42,841 nt of DNA, from IMG/VR virus record IMGVR_UViG_3300025093_000044, positions 1 to 42,841 of that record. One strand, given 5' to 3'. The stretch is from a virus. This document shows positions 1 to 42,841 of the stretch, piece by piece (the first letter of the stretch is position 1; every line of letters begins with the position of its first letter). The notes beneath the pieces are model-generated. The model was given only the letters and a program-made list of their open reading frames with translations, was not told the origin of the DNA and made no database searches. The position numbers were made by a program, and so were the translations under genes.

Positions 1-54
1 GAACTTGCGCCCCGTCTTTGGGCAGTGTGTGGGAGTGTATGTGGCGTTTGCCAT
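1..54 (-). CDS. 5' end of a leftward gene (partial)
   Basis: An open frame on the minus strand starts with ATG at 54-52 and stays open for 18 codons to the window edge. The peptide begins MANATYTPTH and continues CPKTGRKF. A full Bacteroidota-type promoter on the same strand (95-125) would give a leader of about 40 nt. The CPKTG segment could be half of a zinc ribbon, but too little is present to name a function. By position it is probably the first gene of a leftward, possibly early, operon. That a gene starts here is supported by promoter plus start codon; the function is unknown. Confidence 0.55.
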   Translation of the reverse strand, partial: MANATYTPTHCPKTGRKF

Positions 55-94
55 AGGTAAGAGATTTTGAGGTCAGCGACGTTGCCGACGGCGA

Positions 95-125
95 CAAAGG
101 TAGGGAATCGAAACACCTTTGTCAA
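95..125 (-). promoter_or_regulatory. Leftward Bacteroidota-type promoter
   Basis: Read on the minus strand, TTGAC (125-121) is followed by TACCTTTG (102-95), with 20 nt between the TTG and the TA. This matches the Bacteroidota pattern TTG-N~20-TAnnTTTG. It lies about 40 nt upstream of the leftward ATG at 54. It has the same architecture as the rightward promoter at 708-738, so the two form a divergent pair across the non-coding block. Confidence 0.65.
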
Positions 126-650
126 GCACTTTTTTTGGTCGCATCGCTGAAACCCCTGCAAATACTGGGCTTTCCGAGGCAAAATTTTTTTTGTCTGGCT
201 TGTATGTGTGCCTGCATCATGACGCATCATGACCCGTCATGACCTGCCATGTACCCACTATGCGACCGTCATGCAGCTACGGGGCGCAGATGATGCGCGG
301 ATGATGTGTGTGTACATACGTGTGCGTGTATATGTGCGCAAGTATGTGTGTAGGTGAGGGGATTGTTCTGACTTTCTCTCATCCAGTTAGCGCCCCTAAT
401 TTTCAACCGTTGCTTCACTGGAGGCTGTAACCTGCTGATTCTTAGATACTTGTGGCAGCACAAAAGCCAAAAAACTACGCGCAAACCGCAGTTGCATTAT
501 GGGGGCGGGGTTACGCAGGTGGTTTTGGTGTGTGTACACATGTGTATATATACATATATAATCCCCCAGATCTGTATTTCTACCCAAAAAAAGAAGAAAT
601 GAGTCACGTTGGCAAGAGAGGGGGTATATATGTGTCCACTTTTTAAATCT
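126..650. other. Non-coding block with alternating purine/pyrimidine tracts
   Basis: No convincing gene is seen here; the short open frames encode low-complexity His/Thr/Tyr-rich peptides dictated by TG/TA runs. Two strictly alternating purine-pyrimidine tracts occur: 304-340 (37 nt) and 528-560 (33 nt). The second contains nested perfect palindromes: TGTGTACACA (531-540), ACACATGTGT (536-545) and TGTATATATACA (543-554). A-tracts occur around 128-135 and 181-192. Such DNA readily adopts Z-form, cruciform or unwound states. This suggests an origin or control region between divergent transcription units, but that role is inferred. Confidence 0.6.
214..253. repeat. 10-bp direct repeats (iteron-like)
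   Basis: Four head-to-tail 10-bp units: GCATCATGAC (214-223), GCATCATGAC (224-233), CCGTCATGAC (234-243) and the degenerate CTGCCATGTA (244-253). A related GACCGTCATG follows at 264-273. The period of about one helical turn puts the CATGAC cores on one face of the DNA, as expected for a cooperative protein-binding array. Origin iterons or an operator array are both possible. Confidence 0.6.
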
Positions 651-651
651 A

Positions 652-668
652 GTAATATGCTGTATTAC
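652..668. repeat. Inverted repeat upstream of the rightward promoter
   Basis: GTAATA (652-657) and TATTAC (663-668) are perfect 6-bp inverted arms around a 5-nt spacer, about 40 bp upstream of the -33 element at 708. The geometry suits a dimeric DNA-binding protein. The role is inferred only. Confidence 0.35.
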
Positions 669-707
669 AAATAGATAAGACGCTTTACTTAGAATCTACT
701 TTATGAC

Positions 708-738
708 TTGACTTTTTAAAAAAAAAGCTGTAACTTTG
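708..738 (+). promoter_or_regulatory. Rightward Bacteroidota-type promoter
   Basis: TTGAC (708-712) and TAACTTTG (731-738) are separated so that 20 nt lie between TTG and TA, identical to the leftward promoter at 95-125. It would drive the first rightward genes. These two are the only promoters in the window with an obvious TTGAC -33 element; the later ones rely on the -7 box. Confidence 0.7.
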
Positions 739-869
739 CCTACATTGTTAGTGAAGTGACACAATAAGTTGTTTTAAATGCTACATTGGTAAATTTATGA
801 GTGCGTATGCACTTTAAAATAATCCCACGTCAATCAAACCATACGAGCTGTAAAGGCACAAGGACTGTC

Positions 870-998
870 ATGATAGTAAAAAGAAAGAATACCTATGAGA
901 TCCGCAGCAAGAAGGGAAAGCTGCTAGGTAAATTCTTGACTAAGAAGGCTGCAATGAAGCGCTTGCGACAGATTGAGTTCTTTAAGAATAAAAAATAG
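870..998 (+). CDS. Small basic phage protein
   Basis: A 42-aa, Lys/Arg-rich protein whose core reads YEIRSKKGKLLGKFLTKKAA, ending in RLRQIEFFKNKK. Its strong positive charge suits nucleic-acid binding or virion-internal packing, but no function is established. I chose the ATG at 870; a GTG at 801 would add 23 residues that look unrelated and overlap a short hairpin (GTGC-GTAT-GCAC, 801-812). It lies 132 nt downstream of the 731-738 promoter box and is followed at once by another promoter at 999, so it may be transcribed alone or read through. Confidence 0.6.
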   Translation: MIVKRKNTYEIRSKKGKLLGKFLTKKAAMKRLRQIEFFKNKK

Positions 999-1006
999 TA
1001 TATTTG
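999..1006 (+). promoter_or_regulatory. -7 box TATATTTG, 4 nt before ATG 1011
   Basis: TATATTTG preceded by TAG and followed by four bases and the ATG of the next gene. The nearest TTG (973-975) is 23 nt upstream, at the edge of the usual range. The placement implies a nearly leaderless transcript. Confidence 0.6.
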
Positions 1007-1010
1007 TTGC

Positions 1011-1499
1011 ATGGGAGTACTCACTGTAACAATTAAAGAAGAGCTTGCGCTCAATGGCACCCAGCAGGGTGGAATAAACAGGCTAAGCATTGGTAGTATT
1101 ACACAATCTTTCAAGAGGCTTGTCACTTTACCTGCTGACGGAGGTGGATCTGCCACTCAAACTACGATAGCTAACTTTAGAACTGACGTTACTACAGCGG
1201 ATGGCGCTTTAGATGACGACGATGTCAAGTATGTAAGAGTAACGAACTTAGAAAGTGCTAACTCTGTGACTCTTTCTCTACAGCTTGCAGCAAACGGTGG
1301 GGCTGACGCTAGCACCCAAGCAACTATATTGTTAGAAGCTGGTAAAAGCTTTATGTTGGGTAAGGCTGTAGGGGTCGCAGCAGTAGATGATGACGCTGCT
1401 ACTGCTACTGCAATAGGTAGTTTGGTAGATCTTGAGAGCATTATCGCTATTAATGATGAAAATGCCACAGCGCAACTAGAAGTATTTATAGCTAGCTGA
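1011..1499 (+). CDS. Beta-rich phage structural protein
   Basis: 162 aa, acidic and Ala/Thr/Ser-rich, with alternating short hydrophobic strands and no signal peptide. A central segment, KYVRVTNLESANSVTLSL, followed by a Leu-Glu-Ala-Gly-Lys-Ser turn, resembles YIKN/FIRN segments in the products at 20359 and 20778. The three look like one loose family of small jelly-roll-like virion proteins (decoration, spike or fibre-base). The similarity is by eye only. Its separation from the main head cluster, next to the endolysin gene, is unusual. The start is fixed by a promoter box ending 4 nt before the ATG. Confidence 0.6.
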   Translation: MGVLTVTIKEELALNGTQQGGINRLSIGSITQSFKRLVTLPADGGGSATQTTIANFRTDVTTADGALDDDDVKYVRVTNLESANSVTLSLQLAANGGADASTQATILLEAGKSFMLGKAVGVAAVDDDAATATAIGSLVDLESIIAINDENATAQLEVFIAS

Positions 1500-1568
1500 T
1501 ATTGGGTAGCAAAAACTACTTCAACCCTAAATTAAAACGAATCAACCCTAGCTGGGTAGCAAACAAAA

Positions 1569-2039
1569 ATGCAGTTAAGCAAAAACCTATCACTGAAGGA
1601 GGTCGTAAAGTCAAACACGGCCAGCCGCCTCGGTATTGACAACACCCCAGAAGACTGGGAGATCAAAAACCTCAAGTCTGTAGCAGAAAACATATTCCAG
1701 CCTATCCGAGATCACTTCGGTGTACCGATTGCCGTGAGCTCTGGTTATAGAGGGAAGCAGCTAAATAAAGCCATAGGTGGGAGCAAGTACTCTCAACATA
1801 TGGTGGGGGAGGCGCTCGACCTGGATGCCGACGTGTACGGACGCATCACGAATGCAGATATCTTCAACTTCGTAAAAGACAACTTGGTGTGGGACCAGAT
1901 GATCTGGGAGTTCGGGGATGATGAGGAGCCTAACTGGGTACATATCTCATATAAGTCTGTGGGACAGAATCGCAAACAAATTAAGCGAGCCCGCAGAGAC
2001 GAAAAGAATAGAGTTTACTACACAGTAGAAAATGCCTAA
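1569..2039 (+). CDS. Endolysin-type M15 peptidase (D-Ala-D-Ala carboxypeptidase family)
   Basis: 156 aa, typical of the single-domain peptidase M15A/M15_3 family of zinc peptidases that cut cross-links in peptidoglycan and serve phages as endolysins or virion lysins. Visible motifs are SGYR (58-61), SQHMVGEALDLD with Zn ligands His77 and Asp84, and WVHIS with the third ligand His125. Glu114 (MIWEF) sits where the catalytic acid is expected. The N-terminus (LSLKEVVKSNTA, GIDNTP) is also characteristic. There is no signal peptide, so a cytoplasmic endolysin would need a holin or similar protein to reach the cell wall. It overlaps the next small gene by 8 nt. Confidence 0.9.
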   Translation: MQLSKNLSLKEVVKSNTASRLGIDNTPEDWEIKNLKSVAENIFQPIRDHFGVPIAVSSGYRGKQLNKAIGGSKYSQHMVGEALDLDADVYGRITNADIFNFVKDNLVWDQMIWEFGDDEEPNWVHISYKSVGQNRKQIKRARRDEKNRVYYTVENA

Positions 2040-2166
2040 GCAAGTATTTAACTACGCTCCTGGCGAAAGCAAAAAAAAGCGGCCAGGAGTACACGCTAAG
2101 ACGAAGACGTCTAGCAACAAGCAAAGCAAGAGCTACAAGAAATCTTATCGTGGTCAGGGCCGCTAA
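2032..2166 (+). CDS. 44-aa basic small phage protein
   Basis: A short frame starting at the ATG that overlaps the last codons of the endolysin gene. The product, beginning MPKQVFNYAPGESKKKRPGV and ending KKSYRGQGR, is extremely Lys/Arg/Ser-rich with no hydrophobic core, so it is probably disordered and nucleic-acid or virion associated. RPGVHAKTK and SYKKSYRGQG look like conserved-type motifs of small phage proteins; function is unknown. Its stop codon overlaps, tail to tail, the stop of the leftward gene at 2163-2582, with no visible terminator between the converging units. Confidence 0.7.
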   Translation: MPKQVFNYAPGESKKKRPGVHAKTKTSSNKQSKSYKKSYRGQGR

Positions 2167-2582
2167 AGAGAATTGTAGAAACGCTGTACCGCTAGCCTAC
2201 CTTTCTGGGACAGCCCATAACGAACTCTGTAGTTATACTTTGTTTCATCACGGAACAAGTGATCCTCTAGAGTCTGAGAAGGGCTAAGTTTATCAAATAC
2301 TTTATAGATATATCCAAGACTCATTAGTGGGTATATGATCCTGTCAGCTAGATTGCCTCTGCTCATCTGGTAGTTCTCCGCTGCCCAAGAAATAGTAAAG
2401 AACTCCAGGTCGTAAGCGTACAGCATAAAATATACATACCCTCTAGTCAGGCTAGGGTTATCCTCTAAGAACTCGTTCATAGCTGTTCTTAGATTTTTAA
2501 GGTGGTTTTGCTTTACGTATTTGCTAGGGAGTTTAGACATATCTCTAAACATCCGCTTCTTCTTAACTGTCGATTTTGGCAT
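2163..2582 (-). CDS. Putative winged-helix DNA-binding regulator
   Basis: 139 aa on the opposite strand to all neighbours. A basic N-terminus (KSTVKKKR, KYVKQNH) precedes helices around 44-90. The C-terminus, RYGLSQKGRLAVQRFY (121-136), has the beta-wing plus final helix appearance of MarR/PadR-type winged-helix proteins. A control function for the divergent operon at 2623 is plausible but inferred. ATG 2582 is preferred over a TTG at 2609, because the latter would place the start inside the divergent -7 box region. The gene converges on and overlaps the stop of the 44-aa gene by 3 nt. Confidence 0.6.
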   Translation of the reverse strand: MPKSTVKKKRMFRDMSKLPSKYVKQNHLKNLRTAMNEFLEDNPSLTRGYVYFMLYAYDLEFFTISWAAENYQMSRGNLADRIIYPLMSLGYIYKVFDKLSPSQTLEDHLFRDETKYNYRVRYGLSQKGRLAVQRFYNSL

Positions 2583-2595
2583 CTCTATTCTGTCG

Positions 2596-2610
2596 TATAT
2601 TTGAATCAAA
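2596..2610 (+). promoter_or_regulatory. -7 box with overlapping operator-like palindrome
   Basis: TATATTTG (2596-2603) preceded by TCG, in the 40-bp divergent gap between the leftward regulator and the gene at 2623. TTTGA-A-TCAAA (2600-2610) is an 11-bp inverted repeat that overlaps the box, so a bound protein would block it. TTG at 2576-2578 gives a rather short 17-nt spacer. Confidence 0.5.
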
Positions 2611-2622
2611 CGAATTTACAAC

Positions 2623-2919
2623 ATGAGCCCCAACGAGACCCTCTTCTTTGCTGAATTGTACAGCCTTGTAAAAAAGATGGAAGAGACTATCGAGGAGTTT
2701 GATATGAAGGATAGGACCGTTGCTTCTATTGTAATTGGAGTAATAGATTACGACGCTATAGAAGTGGGGGATACAGAAGCTGAGATGAAAACTATGTACA
2801 GCTTTAATATCCAAGACAGGCAAGAGCTAGAAACTGTGAAGACCATAATGGATAATGCCTACAAAGACGACGACCCTCTTGATGACCTTTTGGGTGGATT
2901 GGGAATATCATTAAACTAA
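2623..2919 (+). CDS. Unrecognised acidic protein, first gene of assembly operon
   Basis: 98 aa, acidic, mostly helical at the N-terminus (FFAELYSLVKKMEETIEEF), then a short beta-like region (VASIVIGVIDYDAI). The C-terminus, DDDPLDDLLGGLGISLN, is acidic and Gly/Leu-rich, a pattern often seen in peptides that dock onto partner proteins. No family is recognised. Its stop TAA shares the A of the next ATG (TAATG, 1-nt overlap), so translation is probably coupled to the gene at 2919. Confidence 0.6.
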   Translation: MSPNETLFFAELYSLVKKMEETIEEFDMKDRTVASIVIGVIDYDAIEVGDTEAEMKTMYSFNIQDRQELETVKTIMDNAYKDDDPLDDLLGGLGISLN

Positions 2920-3155
2920 TGGAAGGACTTATTAGAAAGATTGTGGTCGGAAAAGACCCCAAGAACGGAATGGCTTATTATGTAGGTATGCGAGCTGGAT
3001 CTGGAGAGGTATCTGCTATCGTAGAAGACGACAGACATCTTCACAAGTTTGGTAAGCAACGTTATTTGATCTACATTGAAAACGATGAAGGCACCATGTT
3101 ATGGAAGAGCATAGATGAGATGTCATGTGTTTTAGAATTTGATCTTAATTTTTGA
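2919..3155 (+). CDS. Conserved-type small phage protein, unknown function
   Basis: 78 aa with alternating strands: YYVGMRAGSGEVSAIVEDD, a helix DRHLHKFGKQ, then RYLIYIENDEGTMLWKSIDE. It looks like a compact alpha/beta domain and has no catalytic motif I recognise. Both ends overlap neighbours by one base (TAATG and TGATG), placing it firmly in the 2623-4669 operon. Its place among the genes ahead of the terminase suggests a role in assembly or late-phase takeover. That is inference. Confidence 0.6.
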   Translation: MEGLIRKIVVGKDPKNGMAYYVGMRAGSGEVSAIVEDDRHLHKFGKQRYLIYIENDEGTMLWKSIDEMSCVLEFDLNF

Positions 3156-3475
3156 TGGCAACAGAAAACCTTTATACAGACGGATCGGAGTTCAAGCTGC
3201 CTAACGGCAGAAGATACAGAGGTTACTACCATATCCACCCCAAGAAGGGTGCTATGGTGGGTGCTGTTCATGTAGATAGGTTTCACGCTATTCTTGAACC
3301 TGTAAGTTCAAAGTCCAGACAAATTGTAGCGAATAGACAGTCAGAAATTCCACCACGAGTCGTTGAAAGAAGGCTTCCAACTGTAGTGCCTCCTGTTCGC
3401 CCTGTAGCTCCAACCCCCAGAATTCAATCAAATCGCACTATCACAACTCCTAGCGGTGGCGGTGGCGGTTACTAA
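3155..3475 (+). CDS. Small protein with YYHIHP..MVGAVH motif and Gly-rich tail
   Basis: 106 aa. The N-terminal 50 residues hold a beta-hairpin domain, GRRYRGYYHIHPKKGAMVGA, followed by VHVDRFHAILEP. The rest is a disordered Pro/Arg-rich linker ending in SGGGGGY. Three or four His residues in the domain could bind metal. The flexible Gly5-Tyr tail suggests a virion or adaptor protein in which the folded head is tethered. Start ATG 3155 overlaps the previous stop (TGATG); a TTG at 3152 is less likely. Confidence 0.6.
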   Translation: MATENLYTDGSEFKLPNGRRYRGYYHIHPKKGAMVGAVHVDRFHAILEPVSSKSRQIVANRQSEIPPRVVERRLPTVVPPVRPVAPTPRIQSNRTITTPSGGGGGY

Positions 3476-3485
3476 ATTTTAATTA

Positions 3486-4070
3486 ATGAAAACATTTAAT
3501 TTGTTTGTCGTCGAACTAGACAGGACGATAAACGACACCATCACTACGTCTGGTGGTTTAGAGTTGTACATAGACAATAGATTCAATGAGTTTGAAAACA
3601 GAGTTACAGAAGGCCCTGTCGTGGCTGTCCCGTTCAAGTACGAAACTGGTGTCGAGCCTGGCGACACGTTGTACTTCCATCATCTCGTGGTTATCAACGA
3701 AGGTCAACCACTTACTGGCAATGATAATCACTACCTTGTCAGGTACGATCAAGACCACGCTATCAATAATCAAGCTATTGGCTTTAAAAGTGGCAGTACT
3801 GGTGCTATCCAACCTCTTGCGGGTTGGAGCCTTCTTGAACCCGTCGAAGAAGAGGAAGTTCAAGAATCGGAAATTATCGAAGTTGTCAAACTTACAGAGA
3901 AACCAACAACAAGAGGTAGAGTCGCATTTACGTCTTCTGGGATTGAAGCGCTAGGGCTAGAGGTTGGCGACGTAGTGGGGTTCAAAGAGAACCGAGACTA
4001 TCGCATCAAGATAGATGGCAAGGAATATTACAGAACCCGCCTTGAAGACTTGATGTATGTTGAAAGATAA
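3486..4070 (+). CDS. GroES-like co-chaperonin with two Cpn10 domains
   Basis: 194 aa that read as two Cpn10 folds in tandem. In domain 1 (about 1-95), FVVELDR is the first strand, TTSGGLELYID (21-30) sits where GroES has its mobile loop, EGPVVAVP (42-49) follows, and GVEPGDTLYF (55-64) matches the GroES VGDxVxF strand. In domain 2 (about 107-194), PLAGWSLLEPVE is the first strand, an acidic loop containing ESEIIEVV replaces the mobile loop, and TRGRVAF, LEVGDVVGF (158-166) and IDGKEYYRTRLEDLMYVE match the GroES C-terminal half. Phage co-chaperonins such as T4 Gp31 replace host GroES for capsid folding. A double domain recalls chloroplast Cpn20. Assignment is by motif order. Confidence 0.7.
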   Translation: MKTFNLFVVELDRTINDTITTSGGLELYIDNRFNEFENRVTEGPVVAVPFKYETGVEPGDTLYFHHLVVINEGQPLTGNDNHYLVRYDQDHAINNQAIGFKSGSTGAIQPLAGWSLLEPVEEEEVQESEIIEVVKLTEKPTTRGRVAFTSSGIEALGLEVGDVVGFKENRDYRIKIDGKEYYRTRLEDLMYVER

Positions 4071-4080
4071 TTTAATTAAT

Positions 4081-4392
4081 ATGACTATGATTGCCTCTGA
4101 AAAAAGAAAGGCAGACGAGCTTATGTCTGCTCTGGAGCAAAACGAGTGTCTTATCGCCGATGGTTTTGATGAAGCGCTAATAGGGATGACACATGGGTCA
4201 GAACCAAAAGCCGTTTACGATATTGATCAAATCATTGACATCCTTTGTAGGGATGACGATATGACTCGTGAAGATGCCATTGAGCATTTCGAGTTTAATA
4301 TAGGTGGGTCATATGTGGGTGAGCGTACGCCTGTATTTGTGTACTGCTCTCAGTACGGAACATACTGGATTGGAGATGAGCCGTTCGACTAA
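4081..4392 (+). CDS. Conserved-type phage protein, unknown function
   Basis: 103 aa, acidic. Core motifs are EALIGMTHGSEPKAVYDIDQ, then MTREDAIEHFEFNIGGSYVG and ERTPVFVY. This order (short strand, helix, 'E-D-A..F..N..G.Y.GE.TP') looks like a small conserved domain seen in many phages without a known function. A start at ATG 4057 is possible and would overlap the co-chaperonin gene by 14 nt. I prefer 4081 because it follows an A/T-rich AATTAAT spacer. The 3' end overlaps the next gene by 17 nt. Confidence 0.65.
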   Translation: MTMIASEKRKADELMSALEQNECLIADGFDEALIGMTHGSEPKAVYDIDQIIDILCRDDDMTREDAIEHFEFNIGGSYVGERTPVFVYCSQYGTYWIGDEPFD

Positions 4393-4669
4393 GTTTACTA
4401 CTGTCAGCGCGGCTAGACGACTTATGTCTAGTATGGAGGTGGCGATCAATAATATGATTGAAGAAATCAAAAAGCCTGTTGATCCAGAGGCTGGTGGCTC
4501 TGCTCGAAAGGCTGAGCTACAGTCTATCAAGCAAACGGCAGTGGACTGCAAAGAACTTCTGGTAGAGCGCCAGAGATTAGAACAAATGGTTAAAGAGCTA
4601 CAAGCAAATGGAGAAATCGAACAAGACAAAGACTACTCAGGGGGATTCGCAGAAAAATTCTCTAAGTAA
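4376..4669 (+). CDS. Coiled-coil protein, candidate small terminase subunit
   Basis: 97 aa. The N-terminus (RSTKFTTVSAARRLMSSMEV) could form a small DNA-binding helical unit. Residues about 20-80 form a charged heptad-like coiled coil (AELQSIKQTAVDCKELLVER, QRLEQMVKELQ), and the end is SGGFAEKFSK. Small terminase subunits combine an N-terminal DNA-binding domain with a coiled-coil oligomerisation domain and usually lie just before terL; here only tRNAs and the HNH gene intervene. No sequence motif proves it. Start ATG 4376 keeps a normal 17-nt overlap with the upstream gene. Confidence 0.45.
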   Translation: MSRSTKFTTVSAARRLMSSMEVAINNMIEEIKKPVDPEAGGSARKAELQSIKQTAVDCKELLVERQRLEQMVKELQANGEIEQDKDYSGGFAEKFSK

Positions 4670-4750
4670 ACCCACTGGCTTAATATATTGGGGTGATTAT
4701 GATTTTAGCAGTCAAAACGTTACTTCTGGTCACTCTATCGTCAACTTCAA

Positions 4751-4822
4751 GCTCTCTTAGCTCAGCGGTAGAGCAGCGAACTCATAATTCGTAGGTCATT
4801 GGTTCGAATCCAATAGAGAGCA
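4751..4822 (+). tRNA. tRNA-Met (CAT)
   Basis: Acceptor stem GCTCTCT (4751-4757) pairs perfectly with AGAGAGC (4815-4821), with discriminator A4822. The D arm is AGCTCAGCGGTAGAGC and the T arm contains GGTTCGAATCC. The anticodon loop CTCATAA gives anticodon CAT, meaning elongator or initiator Met, or Ile2 if lysidinylated. No CCA is encoded. The HNH start codon follows after only four bases. Confidence 0.93.
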
Positions 4823-4826
4823 CACG

Positions 4827-5171
4827 GTGCCATACAAAAGCAAAAAAGATCAGGCTAAGGCGGCAGCTAAACACTACCGAGAAAACAAAGAGAAAATAAT
4901 CTCTAGAAGCTCGGCTAGAAACAGAAGGCAAAAAAAAAAGAACAAAGCGTTTGTAGACCGAGTAAAAAGAATGTTCAGCTGTGTGGATTGCGGGGAGTCA
5001 GACCCAGTGGTCCTTGAGTTTGATCACGTAAAAGGAGAAAAGAGAAGGGCAATAGCTGATATGGTTTCTAACTATTACAGCATAAAAACAATAAAAGACG
5101 AAATAAGGAAGTGTGAGATAAGGTGTGCAAATTGCCATCGTAAAAAAACACATGAGCGAATGCACTCGTAG
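4827..5171 (+). CDS. HNH endonuclease lodged between two tRNAs
   Basis: 114 aa, very basic N-terminal half (about 1-50) suited to DNA binding, then a zinc-stabilised HNH nuclease. Cys52-x2-Cys55 and Cys100-x2-Cys103 are the zinc ligands, Asp66-His67 is the catalytic DH of the first strand, and His104 follows in CANCHRKK. It starts with GTG four bases after tRNA-Met. Its last two sense codons and TAG stop are encoded by the 5' end of tRNA-Arg (10-nt overlap). It could be a free-standing homing nuclease or, being next to terL, could assist DNA cutting during packaging. The family is clear; the role is not. Confidence 0.85.
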   Translation: MPYKSKKDQAKAAAKHYRENKEKIISRSSARNRRQKKKNKAFVDRVKRMFSCVDCGESDPVVLEFDHVKGEKRRAIADMVSNYYSIKTIKDEIRKCEIRCANCHRKKTHERMHS

Positions 5172-5235
5172 CTCAGTTGGATAGAGCATCTGCCTTCTAA
5201 GCAGACGGTCACAGGTTCGAATCCTGTCGGGTGTA
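5162..5235 (+). tRNA. tRNA-Arg (TCT)
   Basis: Acceptor GCACTCG (5162-5168) pairs with CGGGTGT (5228-5234), including two G-U pairs; the discriminator is A5235. The D arm is AGCTCAGTTGGATAGAGC, the anticodon stem-loop TCTGC-CTTCTAA-GCAGA reads anticodon TCT, and the T arm is ACAGG-TTCGAAT-CCTGT. It decodes AGA/AGG, and AGA is common in the phage genes here. Its 5' end overlaps the HNH stop codon and its 3' end lies 13 nt before the terL ATG. Confidence 0.94.
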
Positions 5236-5248
5236 CAAATTAAATTCA

Positions 5249-7378
5249 ATGTCTGTACTTATAGATATAGATGGTTATGAAACTAAAGGGATTAAGATCG
5301 ACCCTAACGGCACAGAGGGAGATCACTTCGAATCGAGTGGGCTACTTATTGTGCTACCAAAAAAACCAAAGCGATCTGAAATACTCTTCCATGAAGAGCC
5401 AAAGGAGTTGCAGCTGTGGAGGCGCTTGCCTATGCCCGAAGAACTGCAAAGGATTCGAAGTATGGATGAGTGGTTCGAGAAGCCTGCCGAGTTTCGGTCA
5501 AAGTTTCGTGTATACATCGAGAAAGAGTTTCAACGCAGGAGGAACGGCGTTTGGTTTTACAACAATGGGGTCCCTACGTATATTACAGGGAGACACTATA
5601 TGTTTCTACAATGGTCTAAAATTGATATCGGATACCCATCATACCTCGCTTTCCAAAGAGAAATCTTTCTCCACATGGCTGCTTGCGAAACTGATCCCCG
5701 TTGTTTCGGTCAGTTATATACTAAGTGTCGTCGTTCTGGCTACACTAATATATGCTCTGCTGTCCTTGTGGACGAAGCTAGTCAAGTTAAAGAGAAGTTG
5801 TTGGGGATTCAGTCAAAGACTGGTAAAGATGCTCAGGAAAACATCTTCATGAAAAAAGTAGTCTCTATTTTTAGAGGCTACCCTTTCTTCTTCAAGCCCA
5901 TCCAGGACGGTACCACGAACCCACGTATGGAGCTGGCTTTCCGTGAGCCATCAAAAAGAATTACGAAAAACAACAAGACGTCTTACCGAGGTGACGCACT
6001 CAACACAGTCATCAACTGGAAGAACACAACTAATAACGCATATGATGGTGAGAAGCTGCATATGCTTTACTTGGACGAGGCAGGCAAGTGGGAGAAACCC
6101 ACAGACATTCGTGAAGCTTGGAGGATAGAAAGGACTTGCTTGATCGTAGGTAAAAGAATTGTCGGTAAGGCAATTGTTGGCTCTACTGTCAACCCTATGA
6201 ACAAAGGCGGTAAAGAGTATAAAGGTTTGTGGAATGATTCAGATCCTAATCAGAGAAACGCCAACGGAAGAACTAGGTCGGGTCTTTACAGAATATTTAT
6301 TCCTGCATACGAAGCGCTAGAAGGTTTCTTTGACCAGTATGGAAATGCTGTAGTTGAAGACCCTTCCCAAACCGTACACATACATGGTGACGTAATAGGT
6401 ATCGATGGTGAGGTCATTGATTTGGGTAGTAAGTCTTATTTAAAAAATGAGAGAAAGTCTTTCAAGGATGACCCCTCTGAACTTAACGAGATAACTAGGC
6501 AGTTTCCTTTTACCGAAGACGAAGCCTTCAGGGACAGCATTGAGGGCAGCCTTTTCAACATAGGTAAGATTTATCAGCAGATAGAACATAACGACGAGTT
6601 ATTCCCAAATCCTGTAGTTACAGGGAACTTTACTTGGAAAGAAAAAGATAAAGAGGTGGTGTTCTCTCCCACCCCTAACGGTAGGTTCAAGGTATGCTGG
6701 ATGCCAGATCCAGACGAAAGAAATATATCTAAACTGGACAGAGGTAAAAGAGTTCCGCCTTTCCCTGAATATGGCTGTGGTGGGGTTGACTCTTACGACC
6801 TAGATGCTACTGTAGACAACAGAGGCTCTAAAGGTGCGCTCCACATGTACAACAAGTTTTCTATGAATCGCCCCTCAAACATGTTTGTTGTAGAATATGC
6901 TTCACGCCCAGATCTAGCCAGTATATTTTATGAGGACGTCTTGATGTGTGCTTTCTACTACGGATACCCTTTGCTTGTAGAGAACAACAAGTATGGTATT
7001 GTGAGATACTTTGAGTCAAGGGGTTACGACGGTTACTTGATGGACAGACCTAAGCATCTGCTTAGTACTTCTTCACACACAAATGTGAAAACAAAAGGGA
7101 TTCCATCTAACTCTCAGGACGTAATACAGGCTCACGCTCAATCTATAGAGAAGTATATCCATGAACACGTTGGAGTAAACTATGAAACTGGCGAAGTGGG
7201 AAAGATGTATTTTAACACAACGTTAGAGGACTGGATAGGATTTAAGATAGATAAGAGAACTAAATATGACTTGACTATTAGTTCTGGTTTAGCACTTTTG
7301 GGTTGCCAAAAACAAAAACAAAAAAAGAGATCTAATTTTGATGACCGTGTGTTTTTTAGAAAATATAAGGTCAATTAA
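5249..7378 (+). CDS. terL: Terminase large subunit
   Basis: 709 aa from ATG 5249; a GTG at 5231 lies inside tRNA-Arg and is unlikely. The ATPase has a deviant Walker A, K159-CRRSGYT, with the lysine at the start of the loop as in several phage terminases. GIQSKTGKDAQ follows, then Walker B LYLDEAGKW (Asp276-Glu277) and a VGSTVNP coupling motif (about 310-316). The RNase H-like nuclease has Asp514 in GGVDSYDLD, Glu578 in LLVENN and Asp674 in KYDLTIS, the expected acidic triad. The enzyme translocates DNA into proheads through the portal and cuts it. The size of about 700 aa and motif style recall terminases of crAss-like and related Bacteroidota phages. Confidence 0.92.
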   Translation: MSVLIDIDGYETKGIKIDPNGTEGDHFESSGLLIVLPKKPKRSEILFHEEPKELQLWRRLPMPEELQRIRSMDEWFEKPAEFRSKFRVYIEKEFQRRRNGVWFYNNGVPTYITGRHYMFLQWSKIDIGYPSYLAFQREIFLHMAACETDPRCFGQLYTKCRRSGYTNICSAVLVDEASQVKEKLLGIQSKTGKDAQENIFMKKVVSIFRGYPFFFKPIQDGTTNPRMELAFREPSKRITKNNKTSYRGDALNTVINWKNTTNNAYDGEKLHMLYLDEAGKWEKPTDIREAWRIERTCLIVGKRIVGKAIVGSTVNPMNKGGKEYKGLWNDSDPNQRNANGRTRSGLYRIFIPAYEALEGFFDQYGNAVVEDPSQTVHIHGDVIGIDGEVIDLGSKSYLKNERKSFKDDPSELNEITRQFPFTEDEAFRDSIEGSLFNIGKIYQQIEHNDELFPNPVVTGNFTWKEKDKEVVFSPTPNGRFKVCWMPDPDERNISKLDRGKRVPPFPEYGCGGVDSYDLDATVDNRGSKGALHMYNKFSMNRPSNMFVVEYASRPDLASIFYEDVLMCAFYYGYPLLVENNKYGIVRYFESRGYDGYLMDRPKHLLSTSSHTNVKTKGIPSNSQDVIQAHAQSIEKYIHEHVGVNYETGEVGKMYFNTTLEDWIGFKIDKRTKYDLTISSGLALLGCQKQKQKKRSNFDDRVFFRKYKVN

Positions 7379-7386
7379 CGATTTGC

Positions 7387-7394
7387 TATATTTG
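7387..7394 (+). promoter_or_regulatory. -7 box TATATTTG before the portal gene
   Basis: TATATTTG, 29 nt before the portal ATG, in the 45-bp gap after terL. No TTG is present at the proper -33 distance. An A-rich stretch (TTTAAAAAAAT) directly precedes the ATG in place of a Shine-Dalgarno site. Confidence 0.5.
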
Positions 7395-7423
7395 CAAACA
7401 AGCTTACTGGGCTTTAAAAAAAT

Positions 7424-9871
7424 ATGAATTATAAAAACGACAACAAAAAAGGCTCGTTTCCCGATCCGTTAGCAAGCACTGAAACGAAAAACAGTAAGGC
7501 TTACGGGATTGCATACGCAAAAGCGATGGAGTCTCAGTGGGGCAAAATGACTAGCTCTACCTCCCTCTACGGAAAAAGAAATGTTGTTTTCGAAAGAAGT
7601 AGGGATTACGCTAACGGTAATCAAGACACCAACATATACAAGAAGCTTCTTCGGTCTTTAAATCCGAATGATGGTGATGGCAGCTTGATGAATCTGGATT
7701 ATACGCCAGTTCCTATCCTTCCAAAGTTTGTTCGTGTCGTTGTAAACAAAATCCTTTCTAGAAATCCGTATCCCAACCTTGAGGCTGTAGATCCGCTTTC
7801 TTCTTCTGAGAAAGACAAAAAGAAAAGAAGAGTAGAGGTACAGATTCAAGCGAAGGAAAAGCTTAAGGCTCTAAAAGAAAAAAGCGGGCTGGTCCTCGAC
7901 ATTGACCCTGATGAGTTGCCAGATTCTATAGAAGAGTCAGAAATATTCTTGGGCACAAACACCAAGACTGATGCTGAAGTAGCAGCTCAGATTGGAACTA
8001 ATATGACTCTTTCCTGGAATAACTTCACCGATAATATTTTTAGACGGTGTGTTAACGACTTGGTTTCTTTGGGTATGGCTGTCGTGCAGAGGACCAATGA
8101 TCCTAACGAAGGAATCAAAACTAATTACGTTGACCCGACCAAGTTCATTCATAGCTACACAGAAGATCCTACGTTCCAGGATTTAATTTATGCTGGTCAC
8201 ATTAAGACGGTATCCATACAAGAGCTAAAAAGGTTAGCTGGTCATGAACTAGAAGAGCACGACTTTGAAAAGATAGCTAAGACTGTAAGCGGGAAGTACG
8301 GTAATGATTCTAGTGCATTAAACAAGACCTCTTACAACAATCGACTTATGCGCCAGGAGTATGGGTACGATGAGTATATGGTTAATATATTGGATTTTGA
8401 ATTCATCTCTGTTGACTGCATTCATTTTGAGGAAAAGGAGAACAGGTTCGGAAACGTAAACTTCTTTATGAAGGGTTTCAACTATGAGCCCAAACAAGGG
8501 AGCGTATTTCAAAGAAAGCCTAGTAAGATGGAGATCGCCACTGTATATGGCGGTAGTTACATTTTGGGTGGTGCTGATATGATATTCAACTATGGGATGA
8601 GCAAGAATATCCCTAAGAATATTCATGACATATCTAAGTGCAGACTTTCTTATTCTGTAGTTGCGACAAACATCCGCAACATGATGCCAAAGTCTTTGGT
8701 AGATAGTTGCACGGGTTTTGCTGATATGTTGCAGTTGACTCACTTGAAGTTGCAGCAGGCTATTGCAAAGGCCAAGCCTGACGGATTGATTATTGATATC
8801 GAGGGCTTAGAAAACGTACAGCTTGGAAAGGGCGGTGAGTTGCAACCTCTGGATCTTCACGATATCTACGAACAGACTGGTGTCTTCTACTACAGAAGCA
8901 AGAACCCAGAAGGTGGGTTCCAGAATCCTCCTGTACGAGAAATCGGAAACAGCATCCGCAACATCAATGAATTGATTGGATTGTACAATCATTACCTCCG
9001 CATGATTCGTGACACTACGGGCATTAATGAGATGATGGATGCTTCTACCCCTAAGGGTGATACACTTGTGGGTGTTCAGCAACAAGCTATAGCGGCTGGA
9101 AACAATGCTATATACGATATCACTAATGCCTCTATGGTGTTGTTTAAATATGTGTGCGAAGACATAGTGAAGTGCATACAGATACTTCCTTCTGAGTCTG
9201 TCTTGTATCGGGTTTATGAGAACGCTATTGGAAAAGAAAACATGTCTGTCCTTTCTTCGTTTAGTAACTTGCCGATGTACAACTTCGGCGTTCAGGTAGT
9301 CAAAGAAATGGAAGACAAAGACAAAGCATACTTAGAGCAGAACATACAAATTTCTTTGCAGCAAAAAGAAATAGACATAGAAGATGCTATAGCTATTCGC
9401 AACATAAAGGATGTGAATCAAGCTGAGCGTTTGCTTGTGATCCGAAGGAAAAAGAGAATCGCTTCTCAACAACAGATCGCTGCGCAAAATTCTCAGTTCC
9501 AGGCTCAGCAAGCTCAGGCTTCTGCTCAGGCTGCTTCTCAAGCCAGGATGCAAGAGATGCAGATGGAGGCAGAGATAGACGCTCAAAAGATGCAGCTTAA
9601 AACTCAGTTAGAGTCGCAGCTTGAACAGATACGTCATCAGTTTAGAAAAGAGATTGAGATAATTAAAGCTCAGGCGACTCTTGGATTCAAGACTGACGAT
9701 CAAGAGTTTAAAGAAAAGATCGAAGTTCTCAAGGAGAACAGAAAGGACGAAAGGATAGATAAGCAGGCGGAGAAGCAGAGCAAGCTTATATCTCAACGTC
9801 AGGGAAAGAGAGGTGAAATCACGGAGGGCTCGGATATACCAGTAAATATTACAAACACACTATTAGGTTGA
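7424..9871 (+). CDS. Portal protein
   Basis: 815 aa directly after terL and of the size of portals in large short-tailed Bacteroidota phages. The N-terminal third contains YTPVPILPKFVRVVVNKILS, typical of the portal wing/stem approach, and the middle (about 190-470) has mixed helical segments. The C-terminal 190 residues form a long Gln/Ala/Lys/Glu coiled coil (about 682-790; for example QAQQAQASAQAASQARMQEM), consistent with a barrel or crown reaching into the capsid. Twelve copies would form the DNA-entry ring and bind TerL and the adaptor proteins. Assignment rests on position, length and architecture. Confidence 0.8.
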   Translation: MNYKNDNKKGSFPDPLASTETKNSKAYGIAYAKAMESQWGKMTSSTSLYGKRNVVFERSRDYANGNQDTNIYKKLLRSLNPNDGDGSLMNLDYTPVPILPKFVRVVVNKILSRNPYPNLEAVDPLSSSEKDKKKRRVEVQIQAKEKLKALKEKSGLVLDIDPDELPDSIEESEIFLGTNTKTDAEVAAQIGTNMTLSWNNFTDNIFRRCVNDLVSLGMAVVQRTNDPNEGIKTNYVDPTKFIHSYTEDPTFQDLIYAGHIKTVSIQELKRLAGHELEEHDFEKIAKTVSGKYGNDSSALNKTSYNNRLMRQEYGYDEYMVNILDFEFISVDCIHFEEKENRFGNVNFFMKGFNYEPKQGSVFQRKPSKMEIATVYGGSYILGGADMIFNYGMSKNIPKNIHDISKCRLSYSVVATNIRNMMPKSLVDSCTGFADMLQLTHLKLQQAIAKAKPDGLIIDIEGLENVQLGKGGELQPLDLHDIYEQTGVFYYRSKNPEGGFQNPPVREIGNSIRNINELIGLYNHYLRMIRDTTGINEMMDASTPKGDTLVGVQQQAIAAGNNAIYDITNASMVLFKYVCEDIVKCIQILPSESVLYRVYENAIGKENMSVLSSFSNLPMYNFGVQVVKEMEDKDKAYLEQNIQISLQQKEIDIEDAIAIRNIKDVNQAERLLVIRRKKRIASQQQIAAQNSQFQAQQAQASAQAASQARMQEMQMEAEIDAQKMQLKTQLESQLEQIRHQFRKEIEIIKAQATLGFKTDDQEFKEKIEVLKENRKDERIDKQAEKQSKLISQRQGKRGEITEGSDIPVNITNTLLG

Positions 9872-9872
9872 T

Positions 9873-10325
9873 ATGGCAAGTAGCGTAAACTTAGATGTAG
9901 CAGAACAATTAGATATTACTTGCAGAAGAGGTGATACGTTTTCTCTTACGTTGACTTTAAAAGACTCTAGTGGCACTGCTTTACAGTTATCTACTTTGGG
10001 TTATGAGTTTTTGATGGATGTGAAAACATCTGCTCAAAGAACTAGGTCTGGGGTCTCTGAGAGAGAAGTTATTGCATCTAGCACTTTGTCGTCTTCTCAA
10101 GCAGATGCTAAACAACTTAGCGAGAGTCAAAAGGGTAAGCTGAGCACAGGCTTTGAGTTTACAGATATTACTGATAGCGGAACTGTAAAAGTTACTGCAT
10201 CTGCTGATACGATGGCAAATCTTCCTGTCGGTATATTTAGTTACGATATCCAGCAAAAAGTAGGTGATGTCGTTACAACTATTCTTAGAGGTTCATTTAC
10301 TGTAAACGAAGATATCTCTAGGTAA
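9873..10325 (+). CDS. BppU-like N-domain structural protein
   Basis: 150 aa, all-beta. It opens with [20 protein letters not shown], has a middle turn [12 protein letters not shown], and ends with [18 protein letters not shown] and [13 protein letters not shown]. This order matches the beta-sandwich N-terminal domain of baseplate/receptor-binding attachment proteins (BppU-like N domain), which anchors fibres to the tail. It lies 1 nt after the portal gene and 1 nt before the collagen-like fibre gene, supporting a role in mounting that fibre. Confidence 0.65.
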
Positions 10326-10326
10326 T

Positions 10327-12675
10327 ATGGCTATAACAGTTACAGCAGCATCAGGTAGCACTTCGGTAACAGTTACAGCTCCAACCTCTAGCTCTGTAAC
10401 GGTTACAGAAAAGGGTATTAAGGGCGACAAAGGCGACACTGGAGATACAGGAGCCACGGGTGCAACTGGCCCCGCAGGTCCTACTGGCGCCACAGGCGCT
10501 ACAGGCGCTACAGGTGCTCAGGGTCCGCAAGGAATCCAGGGCCCAGCGGGTAATGATGGGGCTGATGGAGGAACAAACATTGTTTCTGATACATCGCCCC
10601 AGCTAGGTGGCAACCTTGATGTAAACGGAAATGATATTGTTAGCACTTCTAACGGCGACATAGATCTTGATCCTAACGGCACGGGTAAGGTTGTATTTAA
10701 AGGCAACTCTGACAAGGGTGCTGGTCAGTTTGTTTTAAACTGTGAGCAGAACACTCATGGCATTGTAATTAAGGGACCGCCCCACTCCGCAGGAGCTTCT
10801 TACACTTTGACGCTTCCAAACACAGATGGAAGTGCAAATCAAGTTTTGAAGACTGACGGCAGCGGCAACTTAGACTGGGTTGCCCAAACTACAGATACCA
10901 ACACTCAAAACACAACCACGCTATCTTTTGTAGATAGCTCTAATGACATCATTCTTAGAAACACTACGGGTGGTGCGGGTTCTGGAACTGACGACATCAA
11001 GTTTGTAGCTGGATCTAATATAACCCTGACTCACACAGATGCAGACAATATTACGATAGCGTCTACAGACACTAATACTCAGCTCTCTACTGAGCAAGTT
11101 CAAGATATAGCTGGACCCTTAGTCGCTACTGGCGGAACAAAAACAGGCATTGCCGTTACGTATGATGACGCTAATGGCAATATGGATTTTGTCGTTGCCT
11201 CTGACTTGAATACGTCAGGCAACGCTGGTACAGCTACAGCACTTGCCACGGCAAGAGCAATCAATGGGGTGGATTTTGACGGGACCGCTGCAATTACTGT
11301 TCCCGCTGCTGGGTCTACCCTAACTGATACTGTACCAGTTTCAAAGGGCGGAACCAACGCAACTTCGTTTACAGACAAAGCTGTAATCATTACGCAGGAT
11401 AGCGGAACAGACACGCTAGCTGCTGCGGCCATGACTACAAATGGGTCGTTACTTATAGGCGGTAGTAGCGGTCCAGCAGTTGGCACCCTTACGGCTGGTA
11501 GTAACATTACCATTACAAACGCCGATGGTGCAATTACTATTGCTGCCGCAGGTGGTGGAGGTAGTGGTGACGGGGATATTGAGGGTGTTACCGCAGGCAC
11601 TGGTCTTTCTGGTGGTGGCGATTCGGGTAGCGTAACCCTAAATGTAGAGGCCGCACAAACAGGCATCACCTCTGTAGTAAACTCTAGCTTAGAGATCGGT
11701 AGAGATGCCGATAACAGAATCAAGTTTAGCACTGATAACCAGATTATATTTAGGGTTAGCGGAGGTGACGGAATCACCATGAAGGCTTCGGGTGAGATAG
11801 AAGCTACTAAGTTTGACGGGGCTCTTGAGGGGAATGCTGATACAGCGACAGCTTTGGCTTCTGCTGTAAACATTGGGGGTGTTAGCTTTGACGGCTCAGG
11901 CAACATAGACTTGCCAGGTGTAAATAGTGGGGGTAATCAGGATACCTCTGGTAACGCTGCTACTGCGACAGCATTGGCTACGGCTAGAAATATTGGAGGT
12001 GTTAGTTTTGACGGCACTGGCAATATAGACCTGCCAGGTGTAAATAGCGCAGGAAACCAGAATACTTCAGGTACGGCTGCTATTGCCACTACGGTTACAG
12101 TAACCGACAATGAAAGCACTGACGAAGAAAACGTAATAACCTTTGTTGCTGGAGCAGCAGGAAGCGGTAACGTGGGGTTAGAGGCAGATGGAGATTTAAC
12201 GTACAATCCTTCTACAGGCACTGTAACTGCACCTCGATTAAGCGTTACCGAAAATAAATTTACTAAAACATCAAACACTGATCATAGTCGTCAAGGTGAT
12301 GTAGTATTCTTTGGTGGAACTACTAGTATGACCAGAGGGGATCTTTACTATTTTAATTCTTCTGGAAACTGGGCTCAAGCAGATGCTGACGCAGTTGCTA
12401 CTTCTGGTCCTTGTTTGTTGGCTATAGCCCAGGGGACAGCTTCAGACACGGATGGAATGTTATTGAGAGGTATATACACCATGGACTCTAATGCTATTGA
12501 CGGGACAGAAGCAACTGGAGATGAACTGTATGTAAGCACTACCGCAGGTCACGTAACAAACACAGCTCCATCTGGTAATGGAGATATCGTCAGAATTATT
12601 GGGTATTGTTTGGATGGAACCAACGGACAGATTTGGTTTAATCCTTCTAGTGACTTCATTGAGATTACCGCCTAA
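10327..12675 (+). CDS. Collagen-like tail fibre with 40-residue repeats
   Basis: 782 aa. The N-terminal 29 residues are Val/Thr beta-repeats ([16 protein letters not shown]). Residues 30-80 are 17 uninterrupted Gly-X-Y triplets ([20 protein letters not shown]...), predicted to form a collagen triple helix. The shaft is Thr/Asp/Asn/Gly-rich beta structure with at least three NAxTATALA...[17 protein letters not shown] modules. Two of these are consecutive with an exact 120-bp period (11821-12060). The C-terminal 130 residues ([14 protein letters not shown]... GIYTMDSN... [10 protein letters not shown]) form a compact beta domain, probably the tip. As a homotrimer it would serve in host recognition. 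The stop overlaps the next ATG by 1 nt. Confidence 0.8.
11821..12060 (+). repeat. Tandem 120-bp coding repeat in the fibre gene
   Basis: Two adjacent 120-bp units (11821-11940 and 11941-12060) encode variants of the same 40-aa module ending in [20 protein letters not shown] / [21 protein letters not shown] diverged third copy starts near 11221 ([20 protein letters not shown]). Such repeats can expand, contract or recombine. Confidence 0.7.
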
Positions 12676-13505
12676 TGTCTGTAAGTAAGGTAAACGCTAT
12701 AGCACTTTCTTCTGTATCAAAGATTGATGATGTAGCAAAAGCAAGCATAGCAAAACTTTCTAGTGTCACAGTTCCTGCTGCTTCTCCGTCAGGAATAGTA
12801 ACTTCCAATCTTGTTCACCATTACGACGCTTCTTTGACTGGTGGTGCAACTTCTACGCAGCTTGTTGATCAAGGATCAGGCGGTTATAACTTAACATATC
12901 GCAATGGCGTAGTACAACCAACGGGCGGTAGCGTGTGGGTTGCATTTGATGGAACGAACGACTACACAGGTACTTTAAATTCAACTCCTAGTACTATGGT
13001 TCCTGTTGACTTGTCTGATTCTTACACTTGGTCAGCATTCTATGACCACGACTCAAAAAATGGATCGCAGTGTCTTTTTGGCTCTTTTGAGCGATATGGC
13101 GATTACACATTTGTCGGTTTGTACATAAGTTACAGTACTACAAACTCTAATTACAGCGTAACGGCTGCGGCACGTCACAATAACAGTCATTCTCAATACT
13201 GGAGGGCTAGCGGTTTGACAGCAAATCCAGCGCAAGCTACTTTTACTCATGATGGAAGCAGAACAGCATCTGGTGGAACGATATACATTAATGGGGTGGC
13301 CCAAACGACTTCATTAGTTGTTAATGCAGGAAGCGGAAGTAATTCTGTAAACTATTCTGGTGCAACTTTTGGTCAGGGAGCAGATGACAACCAGCTTTAT
13401 TTTTACGACGGCTTAATAGGCGAATGTCTTATGTACGACGCAGAGCTAACTGCCTCTGAGGTTCTTCAAAATTATAACGCAAGTAAAACAAAACACGGAC
13501 TCTGA
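12675..13505 (+). CDS. LamG/concanavalin-like lectin-domain virion protein
   Basis: 276 aa. A helical/linker N-terminus (about 1-45) is followed by a LamG-type jelly roll: LVHHYDASL (start strand), SVWVAFDGTNDY, YTWSAFYDHDSK, TFTHDGSRTASGGTIYINGV, and LYFYDGLIGECLMYDAELTA, ending EVLQNYNASKTKHG. The 'YINGV... IGE..iYd.eLt..Ev..NY' signature is typical of LamG-like fibre domains that bind carbohydrate. It is translationally coupled to both neighbours (TAATG and TGATG overlaps), so it is probably a tail-tip adhesin working with the collagen-like fibre. Confidence 0.75.
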   Translation: MSVSKVNAIALSSVSKIDDVAKASIAKLSSVTVPAASPSGIVTSNLVHHYDASLTGGATSTQLVDQGSGGYNLTYRNGVVQPTGGSVWVAFDGTNDYTGTLNSTPSTMVPVDLSDSYTWSAFYDHDSKNGSQCLFGSFERYGDYTFVGLYISYSTTNSNYSVTAAARHNNSHSQYWRASGLTANPAQATFTHDGSRTASGGTIYINGVAQTTSLVVNAGSGSNSVNYSGATFGQGADDNQLYFYDGLIGECLMYDAELTASEVLQNYNASKTKHGL

Positions 13506-13768
13506 TGGCTCACGATAATAGAAAATACGTAGTATTTGACCTCACAGAGGTAGACACTATCGACTTCTCAGAAGTCATGGAGACATCAGCAGATACGCTG
13601 AGAAAGAACTTAGCAGAGACGCAGAGCTTCGTTAAATATGAAGGGGACCAACCCGTTTCTGTTGCGGCTTTGACTACAAAATCACAGCCATATACTCATG
13701 AAGAAATTATTAATCTGTTGAATGGGGACGACTGGAATGATTCCAACGAACCCACTGCTTTAGTGTAA
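13505..13768 (+). CDS. Small acidic protein of unknown function
   Basis: 87 aa. It begins with a beta-like segment, NRKYVVFDLTEVDTIDFSEV, then a helical TSADTLRKNLAETQSFVKYE stretch, and ends in a helix (THEEIINLLNG) and an acidic tail. It has no recognised catalytic motif. As the last gene of the fibre operon and coupled to the LamG gene by a 1-nt overlap, it could be a fibre assembly helper or minor virion protein; this is guilt by association only. Confidence 0.6.
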   Translation: MAHDNRKYVVFDLTEVDTIDFSEVMETSADTLRKNLAETQSFVKYEGDQPVSVAALTTKSQPYTHEEIINLLNGDDWNDSNEPTALV

Positions 13769-13835
13769 TATTTATTGCAATACGAGACGGCGGTGCTGCC
13801 CAGTATGGCGTCAAATCATAACTTTTTATTTTTAT

Positions 13836-13843
13836 TATCTTTG
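13836..13843 (+). promoter_or_regulatory. -7 box TATCTTTG, 4 nt before ATG 13848
   Basis: TATCTTTG within an A/T-rich stretch, ending exactly four bases before the ATG. No TTG at -33. It is the only visible promoter for the run of genes 13848-20326, including the T9SS cargo and outer-membrane genes. Confidence 0.6.
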
Positions 13844-13847
13844 CTAA

Positions 13848-14141
13848 ATGTCTTTGACTAAAAGCGAAAAAGCAAAGTTAAAACGCTACGGACTTTCTGG
13901 CTTGAATAAGCCGAAGAGAACTTCTGGCGGAAAGAAATCACACGTTGTTGCCGTTCGAGTAGGTGGTAAAATTAAGATCATTCGCTTTGGTCAAAAGGGA
14001 GCTAAAACCGCTGGTAAGCCCAAGCCAGGAGAAAGCGCTCGCATGAAAGCGAAGCGCAAGTCATTCAAGGCTCGACACAGAAAGAACATTGCCAAGGGAC
14101 CATCCAGTGCTGCATACTGGGCAAACAAAGTGAAATGGTAA
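13848..14141 (+). CDS. Basic conserved-type phage protein (RKSFKARH motif)
   Basis: 97 aa, strongly basic. Motifs in order: MSLTKSEKAKLKRYGLSGLN, KIKIIRFGQKGAKTAG, GESARMKAKRKSFKARHRKN, and SSAAYWANKVKW. The last two resemble a small phage protein family carrying RKSFKARH plus a terminal AAYWA.KVKW; I recall it as a family of unknown function. A beta-hairpin followed by Lys/Arg helices suggests nucleic-acid binding or virion packing. It is the first gene after the 13836 promoter and overlaps the T9SS gene by 7 nt. Confidence 0.65.
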   Translation: MSLTKSEKAKLKRYGLSGLNKPKRTSGGKKSHVVAVRVGGKIKIIRFGQKGAKTAGKPKPGESARMKAKRKSFKARHRKNIAKGPSSAAYWANKVKW

Positions 14142-16222
14142 GACTTACGCTGTTTTTATTGTTATTACCGATTTATGCGTTTGCTCAGCCTGGCTGGGTA
14201 AACGTATCTGTTTTTACAGACCAATATGGTAATGAAACTAATTGGGAGATATACGATCCCAACTTGCCAGCAGGTCCAGCCGTAGTAGCTGCATCGCCTG
14301 GTGGATACTTCGGCAACAATCTCTTCAACAGCATGGTGATTCTGCCTCCTGGCGATTACGAGTTCGTGATTTACGATTCGTTTGGAGACGGAATTTGTTG
14401 TGGTTTTGGTGAGGGCTGGTTCAGCCTGACCAACAACTGCGGACTGGACACGGCTGTGTACGACTTCGGAGGGTCTGAGCTCAACATTCCGTTTACGCTC
14501 GTGCCTTGTGAGCTGCCGATCCCTGGGTGTATGGATGAATCATCCAACAACTACAACCCATGGGCTACAGAGGATAACGGCACATGCAATGTAAGCGAAT
14601 GCCCAGAGGGTGAGGCGTTTGTATCCATGGAGCTGACGCTAGATAACTGGCCCAACGAGACTGGGTTTACGCTGGTTGACTTGGCTGTAGGTCAGTTCTA
14701 CGAGCAGGTGCTTCCAGGACAGTTTAACTTCGGTGATCAGCTAGCTACTTACACATATGACTTCTGTGTGTCGCTGGGCTTTGAGCTCATCCTAACAGAC
14801 ACATACGGTGATGGCCTGAACGGAAGCGCCACGGGTGGTGTTGCTGACGGAGGCGTAGTCATCACGGCATGCAATGACTCTGTTGTGTGGGAGCTTGAGG
14901 ACATCGCGTTTGCAGAGGGCGGCGGAACTGTGGCCTACTCAGGCGCCGTCTTTGTAGACCCTTGCCCTGTCGATCCTCCAGTAGTTGGCTGCATGGATGA
15001 CGATTACGTTGACTACAACCCAGACGCTACGGAGCCAGGAGACTGCATCACGCTTCACACTTGGGGGTGCATGGACACAACAGCCTTCAACTACGATGCT
15101 GATGCTACCATCTCCGACCTGAACAGCCCCTGTGTAACAACGATTACGCTTGAGGACGATGCTGGTGACGGATGGGGTAATTCACACGTAGGCATCAAGC
15201 AGGGGGACCTGCAATGGATTTTTACTGTGGGCCCAGGCGAGTTCTCCCAGTCGTGGGACTTGGTGCTGGACTCTGACGAAGAGGTGGACGTATACTACTT
15301 CGAGATCGGCAGCCCGCAACAGCCTCCACAAGAGACCGAGTTTCAGACGCTGCACAACTCTATTACTATAACCAACGAGGCTGGAGATACCCTGATGATC
15401 GAGGGGGACAATCCATTTTTTGATAACGGGCAGGGTGCTCTTCAGCCGTTCAGCGATCCAGAATGGAACGTGTACCACTTTACTCCGTACTGCGGAACTA
15501 GCTGTGTACCATACATTTACGGCTGCCTGGACGTAGATGCACAGAACTACAACGAGGAGGCAAATACAGATGACGAAAGCTGTTACTACGCAGCGGGGTG
15601 CACACAAGCTGGATACTTGGAGTACTACACTCAAGGCTACGAAGCAGACTTTGATGACGGTAGCTGCGAGGTTCTAGCGGTGTTCGGTTGCACCGACCCC
15701 GAAGCGCTCAACTACAATGAAGAAGCGAATGTTGACAACGAGAGCTGCGTCCCTGTGATCGTAGGATGCACAGACATCAACGCCTTCAACTACGACGAAG
15801 AGGCAAACACACCAGACAATGAGTCCTGCCTGTATGACGCTGGATGCGTAGGGGAACCAGGCGATCCATACTGGGCGAACGACGAGTGCTACATGTGGGT
15901 GATTGACGTTGACCCCTACTGCTGCGAGTCTGAGTGGGACGACACCTGTGTGAATCTGTACAGTTACTGTGAAGAAGGGACCGCGACAGACATTCCTTAC
16001 TTCGGTTCTGAAATCAAGGTGTTCCCAAACCCTGTGGCTAGAACCTTGAGTGTAAGGTCTAGCAATCCTGTAACCATCGAAGTTTACAATTCTGTCGGGG
16101 CGCTTGTCGTTCCCCAAACTACTGATAATGAAGTTGATATGTCTGGAATGCCAGTGGGGTTATATCAAGTTGTTATCAGGCATGACGGTAGATCCATCGT
16201 AAAAAACATATCTAAACAATGA
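14135..16222 (+). CDS. Secreted Cys-rich repeat protein with T9SS type A tail
   Basis: 695 aa. Residues 1-17 form a signal peptide (LTLFLLLLPIYAFA, cleavage before Gln18). About 20-125 and 335-455 are beta domains with DSFGDGICCGFGEGW- and DDAGDGWGNS-type Asp/Gly turns, probably Ca-binding. Seven Cys-bounded repeats of the form GCxDxxAxNYNxxAxxDxxSC start near 131, 285, 311, 463, 489, 518 and 544. The C-terminus has KVFPNPVARTLSV (628-640) and MPVGLYQVVI (672-681), the signature of the T9SS type A sorting domain. It should be exported through Sec, then secreted or surface-anchored by the host's type IX machinery. Host-like, more GC-rich coding sequence than its neighbours. Its ATG overlaps the upstream stop; its own end overlaps the next gene (ATGA). 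Confidence 0.85.
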   Translation: MVRLTLFLLLLPIYAFAQPGWVNVSVFTDQYGNETNWEIYDPNLPAGPAVVAASPGGYFGNNLFNSMVILPPGDYEFVIYDSFGDGICCGFGEGWFSLTNNCGLDTAVYDFGGSELNIPFTLVPCELPIPGCMDESSNNYNPWATEDNGTCNVSECPEGEAFVSMELTLDNWPNETGFTLVDLAVGQFYEQVLPGQFNFGDQLATYTYDFCVSLGFELILTDTYGDGLNGSATGGVADGGVVITACNDSVVWELEDIAFAEGGGTVAYSGAVFVDPCPVDPPVVGCMDDDYVDYNPDATEPGDCITLHTWGCMDTTAFNYDADATISDLNSPCVTTITLEDDAGDGWGNSHVGIKQGDLQWIFTVGPGEFSQSWDLVLDSDEEVDVYYFEIGSPQQPPQETEFQTLHNSITITNEAGDTLMIEGDNPFFDNGQGALQPFSDPEWNVYHFTPYCGTSCVPYIYGCLDVDAQNYNEEANTDDESCYYAAGCTQAGYLEYYTQGYEADFDDGSCEVLAVFGCTDPEALNYNEEANVDNESCVPVIVGCTDINAFNYDEEANTPDNESCLYDAGCVGEPGDPYWANDECYMWVIDVDPYCCESEWDDTCVNLYSYCEEGTATDIPYFGSEIKVFPNPVARTLSVRSSNPVTIEVYNSVGALVVPQTTDNEVDMSGMPVGLYQVVIRHDGRSIVKNISKQ

Positions 16223-17454
16223 GACACTTAGCTCTCGCACTGGCTCTAATTTCTACCGCAGCCTCTGCTCAGCCAGACCTGATCGTTCAGGACTTGTATA
16301 CCGACAGCCTATGTCTTGGTCCCAACCCTTATTTTTCTGTACACTTCACGATTACGAATATCGGTGACGAAACGTGCGAGTACTTCTGTTACGAGAAAAA
16401 CGGACTTGAGGTGTGTCCTGACACAACCTTGTTCGACATGTCGCTAGACCCCAATGAATCTAGGTATTACTACTTGGGATGGTTGAACTACGACGGGTTC
16501 GGTGAGCCATACACAATTGAGGTTGTCAATGCTGTAGGTGAGGTTAACACACTGAACAACTCCGCAACAATGATCGTCCCAGACGAGCACATTTGTGAAG
16601 AGATGCTCAGCGTTGATCTTGCGATTGACACCGTTCTTTACAACACAGGCTGCGACGAATACGGTCCATATTTGGCGCCGAGCATATACATGACCAACCT
16701 TGGGACAGACGATATCACAGAGCTATGTATTAAGTTTCAAGTGCTGGGTCAAACCAATGACACGGTTTGTTTTACTGGTCAGAGCTATCTCCCGCTTGAG
16801 TCTGGGGACAGCGCAGTGCAGTTCTGGCCCAGGATTTATGTGGATGGGGTATTGAGCCTGCATCTGCTAGATGTAAACGGACCATCACCTTTCTCCTGGT
16901 TGGACTTCGGTATAGATGAGTGGACATACAACAACACGTATGTAGAGGTATTGCCCACCCTGTCCAGCTCATGGTGTATCTCTGGATGCACAGACGAGAC
17001 GGCATGTAACTACGCAGTGGAAGCCGCATTGGATGACGGGGGATGTGAGTACCCAGAGTTGTACTACGACTGCGACGGGGAGTGCGAATACGATACAGAC
17101 CAGGACGGAATCTGTGACCAGCTTGAGATACCTGGTTGCACAGATCCGCTGGCAGACAACTATAACGAAGAAGCCACTGACGACGATGGTACTTGTGAGT
17201 ACACGACAAACTTTGTCACAGAAGTGTACAGCGTAAATGACCTAAACGTATACCCCAACCCATTCGATGACGTGATCTACGTATCCACTCTCCCTGGCTC
17301 CTTGTGTAGAGTGAGAGACCTGAACGGAAAGGTTGTAATCGAGAGAACTTCTTCAGCCGTCATCGGCATGCACTCCTTGGAGAACGGCGTGTACTTGGTT
17401 GACTGGATGGTAGAGGGTAAGGTTATCCTGACTAAAAAGATTTTGAAGAGATGA
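16219..17454 (+). CDS. Second secreted T9SS-sorted protein
   Basis: 411 aa. Signal peptide 1-17 (ALALALISTAASA, cleavage before Gln18). Residues about 19-245 form two CARDB-like beta domains (DLIVQDL... FTITNIGDETC; SVDLAIDTVL... YMTNLGTDDI). Two GCTDxxAxNY repeats lie at 256-276 and 306-326, separated by DCDGECEYDTDQDGICDQ, a calcium-binding thrombospondin-3-like run. The tail NVYPNPFDDVIYVS (343-356), then ENGVYLVDW and KKILKR, is a T9SS type A sorting domain. It is coupled by ATGA overlaps at both ends to the other T9SS protein and to the beta-barrel gene, implying matched production of all three. Confidence 0.83.
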   Translation: MRHLALALALISTAASAQPDLIVQDLYTDSLCLGPNPYFSVHFTITNIGDETCEYFCYEKNGLEVCPDTTLFDMSLDPNESRYYYLGWLNYDGFGEPYTIEVVNAVGEVNTLNNSATMIVPDEHICEEMLSVDLAIDTVLYNTGCDEYGPYLAPSIYMTNLGTDDITELCIKFQVLGQTNDTVCFTGQSYLPLESGDSAVQFWPRIYVDGVLSLHLLDVNGPSPFSWLDFGIDEWTYNNTYVEVLPTLSSSWCISGCTDETACNYAVEAALDDGGCEYPELYYDCDGECEYDTDQDGICDQLEIPGCTDPLADNYNEEATDDDGTCEYTTNFVTEVYSVNDLNVYPNPFDDVIYVSTLPGSLCRVRDLNGKVVIERTSSAVIGMHSLENGVYLVDWMVEGKVILTKKILKR

Positions 17455-18491
17455 GGTTGATTCTTGCTTTGGTTTTCATGATGTTCAGCTTTACTGCTGA
17501 AGCTCAGTTCTTGAAAAAGACATTTAAGTTCGCTACGTTCTACACAGCTTTCAGCGGAAACAACTCCGTGTCTGACGTAGATGTATACTCCGTAGCTAAT
17601 GGACCATTGCAAGTAGACGTCATTGAGACTCCCTTCGACTACTCGCTCACAGCAGGCGTAAGAAAGATTGCCAGGTTCTCATACGAGAATAGAGCCAACA
17701 ACTTCTACAGCGGCAATGAGCAGTCATACAGCGATGCTGCCACCATCGGAAAAGTCAAGGGCTTTGAGTTCCTGTTCCAAGGATCGTACCAAAGACAGCA
17801 GGGGGTGCAGTTCCTGAACCAAGACCACTTCCTGAGATACGTAGCCAAGAACTGGATTGCCAAAGTAGAGTACTTGCAGGACGGATTCGCAGACGTCAGC
17901 TACTTCGAGGGCTCGCAGAGAGGCAGGCTGAACCTAGGCAAGAAGCTTTCGCTCAACCTCGGCGTAGTGCAAAGGCTGTCCGAGCCATACGGGTACAACC
18001 CGCTCGCAGACTGGACGCTATCAAACAACAGCATTCACTACACACAGCTGGCTATCGAAGAAGGCTACAGCGTAGACTTTGATTCTGGCGAGTTCTTGAA
18101 CCCTGACGGCGATGTAGTTGCAGAGAACGTACAGGTATGGGAGTCTGTGGTAATACCACAAGTTTTGAGCGACTACACAGCTCGTAAACGAAACGAACTG
18201 CCCAGCCAGTGGAACTACTCCCTGATCGCAGGCTTTGACTTCTATCACTTTACGCAGGACTTCTGGCTTCACAGCTGGGCCAACGTATTGCCATATCACT
18301 TGGAATCAGACAGCGAATACTCTTATCAAAACTTCCTGGATGGCGACCAGTGGATTGACTACTCAGGCGGGTTGATATTCGGATGGAAATTAAACAAGAG
18401 CCTGGGGATGTTCCTCGAAGGCAGATACCATAAGTACTGGAACAGGGAATGGCACAACTTCTCTGTCGGTGTGAACTACGTAATTATTTGA
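17451..18491 (+). CDS. Predicted outer-membrane beta-barrel protein
   Basis: 346 aa. Signal peptide 1-18 (LILALVFMMFSFTAEA, cleavage before Gln19). The rest alternates amphipathic, aromatic-rich strands with polar turns (GFEFLFQGSYQRQ, LSLNLGVVQRLSE, WNYSLIAGFDFYHFTQDFW, GGLIFGWKLNKS, GMFLEGRYHKY). It ends HNFSVGVNYVII, a C-terminal strand typical of outer-membrane barrels. It lacks the QDPQFTQY-type start of PorP/SprF proteins, so it is not an obvious member of that T9SS-linked family. Co-translation with two T9SS cargo genes suggests a surface partner or anchor; receptor masking or exclusion is also possible. Confidence 0.7.
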   Translation: MRLILALVFMMFSFTAEAQFLKKTFKFATFYTAFSGNNSVSDVDVYSVANGPLQVDVIETPFDYSLTAGVRKIARFSYENRANNFYSGNEQSYSDAATIGKVKGFEFLFQGSYQRQQGVQFLNQDHFLRYVAKNWIAKVEYLQDGFADVSYFEGSQRGRLNLGKKLSLNLGVVQRLSEPYGYNPLADWTLSNNSIHYTQLAIEEGYSVDFDSGEFLNPDGDVVAENVQVWESVVIPQVLSDYTARKRNELPSQWNYSLIAGFDFYHFTQDFWLHSWANVLPYHLESDSEYSYQNFLDGDQWIDYSGGLIFGWKLNKSLGMFLEGRYHKYWNREWHNFSVGVNYVII

Positions 18492-18492
18492 T

Positions 18493-18777
18493 ATGGCAAA
18501 AGAACTGAACGAGGATACTGGATTTCACGTAAGCATCAAAACGCTTGCAGGGATTGGCGCTGGCATGGCAGCCGTGATCAGCATGTGGTTCGTATTACAG
18601 GCGGACATTGCAGAAGCGAAGGAGTTGCCTGTGCCACCAGACCCAGAGATCACCCGCATGGAATTTGACATGAAAGACCAACTCATTCGACAAACGATTA
18701 TGTCCACGCAAGAAGACGTGACCGAGATCAAGGAGGACATGAAGCGTATCGAAGAGAAAATAGATAAACTACGATGA
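18493..18777 (+). CDS. One-TM coiled-coil protein, holin/lysis candidate
   Basis: 94 aa. A short polar N-terminus is followed by one hydrophobic segment (about 17-36, LAGIGAGMAAVISMWFVLQ), a Pro-rich hinge (ELPVPPDPE) and a charged coiled coil (about 57-94, ending IKEDMKRIEEKIDKLR). A single membrane span with a coiled coil fits small phage membrane proteins such as pinholins, holin-like proteins or tethers. It could be the partner of the M15 endolysin, although the two genes are 16 kb apart. It lies 1 nt after the beta-barrel gene and may instead belong to the envelope cassette. Confidence 0.6.
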   Translation: MAKELNEDTGFHVSIKTLAGIGAGMAAVISMWFVLQADIAEAKELPVPPDPEITRMEFDMKDQLIRQTIMSTQEDVTEIKEDMKRIEEKIDKLR

Positions 18778-18780
18778 AGA

Positions 18781-19146
18781 ATGAAAACTCTTGCAACTGT
18801 ATTATTTGCCTTATTGTCGGCCACTGCGTTTGTGGCTGTTGTAACGGCTGAGGAATCAGACGTCTGTGAGTCAGGAATTTGCGTGGTAGAATTCAACGCA
18901 GCTTTCAACGCACAGAATAGTGTGGATTGGATCGACAAGCTTAGCGACTGTCAGTTTGCTAGGGTTGATATCCTTGAGCGCCCCGATATGCAGAAGGAGC
19001 ACAGCATAGTTGTTGTTCCTACTGTTATTATATTTAACGAAGGAAAAGAAGAAAAAAGATTTCAAGCTAACATCATGATGTCTTTAGATGCAACTAAGAA
19101 AGACGTTCAGGGTGCTATAGATGAAATCATAATGAGCTCGTTCTGA
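18781..19146 (+). CDS. Exported thioredoxin-fold protein lacking CxxC
   Basis: 121 aa. Signal peptide 1-23 (FALLSATAFVAVVTA, cleavage near Glu24). The thioredoxin fold is indicated by the strand CVVEFNAAFN, the central ARVDILERPDM, and the cis-Pro strand VVVPTVIIFNEGKEEKRFQA (Pro80), then a final helix. At the active-site position, where thioredoxins read WCGPC, this protein has Asn43-Ala-Gln-Asn46, so both redox cysteines are replaced. Cys29, Cys34 and Cys57 remain, but outside the active site. Classical disulfide exchange is unlikely; a binding or chaperone-like periplasmic role is possible. It directly follows the envelope genes, whose Cys-rich T9SS products would need disulfides. Confidence 0.7.
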   Translation: MKTLATVLFALLSATAFVAVVTAEESDVCESGICVVEFNAAFNAQNSVDWIDKLSDCQFARVDILERPDMQKEHSIVVVPTVIIFNEGKEEKRFQANIMMSLDATKKDVQGAIDEIIMSSF

Positions 19147-19340
19147 TGAAAACTATGAGATATAAAAAAGGTGGTAAATTTACCATCACTAATAAAAAGA
19201 TGTCTATTGACCCACCCAAAGGTTTTCACTGGATGGAAGAAAGCGGAAGATATTATTTGATGAAAGGTGATTACGTACCACACCCTGGTGCTGTAAAGAA
19301 AGCTACGTTCAAGATGGCTGACCACCCAAAGAAGAAGTGA
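19146..19340 (+). CDS. Small basic protein (PPKGFHWM motif)
   Basis: 64 aa. RYKKGGKFTITNKK, then DPPKGFHWMEESGRYYLMKG and DYVPHPGAVKKATFKM. A short beta-hairpin with a Lys-rich N-terminus carrying a KKGGK element. No function is recognised. It is overlapped by one base at each end (TGATG), so it belongs to the same translational chain as its neighbours. It is the first of four consecutive Lys-rich small proteins. Confidence 0.6.
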   Translation: MKTMRYKKGGKFTITNKKMSIDPPKGFHWMEESGRYYLMKGDYVPHPGAVKKATFKMADHPKKK

Positions 19341-19861
19341 TGGCAAAGAATCCAGCACAGCAAGCAGCGATTGCTATCGCCATGAAGAAGGCGGGTAAGA
19401 AACCTAAGTCTATGGAAAAAGGAGGCAGAACTAAGAAGATTAAGCCTATTAAAATGAGCGCAAATGTAGACTTTGACAACAAAGATTACGTTGATTTTGA
19501 TATGCCTAGAGATCAGGCAAGAAAAGCTTTTGCTCGCGTTTTAAATAGAGATGCTGGCCGAGACGCTTTAGATGTAAAGGGATTTAATGAAACACGAAAC
19601 TTTGAGATACGAAATCTACCAGGGGGTGGAACTAGATTTTTTCTTTCTAGTCTTGCTCCATCAGCAAAAAAGGGGATGAAGTTCAACCCGAAGTATACTC
19701 GTGGCAGCGCTGACGTGGGCAAAAGAAAGAAGCTGATGTCACAGATTAGCGAGATATACAAAAAGCACAGAGGTACAAAAGCCAAAAGAAAAAAGAAAGG
19801 CTTTCCCCCTGCTGTAGCCGCAAGGCTCAAAAGGCTCATGGCGCAAAGAGATAAGATATAA
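19340..19861 (+). CDS. Lys-rich virion or DNA-associated protein
   Basis: 173 aa. The N-terminus, AKNPAQQAAIAIAMKKAGKK, is an amphipathic basic helix followed by MEKGGRTKK. The middle (about 40-120) looks like a folded domain (DFDNKDYVDFDMPRDQARKA; NFEIRNLPGGGTRFFLSSL). The C-terminal 60 residues are again Lys/Arg-rich helices (KAKRKKKGFPPAVAARLKRL). The charge pattern fits DNA condensation or binding inside the head. The ATG at 19340 overlaps the preceding stop; the GTG at 19337 is less likely. Confidence 0.55.
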   Translation: MAKNPAQQAAIAIAMKKAGKKPKSMEKGGRTKKIKPIKMSANVDFDNKDYVDFDMPRDQARKAFARVLNRDAGRDALDVKGFNETRNFEIRNLPGGGTRFFLSSLAPSAKKGMKFNPKYTRGSADVGKRKKLMSQISEIYKKHRGTKAKRKKKGFPPAVAARLKRLMAQRDKI

Positions 19862-19880
19862 ACTTTTAAAAAATAAAACT

Positions 19881-20111
19881 ATGGATCACGGTAAGAAAAA
19901 AATGATGATGGGCGGGAAGATGAAGGTCAAGAAGATGCCAGGCGGTGGCATGATGAAAAAAGAAATGCCCATGATGAAGCACGGTGGCAAGCACAAAATG
20001 CCTATGTACGTATACGGCGGCAAAGTATTCAAAGACGGAGGCAGCTTGATGGGGGCTTTGTTGAAAGACCCAGCGCAAAGAGCTAAAGCCAAAAAGATGC
20101 TCGGAATGTAA
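19881..20111 (+). CDS. Met/Lys/Gly-rich low-complexity small protein
   Basis: 76 aa: Met-Lys-Gly-rich low complexity (MMMGGKMKVKKMPGGGMMKK) followed by a better ordered end, YVYGGKVFKDGGSLMGALLK, then DPAQRAKAKKMLGM. The ordered tail looks like the conserved part. It shares a GGKV....GG element with the 346-aa protein encoded at 35661. High methionine and lysine with Gly spacers suggests a flexible virion-internal peptide. The stop overlaps the next ATG by one base. Confidence 0.55.
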   Translation: MDHGKKKMMMGGKMKVKKMPGGGMMKKEMPMMKHGGKHKMPMYVYGGKVFKDGGSLMGALLKDPAQRAKAKKMLGM

Positions 20112-20326
20112 TGAAAGTCAAGAAGCTAAAAAAAGGTGGGATGGCTGGCCTTAGCGCTGCACAAAAAGAAGTGTATCGCAGAGGTCTTGCTGCCTATATG
20201 TCTTCTGGCAATAGGCCGAAAGTATCTCAACACGCTTGGGCCATGGCTAGAGTGAAAAGTGACTTTGGAAAAAGAGAGGCTGCTAAGATTAGAGCGGGAA
20301 AGGGTAAAAAGAAGAAGAAAAAATAA
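20111..20326 (+). CDS. Small basic protein (QHAWAMARV motif)
   Basis: 71 aa. A Lys-rich N-terminus KVKKLKKGGMAG is followed by a helical core, AAQKEVYRRGLAAYMSSGNR, then VSQHAWAMARVKSDFG and an all-lysine end (GKKKKKK). The core resembles a small conserved phage helical domain of unknown function. It is the last gene before the head promoter at 20331. Confidence 0.6.
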   Translation: MKVKKLKKGGMAGLSAAQKEVYRRGLAAYMSSGNRPKVSQHAWAMARVKSDFGKREAAKIRAGKGKKKKKK

Positions 20327-20328
20327 TC

Positions 20329-20350
20329 GTTATATTTGCATTCATATAAC
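20329..20350 (+). promoter_or_regulatory. -7 box inside a perfect inverted repeat before head genes
   Basis: TATATTTG (20331-20338), preceded by TCGT, lies within GTTATAT (20329-20335) - TTGCATTC - ATATAAC (20344-20350), a perfect 7-bp inverted repeat with an 8-nt spacer. The repeat covers the -7 box and the probable start point, so it could be an operator or a 5' mRNA hairpin. ATG of the first head-region gene is at 20359. No TTG at -33. Confidence 0.55.
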
Positions 20351-20358
20351 TAATAATT

Positions 20359-20778
20359 ATGGCTACAACAACTGCAACAATTACACTTTCGAGCGCTGAC
20401 CTCACTGGTGACGCTCTTGCGCTGTCAACTACAGCGACACTCACCAAGGCGGGAACGCTTACTGGTTTAGATCAGACTACAGGTGTAGGTAGAAAAACAA
20501 CTACTTCTACTTCGCTGTACAACTTATTTGACGGTACCGACTACACCGCTGCAAGGGCTCACAAGCTTTACATCAAGAACACTAGCACTGTAGCTACAGA
20601 GTTCGCTACAATTTCTATTGGCGATTCTGGTGGTACTCCAGAAGAAATCGGAAGACTGTATGCAGGGGATTGGATGTTTATCCCTTGGTCTGCGCACGAT
20701 GCAGCGAATGACATTTGCATCACACCCAGTGTGAGTACAGCGTTTACTATTGAGTACGCACTGATTTTTGAAGCATAA
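20359..20778 (+). CDS. Beta-rich virion protein, decoration-type candidate
   Basis: 139 aa, Thr/Ala/Ser-rich. Motifs: TTTATITLSSADLTGDALAL, then RAHKLYIKNTSTVATEFATI, RLYAGDWMFIPW and FTIEYALIFEA. It looks like an antiparallel beta-sandwich and lacks Cys. It resembles the products at 1011 and 20778 in its YIKN segment followed by a Gly-aromatic turn. Because it opens the operon that holds scaffold and major capsid genes, a capsid decoration or head-fibre role is the best guess. Confidence 0.6.
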   Translation: MATTTATITLSSADLTGDALALSTTATLTKAGTLTGLDQTTGVGRKTTTSTSLYNLFDGTDYTAARAHKLYIKNTSTVATEFATISIGDSGGTPEEIGRLYAGDWMFIPWSAHDAANDICITPSVSTAFTIEYALIFEA

Positions 20779-21185
20779 TGGCAACAGTAACAGCAGCTCT
20801 TAGCATAAACAGCGCTGATGTCCTGACAAGCAATTTAGCCTTGACGGTCAACTCAGTTATTAGCTGTGACTCTGGCAGTTTGATCAGGGCAAAAGTAAAA
20901 GGTACAGCTGCTGATACTGACGATAAGCTATTGTATAAGGCTAATCAGAAAAATGACAGAGCCTATCTGTTTATCAGAAATCTAGAAACAGAGCTGGAGA
21001 ACTACATCTACGTTAGGAACGAAACAGAAGCTAACACCGCGCTTGTAGCCAAAATTGGCGGTGGAGAGTTTGCTTTTATTCCTATTGCTCCAGATAAAAC
21101 ATACGAAGCTATCGCCACAAGGGTTGACTCAATCATTGAGTACGGCGTCTTTGGTAACGACAACTCAGCAGTTCAACTCGGATAA
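20778..21185 (+). CDS. Beta-rich virion protein, paralogue-like
   Basis: 135 aa. The start ATG overlaps the previous stop (TAATG). ATVTAALSINSADVLTSNLA parallels the opening of its upstream neighbour, and DRAYLFIRNLETELENYIYV plus GGEFAFIPIAP parallel its YIKN...FIPW section. The two may be an old tandem duplication, perhaps forming a hetero-oligomeric capsid ornament. No catalytic motif. The ending HNNSAVQLG-like tail (DNSAVQLG) is unstructured. Confidence 0.6.
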   Translation: MATVTAALSINSADVLTSNLALTVNSVISCDSGSLIRAKVKGTAADTDDKLLYKANQKNDRAYLFIRNLETELENYIYVRNETEANTALVAKIGGGEFAFIPIAPDKTYEAIATRVDSIIEYGVFGNDNSAVQLG

Positions 21186-21195
21186 TAAATAAGAC

Positions 21196-21696
21196 ATGGC
21201 ATACAAATCAGTAACTGTAACTCCAAGTATTGCGGCAGAGCAATTTGTACAGGGGGACGTTCTTTTTAATCCCACTGAATTAAAACTTCCTAATCGGGGT
21301 GCTAAATTAACATCTTTGTTTGTTGTTGATACTGAAAATCAGCTTAATAACGAAACGCTGTCTATTTATTTTTTTCAAAAAAACACAAACAACTTAGGTA
21401 CGGCAAATGCAACAGCTGACATAAGCATTGCTAACTTTAGGGCGAATCAATTTATCGGGGTCGTAGTTATGAGTGGTTCATCTCCTGGAAATCAATTAGA
21501 TAACTTGAATGTTAGATTTACAGATAGGTATTATGATGAAGATGATCCAAGTCCAACAGGAGGTTTAGAGCTACCTTTAAACAGTATTGAATCTGGAAAT
21601 GCCATTTATTTTAGCGCTGTAATCTCCGTTGCTTCTACAACCCCAAATTTTACCGCCGCAGACAGTGTTGATTTTGTCTTCGGCTTTGAATACTAA
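21196..21696 (+). CDS. Head-region structural protein, unknown role
   Basis: 166 aa, beta-rich: YKSVTVTPSIAAEQFVQGDV, then GAKLTSLFVVDTENQ, TLSIYFFQKNTNNLG, ISIANFRANQFIGVVVMSG and VDFVFGFEY at the end. The strand order with an internal hydrophobic FIGVVVM suggests a jelly-roll or sandwich fold. The coding sequence is noticeably more A/T-rich than its neighbours. Its place between decoration-type genes and the scaffold supports a capsid or head-fibre role; not recognised further. Confidence 0.55.
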   Translation: MAYKSVTVTPSIAAEQFVQGDVLFNPTELKLPNRGAKLTSLFVVDTENQLNNETLSIYFFQKNTNNLGTANATADISIANFRANQFIGVVVMSGSSPGNQLDNLNVRFTDRYYDEDDPSPTGGLELPLNSIESGNAIYFSAVISVASTTPNFTAADSVDFVFGFEY

Positions 21697-21716
21697 TACA
21701 CACTTAATTAAATAAA

Positions 21717-22853
21717 ATGGAACAAACTCCAATCGAAGAGATTGCAGGAATGAAGGTCTTCAGTAATCCTGAGGACCTTGCTGCATCTATGAACTCAGCT
21801 TCAGAAACTACAACTGAAGCACCCGTAGAACAACAAGAAGCTGTCGTAGAACAGCCCGTTGAACAACCAATTACCGAGGAGCCACCCGTACAGGAATCAG
21901 CTCCCGTAGTAGAAGAATCCGTACAGCCTCAAGTAGAAACTGTTGAGACTGAACAATATACAGAACCTGAGTATTCAGAAGAGGATATCGAGTCTGCTGT
22001 CTTTTCTTTCTTGAGCGATAAGCTTGGAAGAAACGTAGCTTCTCTTGATGACCTCTCTGTTACTCAACAGACTGAAGCAAAAGCTTTAGACGAGAGGATC
22101 GAGGCCATCGCAAAGTTCGTAGAGGAAACGGGCCGCGCACCAGAAGATTGGTTTAGATACCAGTCATTGAATCCAGAGGGTATGGATGATATGACAGCTA
22201 TTCGCATTCAAATGGCGAATGAGTATCCAAACCTTTCGTATGATGAACTCAATCTTTTAGTCAACAGCAAGTACAAGCTTGACCCCGATATGTATACAGA
22301 AGAGGAGGTTACGCTTGGCAAGCTTCAGTTGAAAATGGATGGTGACAAAGCTAGAAAGGGCATTGAAGATATCAGAGGTAGCTACTCTGCTCCTGCCCCA
22401 CAAGAACAGTCAGCATCCGAACCAGAATCTATAATTGACGACAACTGGATATCTGAAATGTCCAAGGAAGTTGATGCGTTAACGGGTCTAGAGTTTGACC
22501 TTGGTGACGAGAAGACTTTTGAATTCGGTCTTGACGATCAGTACAAAAGTCAATTAAAGAATCGCAATGCTCGTCTCGACGAGTTCTTTGATCCCTACGT
22601 TCGTGAGGACGGTACTTGGGACTACGACTTGCTGTCGTCTCACATGGCTGTCATTGACAACATTGACAGAATCGTTAAGTCTGCTTACACCAGAGGATTG
22701 GGTGACGGACAAAAAACGCTTGTAGATACAGCGGCCAATGTCTCTACTGAAACTCCGCAACAAGGGAATCAAAACCAACAAACTAATCCGTTAGCTGACC
22801 AACTAAAAAATATTATTAATGGTCAGTCTAGCAAACTAACTTTTAAAGTGTAA
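21717..22853 (+). CDS. Probable scaffolding protein
   Basis: 378 aa, very acidic. The first 90 residues are a disordered Glu/Val/Pro/Gln run (EAPVEQQEAVVEQPVEQPIT...). The middle (about 85-200) is helical (EEDIESAVFSFLSDKLGRNV; DERIEAIAKFVEETGR). The C-terminal part (about 240-345) again is helical (DNWISEMSKEVDALTG; MAVIDNIDRIVKSAYTRG), followed by a Gln/Asn-rich stretch and the tail GQSSKLTFKV. An acidic, helical protein immediately upstream of the major capsid gene (5-nt gap) is the usual arrangement of a phage scaffold. A short basic/hydrophobic end such as KLTFKV could bind the capsid protein. No protease gene is seen nearby. Confidence 0.7.
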   Translation: MEQTPIEEIAGMKVFSNPEDLAASMNSASETTTEAPVEQQEAVVEQPVEQPITEEPPVQESAPVVEESVQPQVETVETEQYTEPEYSEEDIESAVFSFLSDKLGRNVASLDDLSVTQQTEAKALDERIEAIAKFVEETGRAPEDWFRYQSLNPEGMDDMTAIRIQMANEYPNLSYDELNLLVNSKYKLDPDMYTEEEVTLGKLQLKMDGDKARKGIEDIRGSYSAPAPQEQSASEPESIIDDNWISEMSKEVDALTGLEFDLGDEKTFEFGLDDQYKSQLKNRNARLDEFFDPYVREDGTWDYDLLSSHMAVIDNIDRIVKSAYTRGLGDGQKTLVDTAANVSTETPQQGNQNQQTNPLADQLKNIINGQSSKLTFKV

Positions 22854-22858
22854 AAATT

Positions 22859-24274
22859 ATGGCTACTACTGCTGCTGCGGCTGGAGGCGTAGATGGCGCA
22901 CCCGCTAATCTTAGGCTGACACCCGAAAAATATACAACTATTGACACGCTGCTTGATCATAACAAGCCCGATGTCATGCCACAGCTCGTAGAAACTTACG
23001 GTGATCAAGGCATCACTGGTTTCTTGAAGCTCACTGGCGCAATCAACTCTGGAGGAACTGCCGACCAGATTGAATACTTCGAAGTCGGAAGACGACACAG
23101 AACAATTACTGGATCTCTTGATGATGCTGCTTCAGGTGACCAAGTAGAACTTCATGCTTCTGCTGATAGCACTAACGGCTTGCCGATTGGTCCAAACGAT
23201 GTTTTGATGGATTCAGACGATGGAAGACGCTACATCGTTATTGATGCGGACACTACCTCTCCTACTACCGCTGCTGAATACATGCTTGCAACTCTTGATG
23301 GCGAGGCCGCAACTGGTTCTCGTTCTACAGACAGAGAATTCATTGTTCTTGGAAACACTTATGGACAAGGAACTGAGCAACCAGCTCACTTCACTGACGC
23401 TGACGTTGTAAGACGTAAGAACCCTTACATGATTGTAAAGGACCGTTTCCAAGTAAATGGCTCACAAGCAACTAACATTGGCTACATCGATGTGGGTGGA
23501 GGTGACTTCCGTTGGTTCATGTACGGTGAGCAAGAAGCTCGTAGACGCTTTGAGGATCGTCGGGAAATGATGTTGTTGTTCTCGGAGAAGAATAATGACA
23601 ACGATTTCGGTGACGCTGCTTCTGCTGCATATAACGATGCACAATCTCCAGGTCTCGGTTCAGAGGGTTACATCTCTGCTGTTGAATCTAGAGGCATTGT
23701 CGTATCTAATGCGAACGCAAATCCTTTGGACAGCTTTGCTGAGTTCGATGATATCATCTTGGAACTTGACAAGAACGGAGCTACTTCTGAGTACGCTATG
23801 TACTTGAACAGAAAGCAAGACCTTGCTATTGATGACATGCTCGCTTCTGGTGTTTCTACTGGCGTTACTGCTGGTTTGGCTGGTCAGTTTGGTGCGTTTA
23901 ACAACGACGCTGATTTGGCTGTTAAGCTTGGATTCAAGAGCTTTACTCGTGGTGGATATACTTTCCACAAGCACGATTTCAAGCTGTTGAACGATCCTAC
24001 GCTTTTGGGTGCCACTAACTTCTTGCAAGGTTGCATGGTTCCTATGAGCCAAGTAACTGACCCACGTACAGGATACAAGGCTCCTGCTTTGGCTATGTAC
24101 TACAAAGAAGCAAACGGCTACTCTCGTGAGATGGAGCACTGGGTAACTGGTGGTGGTGTCTTGGGTCACACAAACAACGGAGATGCTGGTAGAGACGTTG
24201 CTACGTTCCACTACCGCTCTGAAATTGCTTTGGTTACTCGCGCTGCTAACCAGCACGTTATCATTAAGGGCTAA
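22859..24274 (+). CDS. Major capsid protein
   Basis: 471 aa, no signal peptide, balanced composition and strongly biased codons, as in a highly expressed gene. Notable segments: RLTPEKYTTIDTLLDHNKPD and QLVETYGDQGITGFLKLTGA near the N-terminus (N-arm/E-loop region), WFMYGEQEARRRFEDRREMM in the middle, then GGYTFHKHDFKLLNDPTLLG and ALAMYYKEANGYSREMEHWV near the C-terminus. Position after the scaffold, length and the layout of long helix plus beta domains suit an HK97-fold capsid protein of the kind found in short-tailed Bacteroidota phages. The fold is inferred, since HK97 capsids share little sequence. Confidence 0.82.
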   Translation: MATTAAAAGGVDGAPANLRLTPEKYTTIDTLLDHNKPDVMPQLVETYGDQGITGFLKLTGAINSGGTADQIEYFEVGRRHRTITGSLDDAASGDQVELHASADSTNGLPIGPNDVLMDSDDGRRYIVIDADTTSPTTAAEYMLATLDGEAATGSRSTDREFIVLGNTYGQGTEQPAHFTDADVVRRKNPYMIVKDRFQVNGSQATNIGYIDVGGGDFRWFMYGEQEARRRFEDRREMMLLFSEKNNDNDFGDAASAAYNDAQSPGLGSEGYISAVESRGIVVSNANANPLDSFAEFDDIILELDKNGATSEYAMYLNRKQDLAIDDMLASGVSTGVTAGLAGQFGAFNNDADLAVKLGFKSFTRGGYTFHKHDFKLLNDPTLLGATNFLQGCMVPMSQVTDPRTGYKAPALAMYYKEANGYSREMEHWVTGGGVLGHTNNGDAGRDVATFHYRSEIALVTRAANQHVIIKG

Positions 24275-24302
24275 TTGTTAAACTGATAAATACTTAGAAA
24301 AT

Positions 24303-24677
24303 ATGGCTGAAAAATATCTATACTTTCGTGGCGATGCCACCCTTGGTAATGACGATGATGCTGCTGACGGATCAAATGTGTACCCGCTTTCTTCATTCAA
24401 AGGAATGGAGTCTGTAAGTGACACTACTTTGACCCTTTTCTTTGCTCAAAAGCACAATAGTTTTGCATCTCATGATGATGCTGCTTTTGGAAAGAATGAT
24501 AGCGTTACGTTGACAGTAGGCACAAACAATCAAAAAGCTGTAATGCAGGGCTTAGCCGAGGCGTTTGCTTTATCAAAGCAAACATTTTTGGTCGTGGCTG
24601 ATGATGTTACAGGTGATTACCTTGTAGGGGATATTAGTGCGGTTTCTGACTTTACAGTTCAGGCTGACCAAGCTTAA
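24303..24677 (+). CDS. Small protein following the major capsid gene
   Basis: 124 aa: AEKYLYFRGDATLGNDDDAA, then VSDTTLTLFFAQKHNS and NDSVTLTVGTNNQKAVMQGL, with a C-terminal FLVVADDVTGDYLVGDISAV. It is acidic and beta-rich with one helix. Proteins of this size directly after the major capsid gene are often decoration or head-completion proteins. No family recognised. It is the last gene before the terminator at 24698, so it closes the head operon. Confidence 0.6.
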   Translation: MAEKYLYFRGDATLGNDDDAADGSNVYPLSSFKGMESVSDTTLTLFFAQKHNSFASHDDAAFGKNDSVTLTVGTNNQKAVMQGLAEAFALSKQTFLVVADDVTGDYLVGDISAVSDFTVQADQA

Positions 24678-24697
24678 TAATTAAAAACTACTATGAG

Positions 24698-24723
24698 AAA
24701 GGGGGCTTCGGTCCCCTTTTTTA
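24698..24723 (+). terminator. Rho-independent terminator after head operon
   Basis: AAAGGGGGC (24698-24706), loop TTCG (24707-24710), GTCCCCTTT (24711-24719): a 9-bp stem with one G-U pair, followed by a T-rich tract. The C(TTCG)G tetraloop adds stability. It ends the 20359-24677 transcript. Confidence 0.85.
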
Positions 24724-24730
24724 TTTTAGT

Positions 24731-24738
24731 TATATTTG
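24731..24738 (+). promoter_or_regulatory. -7 box TATATTTG after the terminator
   Basis: TATATTTG preceded by TAGT, only 8 bp after the terminator T-tract and 20 nt before ATG 24759. It restarts transcription for one gene. Confidence 0.6.
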
Positions 24739-24758
24739 CCTTACTAATTCAATTTAAT

Positions 24759-25592
24759 ATGACTACACAAACTAAGAAGTCTCCTGGGAGACCTAAAAAA
24801 GCCCAGGCACCCGCACAGGCAGTAGAACCTGCTGCCCCTGCAAAAAAGAAGCGCTCTATCAAGAGAAAAGAGCAAGTGCTTCAGCACAAAGAATACGAGA
24901 TTATCAAAGGTGGAGGAATAGTTTACATGCTACCACAAAAAGGCGTGACTATCTACGATAGTGATTCTGACTCTGTTAGGGAAATTAGATACTGTCCTAA
25001 CGAACAATCTATATTTAGAGATCAACAGTCTGAAAACGCTAAGCGCGAATCTGTAGCCTTTAGAGAGGGGAGAATATTTGTTCCTAAAGAAAAACCTAAC
25101 CTTCGTAAGTTTTTAGAGCTTCACCCACAAAATAAAGCTAATGGAGGAACAGTTTTTAGAGAGGTGAACAAAAAGAAAGACGCTGAAATGGAGCTGCAAA
25201 AAGAGTTCTTAACTACAGATGCAGTGGCGCTTGTAAGAGATAAAGATATCAACGACCTCTTGCCAATAGCGATGTACTTTAACATCAACATCAATACCCC
25301 TGTATCAGAGATTAGATACAACCTGTTGCGTATTGCTAAAACAAAACCGCAAGAATTTATTCAAGCCTTTGATTCTCCGCACGTGCAAGCACGATCCTTG
25401 GTAGTTCAATCAAAGAATTATCAAATCATTAATGTAAAATCTAACGGGGTATATTGGTTTGATTCCAACAGCCTAATTGTCTCTGTCCCTGTGGGTCAAG
25501 ACCCCGTAGACGTGATGGTTAGATTCTGTCTGACAGAGAAAGGATCATCAGTGCTTTCCGCCTTAGAGGAAAGGCTAGACAAGCTAGCATAA
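24759..25592 (+). CDS. Phage structural or DNA-binding protein with AT-hook-like start
   Basis: 277 aa from ATG 24759. An earlier in-frame ATG at 24693 would translate the terminator itself and is rejected. The first 45 residues are basic and Pro/Ala-rich with SPGRPKK, an AT-hook-like core. Then come YEIIKGGGIVYMLPQKGVTI, VREIRYCPNEQSIFRDQQSE, NAKRESVAFREGRIFVPKEK and LRKFLELHPQNKANGGTVFR. The IRYxxNExSIFxDxQ segment looks like a conserved feature of Bacteroidota-phage proteins coded near the capsid; function unknown. It is a single-gene transcription unit with terminator/promoter pairs on both sides. Confidence 0.6.
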   Translation: MTTQTKKSPGRPKKAQAPAQAVEPAAPAKKKRSIKRKEQVLQHKEYEIIKGGGIVYMLPQKGVTIYDSDSDSVREIRYCPNEQSIFRDQQSENAKRESVAFREGRIFVPKEKPNLRKFLELHPQNKANGGTVFREVNKKKDAEMELQKEFLTTDAVALVRDKDINDLLPIAMYFNININTPVSEIRYNLLRIAKTKPQEFIQAFDSPHVQARSLVVQSKNYQIINVKSNGVYWFDSNSLIVSVPVGQDPVDVMVRFCLTEKGSSVLSALEERLDKLA

Positions 25593-25594
25593 AG

Positions 25595-25621
25595 AAAGGC
25601 CACCTTCGGGTGGCTTTTTTG
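25595..25621 (+). terminator. Rho-independent terminator after gene 24759
   Basis: GCCACC (25599-25604), TTCG loop, GGTGGC (25609-25614), extended by AAAG/TTTT on each side, then a T-run to 25620. It starts 2 nt after the stop codon and has the same C(TTCG)G loop as the terminator at 24698. Confidence 0.9.
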
Positions 25622-25626
25622 TTTCG

Positions 25627-25634
25627 TATATTTG
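25627..25634 (+). promoter_or_regulatory. -7 box TATATTTG, 4 nt before ATG 25639
   Basis: TATATTTG preceded by TCG and ending four bases before the ATG. Only 6 bp separate it from the terminator T-run, so any -33 contact would fall within the terminator hairpin. Confidence 0.65.
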
Positions 25635-25638
25635 TTTC

Positions 25639-27039
25639 ATGGACAGAAAGTTCTTCTTTTTCCGTAGAGAGATAGAGTCTCCAACTAGCGCTTCATTTTC
25701 AGATACTGGTGTTGGTATAAGCACCATAGCAATACCGTCCGAAAATTTGACGTTCATTACTTCGGAACTCGGAAGGGTCAAGTTTACGTTTAAGGACTGC
25801 AACGGTTTTGATGAAGCTGCCTTAGAAGAGGGAGAGTCATTGCTCAAAACAACTATAACTGTTTCTTGCAATCAGGGTGAAGAAGCAAGCCTAATAGAAA
25901 GCATCATAAACTTTATGTCTAGGAACACTCCTAAAAACATCATGAAGTTTGATGTAGTGTCTAGTGAATCTACATTTAGAGAAGCTGTTGTTGAAGACGT
26001 TAATGATGTCTTGCCTGCGATTTCTTCTGCCCCTGTGAAGACGATAAACAAGCGGCCTTCTGTTGGAAGGCAAGAAAGAGAGTTCCAGAACACAATAGCT
26101 GAGATCTTCTTTAACGAGCTTCCAGTGATTGATTACAATCATGAAAACTTGGTTCAAACTCACAACACAGCTAATACTTCTTGGAAAAACTCAGGCACAG
26201 CAGGCTTAGATCACAATCTTTCTCAGCAGACGGGCAGCACTAGGACTCAACTTGCGAGCGGTGGTGACGACACCTTGATTAAGCCAGCAGTTAATATTGG
26301 AACTTCTAATGCATTTAATTTAGACAATGTTTTTGAGATAAAGCAAGATTACACCATCTATGTGGCTGTAAATTTAAACGGTCTTGCTGGCAGCGCTACG
26401 TATGGCATTGGAGCTTTATATGGTGATGTTGGTGGTGGCGGGTTTGGTTTTGGAGCCGTCCCCTCTGATAACGGCAAGTTTGACGGAAGCAACACTATGC
26501 GTCAAAGCAAAAATGTATTTGCTGTAAGGCATACTAAAACAGATTCTGCTGCTATTGCTAACGATACTATTCTGACTGGCTATCCAGCCTTTGTAGACAC
26601 CACATCCACAGAGGACGGAACTAAATCTTTTGCATTCCCCGATCCCGACCCAGATGCCAAAGGGTATGATGCAAATCATGTCTTCATTATTCGTAGAGAT
26701 ATACTTGGCAATATGTTTCTTCATAACAGGAATGGAGACATTATTGGCAAGCTACCTGCAAAAACACTTGAGATAGATCCTGAGCTTACTAATAATTCTG
26801 ACTCTAGAACAGATGGCGATTTAGTTTTGGGCTCTATAGGAGAGGTTGGGGGTGCTCAAAGCACACAGCGGGTGCAGCTTTACAGGTTTGGAGTTATAAA
26901 TTCTGACATCGGAGCTAGTGAAGCTGCAAACTTAGCCGCTCAGCTATACTCTTTGTATGGTGGAAAGAGAAGCAAGCTTACAGGTACATCAACTAAATCT
27001 ACCACGAGGGTAGCTACCTCTGCGAGAATTAGCTACTAA
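25639..27039 (+). CDS. Virion protein with N-terminal phage domain and LamG-like domain
   Basis: 466 aa. The N-terminal 115 residues, beginning MDRKFFFFRREIESP and with TFKDCNGFDEAALEEGESLL and IESIINFMSRNTPKN, form a small alpha/beta domain probably attaching to the virion. A linker (about 125-150) leads to a jelly-roll LamG-like domain: NAFNLDNVFEIKQDYTIYVA, VFIIRRDILGNMFLHNRNGD, and VQLYRFGVINSDIGASEAAN, ending LAAQLYSLYGGKR. LamG-like modules bind glycans. It opens the connector operon and is the second such lectin-like gene in the window, after 12675. Confidence 0.68.
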   Translation: MDRKFFFFRREIESPTSASFSDTGVGISTIAIPSENLTFITSELGRVKFTFKDCNGFDEAALEEGESLLKTTITVSCNQGEEASLIESIINFMSRNTPKNIMKFDVVSSESTFREAVVEDVNDVLPAISSAPVKTINKRPSVGRQEREFQNTIAEIFFNELPVIDYNHENLVQTHNTANTSWKNSGTAGLDHNLSQQTGSTRTQLASGGDDTLIKPAVNIGTSNAFNLDNVFEIKQDYTIYVAVNLNGLAGSATYGIGALYGDVGGGGFGFGAVPSDNGKFDGSNTMRQSKNVFAVRHTKTDSAAIANDTILTGYPAFVDTTSTEDGTKSFAFPDPDPDAKGYDANHVFIIRRDILGNMFLHNRNGDIIGKLPAKTLEIDPELTNNSDSRTDGDLVLGSIGEVGGAQSTQRVQLYRFGVINSDIGASEAANLAAQLYSLYGGKRSKLTGTSTKSTTRVATSARISY

Positions 27040-27060
27040 TTACACCCTATTTGTTTTTAG

Positions 27061-27068
27061 TATATTTG
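27061..27068 (+). promoter_or_regulatory. -7 box TATATTTG, 4 nt before ATG 27073
   Basis: TATATTTG preceded by TAG and ending four bases before ATG 27073. A TTTG at 27050-27053 is too close to be a -33 element. Confidence 0.6.
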
Positions 27069-27072
27069 TATT

Positions 27073-27843
27073 ATGGTAAGCGTATTACAAGTATATACAG
27101 CTCTAAGGGACCTCGCTAACAAAGAGCAAAAAGGTTTCATTACACCTCAAGTATTCAATTCATTTGCAGCACTGGCTCAGATGAATATCTACAATGAAAT
27201 GTTTGCTGAGCTTGTGACGGCTAAACGCTTGAGCCGACAGAATTTTGAGCCTGGTAGAGACAAGTCTGTAAGAAAACAAAAGCAAGAGGACTTAGCCTTT
27301 TACTTGAGAAGGAAGGCTGCTTTGTTGGATTTAGAATACAACAACGGCTTGCTAGAAAAACCGTCTGATTTATCTAAGATAGTATCTATATACGCAGGTT
27401 CTTTGTTCGACCCTCAAGGCGCTACAAACGCCAATCAAGATTTAGTTAACTGTGAGCTAGTGTACGATCCTGAGAAGATTGACAGAATAGTAGGTAGTAA
27501 TCTTTCTTACCCCACAGAGAGCTTTCCAGTAGCGTTAATTTCTGCTGTAGACATAGAAATATTTCCCCCTACAATACCCGTTGTTTACTTAAATTACTAC
27601 GCTAAACCTACTTCGTTTGATAGCGAAGGCAACATCTTACCTGACGCACCGTACTACGACTTCAGGACAGCAAGTTACAACGGCGAATCTTTAGAAGTAT
27701 TTAATGCTCAAGGCTCTAGAAACTTCATGTTGCCGCCTCACTATTTGACAGAGGTGGTGATGGAGTTGGCTAAGTTGATTGGAATTAGGTTGAGAGAAAC
27801 GCAGGTATCTGTGTTTGCATCACAAGAAGAAGCATCTGAATAA
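27073..27843 (+). CDS. Connector/ring protein candidate
   Basis: 256 aa, mostly helical N-terminus (YTALRDLANKEQKGFITPQV; AALAQMNIYNEMFAELVTA), a basic KSVRKQKQEDLAFYLRRK segment, then beta structure with FPPTIPVVYLNYYAKPTS. It closes with SRNFMLPPHYLTEVVMELAK and LIGIRLRETQVSVFASQEEA. A 'Y-L-x-Y-x-x-K-P ... F-x-L-P ... helix-GI-x-L-R' ending is characteristic of ring proteins stacked below the portal in crAss-like phages, as I remember them. The next gene, overlapping by 1 nt, is the second connector candidate. Confidence 0.6.
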   Translation: MVSVLQVYTALRDLANKEQKGFITPQVFNSFAALAQMNIYNEMFAELVTAKRLSRQNFEPGRDKSVRKQKQEDLAFYLRRKAALLDLEYNNGLLEKPSDLSKIVSIYAGSLFDPQGATNANQDLVNCELVYDPEKIDRIVGSNLSYPTESFPVALISAVDIEIFPPTIPVVYLNYYAKPTSFDSEGNILPDAPYYDFRTASYNGESLEVFNAQGSRNFMLPPHYLTEVVMELAKLIGIRLRETQVSVFASQEEASE

Positions 27844-28670
27844 TGGCATTTAATAAGGTAAAACTCAGCGAAATCATAAGAGATTTCATTATTACTCTTG
27901 ACGGAGACGACTATGCTAGCAATGCTTCTGACACCGCTATAAGAAACTTTGCGTTGAGAGGTATACGCGAGATTGGTTTTGATCTTGGTAAAAAGGTAAA
28001 GTCACTGAAGCGGACTATACAGTCAAACAATACGATAATTCTTCCGCAGGACTTTGTTGATTTGATTAAGATTGGCATCATTGACTCTGACGGTATAGTT
28101 AGAGTTTTTGCGCAAAACAAAAACATAAACTACTCTAGAAAGATAAGCAGCCCCAATGTTGCTACAGATAGTGCTAGTGATCCACTAAACATTGAAGATA
28201 ACTTTATTGATAATAGAGAGGACGATAAGACCGCTACGGATAATAGCTCTGGTTCTGATAACGATTTTGGTCAGTACGTTTTCGAAAATTACATATACCA
28301 GGGCGGTGCGGGTAGGCTGTACGGTGCTGGAGGGGGACACTTAGCGGGAGAGTACAGACTAAACTTAGACCAGAATAGGATAGAGATTGAAACCAACAAT
28401 GGGTTTGGCGATGTAGTGATTGAGTACATTGCAGATGAAGCTAGGTCAACTGACCCTGAAGTACATGTGTATGCTGAAGAAGCATTGCGCTCCTATATCT
28501 ACTACAAAATTATTGAGCGTAAATCCTCTGTGCCAGCCAACGAGAAGGCTAGAGCTAGGGCTGAGTTTTACAACGAAAGAAGAAAGGCGAACGCACGACT
28601 CAGCAACTTCACAAAAGATGAAGCCCTAAAGACTATTCGAAAGAACTTTATGCAAGCGCCTAAGTACTGA
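27843..28670 (+). CDS. Head-tail adaptor/ring protein (T7 gp11-like architecture)
   Basis: 275 aa. A helical N-terminal part (SEIIRDFIITLDGDDYASNA; AIRNFALRGIREIGFDLGKK) is followed by ILPQDFVDLIKIGIIDSDG, a beta/loop section with a Gly-rich GGAGRLYGAGGGHLAGEYRL insert, then NRIEIETNNGFGDVVIEYIA. The end is helical, EEALRSYIYYKIIERKSS and KARARAEFYNERRKANARLS, finishing NFMQAPKY. The layout of helix bundle plus inserted beta domain and a C-terminal long helix matches tail-tubular adaptor proteins (T7 gp11/P22 gp4-like). It overlaps both neighbours by one base, giving coupled expression of connector subunits and hub. Confidence 0.68.
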   Translation: MAFNKVKLSEIIRDFIITLDGDDYASNASDTAIRNFALRGIREIGFDLGKKVKSLKRTIQSNNTIILPQDFVDLIKIGIIDSDGIVRVFAQNKNINYSRKISSPNVATDSASDPLNIEDNFIDNREDDKTATDNSSGSDNDFGQYVFENYIYQGGAGRLYGAGGGHLAGEYRLNLDQNRIEIETNNGFGDVVIEYIADEARSTDPEVHVYAEEALRSYIYYKIIERKSSVPANEKARARAEFYNERRKANARLSNFTKDEALKTIRKNFMQAPKY

Positions 28671-31600
28671 TGGCTATAGATAAAAGAATACCTAGGGTCT
28701 TAAACTCAGATGCTGACAATAAGACCGTGAATAAGGTGTCCATGTCGGATGCCTTAAATCTTTATTCAGGTCCTGACAACGAAGGTTTCGACGCTACTGG
28801 CAAGAAGCTAGATGCAGGTAAAGACGTCTTGAAAAACATACGCGGTAACGTAGCTGTAGATGCATATCCTGAGGAAAGTCTTCCATCAGACGCTAGGGTT
28901 TTAGGATCGGTTGAGGATGTAAGGACTGACATTACTTATCTCTTTGTCTACAGCGTAAATGCCGACAAACATGGTGTTTGGGCTTACGATAAAAAAGATA
29001 TCCTATCAACTGCGTTTGGAGGTGAAAGCACAGGCAACCCTGTGTTGAGACTTATCTATCGAAGTGCTCAGTTTAATTTCCCTCAAAATGGATTTGTCAA
29101 GGGCGATATCGTATACAGCAATGCATCTAGAAGCTTTGAGGATGAAGATTTAGATAAGGATGTAATTCTATACTTTACTGATGGTGTAAACGAACCAAGA
29201 AAAATAAATGCATACAGGGCCTTTGTAGAATCTGAAGGTCAACAAATTAACGGTTCGGATATTTATGCAGAGGCTGACTTTATAACAGCGTGTCCTAAAA
29301 CTCCGCTCGTTCCTATCGAGTTTGTGTTTCAGAATGAACCAGACCGCTCTACTAGTAACTTTGAGAGAACTAGAGGGTTTCAGTTTGCATACCAAACTAT
29401 TTATAAAGACGGAGCAGAAAGCGCTATTTCATCTTATTCTGACGTGGCTTTCCCACCTAGCATCTTAGATCAAGGGTCCCAGACATACGTAAACCATTCA
29501 GATTTCAACAAGTGCGTTCTTACTATACCTAGTCAAGGTCCAGAGATAGAAAAGGTAAGATTGCTTTGTAGAGAGGGAAACGACGGTAGCTTTTTAATTA
29601 TAGACGAACTAGACGCAGGAGTCACATCGTACAATTTCTTTAACGACAGAATACTTAAAGGTGTAAGTACAAATGAAGTAAACAAGCAGTTTGATTCTAT
29701 TCCGCGTAGCGCTGTAGCTCAGACAGTTTCTTCAAACAGGCTGATGTACGGAAACTATGTAGACGGTTTTAACAAGTCTACTACTACAGCCATAGCTACT
29801 GTAATCTATAAGAATCGACCAGAAGACTTTATTACGTACACAATAAATGTTGTGCCTTCTATTTTTAGCCCAAAGTTTGGGCAGGGCGTGTCATTCTTTA
29901 TGGATTTTCAAGAGATGCCTGACTCTCTTCCAGCGGATACAATCGTAAATGTTTCTGTCACTCTAACTCCTGACACAAACTTTCACTTCTTTCACACCAA
30001 AGGAGGAGGGGTCAGTCAAACTCGGCAGGTAGGCCCGCAACTAGTATCCTCTAATGACGAGGGTTTATTTAGCGGCGTTAATGCTAACCAAGGAAATGCA
30101 CTAAGTCAAACAGAATCAGGGGTAGGCGCTTTTGATGACGGTGAAATATTTGGCGACGGTTCTGGTTTTGCTGGTGGTTCAAGCGGGGCAAACAACTATA
30201 ATTATCTCCTCAGTAATTATTGGAAGTATACAGGTCCTAGTAGTATTGAAGGTGTTGCGATGGTAGAGCAACACAACGCTGTCGTTGGAAGCAGTGCTGC
30301 TCATCCGATTATTATTAAGGGCAAATCAATTACTTTTTCTACCAGCTTGGAAATAACTCAGGATTTGTCTAATGCTCAATCAGCGTTAAATTTAGCTGTT
30401 AGAGAAGCCTTTATAAACAAAAACATACCCTCTGCTACTTTCAACACAACTGTTGAGCCTTTTGAAATACCAGGTTTTGGTATAACAATACTAGAAAATA
30501 ACTGCACGCCTTCTTATTCTTTTGATTTGGGATTGTCTAGTGGTGATTTAATATCACAACCCTACGTGGGTAAAGAAGATGCAGATAACGACAGTAGAAA
30601 TAAGCTAATCAATGCTGTTTATGGGGATATTGCGGGATCACCTACAAGCCAAGAAAGCGGGGTGCCTGTTGGTTACTTTATTTTTAATAAAGGCAAGGCT
30701 ACTTGGATGCTCTCAGAAAACTCTCAGGCACTTACAGATGCTTACTCTGAAGGTAGCGATGATTTTTTCTCTGGAGACTCTTACTTTAATTATGATTCGT
30801 CAACTTCATCGCACTTCATGTTGCATTTGGTTGATTTTAGTGATGTAGAGCCTTTGACTTGTTTGCATGATACGGCTCCTGACACTCAAACTGCTGCTGC
30901 TTTAAGTTGGATTGTCATATCTGAAGAAGATGTAATAGAATTTGGATATAACATAGATTCTTGGTTAGATTCTGTAGGTATAGGCTCTGATCAAATTCAT
31001 GGGTTTGCTAATAATCCCTACGGAGATAACTCAGAATCTAGAGTTACTAAAGGGTATGGACATCAAATTGGATATCTTTCAGGTAGTGGCAATCAAACAG
31101 ATTATACAGGAGGCTCTGTATTTCCTATCAATGGGCCTCAATATATTTTTCACAGCTATCCTGCTCCCCCAAGTGGTTATAACGTGACTGGGGGTTTTAC
31201 TTTTCAAAATGTTCTTGTGCAGGGACTTAATTTAGGTGCTGATTTAATTGTTAATCCTATAGGAATTATTGCTGATGGAGAGGGAGGCCCAGGCGGTGGA
31301 CCCGCTAGGTCTTTTGACAGCGAAAATGACTATGACCGTTTGAAAATGAGCGCTCAGGGTTCTGTTACTGTGAACCCTTATGAAAAATTAGCTCTTGGTC
31401 CTGTTTATGATGATGCTCCAGATTATTTACTTCCATTTGTTGAAGAGTATAAATACGAAAACACTGTTTTTTATGGTGGGCGTCTAAGACCAACTGGTCA
31501 AATACAGTCTGTTATTCCTCCTTCTGGTCCTCCCAATATAGATCCAGATGGAGCTGACCTTGAGTCTATTGATTCAGTCGCAACAACGCTCCCGTTTTTG

Positions 31601-34600
31601 AAAAGGGTCTTTGATGAGACTACTGATTATATCCATCAGTTGCCAGAGGCGGCAGCAAACGGCACATCTTTAACTTCTGACAGCGTAGACTTTTCAAGAC
31701 AGCAATCCTCGGTAGAACTAAATAAAACTGTAAACTTTGCTAGCGGATCTTTTGATTTTGGTGGTGTGGAGTCTTTTAAAACGGAGGCTAGCCACGACTT
31801 CGGTATTGTTTATTATGATGAAAGGGGTAGGCACGGATTTGTAGACTACTTAACTACCGCGTTTGTTGAGGGATATACAAATGAAGAGAGAGGGCTGGGC
31901 AATGACGGAAAAGGTGCAGTAGAAGTATCCCTACAACTTACTGGTACGCCTCCCGATTGGGCTCATAGCTACAAAATAGTTTACGGAGAAAACAGCACGG
32001 TTCAAGACTTCGTGCAGTACAGTGCAGGTGGCGCTTTTGTTGGTGGAAATCCAGACAATGTTCAGATTTCTGATTTTAATAAAAACATATACGTTTCCTT
32101 AAATTATTTGCAAGGACACCCAGTTTCTTATGTGAATGCTTTTGGAGCAAGAACTCAAGAGGGCGGCTTGAATCTTTATAAGTTTGAAGAGGGCGATAAA
32201 CTAAGGGTGATATCTTACTTTGATGGTGCGGGAATCAACTATAAAGATTATGAGTTTGATGTAGTTGACTTAGTTGTTTTGGGTGACGGGCAAAATGAAA
32301 CCAATCCATTATCTAATAACCCTGAACAAAATCAACAAGGGGAGTTTCTGGTGATAAAAGATAATCCAGAGGCTTTTGGATTTAGCCATGCCGATGTATT
32401 GTCAGACCTTCACAACTGGGGAAAAAACTGTATTGTAGAAATACGCACTCCAAAGAAGTCTATAGATGTAGAAGATCAGATTTACTATGAGATAAGTGAT
32501 CACTATAAAGTTGTAAAAAATAATTCTGGCAACTTAGTTCATGATGTAAATCCTGTTGTAGTAAAGAATGGCGATGTCTGGTTCAGACCAGTTGCTACAA
32601 ATATTAGAGAGTTTGAAAACGGAGAGTATGTAGACATCATACCCGACGATGACGGCGCAGATCCTGCACCTCAGCCCAACTTTAAGAATGTATTCTTAGA
32701 AACGCAGTCCGCTACAGATTTATTTAAATCAGATTCTTTTTCTAGAGGTAGACCAAACGTCATATTCGAAGATGCAGCAGAGACTAAAAGGGAGGCTACT
32801 ATAACTTATTCAGACCCTAGTAACCCTGAATCATTTAGAATCAGGTATTCTTCTTTTAACTCTTCTCTAGCAAACTTCAAAGACTTATCAGATCGTTACG
32901 GAGATATAGAGTACATAGCGAACCATAACGATTACATAGTAGTCATCCAAAAAGAAAAAGTCAGTATCGTTCCTGTAAACAAAAATGTGCTGTCGGATGC
33001 TTCAGGCAATCAACAGATTATAGCTTCACTAAATGTGCTTGGAGAAGTTATAGCATACCCTGGTGTTTCAGGATGTGATGATGACCCTTCTTCTGTTTAT
33101 GATTCAGGTGAGCAAGTTTACTTCTGCAATAAATCGCTCTCTAAAGTGTACAGATTTACTAGGCAGTCTGGTGTTGAAGAAATATCTGAGAAGGGTATGT
33201 CTTCTTTGATTAGAGCTTCTTTACAAAAAGCCATAGAAGTAGGTGATAATGTCCGTGTAGTAGGGGGCTATGATACTCTAAAAGAAGAATATTTGTTGTC
33301 CATTGTAAACATCCCCGTAAGGAGCACAAGCTTTGTCCAAGAGGTTGTCCAAGAGACGCAAGAAGATGATGTAACTCCCGTAGAAGAGCTTGAGCCAAAC
33401 ATAGTAATAAACCCTTCGGATGTTTTAGATTTCGGAGTGCTAACCCTTACAGACACTGTTACTCCAAAACAGGTAATAGTATCTAATACTGGATCAGCCA
33501 ATCTGATTATAACCGACTTTGACATAAACGATGGTGAGGCCATAAACTTTGAGTTGGTATCTGCTAACGCTAATGTTAGCGCCGACGATCCCATGGTGAT
33601 ACAGCCTAGTGGATCAGAAACAATACTGATTTCTATCATAACTCCAGAGGAAGATGGACCAATAAATAGTTTCTTAGAGATATACAGCAACGACCCAGAT
33701 ACACCAATTCTAGATTTACCACTAACCGTTTTGTTTAAAGAATCAGAAGATGAAGGTAATGGTGATGACGGATCGGAAGATGACTCTGACGGTGAAGCGC
33801 TTTCTCCGTTTACACAAGCATACAATGATTTTTATGGAACTGACTTAACAGACCAAGACATGAGCAAAGAATTAGCATTCCAATACCTACAAGACTTACA
33901 AGGCACCGCAGGTGAGCCTACGCTATTAGATTTAAGAAACTTCATGGAGAGCGCAGTGGACAATCAAACCAACGTAAAGATGGCTAGGTTTGATTTAAAT
34001 GGAAACCAACTGATTGATACGGTTGGTGATTTTTTACTGTTCGCTGAAAATTTTGGAGAGGAGTACATTGAAGGCACTGGTATGTTCTCTGGTTTGATAC
34101 CAGCAACATCCACTCCTCCGCTACCTAAAGCTACCCCACCACCTCCAAGTAAACCAAAGCCAACTACGGTAAACTACTTTAAAAGTGTTGATGGAGCCAT
34201 AAACTATTTGTTTGTTCAAAATGAACTTACAGTAGGGGAGTACCACCTGCTTAGAGCTCAAATCAATGACAACTTTAGTCTTAACCTAAACGAACAGGGA
34301 CCAGTAAATACTTTTGATTTAATTCAAATGCTTCAAGTATTCGGAGTAACAACCGATCCTGACGAACCTGCCTTTGCTAGCACGCCAACTCCAGACCAAG
34401 GAGGAATTCCTGCTGGACCGTCTTCTTTAGAAACAATATTGTGGTTGATAGACGATGGGACTATGACTGTAGGGCAGTATTTCTATCTTGCTAGCTACGT
34501 TAAGTTAGCTGCCAAAGCTGATTCTAACGAAGACAATCAAGTTAGCGCCGCAGATTTGTTAAATATGTTAGGCACTTGGGGATTTGGAACGCAAGAGCAA

Positions 34601-34642
34601 GGAACCTCGTACAGCTTAAGTGACCCAGCTTTTAATCTGTAA
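28670..34642 (+). CDS. Giant tail hub/nozzle protein with surface-type C-terminal modules
   Basis: 1990 aa. It begins RIPRVLNSDADNKTVNKVSM followed by SDALNLYSGPDNE and VLKNIRGN, typical of short-tail hub/stabilisation proteins. A core reappears near 1420-1530 (GDIEYIANHNDYIVVIQKEK, VYFCNKSLSKVYRF), like a T7 gp12-type propeller. About 440-1000 is a Ser/Gly/Asp-rich, A/T-richer insertion, perhaps host-facing. About 1575-1687 is a choice-of-anchor-D/ASH-like beta domain (LDFGVLTLTDTVTPKQVIVS, SNTGSANL). Three dockerin-like Ca-loop units follow: DLNGNQLIDTVGDFLLFAEN (about 1774), LNLNEQGPVNTFDLIQMLQV (about 1878) and DSNEDNQVSAADLLNMLGTW (about 1951), linked by Pro-rich spacers. The appended modules suggest docking to fibres or host matrix. 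The unit is coupled to the adaptor gene by a 1-nt overlap. Confidence 0.72.
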   Translation: MAIDKRIPRVLNSDADNKTVNKVSMSDALNLYSGPDNEGFDATGKKLDAGKDVLKNIRGNVAVDAYPEESLPSDARVLGSVEDVRTDITYLFVYSVNADKHGVWAYDKKDILSTAFGGESTGNPVLRLIYRSAQFNFPQNGFVKGDIVYSNASRSFEDEDLDKDVILYFTDGVNEPRKINAYRAFVESEGQQINGSDIYAEADFITACPKTPLVPIEFVFQNEPDRSTSNFERTRGFQFAYQTIYKDGAESAISSYSDVAFPPSILDQGSQTYVNHSDFNKCVLTIPSQGPEIEKVRLLCREGNDGSFLIIDELDAGVTSYNFFNDRILKGVSTNEVNKQFDSIPRSAVAQTVSSNRLMYGNYVDGFNKSTTTAIATVIYKNRPEDFITYTINVVPSIFSPKFGQGVSFFMDFQEMPDSLPADTIVNVSVTLTPDTNFHFFHTKGGGVSQTRQVGPQLVSSNDEGLFSGVNANQGNALSQTESGVGAFDDGEIFGDGSGFAGGSSGANNYNYLLSNYWKYTGPSSIEGVAMVEQHNAVVGSSAAHPIIIKGKSITFSTSLEITQDLSNAQSALNLAVREAFINKNIPSATFNTTVEPFEIPGFGITILENNCTPSYSFDLGLSSGDLISQPYVGKEDADNDSRNKLINAVYGDIAGSPTSQESGVPVGYFIFNKGKATWMLSENSQALTDAYSEGSDDFFSGDSYFNYDSSTSSHFMLHLVDFSDVEPLTCLHDTAPDTQTAAALSWIVISEEDVIEFGYNIDSWLDSVGIGSDQIHGFANNPYGDNSESRVTKGYGHQIGYLSGSGNQTDYTGGSVFPINGPQYIFHSYPAPPSGYNVTGGFTFQNVLVQGLNLGADLIVNPIGIIADGEGGPGGGPARSFDSENDYDRLKMSAQGSVTVNPYEKLALGPVYDDAPDYLLPFVEEYKYENTVFYGGRLRPTGQIQSVIPPSGPPNIDPDGADLESIDSVATTLPFLKRVFDETTDYIHQLPEAAANGTSLTSDSVDFSRQQSSVELNKTVNFASGSFDFGGVESFKTEASHDFGIVYYDERGRHGFVDYLTTAFVEGYTNEERGLGNDGKGAVEVSLQLTGTPPDWAHSYKIVYGENSTVQDFVQYSAGGAFVGGNPDNVQISDFNKNIYVSLNYLQGHPVSYVNAFGARTQEGGLNLYKFEEGDKLRVISYFDGAGINYKDYEFDVVDLVVLGDGQNETNPLSNNPEQNQQGEFLVIKDNPEAFGFSHADVLSDLHNWGKNCIVEIRTPKKSIDVEDQIYYEISDHYKVVKNNSGNLVHDVNPVVVKNGDVWFRPVATNIREFENGEYVDIIPDDDGADPAPQPNFKNVFLETQSATDLFKSDSFSRGRPNVIFEDAAETKREATITYSDPSNPESFRIRYSSFNSSLANFKDLSDRYGDIEYIANHNDYIVVIQKEKVSIVPVNKNVLSDASGNQQIIASLNVLGEVIAYPGVSGCDDDPSSVYDSGEQVYFCNKSLSKVYRFTRQSGVEEISEKGMSSLIRASLQKAIEVGDNVRVVGGYDTLKEEYLLSIVNIPVRSTSFVQEVVQETQEDDVTPVEELEPNIVINPSDVLDFGVLTLTDTVTPKQVIVSNTGSANLIITDFDINDGEAINFELVSANANVSADDPMVIQPSGSETILISIITPEEDGPINSFLEIYSNDPDTPILDLPLTVLFKESEDEGNGDDGSEDDSDGEALSPFTQAYNDFYGTDLTDQDMSKELAFQYLQDLQGTAGEPTLLDLRNFMESAVDNQTNVKMARFDLNGNQLIDTVGDFLLFAENFGEEYIEGTGMFSGLIPATSTPPLPKATPPPPSKPKPTTVNYFKSVDGAINYLFVQNELTVGEYHLLRAQINDNFSLNLNEQGPVNTFDLIQMLQVFGVTTDPDEPAFASTPTPDQGGIPAGPSSLETILWLIDDGTMTVGQYFYLASYVKLAAKADSNEDNQVSAADLLNMLGTWGFGTQEQGTSYSLSDPAFNL

Positions 34643-34647
34643 TATTC

Positions 34648-35649
34648 ATGGCAGAGATACCTTTAACATCAAACGGGTTTGAAGCTACGTTTGCTTACTC
34701 AGAAAGGCAAAGCGCTTGGACGACTAGGTATTCGTTTGTCCCGACGTGTTACGCTTCTTCTGGTGACGAAATCCTGTCGTTTAAAGACAACGTAGGCACA
34801 GCGTGGCTGCATGATAAGAACTCAGCTAGAAATGACTTCTATGGAGTTAAAAACAAGTCTAGCATAGAGCTGTCTTTTAATGATGACCCGTCCTCTGTAA
34901 AGATATTTAAGTCTGTTTCTTTGGAGACGAACAGAAATAATTGGTCATACATATTTAGCACTAACGAAGAGTACGACGACTCAAACAATCAGCAAAGTTT
35001 GCTGACATCTAAGATTCTTGAGGACAAAGAAGGGTTTAAGTATTTAGAGGTCCCAAGATCTAGGCTGAACTCTAGTGCTAACATAGTTCCTGTACCTGGC
35101 GCTACCTCTGTAGACGGACTGTTTTCAGAGGTTTTGCAAGAGATACTTTTAGAAGCTAGCCCTAATGTGTTAGTCGATGTAAATCTAAATGCCATAGAGG
35201 TAAACTCTTTTCCTTCGGCTCCTTTTGGCAACTCAATAATTCTCTTGGCTTCTTTTGATGATCCCGATTTGTCAGGTCAGTTGCAAACACTTTCTTCTTT
35301 TTCTAGTGCTACCCCTCCTTTTGTAGTGCTAGAGAATTCATTATTGGGGCTTGATATAAGCATTGTTTCTATTGGTAACGGAGTTATGACTTTAAGTTTG
35401 CCTATCCCGTCAAATTTCTTAGGTGATTCTAGTTTTATTACATTATACCTCCAAGCTTTTGAGCAGTATCTTACTACAGCGTCAAACCTTTTTGCTGTTT
35501 CTCCAGCTGAAATCAACGGTGATGAGATGAGGGGTCCATACCTAAACCTTAGGTTAGAATCTGCTAGTTCGAAACCCTTGGAGCTTCACTCTATCAACGC
35601 AGAATACGCCTTTTCTAAGCTAGATAAGGGTTTAAATCAAAACGCTTAA
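34648..35649 (+). CDS. Tail protein companion of the hub
   Basis: 333 aa. N-terminal motifs are TFAYSERQSAWTTRYSFVPT, CYASSGDEILSFKDN and GTAWLHDKNSARNDFYGVKN, then SSVKIFKSVSLETNRNNWSY. In related short-tailed phages as I recall them, such 'W-x-x-x-Y-S-F-x-P ... L-W-x-H ... N-x-F-Y ... K-x-F-K-S-x-S-x-E' sequence forms the C-terminal end of the hub polypeptide, so this gene may be a split-off hub domain. The middle (about 160-300) is a separate beta-rich segment. It lies 5 nt after the hub stop. Confidence 0.6.
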   Translation: MAEIPLTSNGFEATFAYSERQSAWTTRYSFVPTCYASSGDEILSFKDNVGTAWLHDKNSARNDFYGVKNKSSIELSFNDDPSSVKIFKSVSLETNRNNWSYIFSTNEEYDDSNNQQSLLTSKILEDKEGFKYLEVPRSRLNSSANIVPVPGATSVDGLFSEVLQEILLEASPNVLVDVNLNAIEVNSFPSAPFGNSIILLASFDDPDLSGQLQTLSSFSSATPPFVVLENSLLGLDISIVSIGNGVMTLSLPIPSNFLGDSSFITLYLQAFEQYLTTASNLFAVSPAEINGDEMRGPYLNLRLESASSKPLELHSINAEYAFSKLDKGLNQNA

Positions 35650-35654
35650 ATTTG
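35647..35654 (+). promoter_or_regulatory. Possible -7 box TAAATTTG before ATG 35661
   Basis: TAAATTTG overlaps the stop codon of the preceding gene and ends six bases before ATG 35661. It lacks the usual TATATTTG form and the TAG/TCG prefix, so it is the weakest of the series. Confidence 0.35.
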
Positions 35655-35660
35655 TAGATC

Positions 35661-36701
35661 ATGACAGGAGCAGAGTTATTAGCCATACAGGCAGCGATAC
35701 AGGGAATTGGGGGTCTCCTCGATAGAGGGAGGATAAGAAAGCAACAAGACGCGCAGCAGCCTCTTTTAGACCAAGCCAGGCAAGACGTTCAGTCTGCTTT
35801 TGGCTCGTTGGCTGACGTAAAGTACACCGTTTCTGAAGCAGAAAAGCAACTGGCCAAGGCAGGTATGCGCCCTACAGACTTGTCACCTATAGCTGCGCAG
35901 CAGGCTACTGCGCTAGAAACTTTAGCTACTGACCCTAGAGCTTTGATGGGGGCTGTACCAGGACTCACACAGGCTACTCAACAGGCAACTACGGCTGCAC
36001 AGCAAGCCGATTTGTCTAGAGAGCTAGCAGCAGAGGGGAGATTGGCTGGGTTAGAACAAGCTGCTTTGACTGGTAACATAGATTTACAGAGAAACTTAGA
36101 GCAACTCAAACTGCAAAGAGCCATGGGCTCAGAGGCTACGGCTGCACAAAACTTGGCTATGCTAGAGGCTCAAAGAGGAAGCATAGGACCCAACCTTGTT
36201 CAAGGTCTTACTCAAACTGGTACAGCTTTAGCTTCTTCTGGCCTTGATGGTACATCTATAGGTGGTGGACCAGGATCATTTTTTAGTTTTCCAAATACCA
36301 CACCACCGCCTCCACCTCCAGGCTTTATTCCAAATGTAGGTCCAGTAATTGAATTTACGGGAGGTTTTGCCGAAGAAGGCGGTAAGGTAAAGTACGGTCA
36401 CGGAGGAGAGATGAAAGAAGATGTGATGATTGCAATATTGCAAGACTCAAAGCAACCTCCAGTGCAAAAGCTAGAGGGAGAGTTCGATCACAGCACCAAC
36501 AAGAAGGCTATCGTAGACGAAGAGACTGGCGAAAAAGAAGCCGAGGCTACGGGGGGTGAGTTCATCATCAACCCAGAACAGTCGTCAGGTTTGCAAGAGG
36601 CTTATGCCATGGTAAATAAAGAAGAGCCCACTTACGAGCAGCTGCTTGCCCTGTATAAAGCCGCTAAGTTTTTAGAGGAACCACAATTTAATGAAGCGTA
36701 A
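35661..36701 (+). CDS. Internal virion/cargo protein candidate (Ala/Gln-rich)
   Basis: 346 aa. The N-terminal 190 residues are Ala/Gln/Leu-rich helices (LLAIQAAIQGIGGLLDRGRI; QATQQATTAAQQADLSRELA) without Cys, like small ejected proteins of T7-like phages (gp14-type). A Pro-rich linker with PPPPPP (about 217) follows. The C-terminal 120 residues read GGKVKYGHGGEMKEDVMIAI, FDHSTNKKAIVDEETGEKEA and TGGEFIINPEQSS, then a helix ending FLEEPQFNEA. The GGKV....GG element is also found in the small virion-type protein at 19881. The stop overlaps the next ATG (TAATG). With the next two genes it forms the likely cargo/ejection module. Confidence 0.6.
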   Translation: MTGAELLAIQAAIQGIGGLLDRGRIRKQQDAQQPLLDQARQDVQSAFGSLADVKYTVSEAEKQLAKAGMRPTDLSPIAAQQATALETLATDPRALMGAVPGLTQATQQATTAAQQADLSRELAAEGRLAGLEQAALTGNIDLQRNLEQLKLQRAMGSEATAAQNLAMLEAQRGSIGPNLVQGLTQTGTALASSGLDGTSIGGGPGSFFSFPNTTPPPPPPGFIPNVGPVIEFTGGFAEEGGKVKYGHGGEMKEDVMIAILQDSKQPPVQKLEGEFDHSTNKKAIVDEETGEKEAEATGGEFIINPEQSSGLQEAYAMVNKEEPTYEQLLALYKAAKFLEEPQFNEA

Positions 36702-38209
36702 TGGCAAACGGTCCAGTTCCAGCTTACGTAGCCCCTTTACAGCCTAGCAAAACATTTAGTGAGGCGATAACTCAGGGTACACAAAACCTAGGCCCTCTCT
36801 TGGCTCAAAAAGCCAGGTTAGATGTTGCCAGAGATGCTGAAAGGAGAAGACAGCAGAACGCAAGGTTGTCCCAAATTGACGGATACAAAACAGATAACTG
36901 GTCTCCTACGCACCGAGCCGCACACAGTAAGCTTATAGAACAGGCAAGAGTTGCTGCTACAAATGGTGACCCTATGTTTTTAAAATTGGCAGACTCTGTC
37001 ACTGAATACGGGGATTTCTTTCAAAGTTATGCTGATACGGCAGAGGAGAATAGAGTTAGAATGCGTAAAGGCTTAAATGAGCCTGGTAGTATAGATACAG
37101 ACATAGCACGATTTGTTAGCACTGATCAAGATTTTATTAGAGAAACAGGCATTTTTAACAAAGGTGGGTTTGAAGAATTTGATGTCATAGACGGAAGAAT
37201 TATTGGCACTTTTTTAGATGCTTTTGGAAATCCAATCGAAGGTGTTGGGCGTGGAGATATTATGCAGGCACCTGGTATCACACAGCAGCAGCTATATAAA
37301 CCAGATTTTGAAGAGTATGCTGATGTTACGCCAGGCATGGTGGCTACTGAGCTTCAGAAAATTGTAAACAACTTTAAAGACACTGGAGAGTACACCGTTA
37401 AACAAATGAAACAGCTCGCAAGCTCTGAAGCTGTTCGTCTTATTACGCAGAATGGTATTAAAAACGCCAACAATAGTGCTATAAAAAACTATTCAGAAGG
37501 TAGTAGCCCAGCAGTAAATGGACTTTCCCCACAAGAACTCATGGCTAATGAGGCTGTTAAGCTGGTGTCTTTTGTAGAGCCGCTAGACGATGATGCTCAA
37601 GGAGAGGCTGACCTTACGCAATCTGTAAAAAACACCTCTACATTTGAGGCTGTTTATGAACCTGATCCAAACTCTTTAATTCCTGAAGGCATTGATTTCA
37701 CGATTAGCGAATTTGACAAAGAAGGTCGACCAATACTTGTTGGTGAAGGTGAGCCAGCAAAAGTTCCAAAAGCCACTTATTGGGCTACAGGTGAGCTATC
37801 TACAAACCAACAGAGGCTAAACCTTACGGATTACATTAAGGAAGAGATGAGAAGAGAAAGAAAGACTGATTCAGTAACGTCTGAGCCAATATTTGAACCC
37901 TTCAGTGTAATAGCAAATCCAAGATCAATAGGCGTGATAGTGGATTCGCAAGGAAATAAAGTAGTGGTTTTAAGGGATATACAAAACTTAGAGAAAAAAG
38001 GTGAGCGACCTATTCCTGACGTGCTTTTAAATCCTGATATCCCAGCTCATTTGAATACTCTAAAGCAGTTAGATCAAATAATCAAGAGCACTTACGGGGC
38101 GAATACCGACTTGAGCATAGACTGGTTCCTTGAGAACGAGAAGTCAGGTGCTTCACAAGCTACTACTACTCAAGCACCAGCGGTTACTGGCACAATGAAA
38201 GACTTTTAA
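36701..38209 (+). CDS. Internal virion/cargo protein candidate
   Basis: 502 aa, acidic/polar with no Cys, TM or signal peptide. N-terminal helices (QNLGPLLAQKARLDVARDAE, RRRQQNARLSQI) resemble an internal-protein assembly region. The middle holds VTPGMVATELQKIVNNFKDT and YTVKQMKQLASSEAVRLITQ. The latter half has beta segments (GRPILVGEGEPAKVPKATYW; FSVIANPRSIGVIVDSQGNK) and a Thr/Ala-rich unstructured end. No enzyme motif is apparent. It lies between two other putative cargo proteins and is only 9 nt ahead of the 1499-aa gene. Confidence 0.55.
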   Translation: MANGPVPAYVAPLQPSKTFSEAITQGTQNLGPLLAQKARLDVARDAERRRQQNARLSQIDGYKTDNWSPTHRAAHSKLIEQARVAATNGDPMFLKLADSVTEYGDFFQSYADTAEENRVRMRKGLNEPGSIDTDIARFVSTDQDFIRETGIFNKGGFEEFDVIDGRIIGTFLDAFGNPIEGVGRGDIMQAPGITQQQLYKPDFEEYADVTPGMVATELQKIVNNFKDTGEYTVKQMKQLASSEAVRLITQNGIKNANNSAIKNYSEGSSPAVNGLSPQELMANEAVKLVSFVEPLDDDAQGEADLTQSVKNTSTFEAVYEPDPNSLIPEGIDFTISEFDKEGRPILVGEGEPAKVPKATYWATGELSTNQQRLNLTDYIKEEMRRERKTDSVTSEPIFEPFSVIANPRSIGVIVDSQGNKVVVLRDIQNLEKKGERPIPDVLLNPDIPAHLNTLKQLDQIIKSTYGANTDLSIDWFLENEKSGASQATTTQAPAVTGTMKDF

Positions 38210-38218
38210 AACAAAGTT

Positions 38219-41200
38219 ATGAACGAAGAGGCTCTAAAAGTACTGTACAGCTTAGCGCAAGGAGACGGTTACCAAAAGTCATTTGAGGACTTTACTGTTT
38301 TAATGTCTGAAAATGAGAGTGCGGTAAACACTATGTTTGGCGTTGCTCAGTCTGATGGGTATTCTAAGGACATGGATGCCTTTAAAACCTTGGTAGGATT
38401 TTCTGGGGGTGTAAAAAAAAAAGAAGAGTCAGAGTTCGTTTCTCCTTTGGAGATGGACTTTACGGAGTACACTTCTCCGTTGGTTCCAAAGACTACACCC
38501 TCGGCCTCCAGTGTAAGTGAGGATTTTGTGGGCACTGCGGTTGCCGATCCGCAAGTGTTTAGTGATATGTTCGCTAAACAACAGAAGCAAAATGAGGATT
38601 ACAAGAACTTCTTTTTAGAAAGAGAAAACAAAGAAGCAGAGAAGCTAGGTGTATTTAACGTAGTTCAGAACAGCTTTAAATCTGCTGTGTCTAATTACGA
38701 AAAGTCATATAAGGATACTCAGGCATTCTTGTACGACAGCCCGTTTGAAAAGGATTTGATATCCGATTCCGATGAAATAGCCAGAGACAACAAGCTGAGA
38801 AGGGATGTATCTTTGAATCAGCTGGGGGTGTCAGAAGAAAATCGAGAAAAGAACGCTACAGAGCTGTTGTTTCAGGGGAACTTTAGCGATGGTTTGAAGA
38901 TGCTTTTTGCTGATGGTTTGACGGCAGCTTTTGATGCGCCGAGAACCTTGCTCCCTTTCTTAGTGCCAGGGGCTGGCCCTGTATTTACTGGTATCACCTC
39001 TGCTTCTCAAGAGGCAGCCAATTTAAGGTACGACCCTTCCCTCTCTGATGTAGAAAAAAAACAAAGGTCTATTCTCTCTGGATTTATTGAAGGGGCCAGC
39101 ACGGGTATATCTCAGAAGTTGGGTGTAGGTTTGCCAGGATTGACCAAGAAGATTAGTCCCAAGGCGGCAGAGGGCGCTAGCGATGCTGTGCAGGCTCTCA
39201 GAGGGTTTGTAACAACTGGACTAGGCGAGGGTGTTGAAGAGGGCTTTGTAGATGTAGCAAACCAAGTCAAAGACAAAGCATTTGATCTCTCTTATGGCAG
39301 GGAATCTCAAGACTTCAATCTCTATCAAGCTTTGGATGCTGCCTTCTTAGGCACGATAGCGGGTTCTGCTGTTAAAGGGGCTACGATGGCTACGAGCTTG
39401 CTTCCAAGCACAAGGAAGGCAGGTCACAGCTCCACTGTAGAGGAAAGATCTGAGATAGAAAAAGAAGTTCAAGAGCTGTCTCGCTCTTACTTCAATGAAG
39501 CCGACCCAGATATAAGAAAGGCCAAAGAGAAAAAGCTGAACGAAGCTTTGAACAAGTTTGATTCTCTGCTAAAGAAAGAAGGGGATTTACATGACGCTGT
39601 TGAAGGTGAAAGCAAAGATCAACTGGTTGCTATCAACAGAAGGATAGCGAACTTAAAAGAAACTCTTAAGAGCGGAAAAGATGCTGCTGGAATTAAGTTG
39701 AACTCCGATCAGATAGCAAACCAAAAAGCAGAGTTAAACAATCTGTTTACGATAAAGAAAGAGATAGAGGATGCTGTAGAGCAACCCCAAGCAGATCCTG
39801 TACAGCCTGAGCCAGAGCCAACCCCTGCCAGCCAGAAGCTAGACCTGTCTGAGTACGATCTCGTGAAGGATATTAGCAGCGGCGATCGCTACAGAAAGAT
39901 TGAGCGAGGATCTGGGCCTGAGGGTACCTCTGTGTACGTAAAGGAAGGTACAGACGTGTATAGAGATGCTGACGGTGTGTTGCGACCATCCGCTGATGAG
40001 CAGTTCGCCATGGCTGGTGAGACTATCGGAGACAAGCTGATGGACCTGGTAGAAGAGGGTAAACCTAAAGAAGCGCCAGTTCAACCAGAGGCTGTAGAAA
40101 CACCAGCAGAAACGGACCAGCCTTCAATCGAAACAGAAGCACCTCAGCCAGACCCACCCCAGCAGACACCACAACAAAGGCTTCAGGCGCTCAAAGATGA
40201 CGGAGTGTTTATCAAAGACGAGGGGTTGAAGTCTAAAGTTGTCGATGCAAAGCAGAGGTACTTCTCAGCCAGAAGGCACTTGCCAAAAAGTGTTTTTGAA
40301 GCCAAAGAAAAGAAAGAGGCTTTGATAGCCAAGGAGCTGAGCGTTGTAGAGCAGAGCATTGCTGAGTTTAACCGTTTGCTTAAGGGTGTTGATGGTGATC
40401 AAGCTAAGGAGTCCTTTACTGCTGACTTTGATGATGCTATTAGAGGAGGTGAGGGATTAAATAGACTAACACCTGAGGCACAAGAGCTTGCTATTTCACT
40501 GAGAAATCAGATCGACAGGCTGAGCATTGAGTTGATTAATGAAGGACTTGTCCCCTCAAGTCAGATTGACAAGGTGATAGCTAATCTTGGTCAGTATCTG
40601 ACTAGATCTTACAAAGTATATGACAGAGAGAACTGGAAGTCACAGGTTGAAGATCAAACAATCGAACAGGCTAAGAACTTTATCCGCCCATCGCTGTCAG
40701 AAAAAGCAGATCGCCTTGTAAACACGGATGCAAATGTCCAGGGTCTGGACAGAGATGCTTTCCTTGAGTCTTTAGTTCAAGCAGAAATAGATAAGTACCT
40801 AAACCCTAGTGAAGTAAAAGCTTTCGCTCAGGCTGGGATGGGAAAGGACTTGAAAATATTTGAACAACGTCAAGAAATACCAAAACAAATTAGGGCTTTG
40901 ATGGGCGAGTATGCCAACCCAGTGCAAAACTATGCCAAATCTGTCCTAAGGATGTCTGCTACTTTAGAGGCACAAAGGTTTTTGAACAAAACAGCCAAGC
41001 TTGGGGCAGGTAAATTCTTGCAATCTGAAAGCACTGGCATCTTCACAGATAAGATAGAGGGTACGGGTAGTGAACTAGATGGTATGTTTACTACACCAGA
41101 GATTGCTCAAGAGTTCCAGAGAGTAGAGGAAAACACTGGTGCATTTTTGGATGCTTACTTCAAGGTTATTGTCGGCACTAAGTATGCAAAGACGATTCTT

Positions 41201-42718
41201 TCGTTGGGGACTCACGGCAAGAACGTATTTGGTAACCTCGGATTTATGTATGCCAACGGCCACCTATTTGAGGTTGGAGATCTTGGCTCAGCCATGAATG
41301 ATGCTTATAAAACCATTAAAAACGACTTCAGGGGAAAGGACAACAAAGCTTTGAACGAGAGGATGAACGAGTACATTGAGCTCGGCATCGTGAAGCAAAG
41401 CGCATCTATCGGTGAAATCAGAGACATGTTTAAAGATGCGAACATGTCCGTGGCTATGGAGAATAGGCTAAACAATCAAAAGCTTACACTCAAGAATCAA
41501 ACGCTTTCAGCCGCGAGAGAAACAGGAAAGTTTTTTGAAGATGCTTATCAGGCGGAGGACGATTTCTTTAAGATTGTAGCTTTTGAGATTGAAAAAAGCA
41601 GATATGCAAAGGCTTTATTGGGAAAGTCTAAGTCTGATTTGATGACGGCAGAACAAGAAACTTTCTTGAATGAGTACGTCGCTGCTATCGTTAAAAACAC
41701 ATACCCCACCTACAGCAGGGTTCCAGAGGCTATCAAGATGATTAGGAGAAATCCTTTGATCGGAAACTTTGTTTCTTTCCAGGCTGAATCCTATAGAGTT
41801 GCTTACAATACTATTCAACTAGGATTTTTAGAATCATCATCTGACAACCCTGAAATTAGAAAGATAGGTGCTAAAAGGCTTGCAGGGGCGGCAAGTTATC
41901 AGGCGGGTAAATCAGCAGTTATTGCAGCTTTTGGGGTAGCTGTAGGAGTCGGGGCTCAGGGCTTGGTGGGTATGTTTTCAGATTCAGAAGAAGAAAAACA
42001 AAGGCGTAAAGACATCCGTTTGTTTAGCCCTGATTGGACTCAGAAGGCTAACCTTTTGATGCTTAGATTTGGGGATGGTAAGTTTGCCTTTATTGATGTT
42101 TCATCATCTGACCCCTATGGAAACTTCGATAGAATTGCCAACTCAATAATCGAAGGCGAAAGTATAGGTGAATCCTTTGGTGATGCTTTGTTTCAGATTG
42201 TCGAGCCTTTCATTGGTGTGGACATCGCAACAAGAAGATTCGGTAACATCGCCTACAACCGTAAAGACACTGGCGGTAAGATCTACAATGAGGCTGACAC
42301 TTATTTGGAGCAAGGAAAGGATATACTGAAGTACTTGTATGAAGGAACTATCGAGCCAGGCACCTTCAAATCAATTAGAAAAATTTATAACTCTGACGAT
42401 AAACTTGTTGAGCTCGTTGGTCAGCTTACTGGACTGAAGCCTTACCGTATTGATGTCAGAGAGCAGCTTGGGTACAGGTTAAGAGACCTTCAAAAGGACC
42501 TCATTTCTGCAAGAAACATTAGATACGAAGACGTAAACAGAGCAAATGAACAGTTGTTTATCAAGGAGCAAGAGGTGGCGGAGCTGATGCACGCTGCAGA
42601 GAGAAATGGTGTGCCAAAAGAAGACATCTTCAAGATCGCTAAAGAAGCACGCCTTGGGGTAGCCAACTACACAAGGATTTATAGGGGAGAAAAACCTAAC
42701 TTAACAGAACCAAAGTAA
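38219..42718 (+). CDS. Giant internal virion/ejection protein
   Basis: 1499 aa. It starts with two related ~28-aa repeats, LYSLAQGDGYQKSFEDFTVL and MFGVAQSDGYSKDMDAFKTL. Helical segments follow, with a weakly hydrophobic APRTLLPFLVPGAGPVFTG (about 240). A Pro/Glu/Gln-rich disordered section (about 520-660) comes next. The long C-terminal part contains YANPVQNYAKSVLRMSATLE, KTILSLGTHGKNVFGN (about 990), EDDFFKIVAFEIEKSRYAKA and RRNPLIGNFVSFQAESYRVA (about 1176), with one clear hydrophobic stretch SAVIAAFGVAVGVGAQGLVG (about 1230-1250). These last motifs resemble large ejected or polyvalent phage proteins. The hydrophobic stretches could help it cross the host envelope. No polymerase or transglycosylase catalytic motif is evident. 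Confidence 0.62.
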   Translation: MNEEALKVLYSLAQGDGYQKSFEDFTVLMSENESAVNTMFGVAQSDGYSKDMDAFKTLVGFSGGVKKKEESEFVSPLEMDFTEYTSPLVPKTTPSASSVSEDFVGTAVADPQVFSDMFAKQQKQNEDYKNFFLERENKEAEKLGVFNVVQNSFKSAVSNYEKSYKDTQAFLYDSPFEKDLISDSDEIARDNKLRRDVSLNQLGVSEENREKNATELLFQGNFSDGLKMLFADGLTAAFDAPRTLLPFLVPGAGPVFTGITSASQEAANLRYDPSLSDVEKKQRSILSGFIEGASTGISQKLGVGLPGLTKKISPKAAEGASDAVQALRGFVTTGLGEGVEEGFVDVANQVKDKAFDLSYGRESQDFNLYQALDAAFLGTIAGSAVKGATMATSLLPSTRKAGHSSTVEERSEIEKEVQELSRSYFNEADPDIRKAKEKKLNEALNKFDSLLKKEGDLHDAVEGESKDQLVAINRRIANLKETLKSGKDAAGIKLNSDQIANQKAELNNLFTIKKEIEDAVEQPQADPVQPEPEPTPASQKLDLSEYDLVKDISSGDRYRKIERGSGPEGTSVYVKEGTDVYRDADGVLRPSADEQFAMAGETIGDKLMDLVEEGKPKEAPVQPEAVETPAETDQPSIETEAPQPDPPQQTPQQRLQALKDDGVFIKDEGLKSKVVDAKQRYFSARRHLPKSVFEAKEKKEALIAKELSVVEQSIAEFNRLLKGVDGDQAKESFTADFDDAIRGGEGLNRLTPEAQELAISLRNQIDRLSIELINEGLVPSSQIDKVIANLGQYLTRSYKVYDRENWKSQVEDQTIEQAKNFIRPSLSEKADRLVNTDANVQGLDRDAFLESLVQAEIDKYLNPSEVKAFAQAGMGKDLKIFEQRQEIPKQIRALMGEYANPVQNYAKSVLRMSATLEAQRFLNKTAKLGAGKFLQSESTGIFTDKIEGTGSELDGMFTTPEIAQEFQRVEENTGAFLDAYFKVIVGTKYAKTILSLGTHGKNVFGNLGFMYANGHLFEVGDLGSAMNDAYKTIKNDFRGKDNKALNERMNEYIELGIVKQSASIGEIRDMFKDANMSVAMENRLNNQKLTLKNQTLSAARETGKFFEDAYQAEDDFFKIVAFEIEKSRYAKALLGKSKSDLMTAEQETFLNEYVAAIVKNTYPTYSRVPEAIKMIRRNPLIGNFVSFQAESYRVAYNTIQLGFLESSSDNPEIRKIGAKRLAGAASYQAGKSAVIAAFGVAVGVGAQGLVGMFSDSEEEKQRRKDIRLFSPDWTQKANLLMLRFGDGKFAFIDVSSSDPYGNFDRIANSIIEGESIGESFGDALFQIVEPFIGVDIATRRFGNIAYNRKDTGGKIYNEADTYLEQGKDILKYLYEGTIEPGTFKSIRKIYNSDDKLVELVGQLTGLKPYRIDVREQLGYRLRDLQKDLISARNIRYEDVNRANEQLFIKEQEVAELMHAAERNGVPKEDIFKIAKEARLGVANYTRIYRGEKPNLTEPK

Positions 42719-42841
42719 TGTCAGAAAAGAAAAAAATTAAAAATACTAAACTGGGTGCTTGGCTCAAGAGCAAAGCCCCGAACGTGCTTGACACAGTGGG
42801 TGAGTTGCTTCCTGATCAGGGGGCGCTTGGAATAGTAAAGA
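42718..42841 (+). CDS. 5' end of a downstream phage gene (partial)
   Basis: A frame starting at an ATG that shares one base with the preceding stop (TAATG) and open to the window edge (41 codons). The product begins MSEKKKIKNTKLGAWLKSKA, then PNVLDTVGELLPDQGALGIV. The basic start followed by an amphipathic, Gly/Pro-containing segment resembles the front of small phage membrane-active proteins, possibly holin-type, but the diagnostic part lies outside. Tight coupling places it in the same late operon. Confidence 0.6.
   Translation, partial: MSEKKKIKNTKLGAWLKSKAPNVLDTVGELLPDQGALGIVK

Follow-up and report, generated by a model that had tools for sequence, protein, structure and literature searches.

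The window, an entire linear IMG/VR virus record of 42,841 bp, carries late genes of a tailed Bacteroidetes phage: an endolysin (phrog_894), the terminase large subunit (phrog_6681), the portal (phrog_6547) and virion proteins. The phage is described as a marine Bacteroidetes phage. Its terminase is 47% identical to TerL of MW202828.1, a complete circular genome that carries a gene annotated dnaA, and about 40% identical to those of Flavobacterium elemo phages; no direct DNA match to the window was found in the phage collection. Upstream of the terminase gene, tRNA-Met and tRNA-Arg genes lie on either side of an HNH endonuclease gene (4751-5236).

The short first gene and the endolysin served to retrieve relatives, which are metagenome contigs of mixed completeness. 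In one of them, L012, every gene left of the block under study is oriented leftward. The map of another, G2, closes as a circle of about 58 kb, with late genes to the right of the block and, opposite, a leftward block that encodes a primase-helicase (BT4734-like N-terminal domain, DnaB_C), a PD-(D/E)XK-type nuclease (DUF3799) and a DnaA_C-like protein. The spacer at the left end of the window therefore lies at the divergent junction of early and late genes. Among the assemblies, contig G1 is possibly chimeric, having two late regions that are not identical, and in the 78,121-bp record behind L012 (L183-L186) two non-identical late-gene blocks flank a single junction, probably a chimeric or concatenated assembly.

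The spacer measures 815 bp and is gene-free from about position 55 to 869; the first rightward reading frame most likely starts at 870. Its features are collected in Table 1. Using the Bacteroidetes promoter consensus, TTTG / TAnnTTTG (PMC2483708), a scan for TTG-N17-23-TAnnTTTG returned exactly one rightward and one leftward match, against 0.084 expected in shuffled sequence, both strands together. By this consensus the two alternating tracts described below sit between divergent promoters, as the first-pass annotation had supposed, and the core of the rightward one, at 704-740, is among the most conserved parts of the block.

Table 1 Features of the divergent spacer and its borders (positions in the window unless stated otherwise).
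Feature	Position	Strand	Remarks
First leftward gene, 5' end	1-54	-	Cut by contig end; MANATYTP..., Lys/Ala-rich basic protein; recognised by comparison with L012 ORF 2868-3485 (-), 205 aa; start codon inferred
Leftward Bacteroidetes-type promoter	95-125	-	TTGACA-N17-TACCTTTG (TTG-N20-TAnnTTTG); kept in L002, L003, L039
10-bp direct repeats (GCATCATGAC), iteron-like	214-256	+	Beside leftward promoter; partly kept in L012, L039
Tract 1, 37-nt alternating purine-pyrimidine	304-340	.	Top predicted Z-DNA site in the window
Tract 1 counterparts	about -290 to -195 from box	.	L002, L006, L008, L028, L039, L140, L143, L151
Tract 2, 33-nt alternating purine-pyrimidine	528-560	.	Third-best predicted Z-DNA site; position of the 7-bp/3-nt hairpin of hairpin-type relatives
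Conserved box AATCCCCNNNNTCTGTATTNC	560-580	+	Strongly conserved; directly after tract 2 or hairpin; AT-rich TATATA just 5'
28-nt element (GGGGGTATATATGTGTCCACTTTTTAA region)	620-647	+	Inverted in L009/L016
Rightward Bacteroidetes-type promoter TTGACTTTTTAAAAAAAAAGCTGTAACTTTG	708-738	+	TTG-N20-TAnnTTTG; 704-740 conserved in most relatives
First rightward gene (MIVKRKNTYEIRSKK...)	870-998	+	Late operon start; endolysin, terminase, portal next

A pattern scan for the conserved box recovered 91 stretches in viral contigs. The 28-nt element, GGGGGTATATATGTGTCCACTTTTTA, has an identical but inverted copy in L009 (64-91) and L016, and forms a partial inverted repeat with 552-565. The first leftward gene (in L012; in L035, 2383-3123 (-); in G2, 2779-3465 (-)) encodes a Lys/Ala/Pro-rich, histone H1-like basic protein that has no family match and whose gene adjoins the structural DNA element. 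A known structured RNA was rejected as the identity of the junction: an Rfam scan of 11 relative loci, among them the L012 junction, 92% identical to that of the window, returned tRNAs and no other family.

The two tracts stand far outside chance expectation, and their extents agree exactly with those first annotated. The next longest strictly alternating run in the 42.8 kb is 14 nt; in order-1 and order-2 Markov sequences of the window's length the longest reached 20-21 nt, and 500 trials with a Markov model of the 870-nt block, tracts included, gave at most 29 nt. Tract 1 has 12 G against 5 C on the late strand, and is thus rich in G. The first-pass annotation had allowed for the tracts being absent from close relatives or an artefact; neither applies, because the tracts are kept in close relatives. 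A microsatellite or assembly artefact was rejected, since Tandem Repeats Finder reported no array at the tracts and independent contigs keep them.

Of the nested perfect palindromes noted at 531-554, what stands is three small overlapping ones of 10, 12 and 12 bp (531-540, 535-546 and 543-554), not one nested palindrome of 24 bp. None of at least 10 bp occurs at the same place in L002 or L150. A cruciform in the window was thus rejected, and with it the description of the spacer as cruciform-prone: the palindromes are short, overlapping and unconserved. Nor does tract 2 keep a conserved hairpin, and it has no small hairpin with a 3-nt loop of the kind found in phage N4.

The propensity for left-handed DNA, also proposed at first, was borne out by prediction. 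We took B-Z transition energies from the published SIBZ parameters (Table 1 in PMC3024258) and used a model with a single-run simplification of our own. In a 5-kb domain, tract 1 has a predicted midpoint superhelical density of about -0.045 and ranks first in the whole window; tract 2, at -0.048, ranks third, and TA steps, which make up half of it, limit it to weak Z formation. When sites of the first 5 kb compete in the model for a single transition, tract 1 takes 86% of Z formation at -0.045 and 99% at -0.05. Long strict alternation is thus combined with a B-Z transition that the model places at physiological superhelical density. Known Z-DNA-prone tracts in supercoiled bacterial DNA (PMC3024258) likewise show strict alternation rich in TG/CG steps and a transition predicted at physiological negative superhelicity. 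The present tracts differ from them in that their letters vary while alternation is kept, in their fixed place between divergent phage operons, and in the fields of hairpins that take their place in relatives.

In the closest relatives it is the alternation, as read from aligned sequences, that stays, while the letters of the tracts change. Tract 2 is represented in L002, L005/L025 and L006/L027 by 33-34 strictly alternating nucleotides with different letters, and its length remains 33-34 nt throughout the four closest genomes. There, all 14 variable tract columns (nine in tract 2, five in tract 1) are transition-only, against 32/65 in the flanks (Fisher p=1.9e-4); measured against flank sites in alternating context, the excess holds at p=1e-3. 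Over seven genomes tract 2 retains it (15/18 versus 106/316 in flanks, p=3.6e-5), and tract 1 shows none (13/27) because L026 has lost that tract. In the L100/L116/L150 group the difference is not significant (8/17 versus 48/168, p=0.10). Other sub-lineages (L140, L143, L151, L150, L100 and L116) also carry long purine-pyrimidine tracts at this junction, and about 120 nt of the divergent junction of MW202828.1 alternate nearly throughout (L199, 18038-18160). Elsewhere in the roughly 270 kb of relatives checked, no alternating run of at least 20 nt was found.

Where the window has tract 2, many of the 91 box-bearing stretches carry a perfect hairpin instead; its stem of 7 bp closes a loop of 3 nt, and the stem bases differ between relatives without loss of pairing: TTGGAAC-GTA-GTTCCAA, TTGGGGT-GAT-ACCCCAA, TCGGTGC-GTA-GCACCGA and TCGGAGT-TAC-ACTCCGA are examples. 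These hairpin-type relatives have no long tract; instead, perfect hairpins with 6-9 bp stems pack the spacer and the first leftward gene, left of the box. Their density, about 15 per 500 nt where 0.35 (0.3-0.4) are expected, ranges at the peak from 8 to 16, against 0.3-0.7 in shuffled sequence, and is about as low as the latter in the rest of the same loci. Loops of 3 nt (22 hairpins), 4 nt (10) and 5 nt (2) account for them, with almost none longer; loops of 3-4 nt fit small DNA hairpins. Where a hairpin contains one mismatch, G-U (9) and A-C (8) are about equally frequent and thus give, at these small counts, no sign that the RNA of one strand is what matters. RNAalifold was uninformative on this region: the alignment has many gaps, and the program is biased towards G-U pairing on whichever strand it is given. 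L035 holds a field of about 40 perfect hairpins over 1.6 kb (1900-3564), covering both the spacer and the first leftward gene, some 40-fold over chance and at this junction only; similar fields lie left of the AATCCCC box in L014, L015, L018, L043, L067, L074, L154 and L165.

The two forms replace each other at one locus. Long alternating tract and hairpin field are nearly exclusive (Spearman -0.66, n=50; 2x2 table 10/0/2/30), and there are relatives (L097, L098) that have neither. This exchange was noticed during the analysis and was not a prior hypothesis. On a tree of the endolysin, a single protein of 156 aa, the state changes 7-9 times, which may reflect module exchange by recombination, not repeated evolution. 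After correction for kinship, three pairs go in the expected direction, none in the opposite one and one is tied (p=0.25), too few for significance.

Alternation without fixed sequence, hairpins without fixed sequence and one and the same divergent junction are most simply accounted for if selection favours DNA whose form changes when it is under negative twisting stress. We therefore propose, tentatively and at somewhat less than even probability, that the spacer, at the early/late junction, holds a non-B DNA element that responds to torsion, exists in a Z-type or a hairpin-type version and takes up or buffers supercoils between the divergent operons. Selection on the tracts would act on alternation, and so on the capacity to adopt the Z form, and not on their letters. 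From the promoters on either side the early operon would be transcribed leftward and the late operon rightward, and this divergent transcription, together with the gyrase of the host, would make the spacer negatively supercoiled. Tract 1 would flip to the Z form first and tract 2 next, absorbing the stress; promoter melting would be reduced, and the two operons uncoupled or timed. In other lineages of the phage group, a field of small DNA hairpins extruded by torsion may do the same job.

Several observations speak against this proposal. Kinship-corrected pairs are few, and the transition-only signal is not significant in the L100/L116/L150 group and absent for tract 1 over seven genomes. The window's tract 2 is predicted to adopt the Z form weakly. 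Alternation would also survive a local transition bias or slippage by two bases, and this last point has a reading of its own, which we regard as improbable: that the tracts are neutral, slippage-prone or transition-biased DNA in a weakly constrained spacer. Two-base slippage and transitions keep alternation automatically, and L097 and L098 do without either feature; yet no tandem array was detected, tract 2 holds its length in the four closest genomes, and the transition-only excess persists against flank sites in alternating context. Moreover, tracts or hairpin fields occupy the same junction in many lineages and no other part of the genomes checked.

The main rival, second to a supercoil sink or buffer and on balance unlikely, takes the spacer for the phage's replication origin, with sites for a DnaA-like initiator, AT-rich DNA for unwinding ahead of the box (TATATATA) and a Z tract or hairpins that aid opening. 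The hairpin-type relatives contain 28 DnaA-box-like sites between box and promoter, against 6 expected, often paired 11-12 nt apart. The leftward operon of G2 encodes a DnaA domain IV-like protein (55102-55506 (-); PF08299, E=4.6e-4, below the curated cut-off) alongside primase/helicase and nuclease genes, MW202828.1 has its annotated dnaA, and the repeats near the leftward promoter resemble iterons. DnaA-dependent origins with a DNA unwinding element thus share with this phage group the AT-rich stretch, the boxes (in relatives), a DnaA_C-like phage protein and the divergent junction. The clade of the window departs from them: Z-type lineages lack DnaA-like boxes, and positions 1-870 of the window contain no cluster of TTATNCACA but a single site with one mismatch. 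The hairpin field also lies partly inside the first early gene. Cumulative GC skew, suggested at first as a check, does place the divergent junction of G2 near a skew minimum, but skew follows gene direction and is not decisive, nor independent evidence, since with genes diverging at the same point it cannot separate an origin from coding-strand bias.

The remaining explanations are less probable still. RecA prefers GT-rich DNA, and the tracts, of which tract 1 is G-rich, might attract it or the phage's annealing protein; recombination at the boundary of the operons would be stimulated, and the swapping of hairpin and Z modules would result. Such a recombination hotspot would suit the 7-9 switches on the endolysin tree, which occur although the endolysins involved include several that are 96-98% identical; hairpin-type lineages exchange as well, without a GT tract, and hotspot activity alone leaves kept alternation and fixed position unexplained, so that we give it little credence. 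Scarcely more plausible, and if anything slightly less so, is a DNA-entry checkpoint, at which secondary structure would halt the transfer of DNA into the host for a time. The model here is the injection stop signal of phage T5, where repeats, inverted repeats, palindromes and DnaA boxes are thought to form secondary structure (PMC13250531). The hairpin-type junction, with inverted repeats, structure-rich DNA and DnaA-like boxes between two gene blocks, is alike in this respect. The Z-type version has no such boxes, and the circular map of G2 does not tell how near the junction lies to the first-entering end.

The least probable reading likens the junction to phage N4, whose virion RNA polymerase uses hairpin promoters; tract 2 would be a degenerate form of such a promoter in this clade. 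N4 promoters are small DNA hairpins extruded by supercoiling, with a 7-bp stem and a 3-nt loop (PMC4496689). The relatives' hairpins at the tract 2 position have this very size and paired though varying stem bases, and extrusion under gyrase-made supercoiling is plausible for them also. In contrast to single promoters, hairpins number about 40 in L035, and the window itself has tracts, not hairpins, tract 2 being without a conserved one. Among the giant proteins examined no N4-type polymerase was found: the 3185-aa protein of G5 has no PDB match and only DUF3293 and Phage_L5_gp82 in Pfam, and the 1990- and 1499-aa virion proteins of the window match no Pfam family.

Returning to the torsion-responsive element, a broader form of the proposal is doubtful, though we consider it worth stating: that the junction element is defined by its mechanical behaviour and not by its sequence, and has two interchangeable forms, tracts prone to left-handed DNA or dozens of tiny hairpins, which lineages swap while the box and the rightward promoter stay. 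If true, this would be a natural case of selection on the twist response of DNA, in which two non-B structures replace each other. It would open to test, in a simple system, the long-standing question of whether bacteria and phages put Z-DNA and cruciforms to any use, and the element would mark the boundary of early and late genes in Bacteroidetes phages that have not been cultured.
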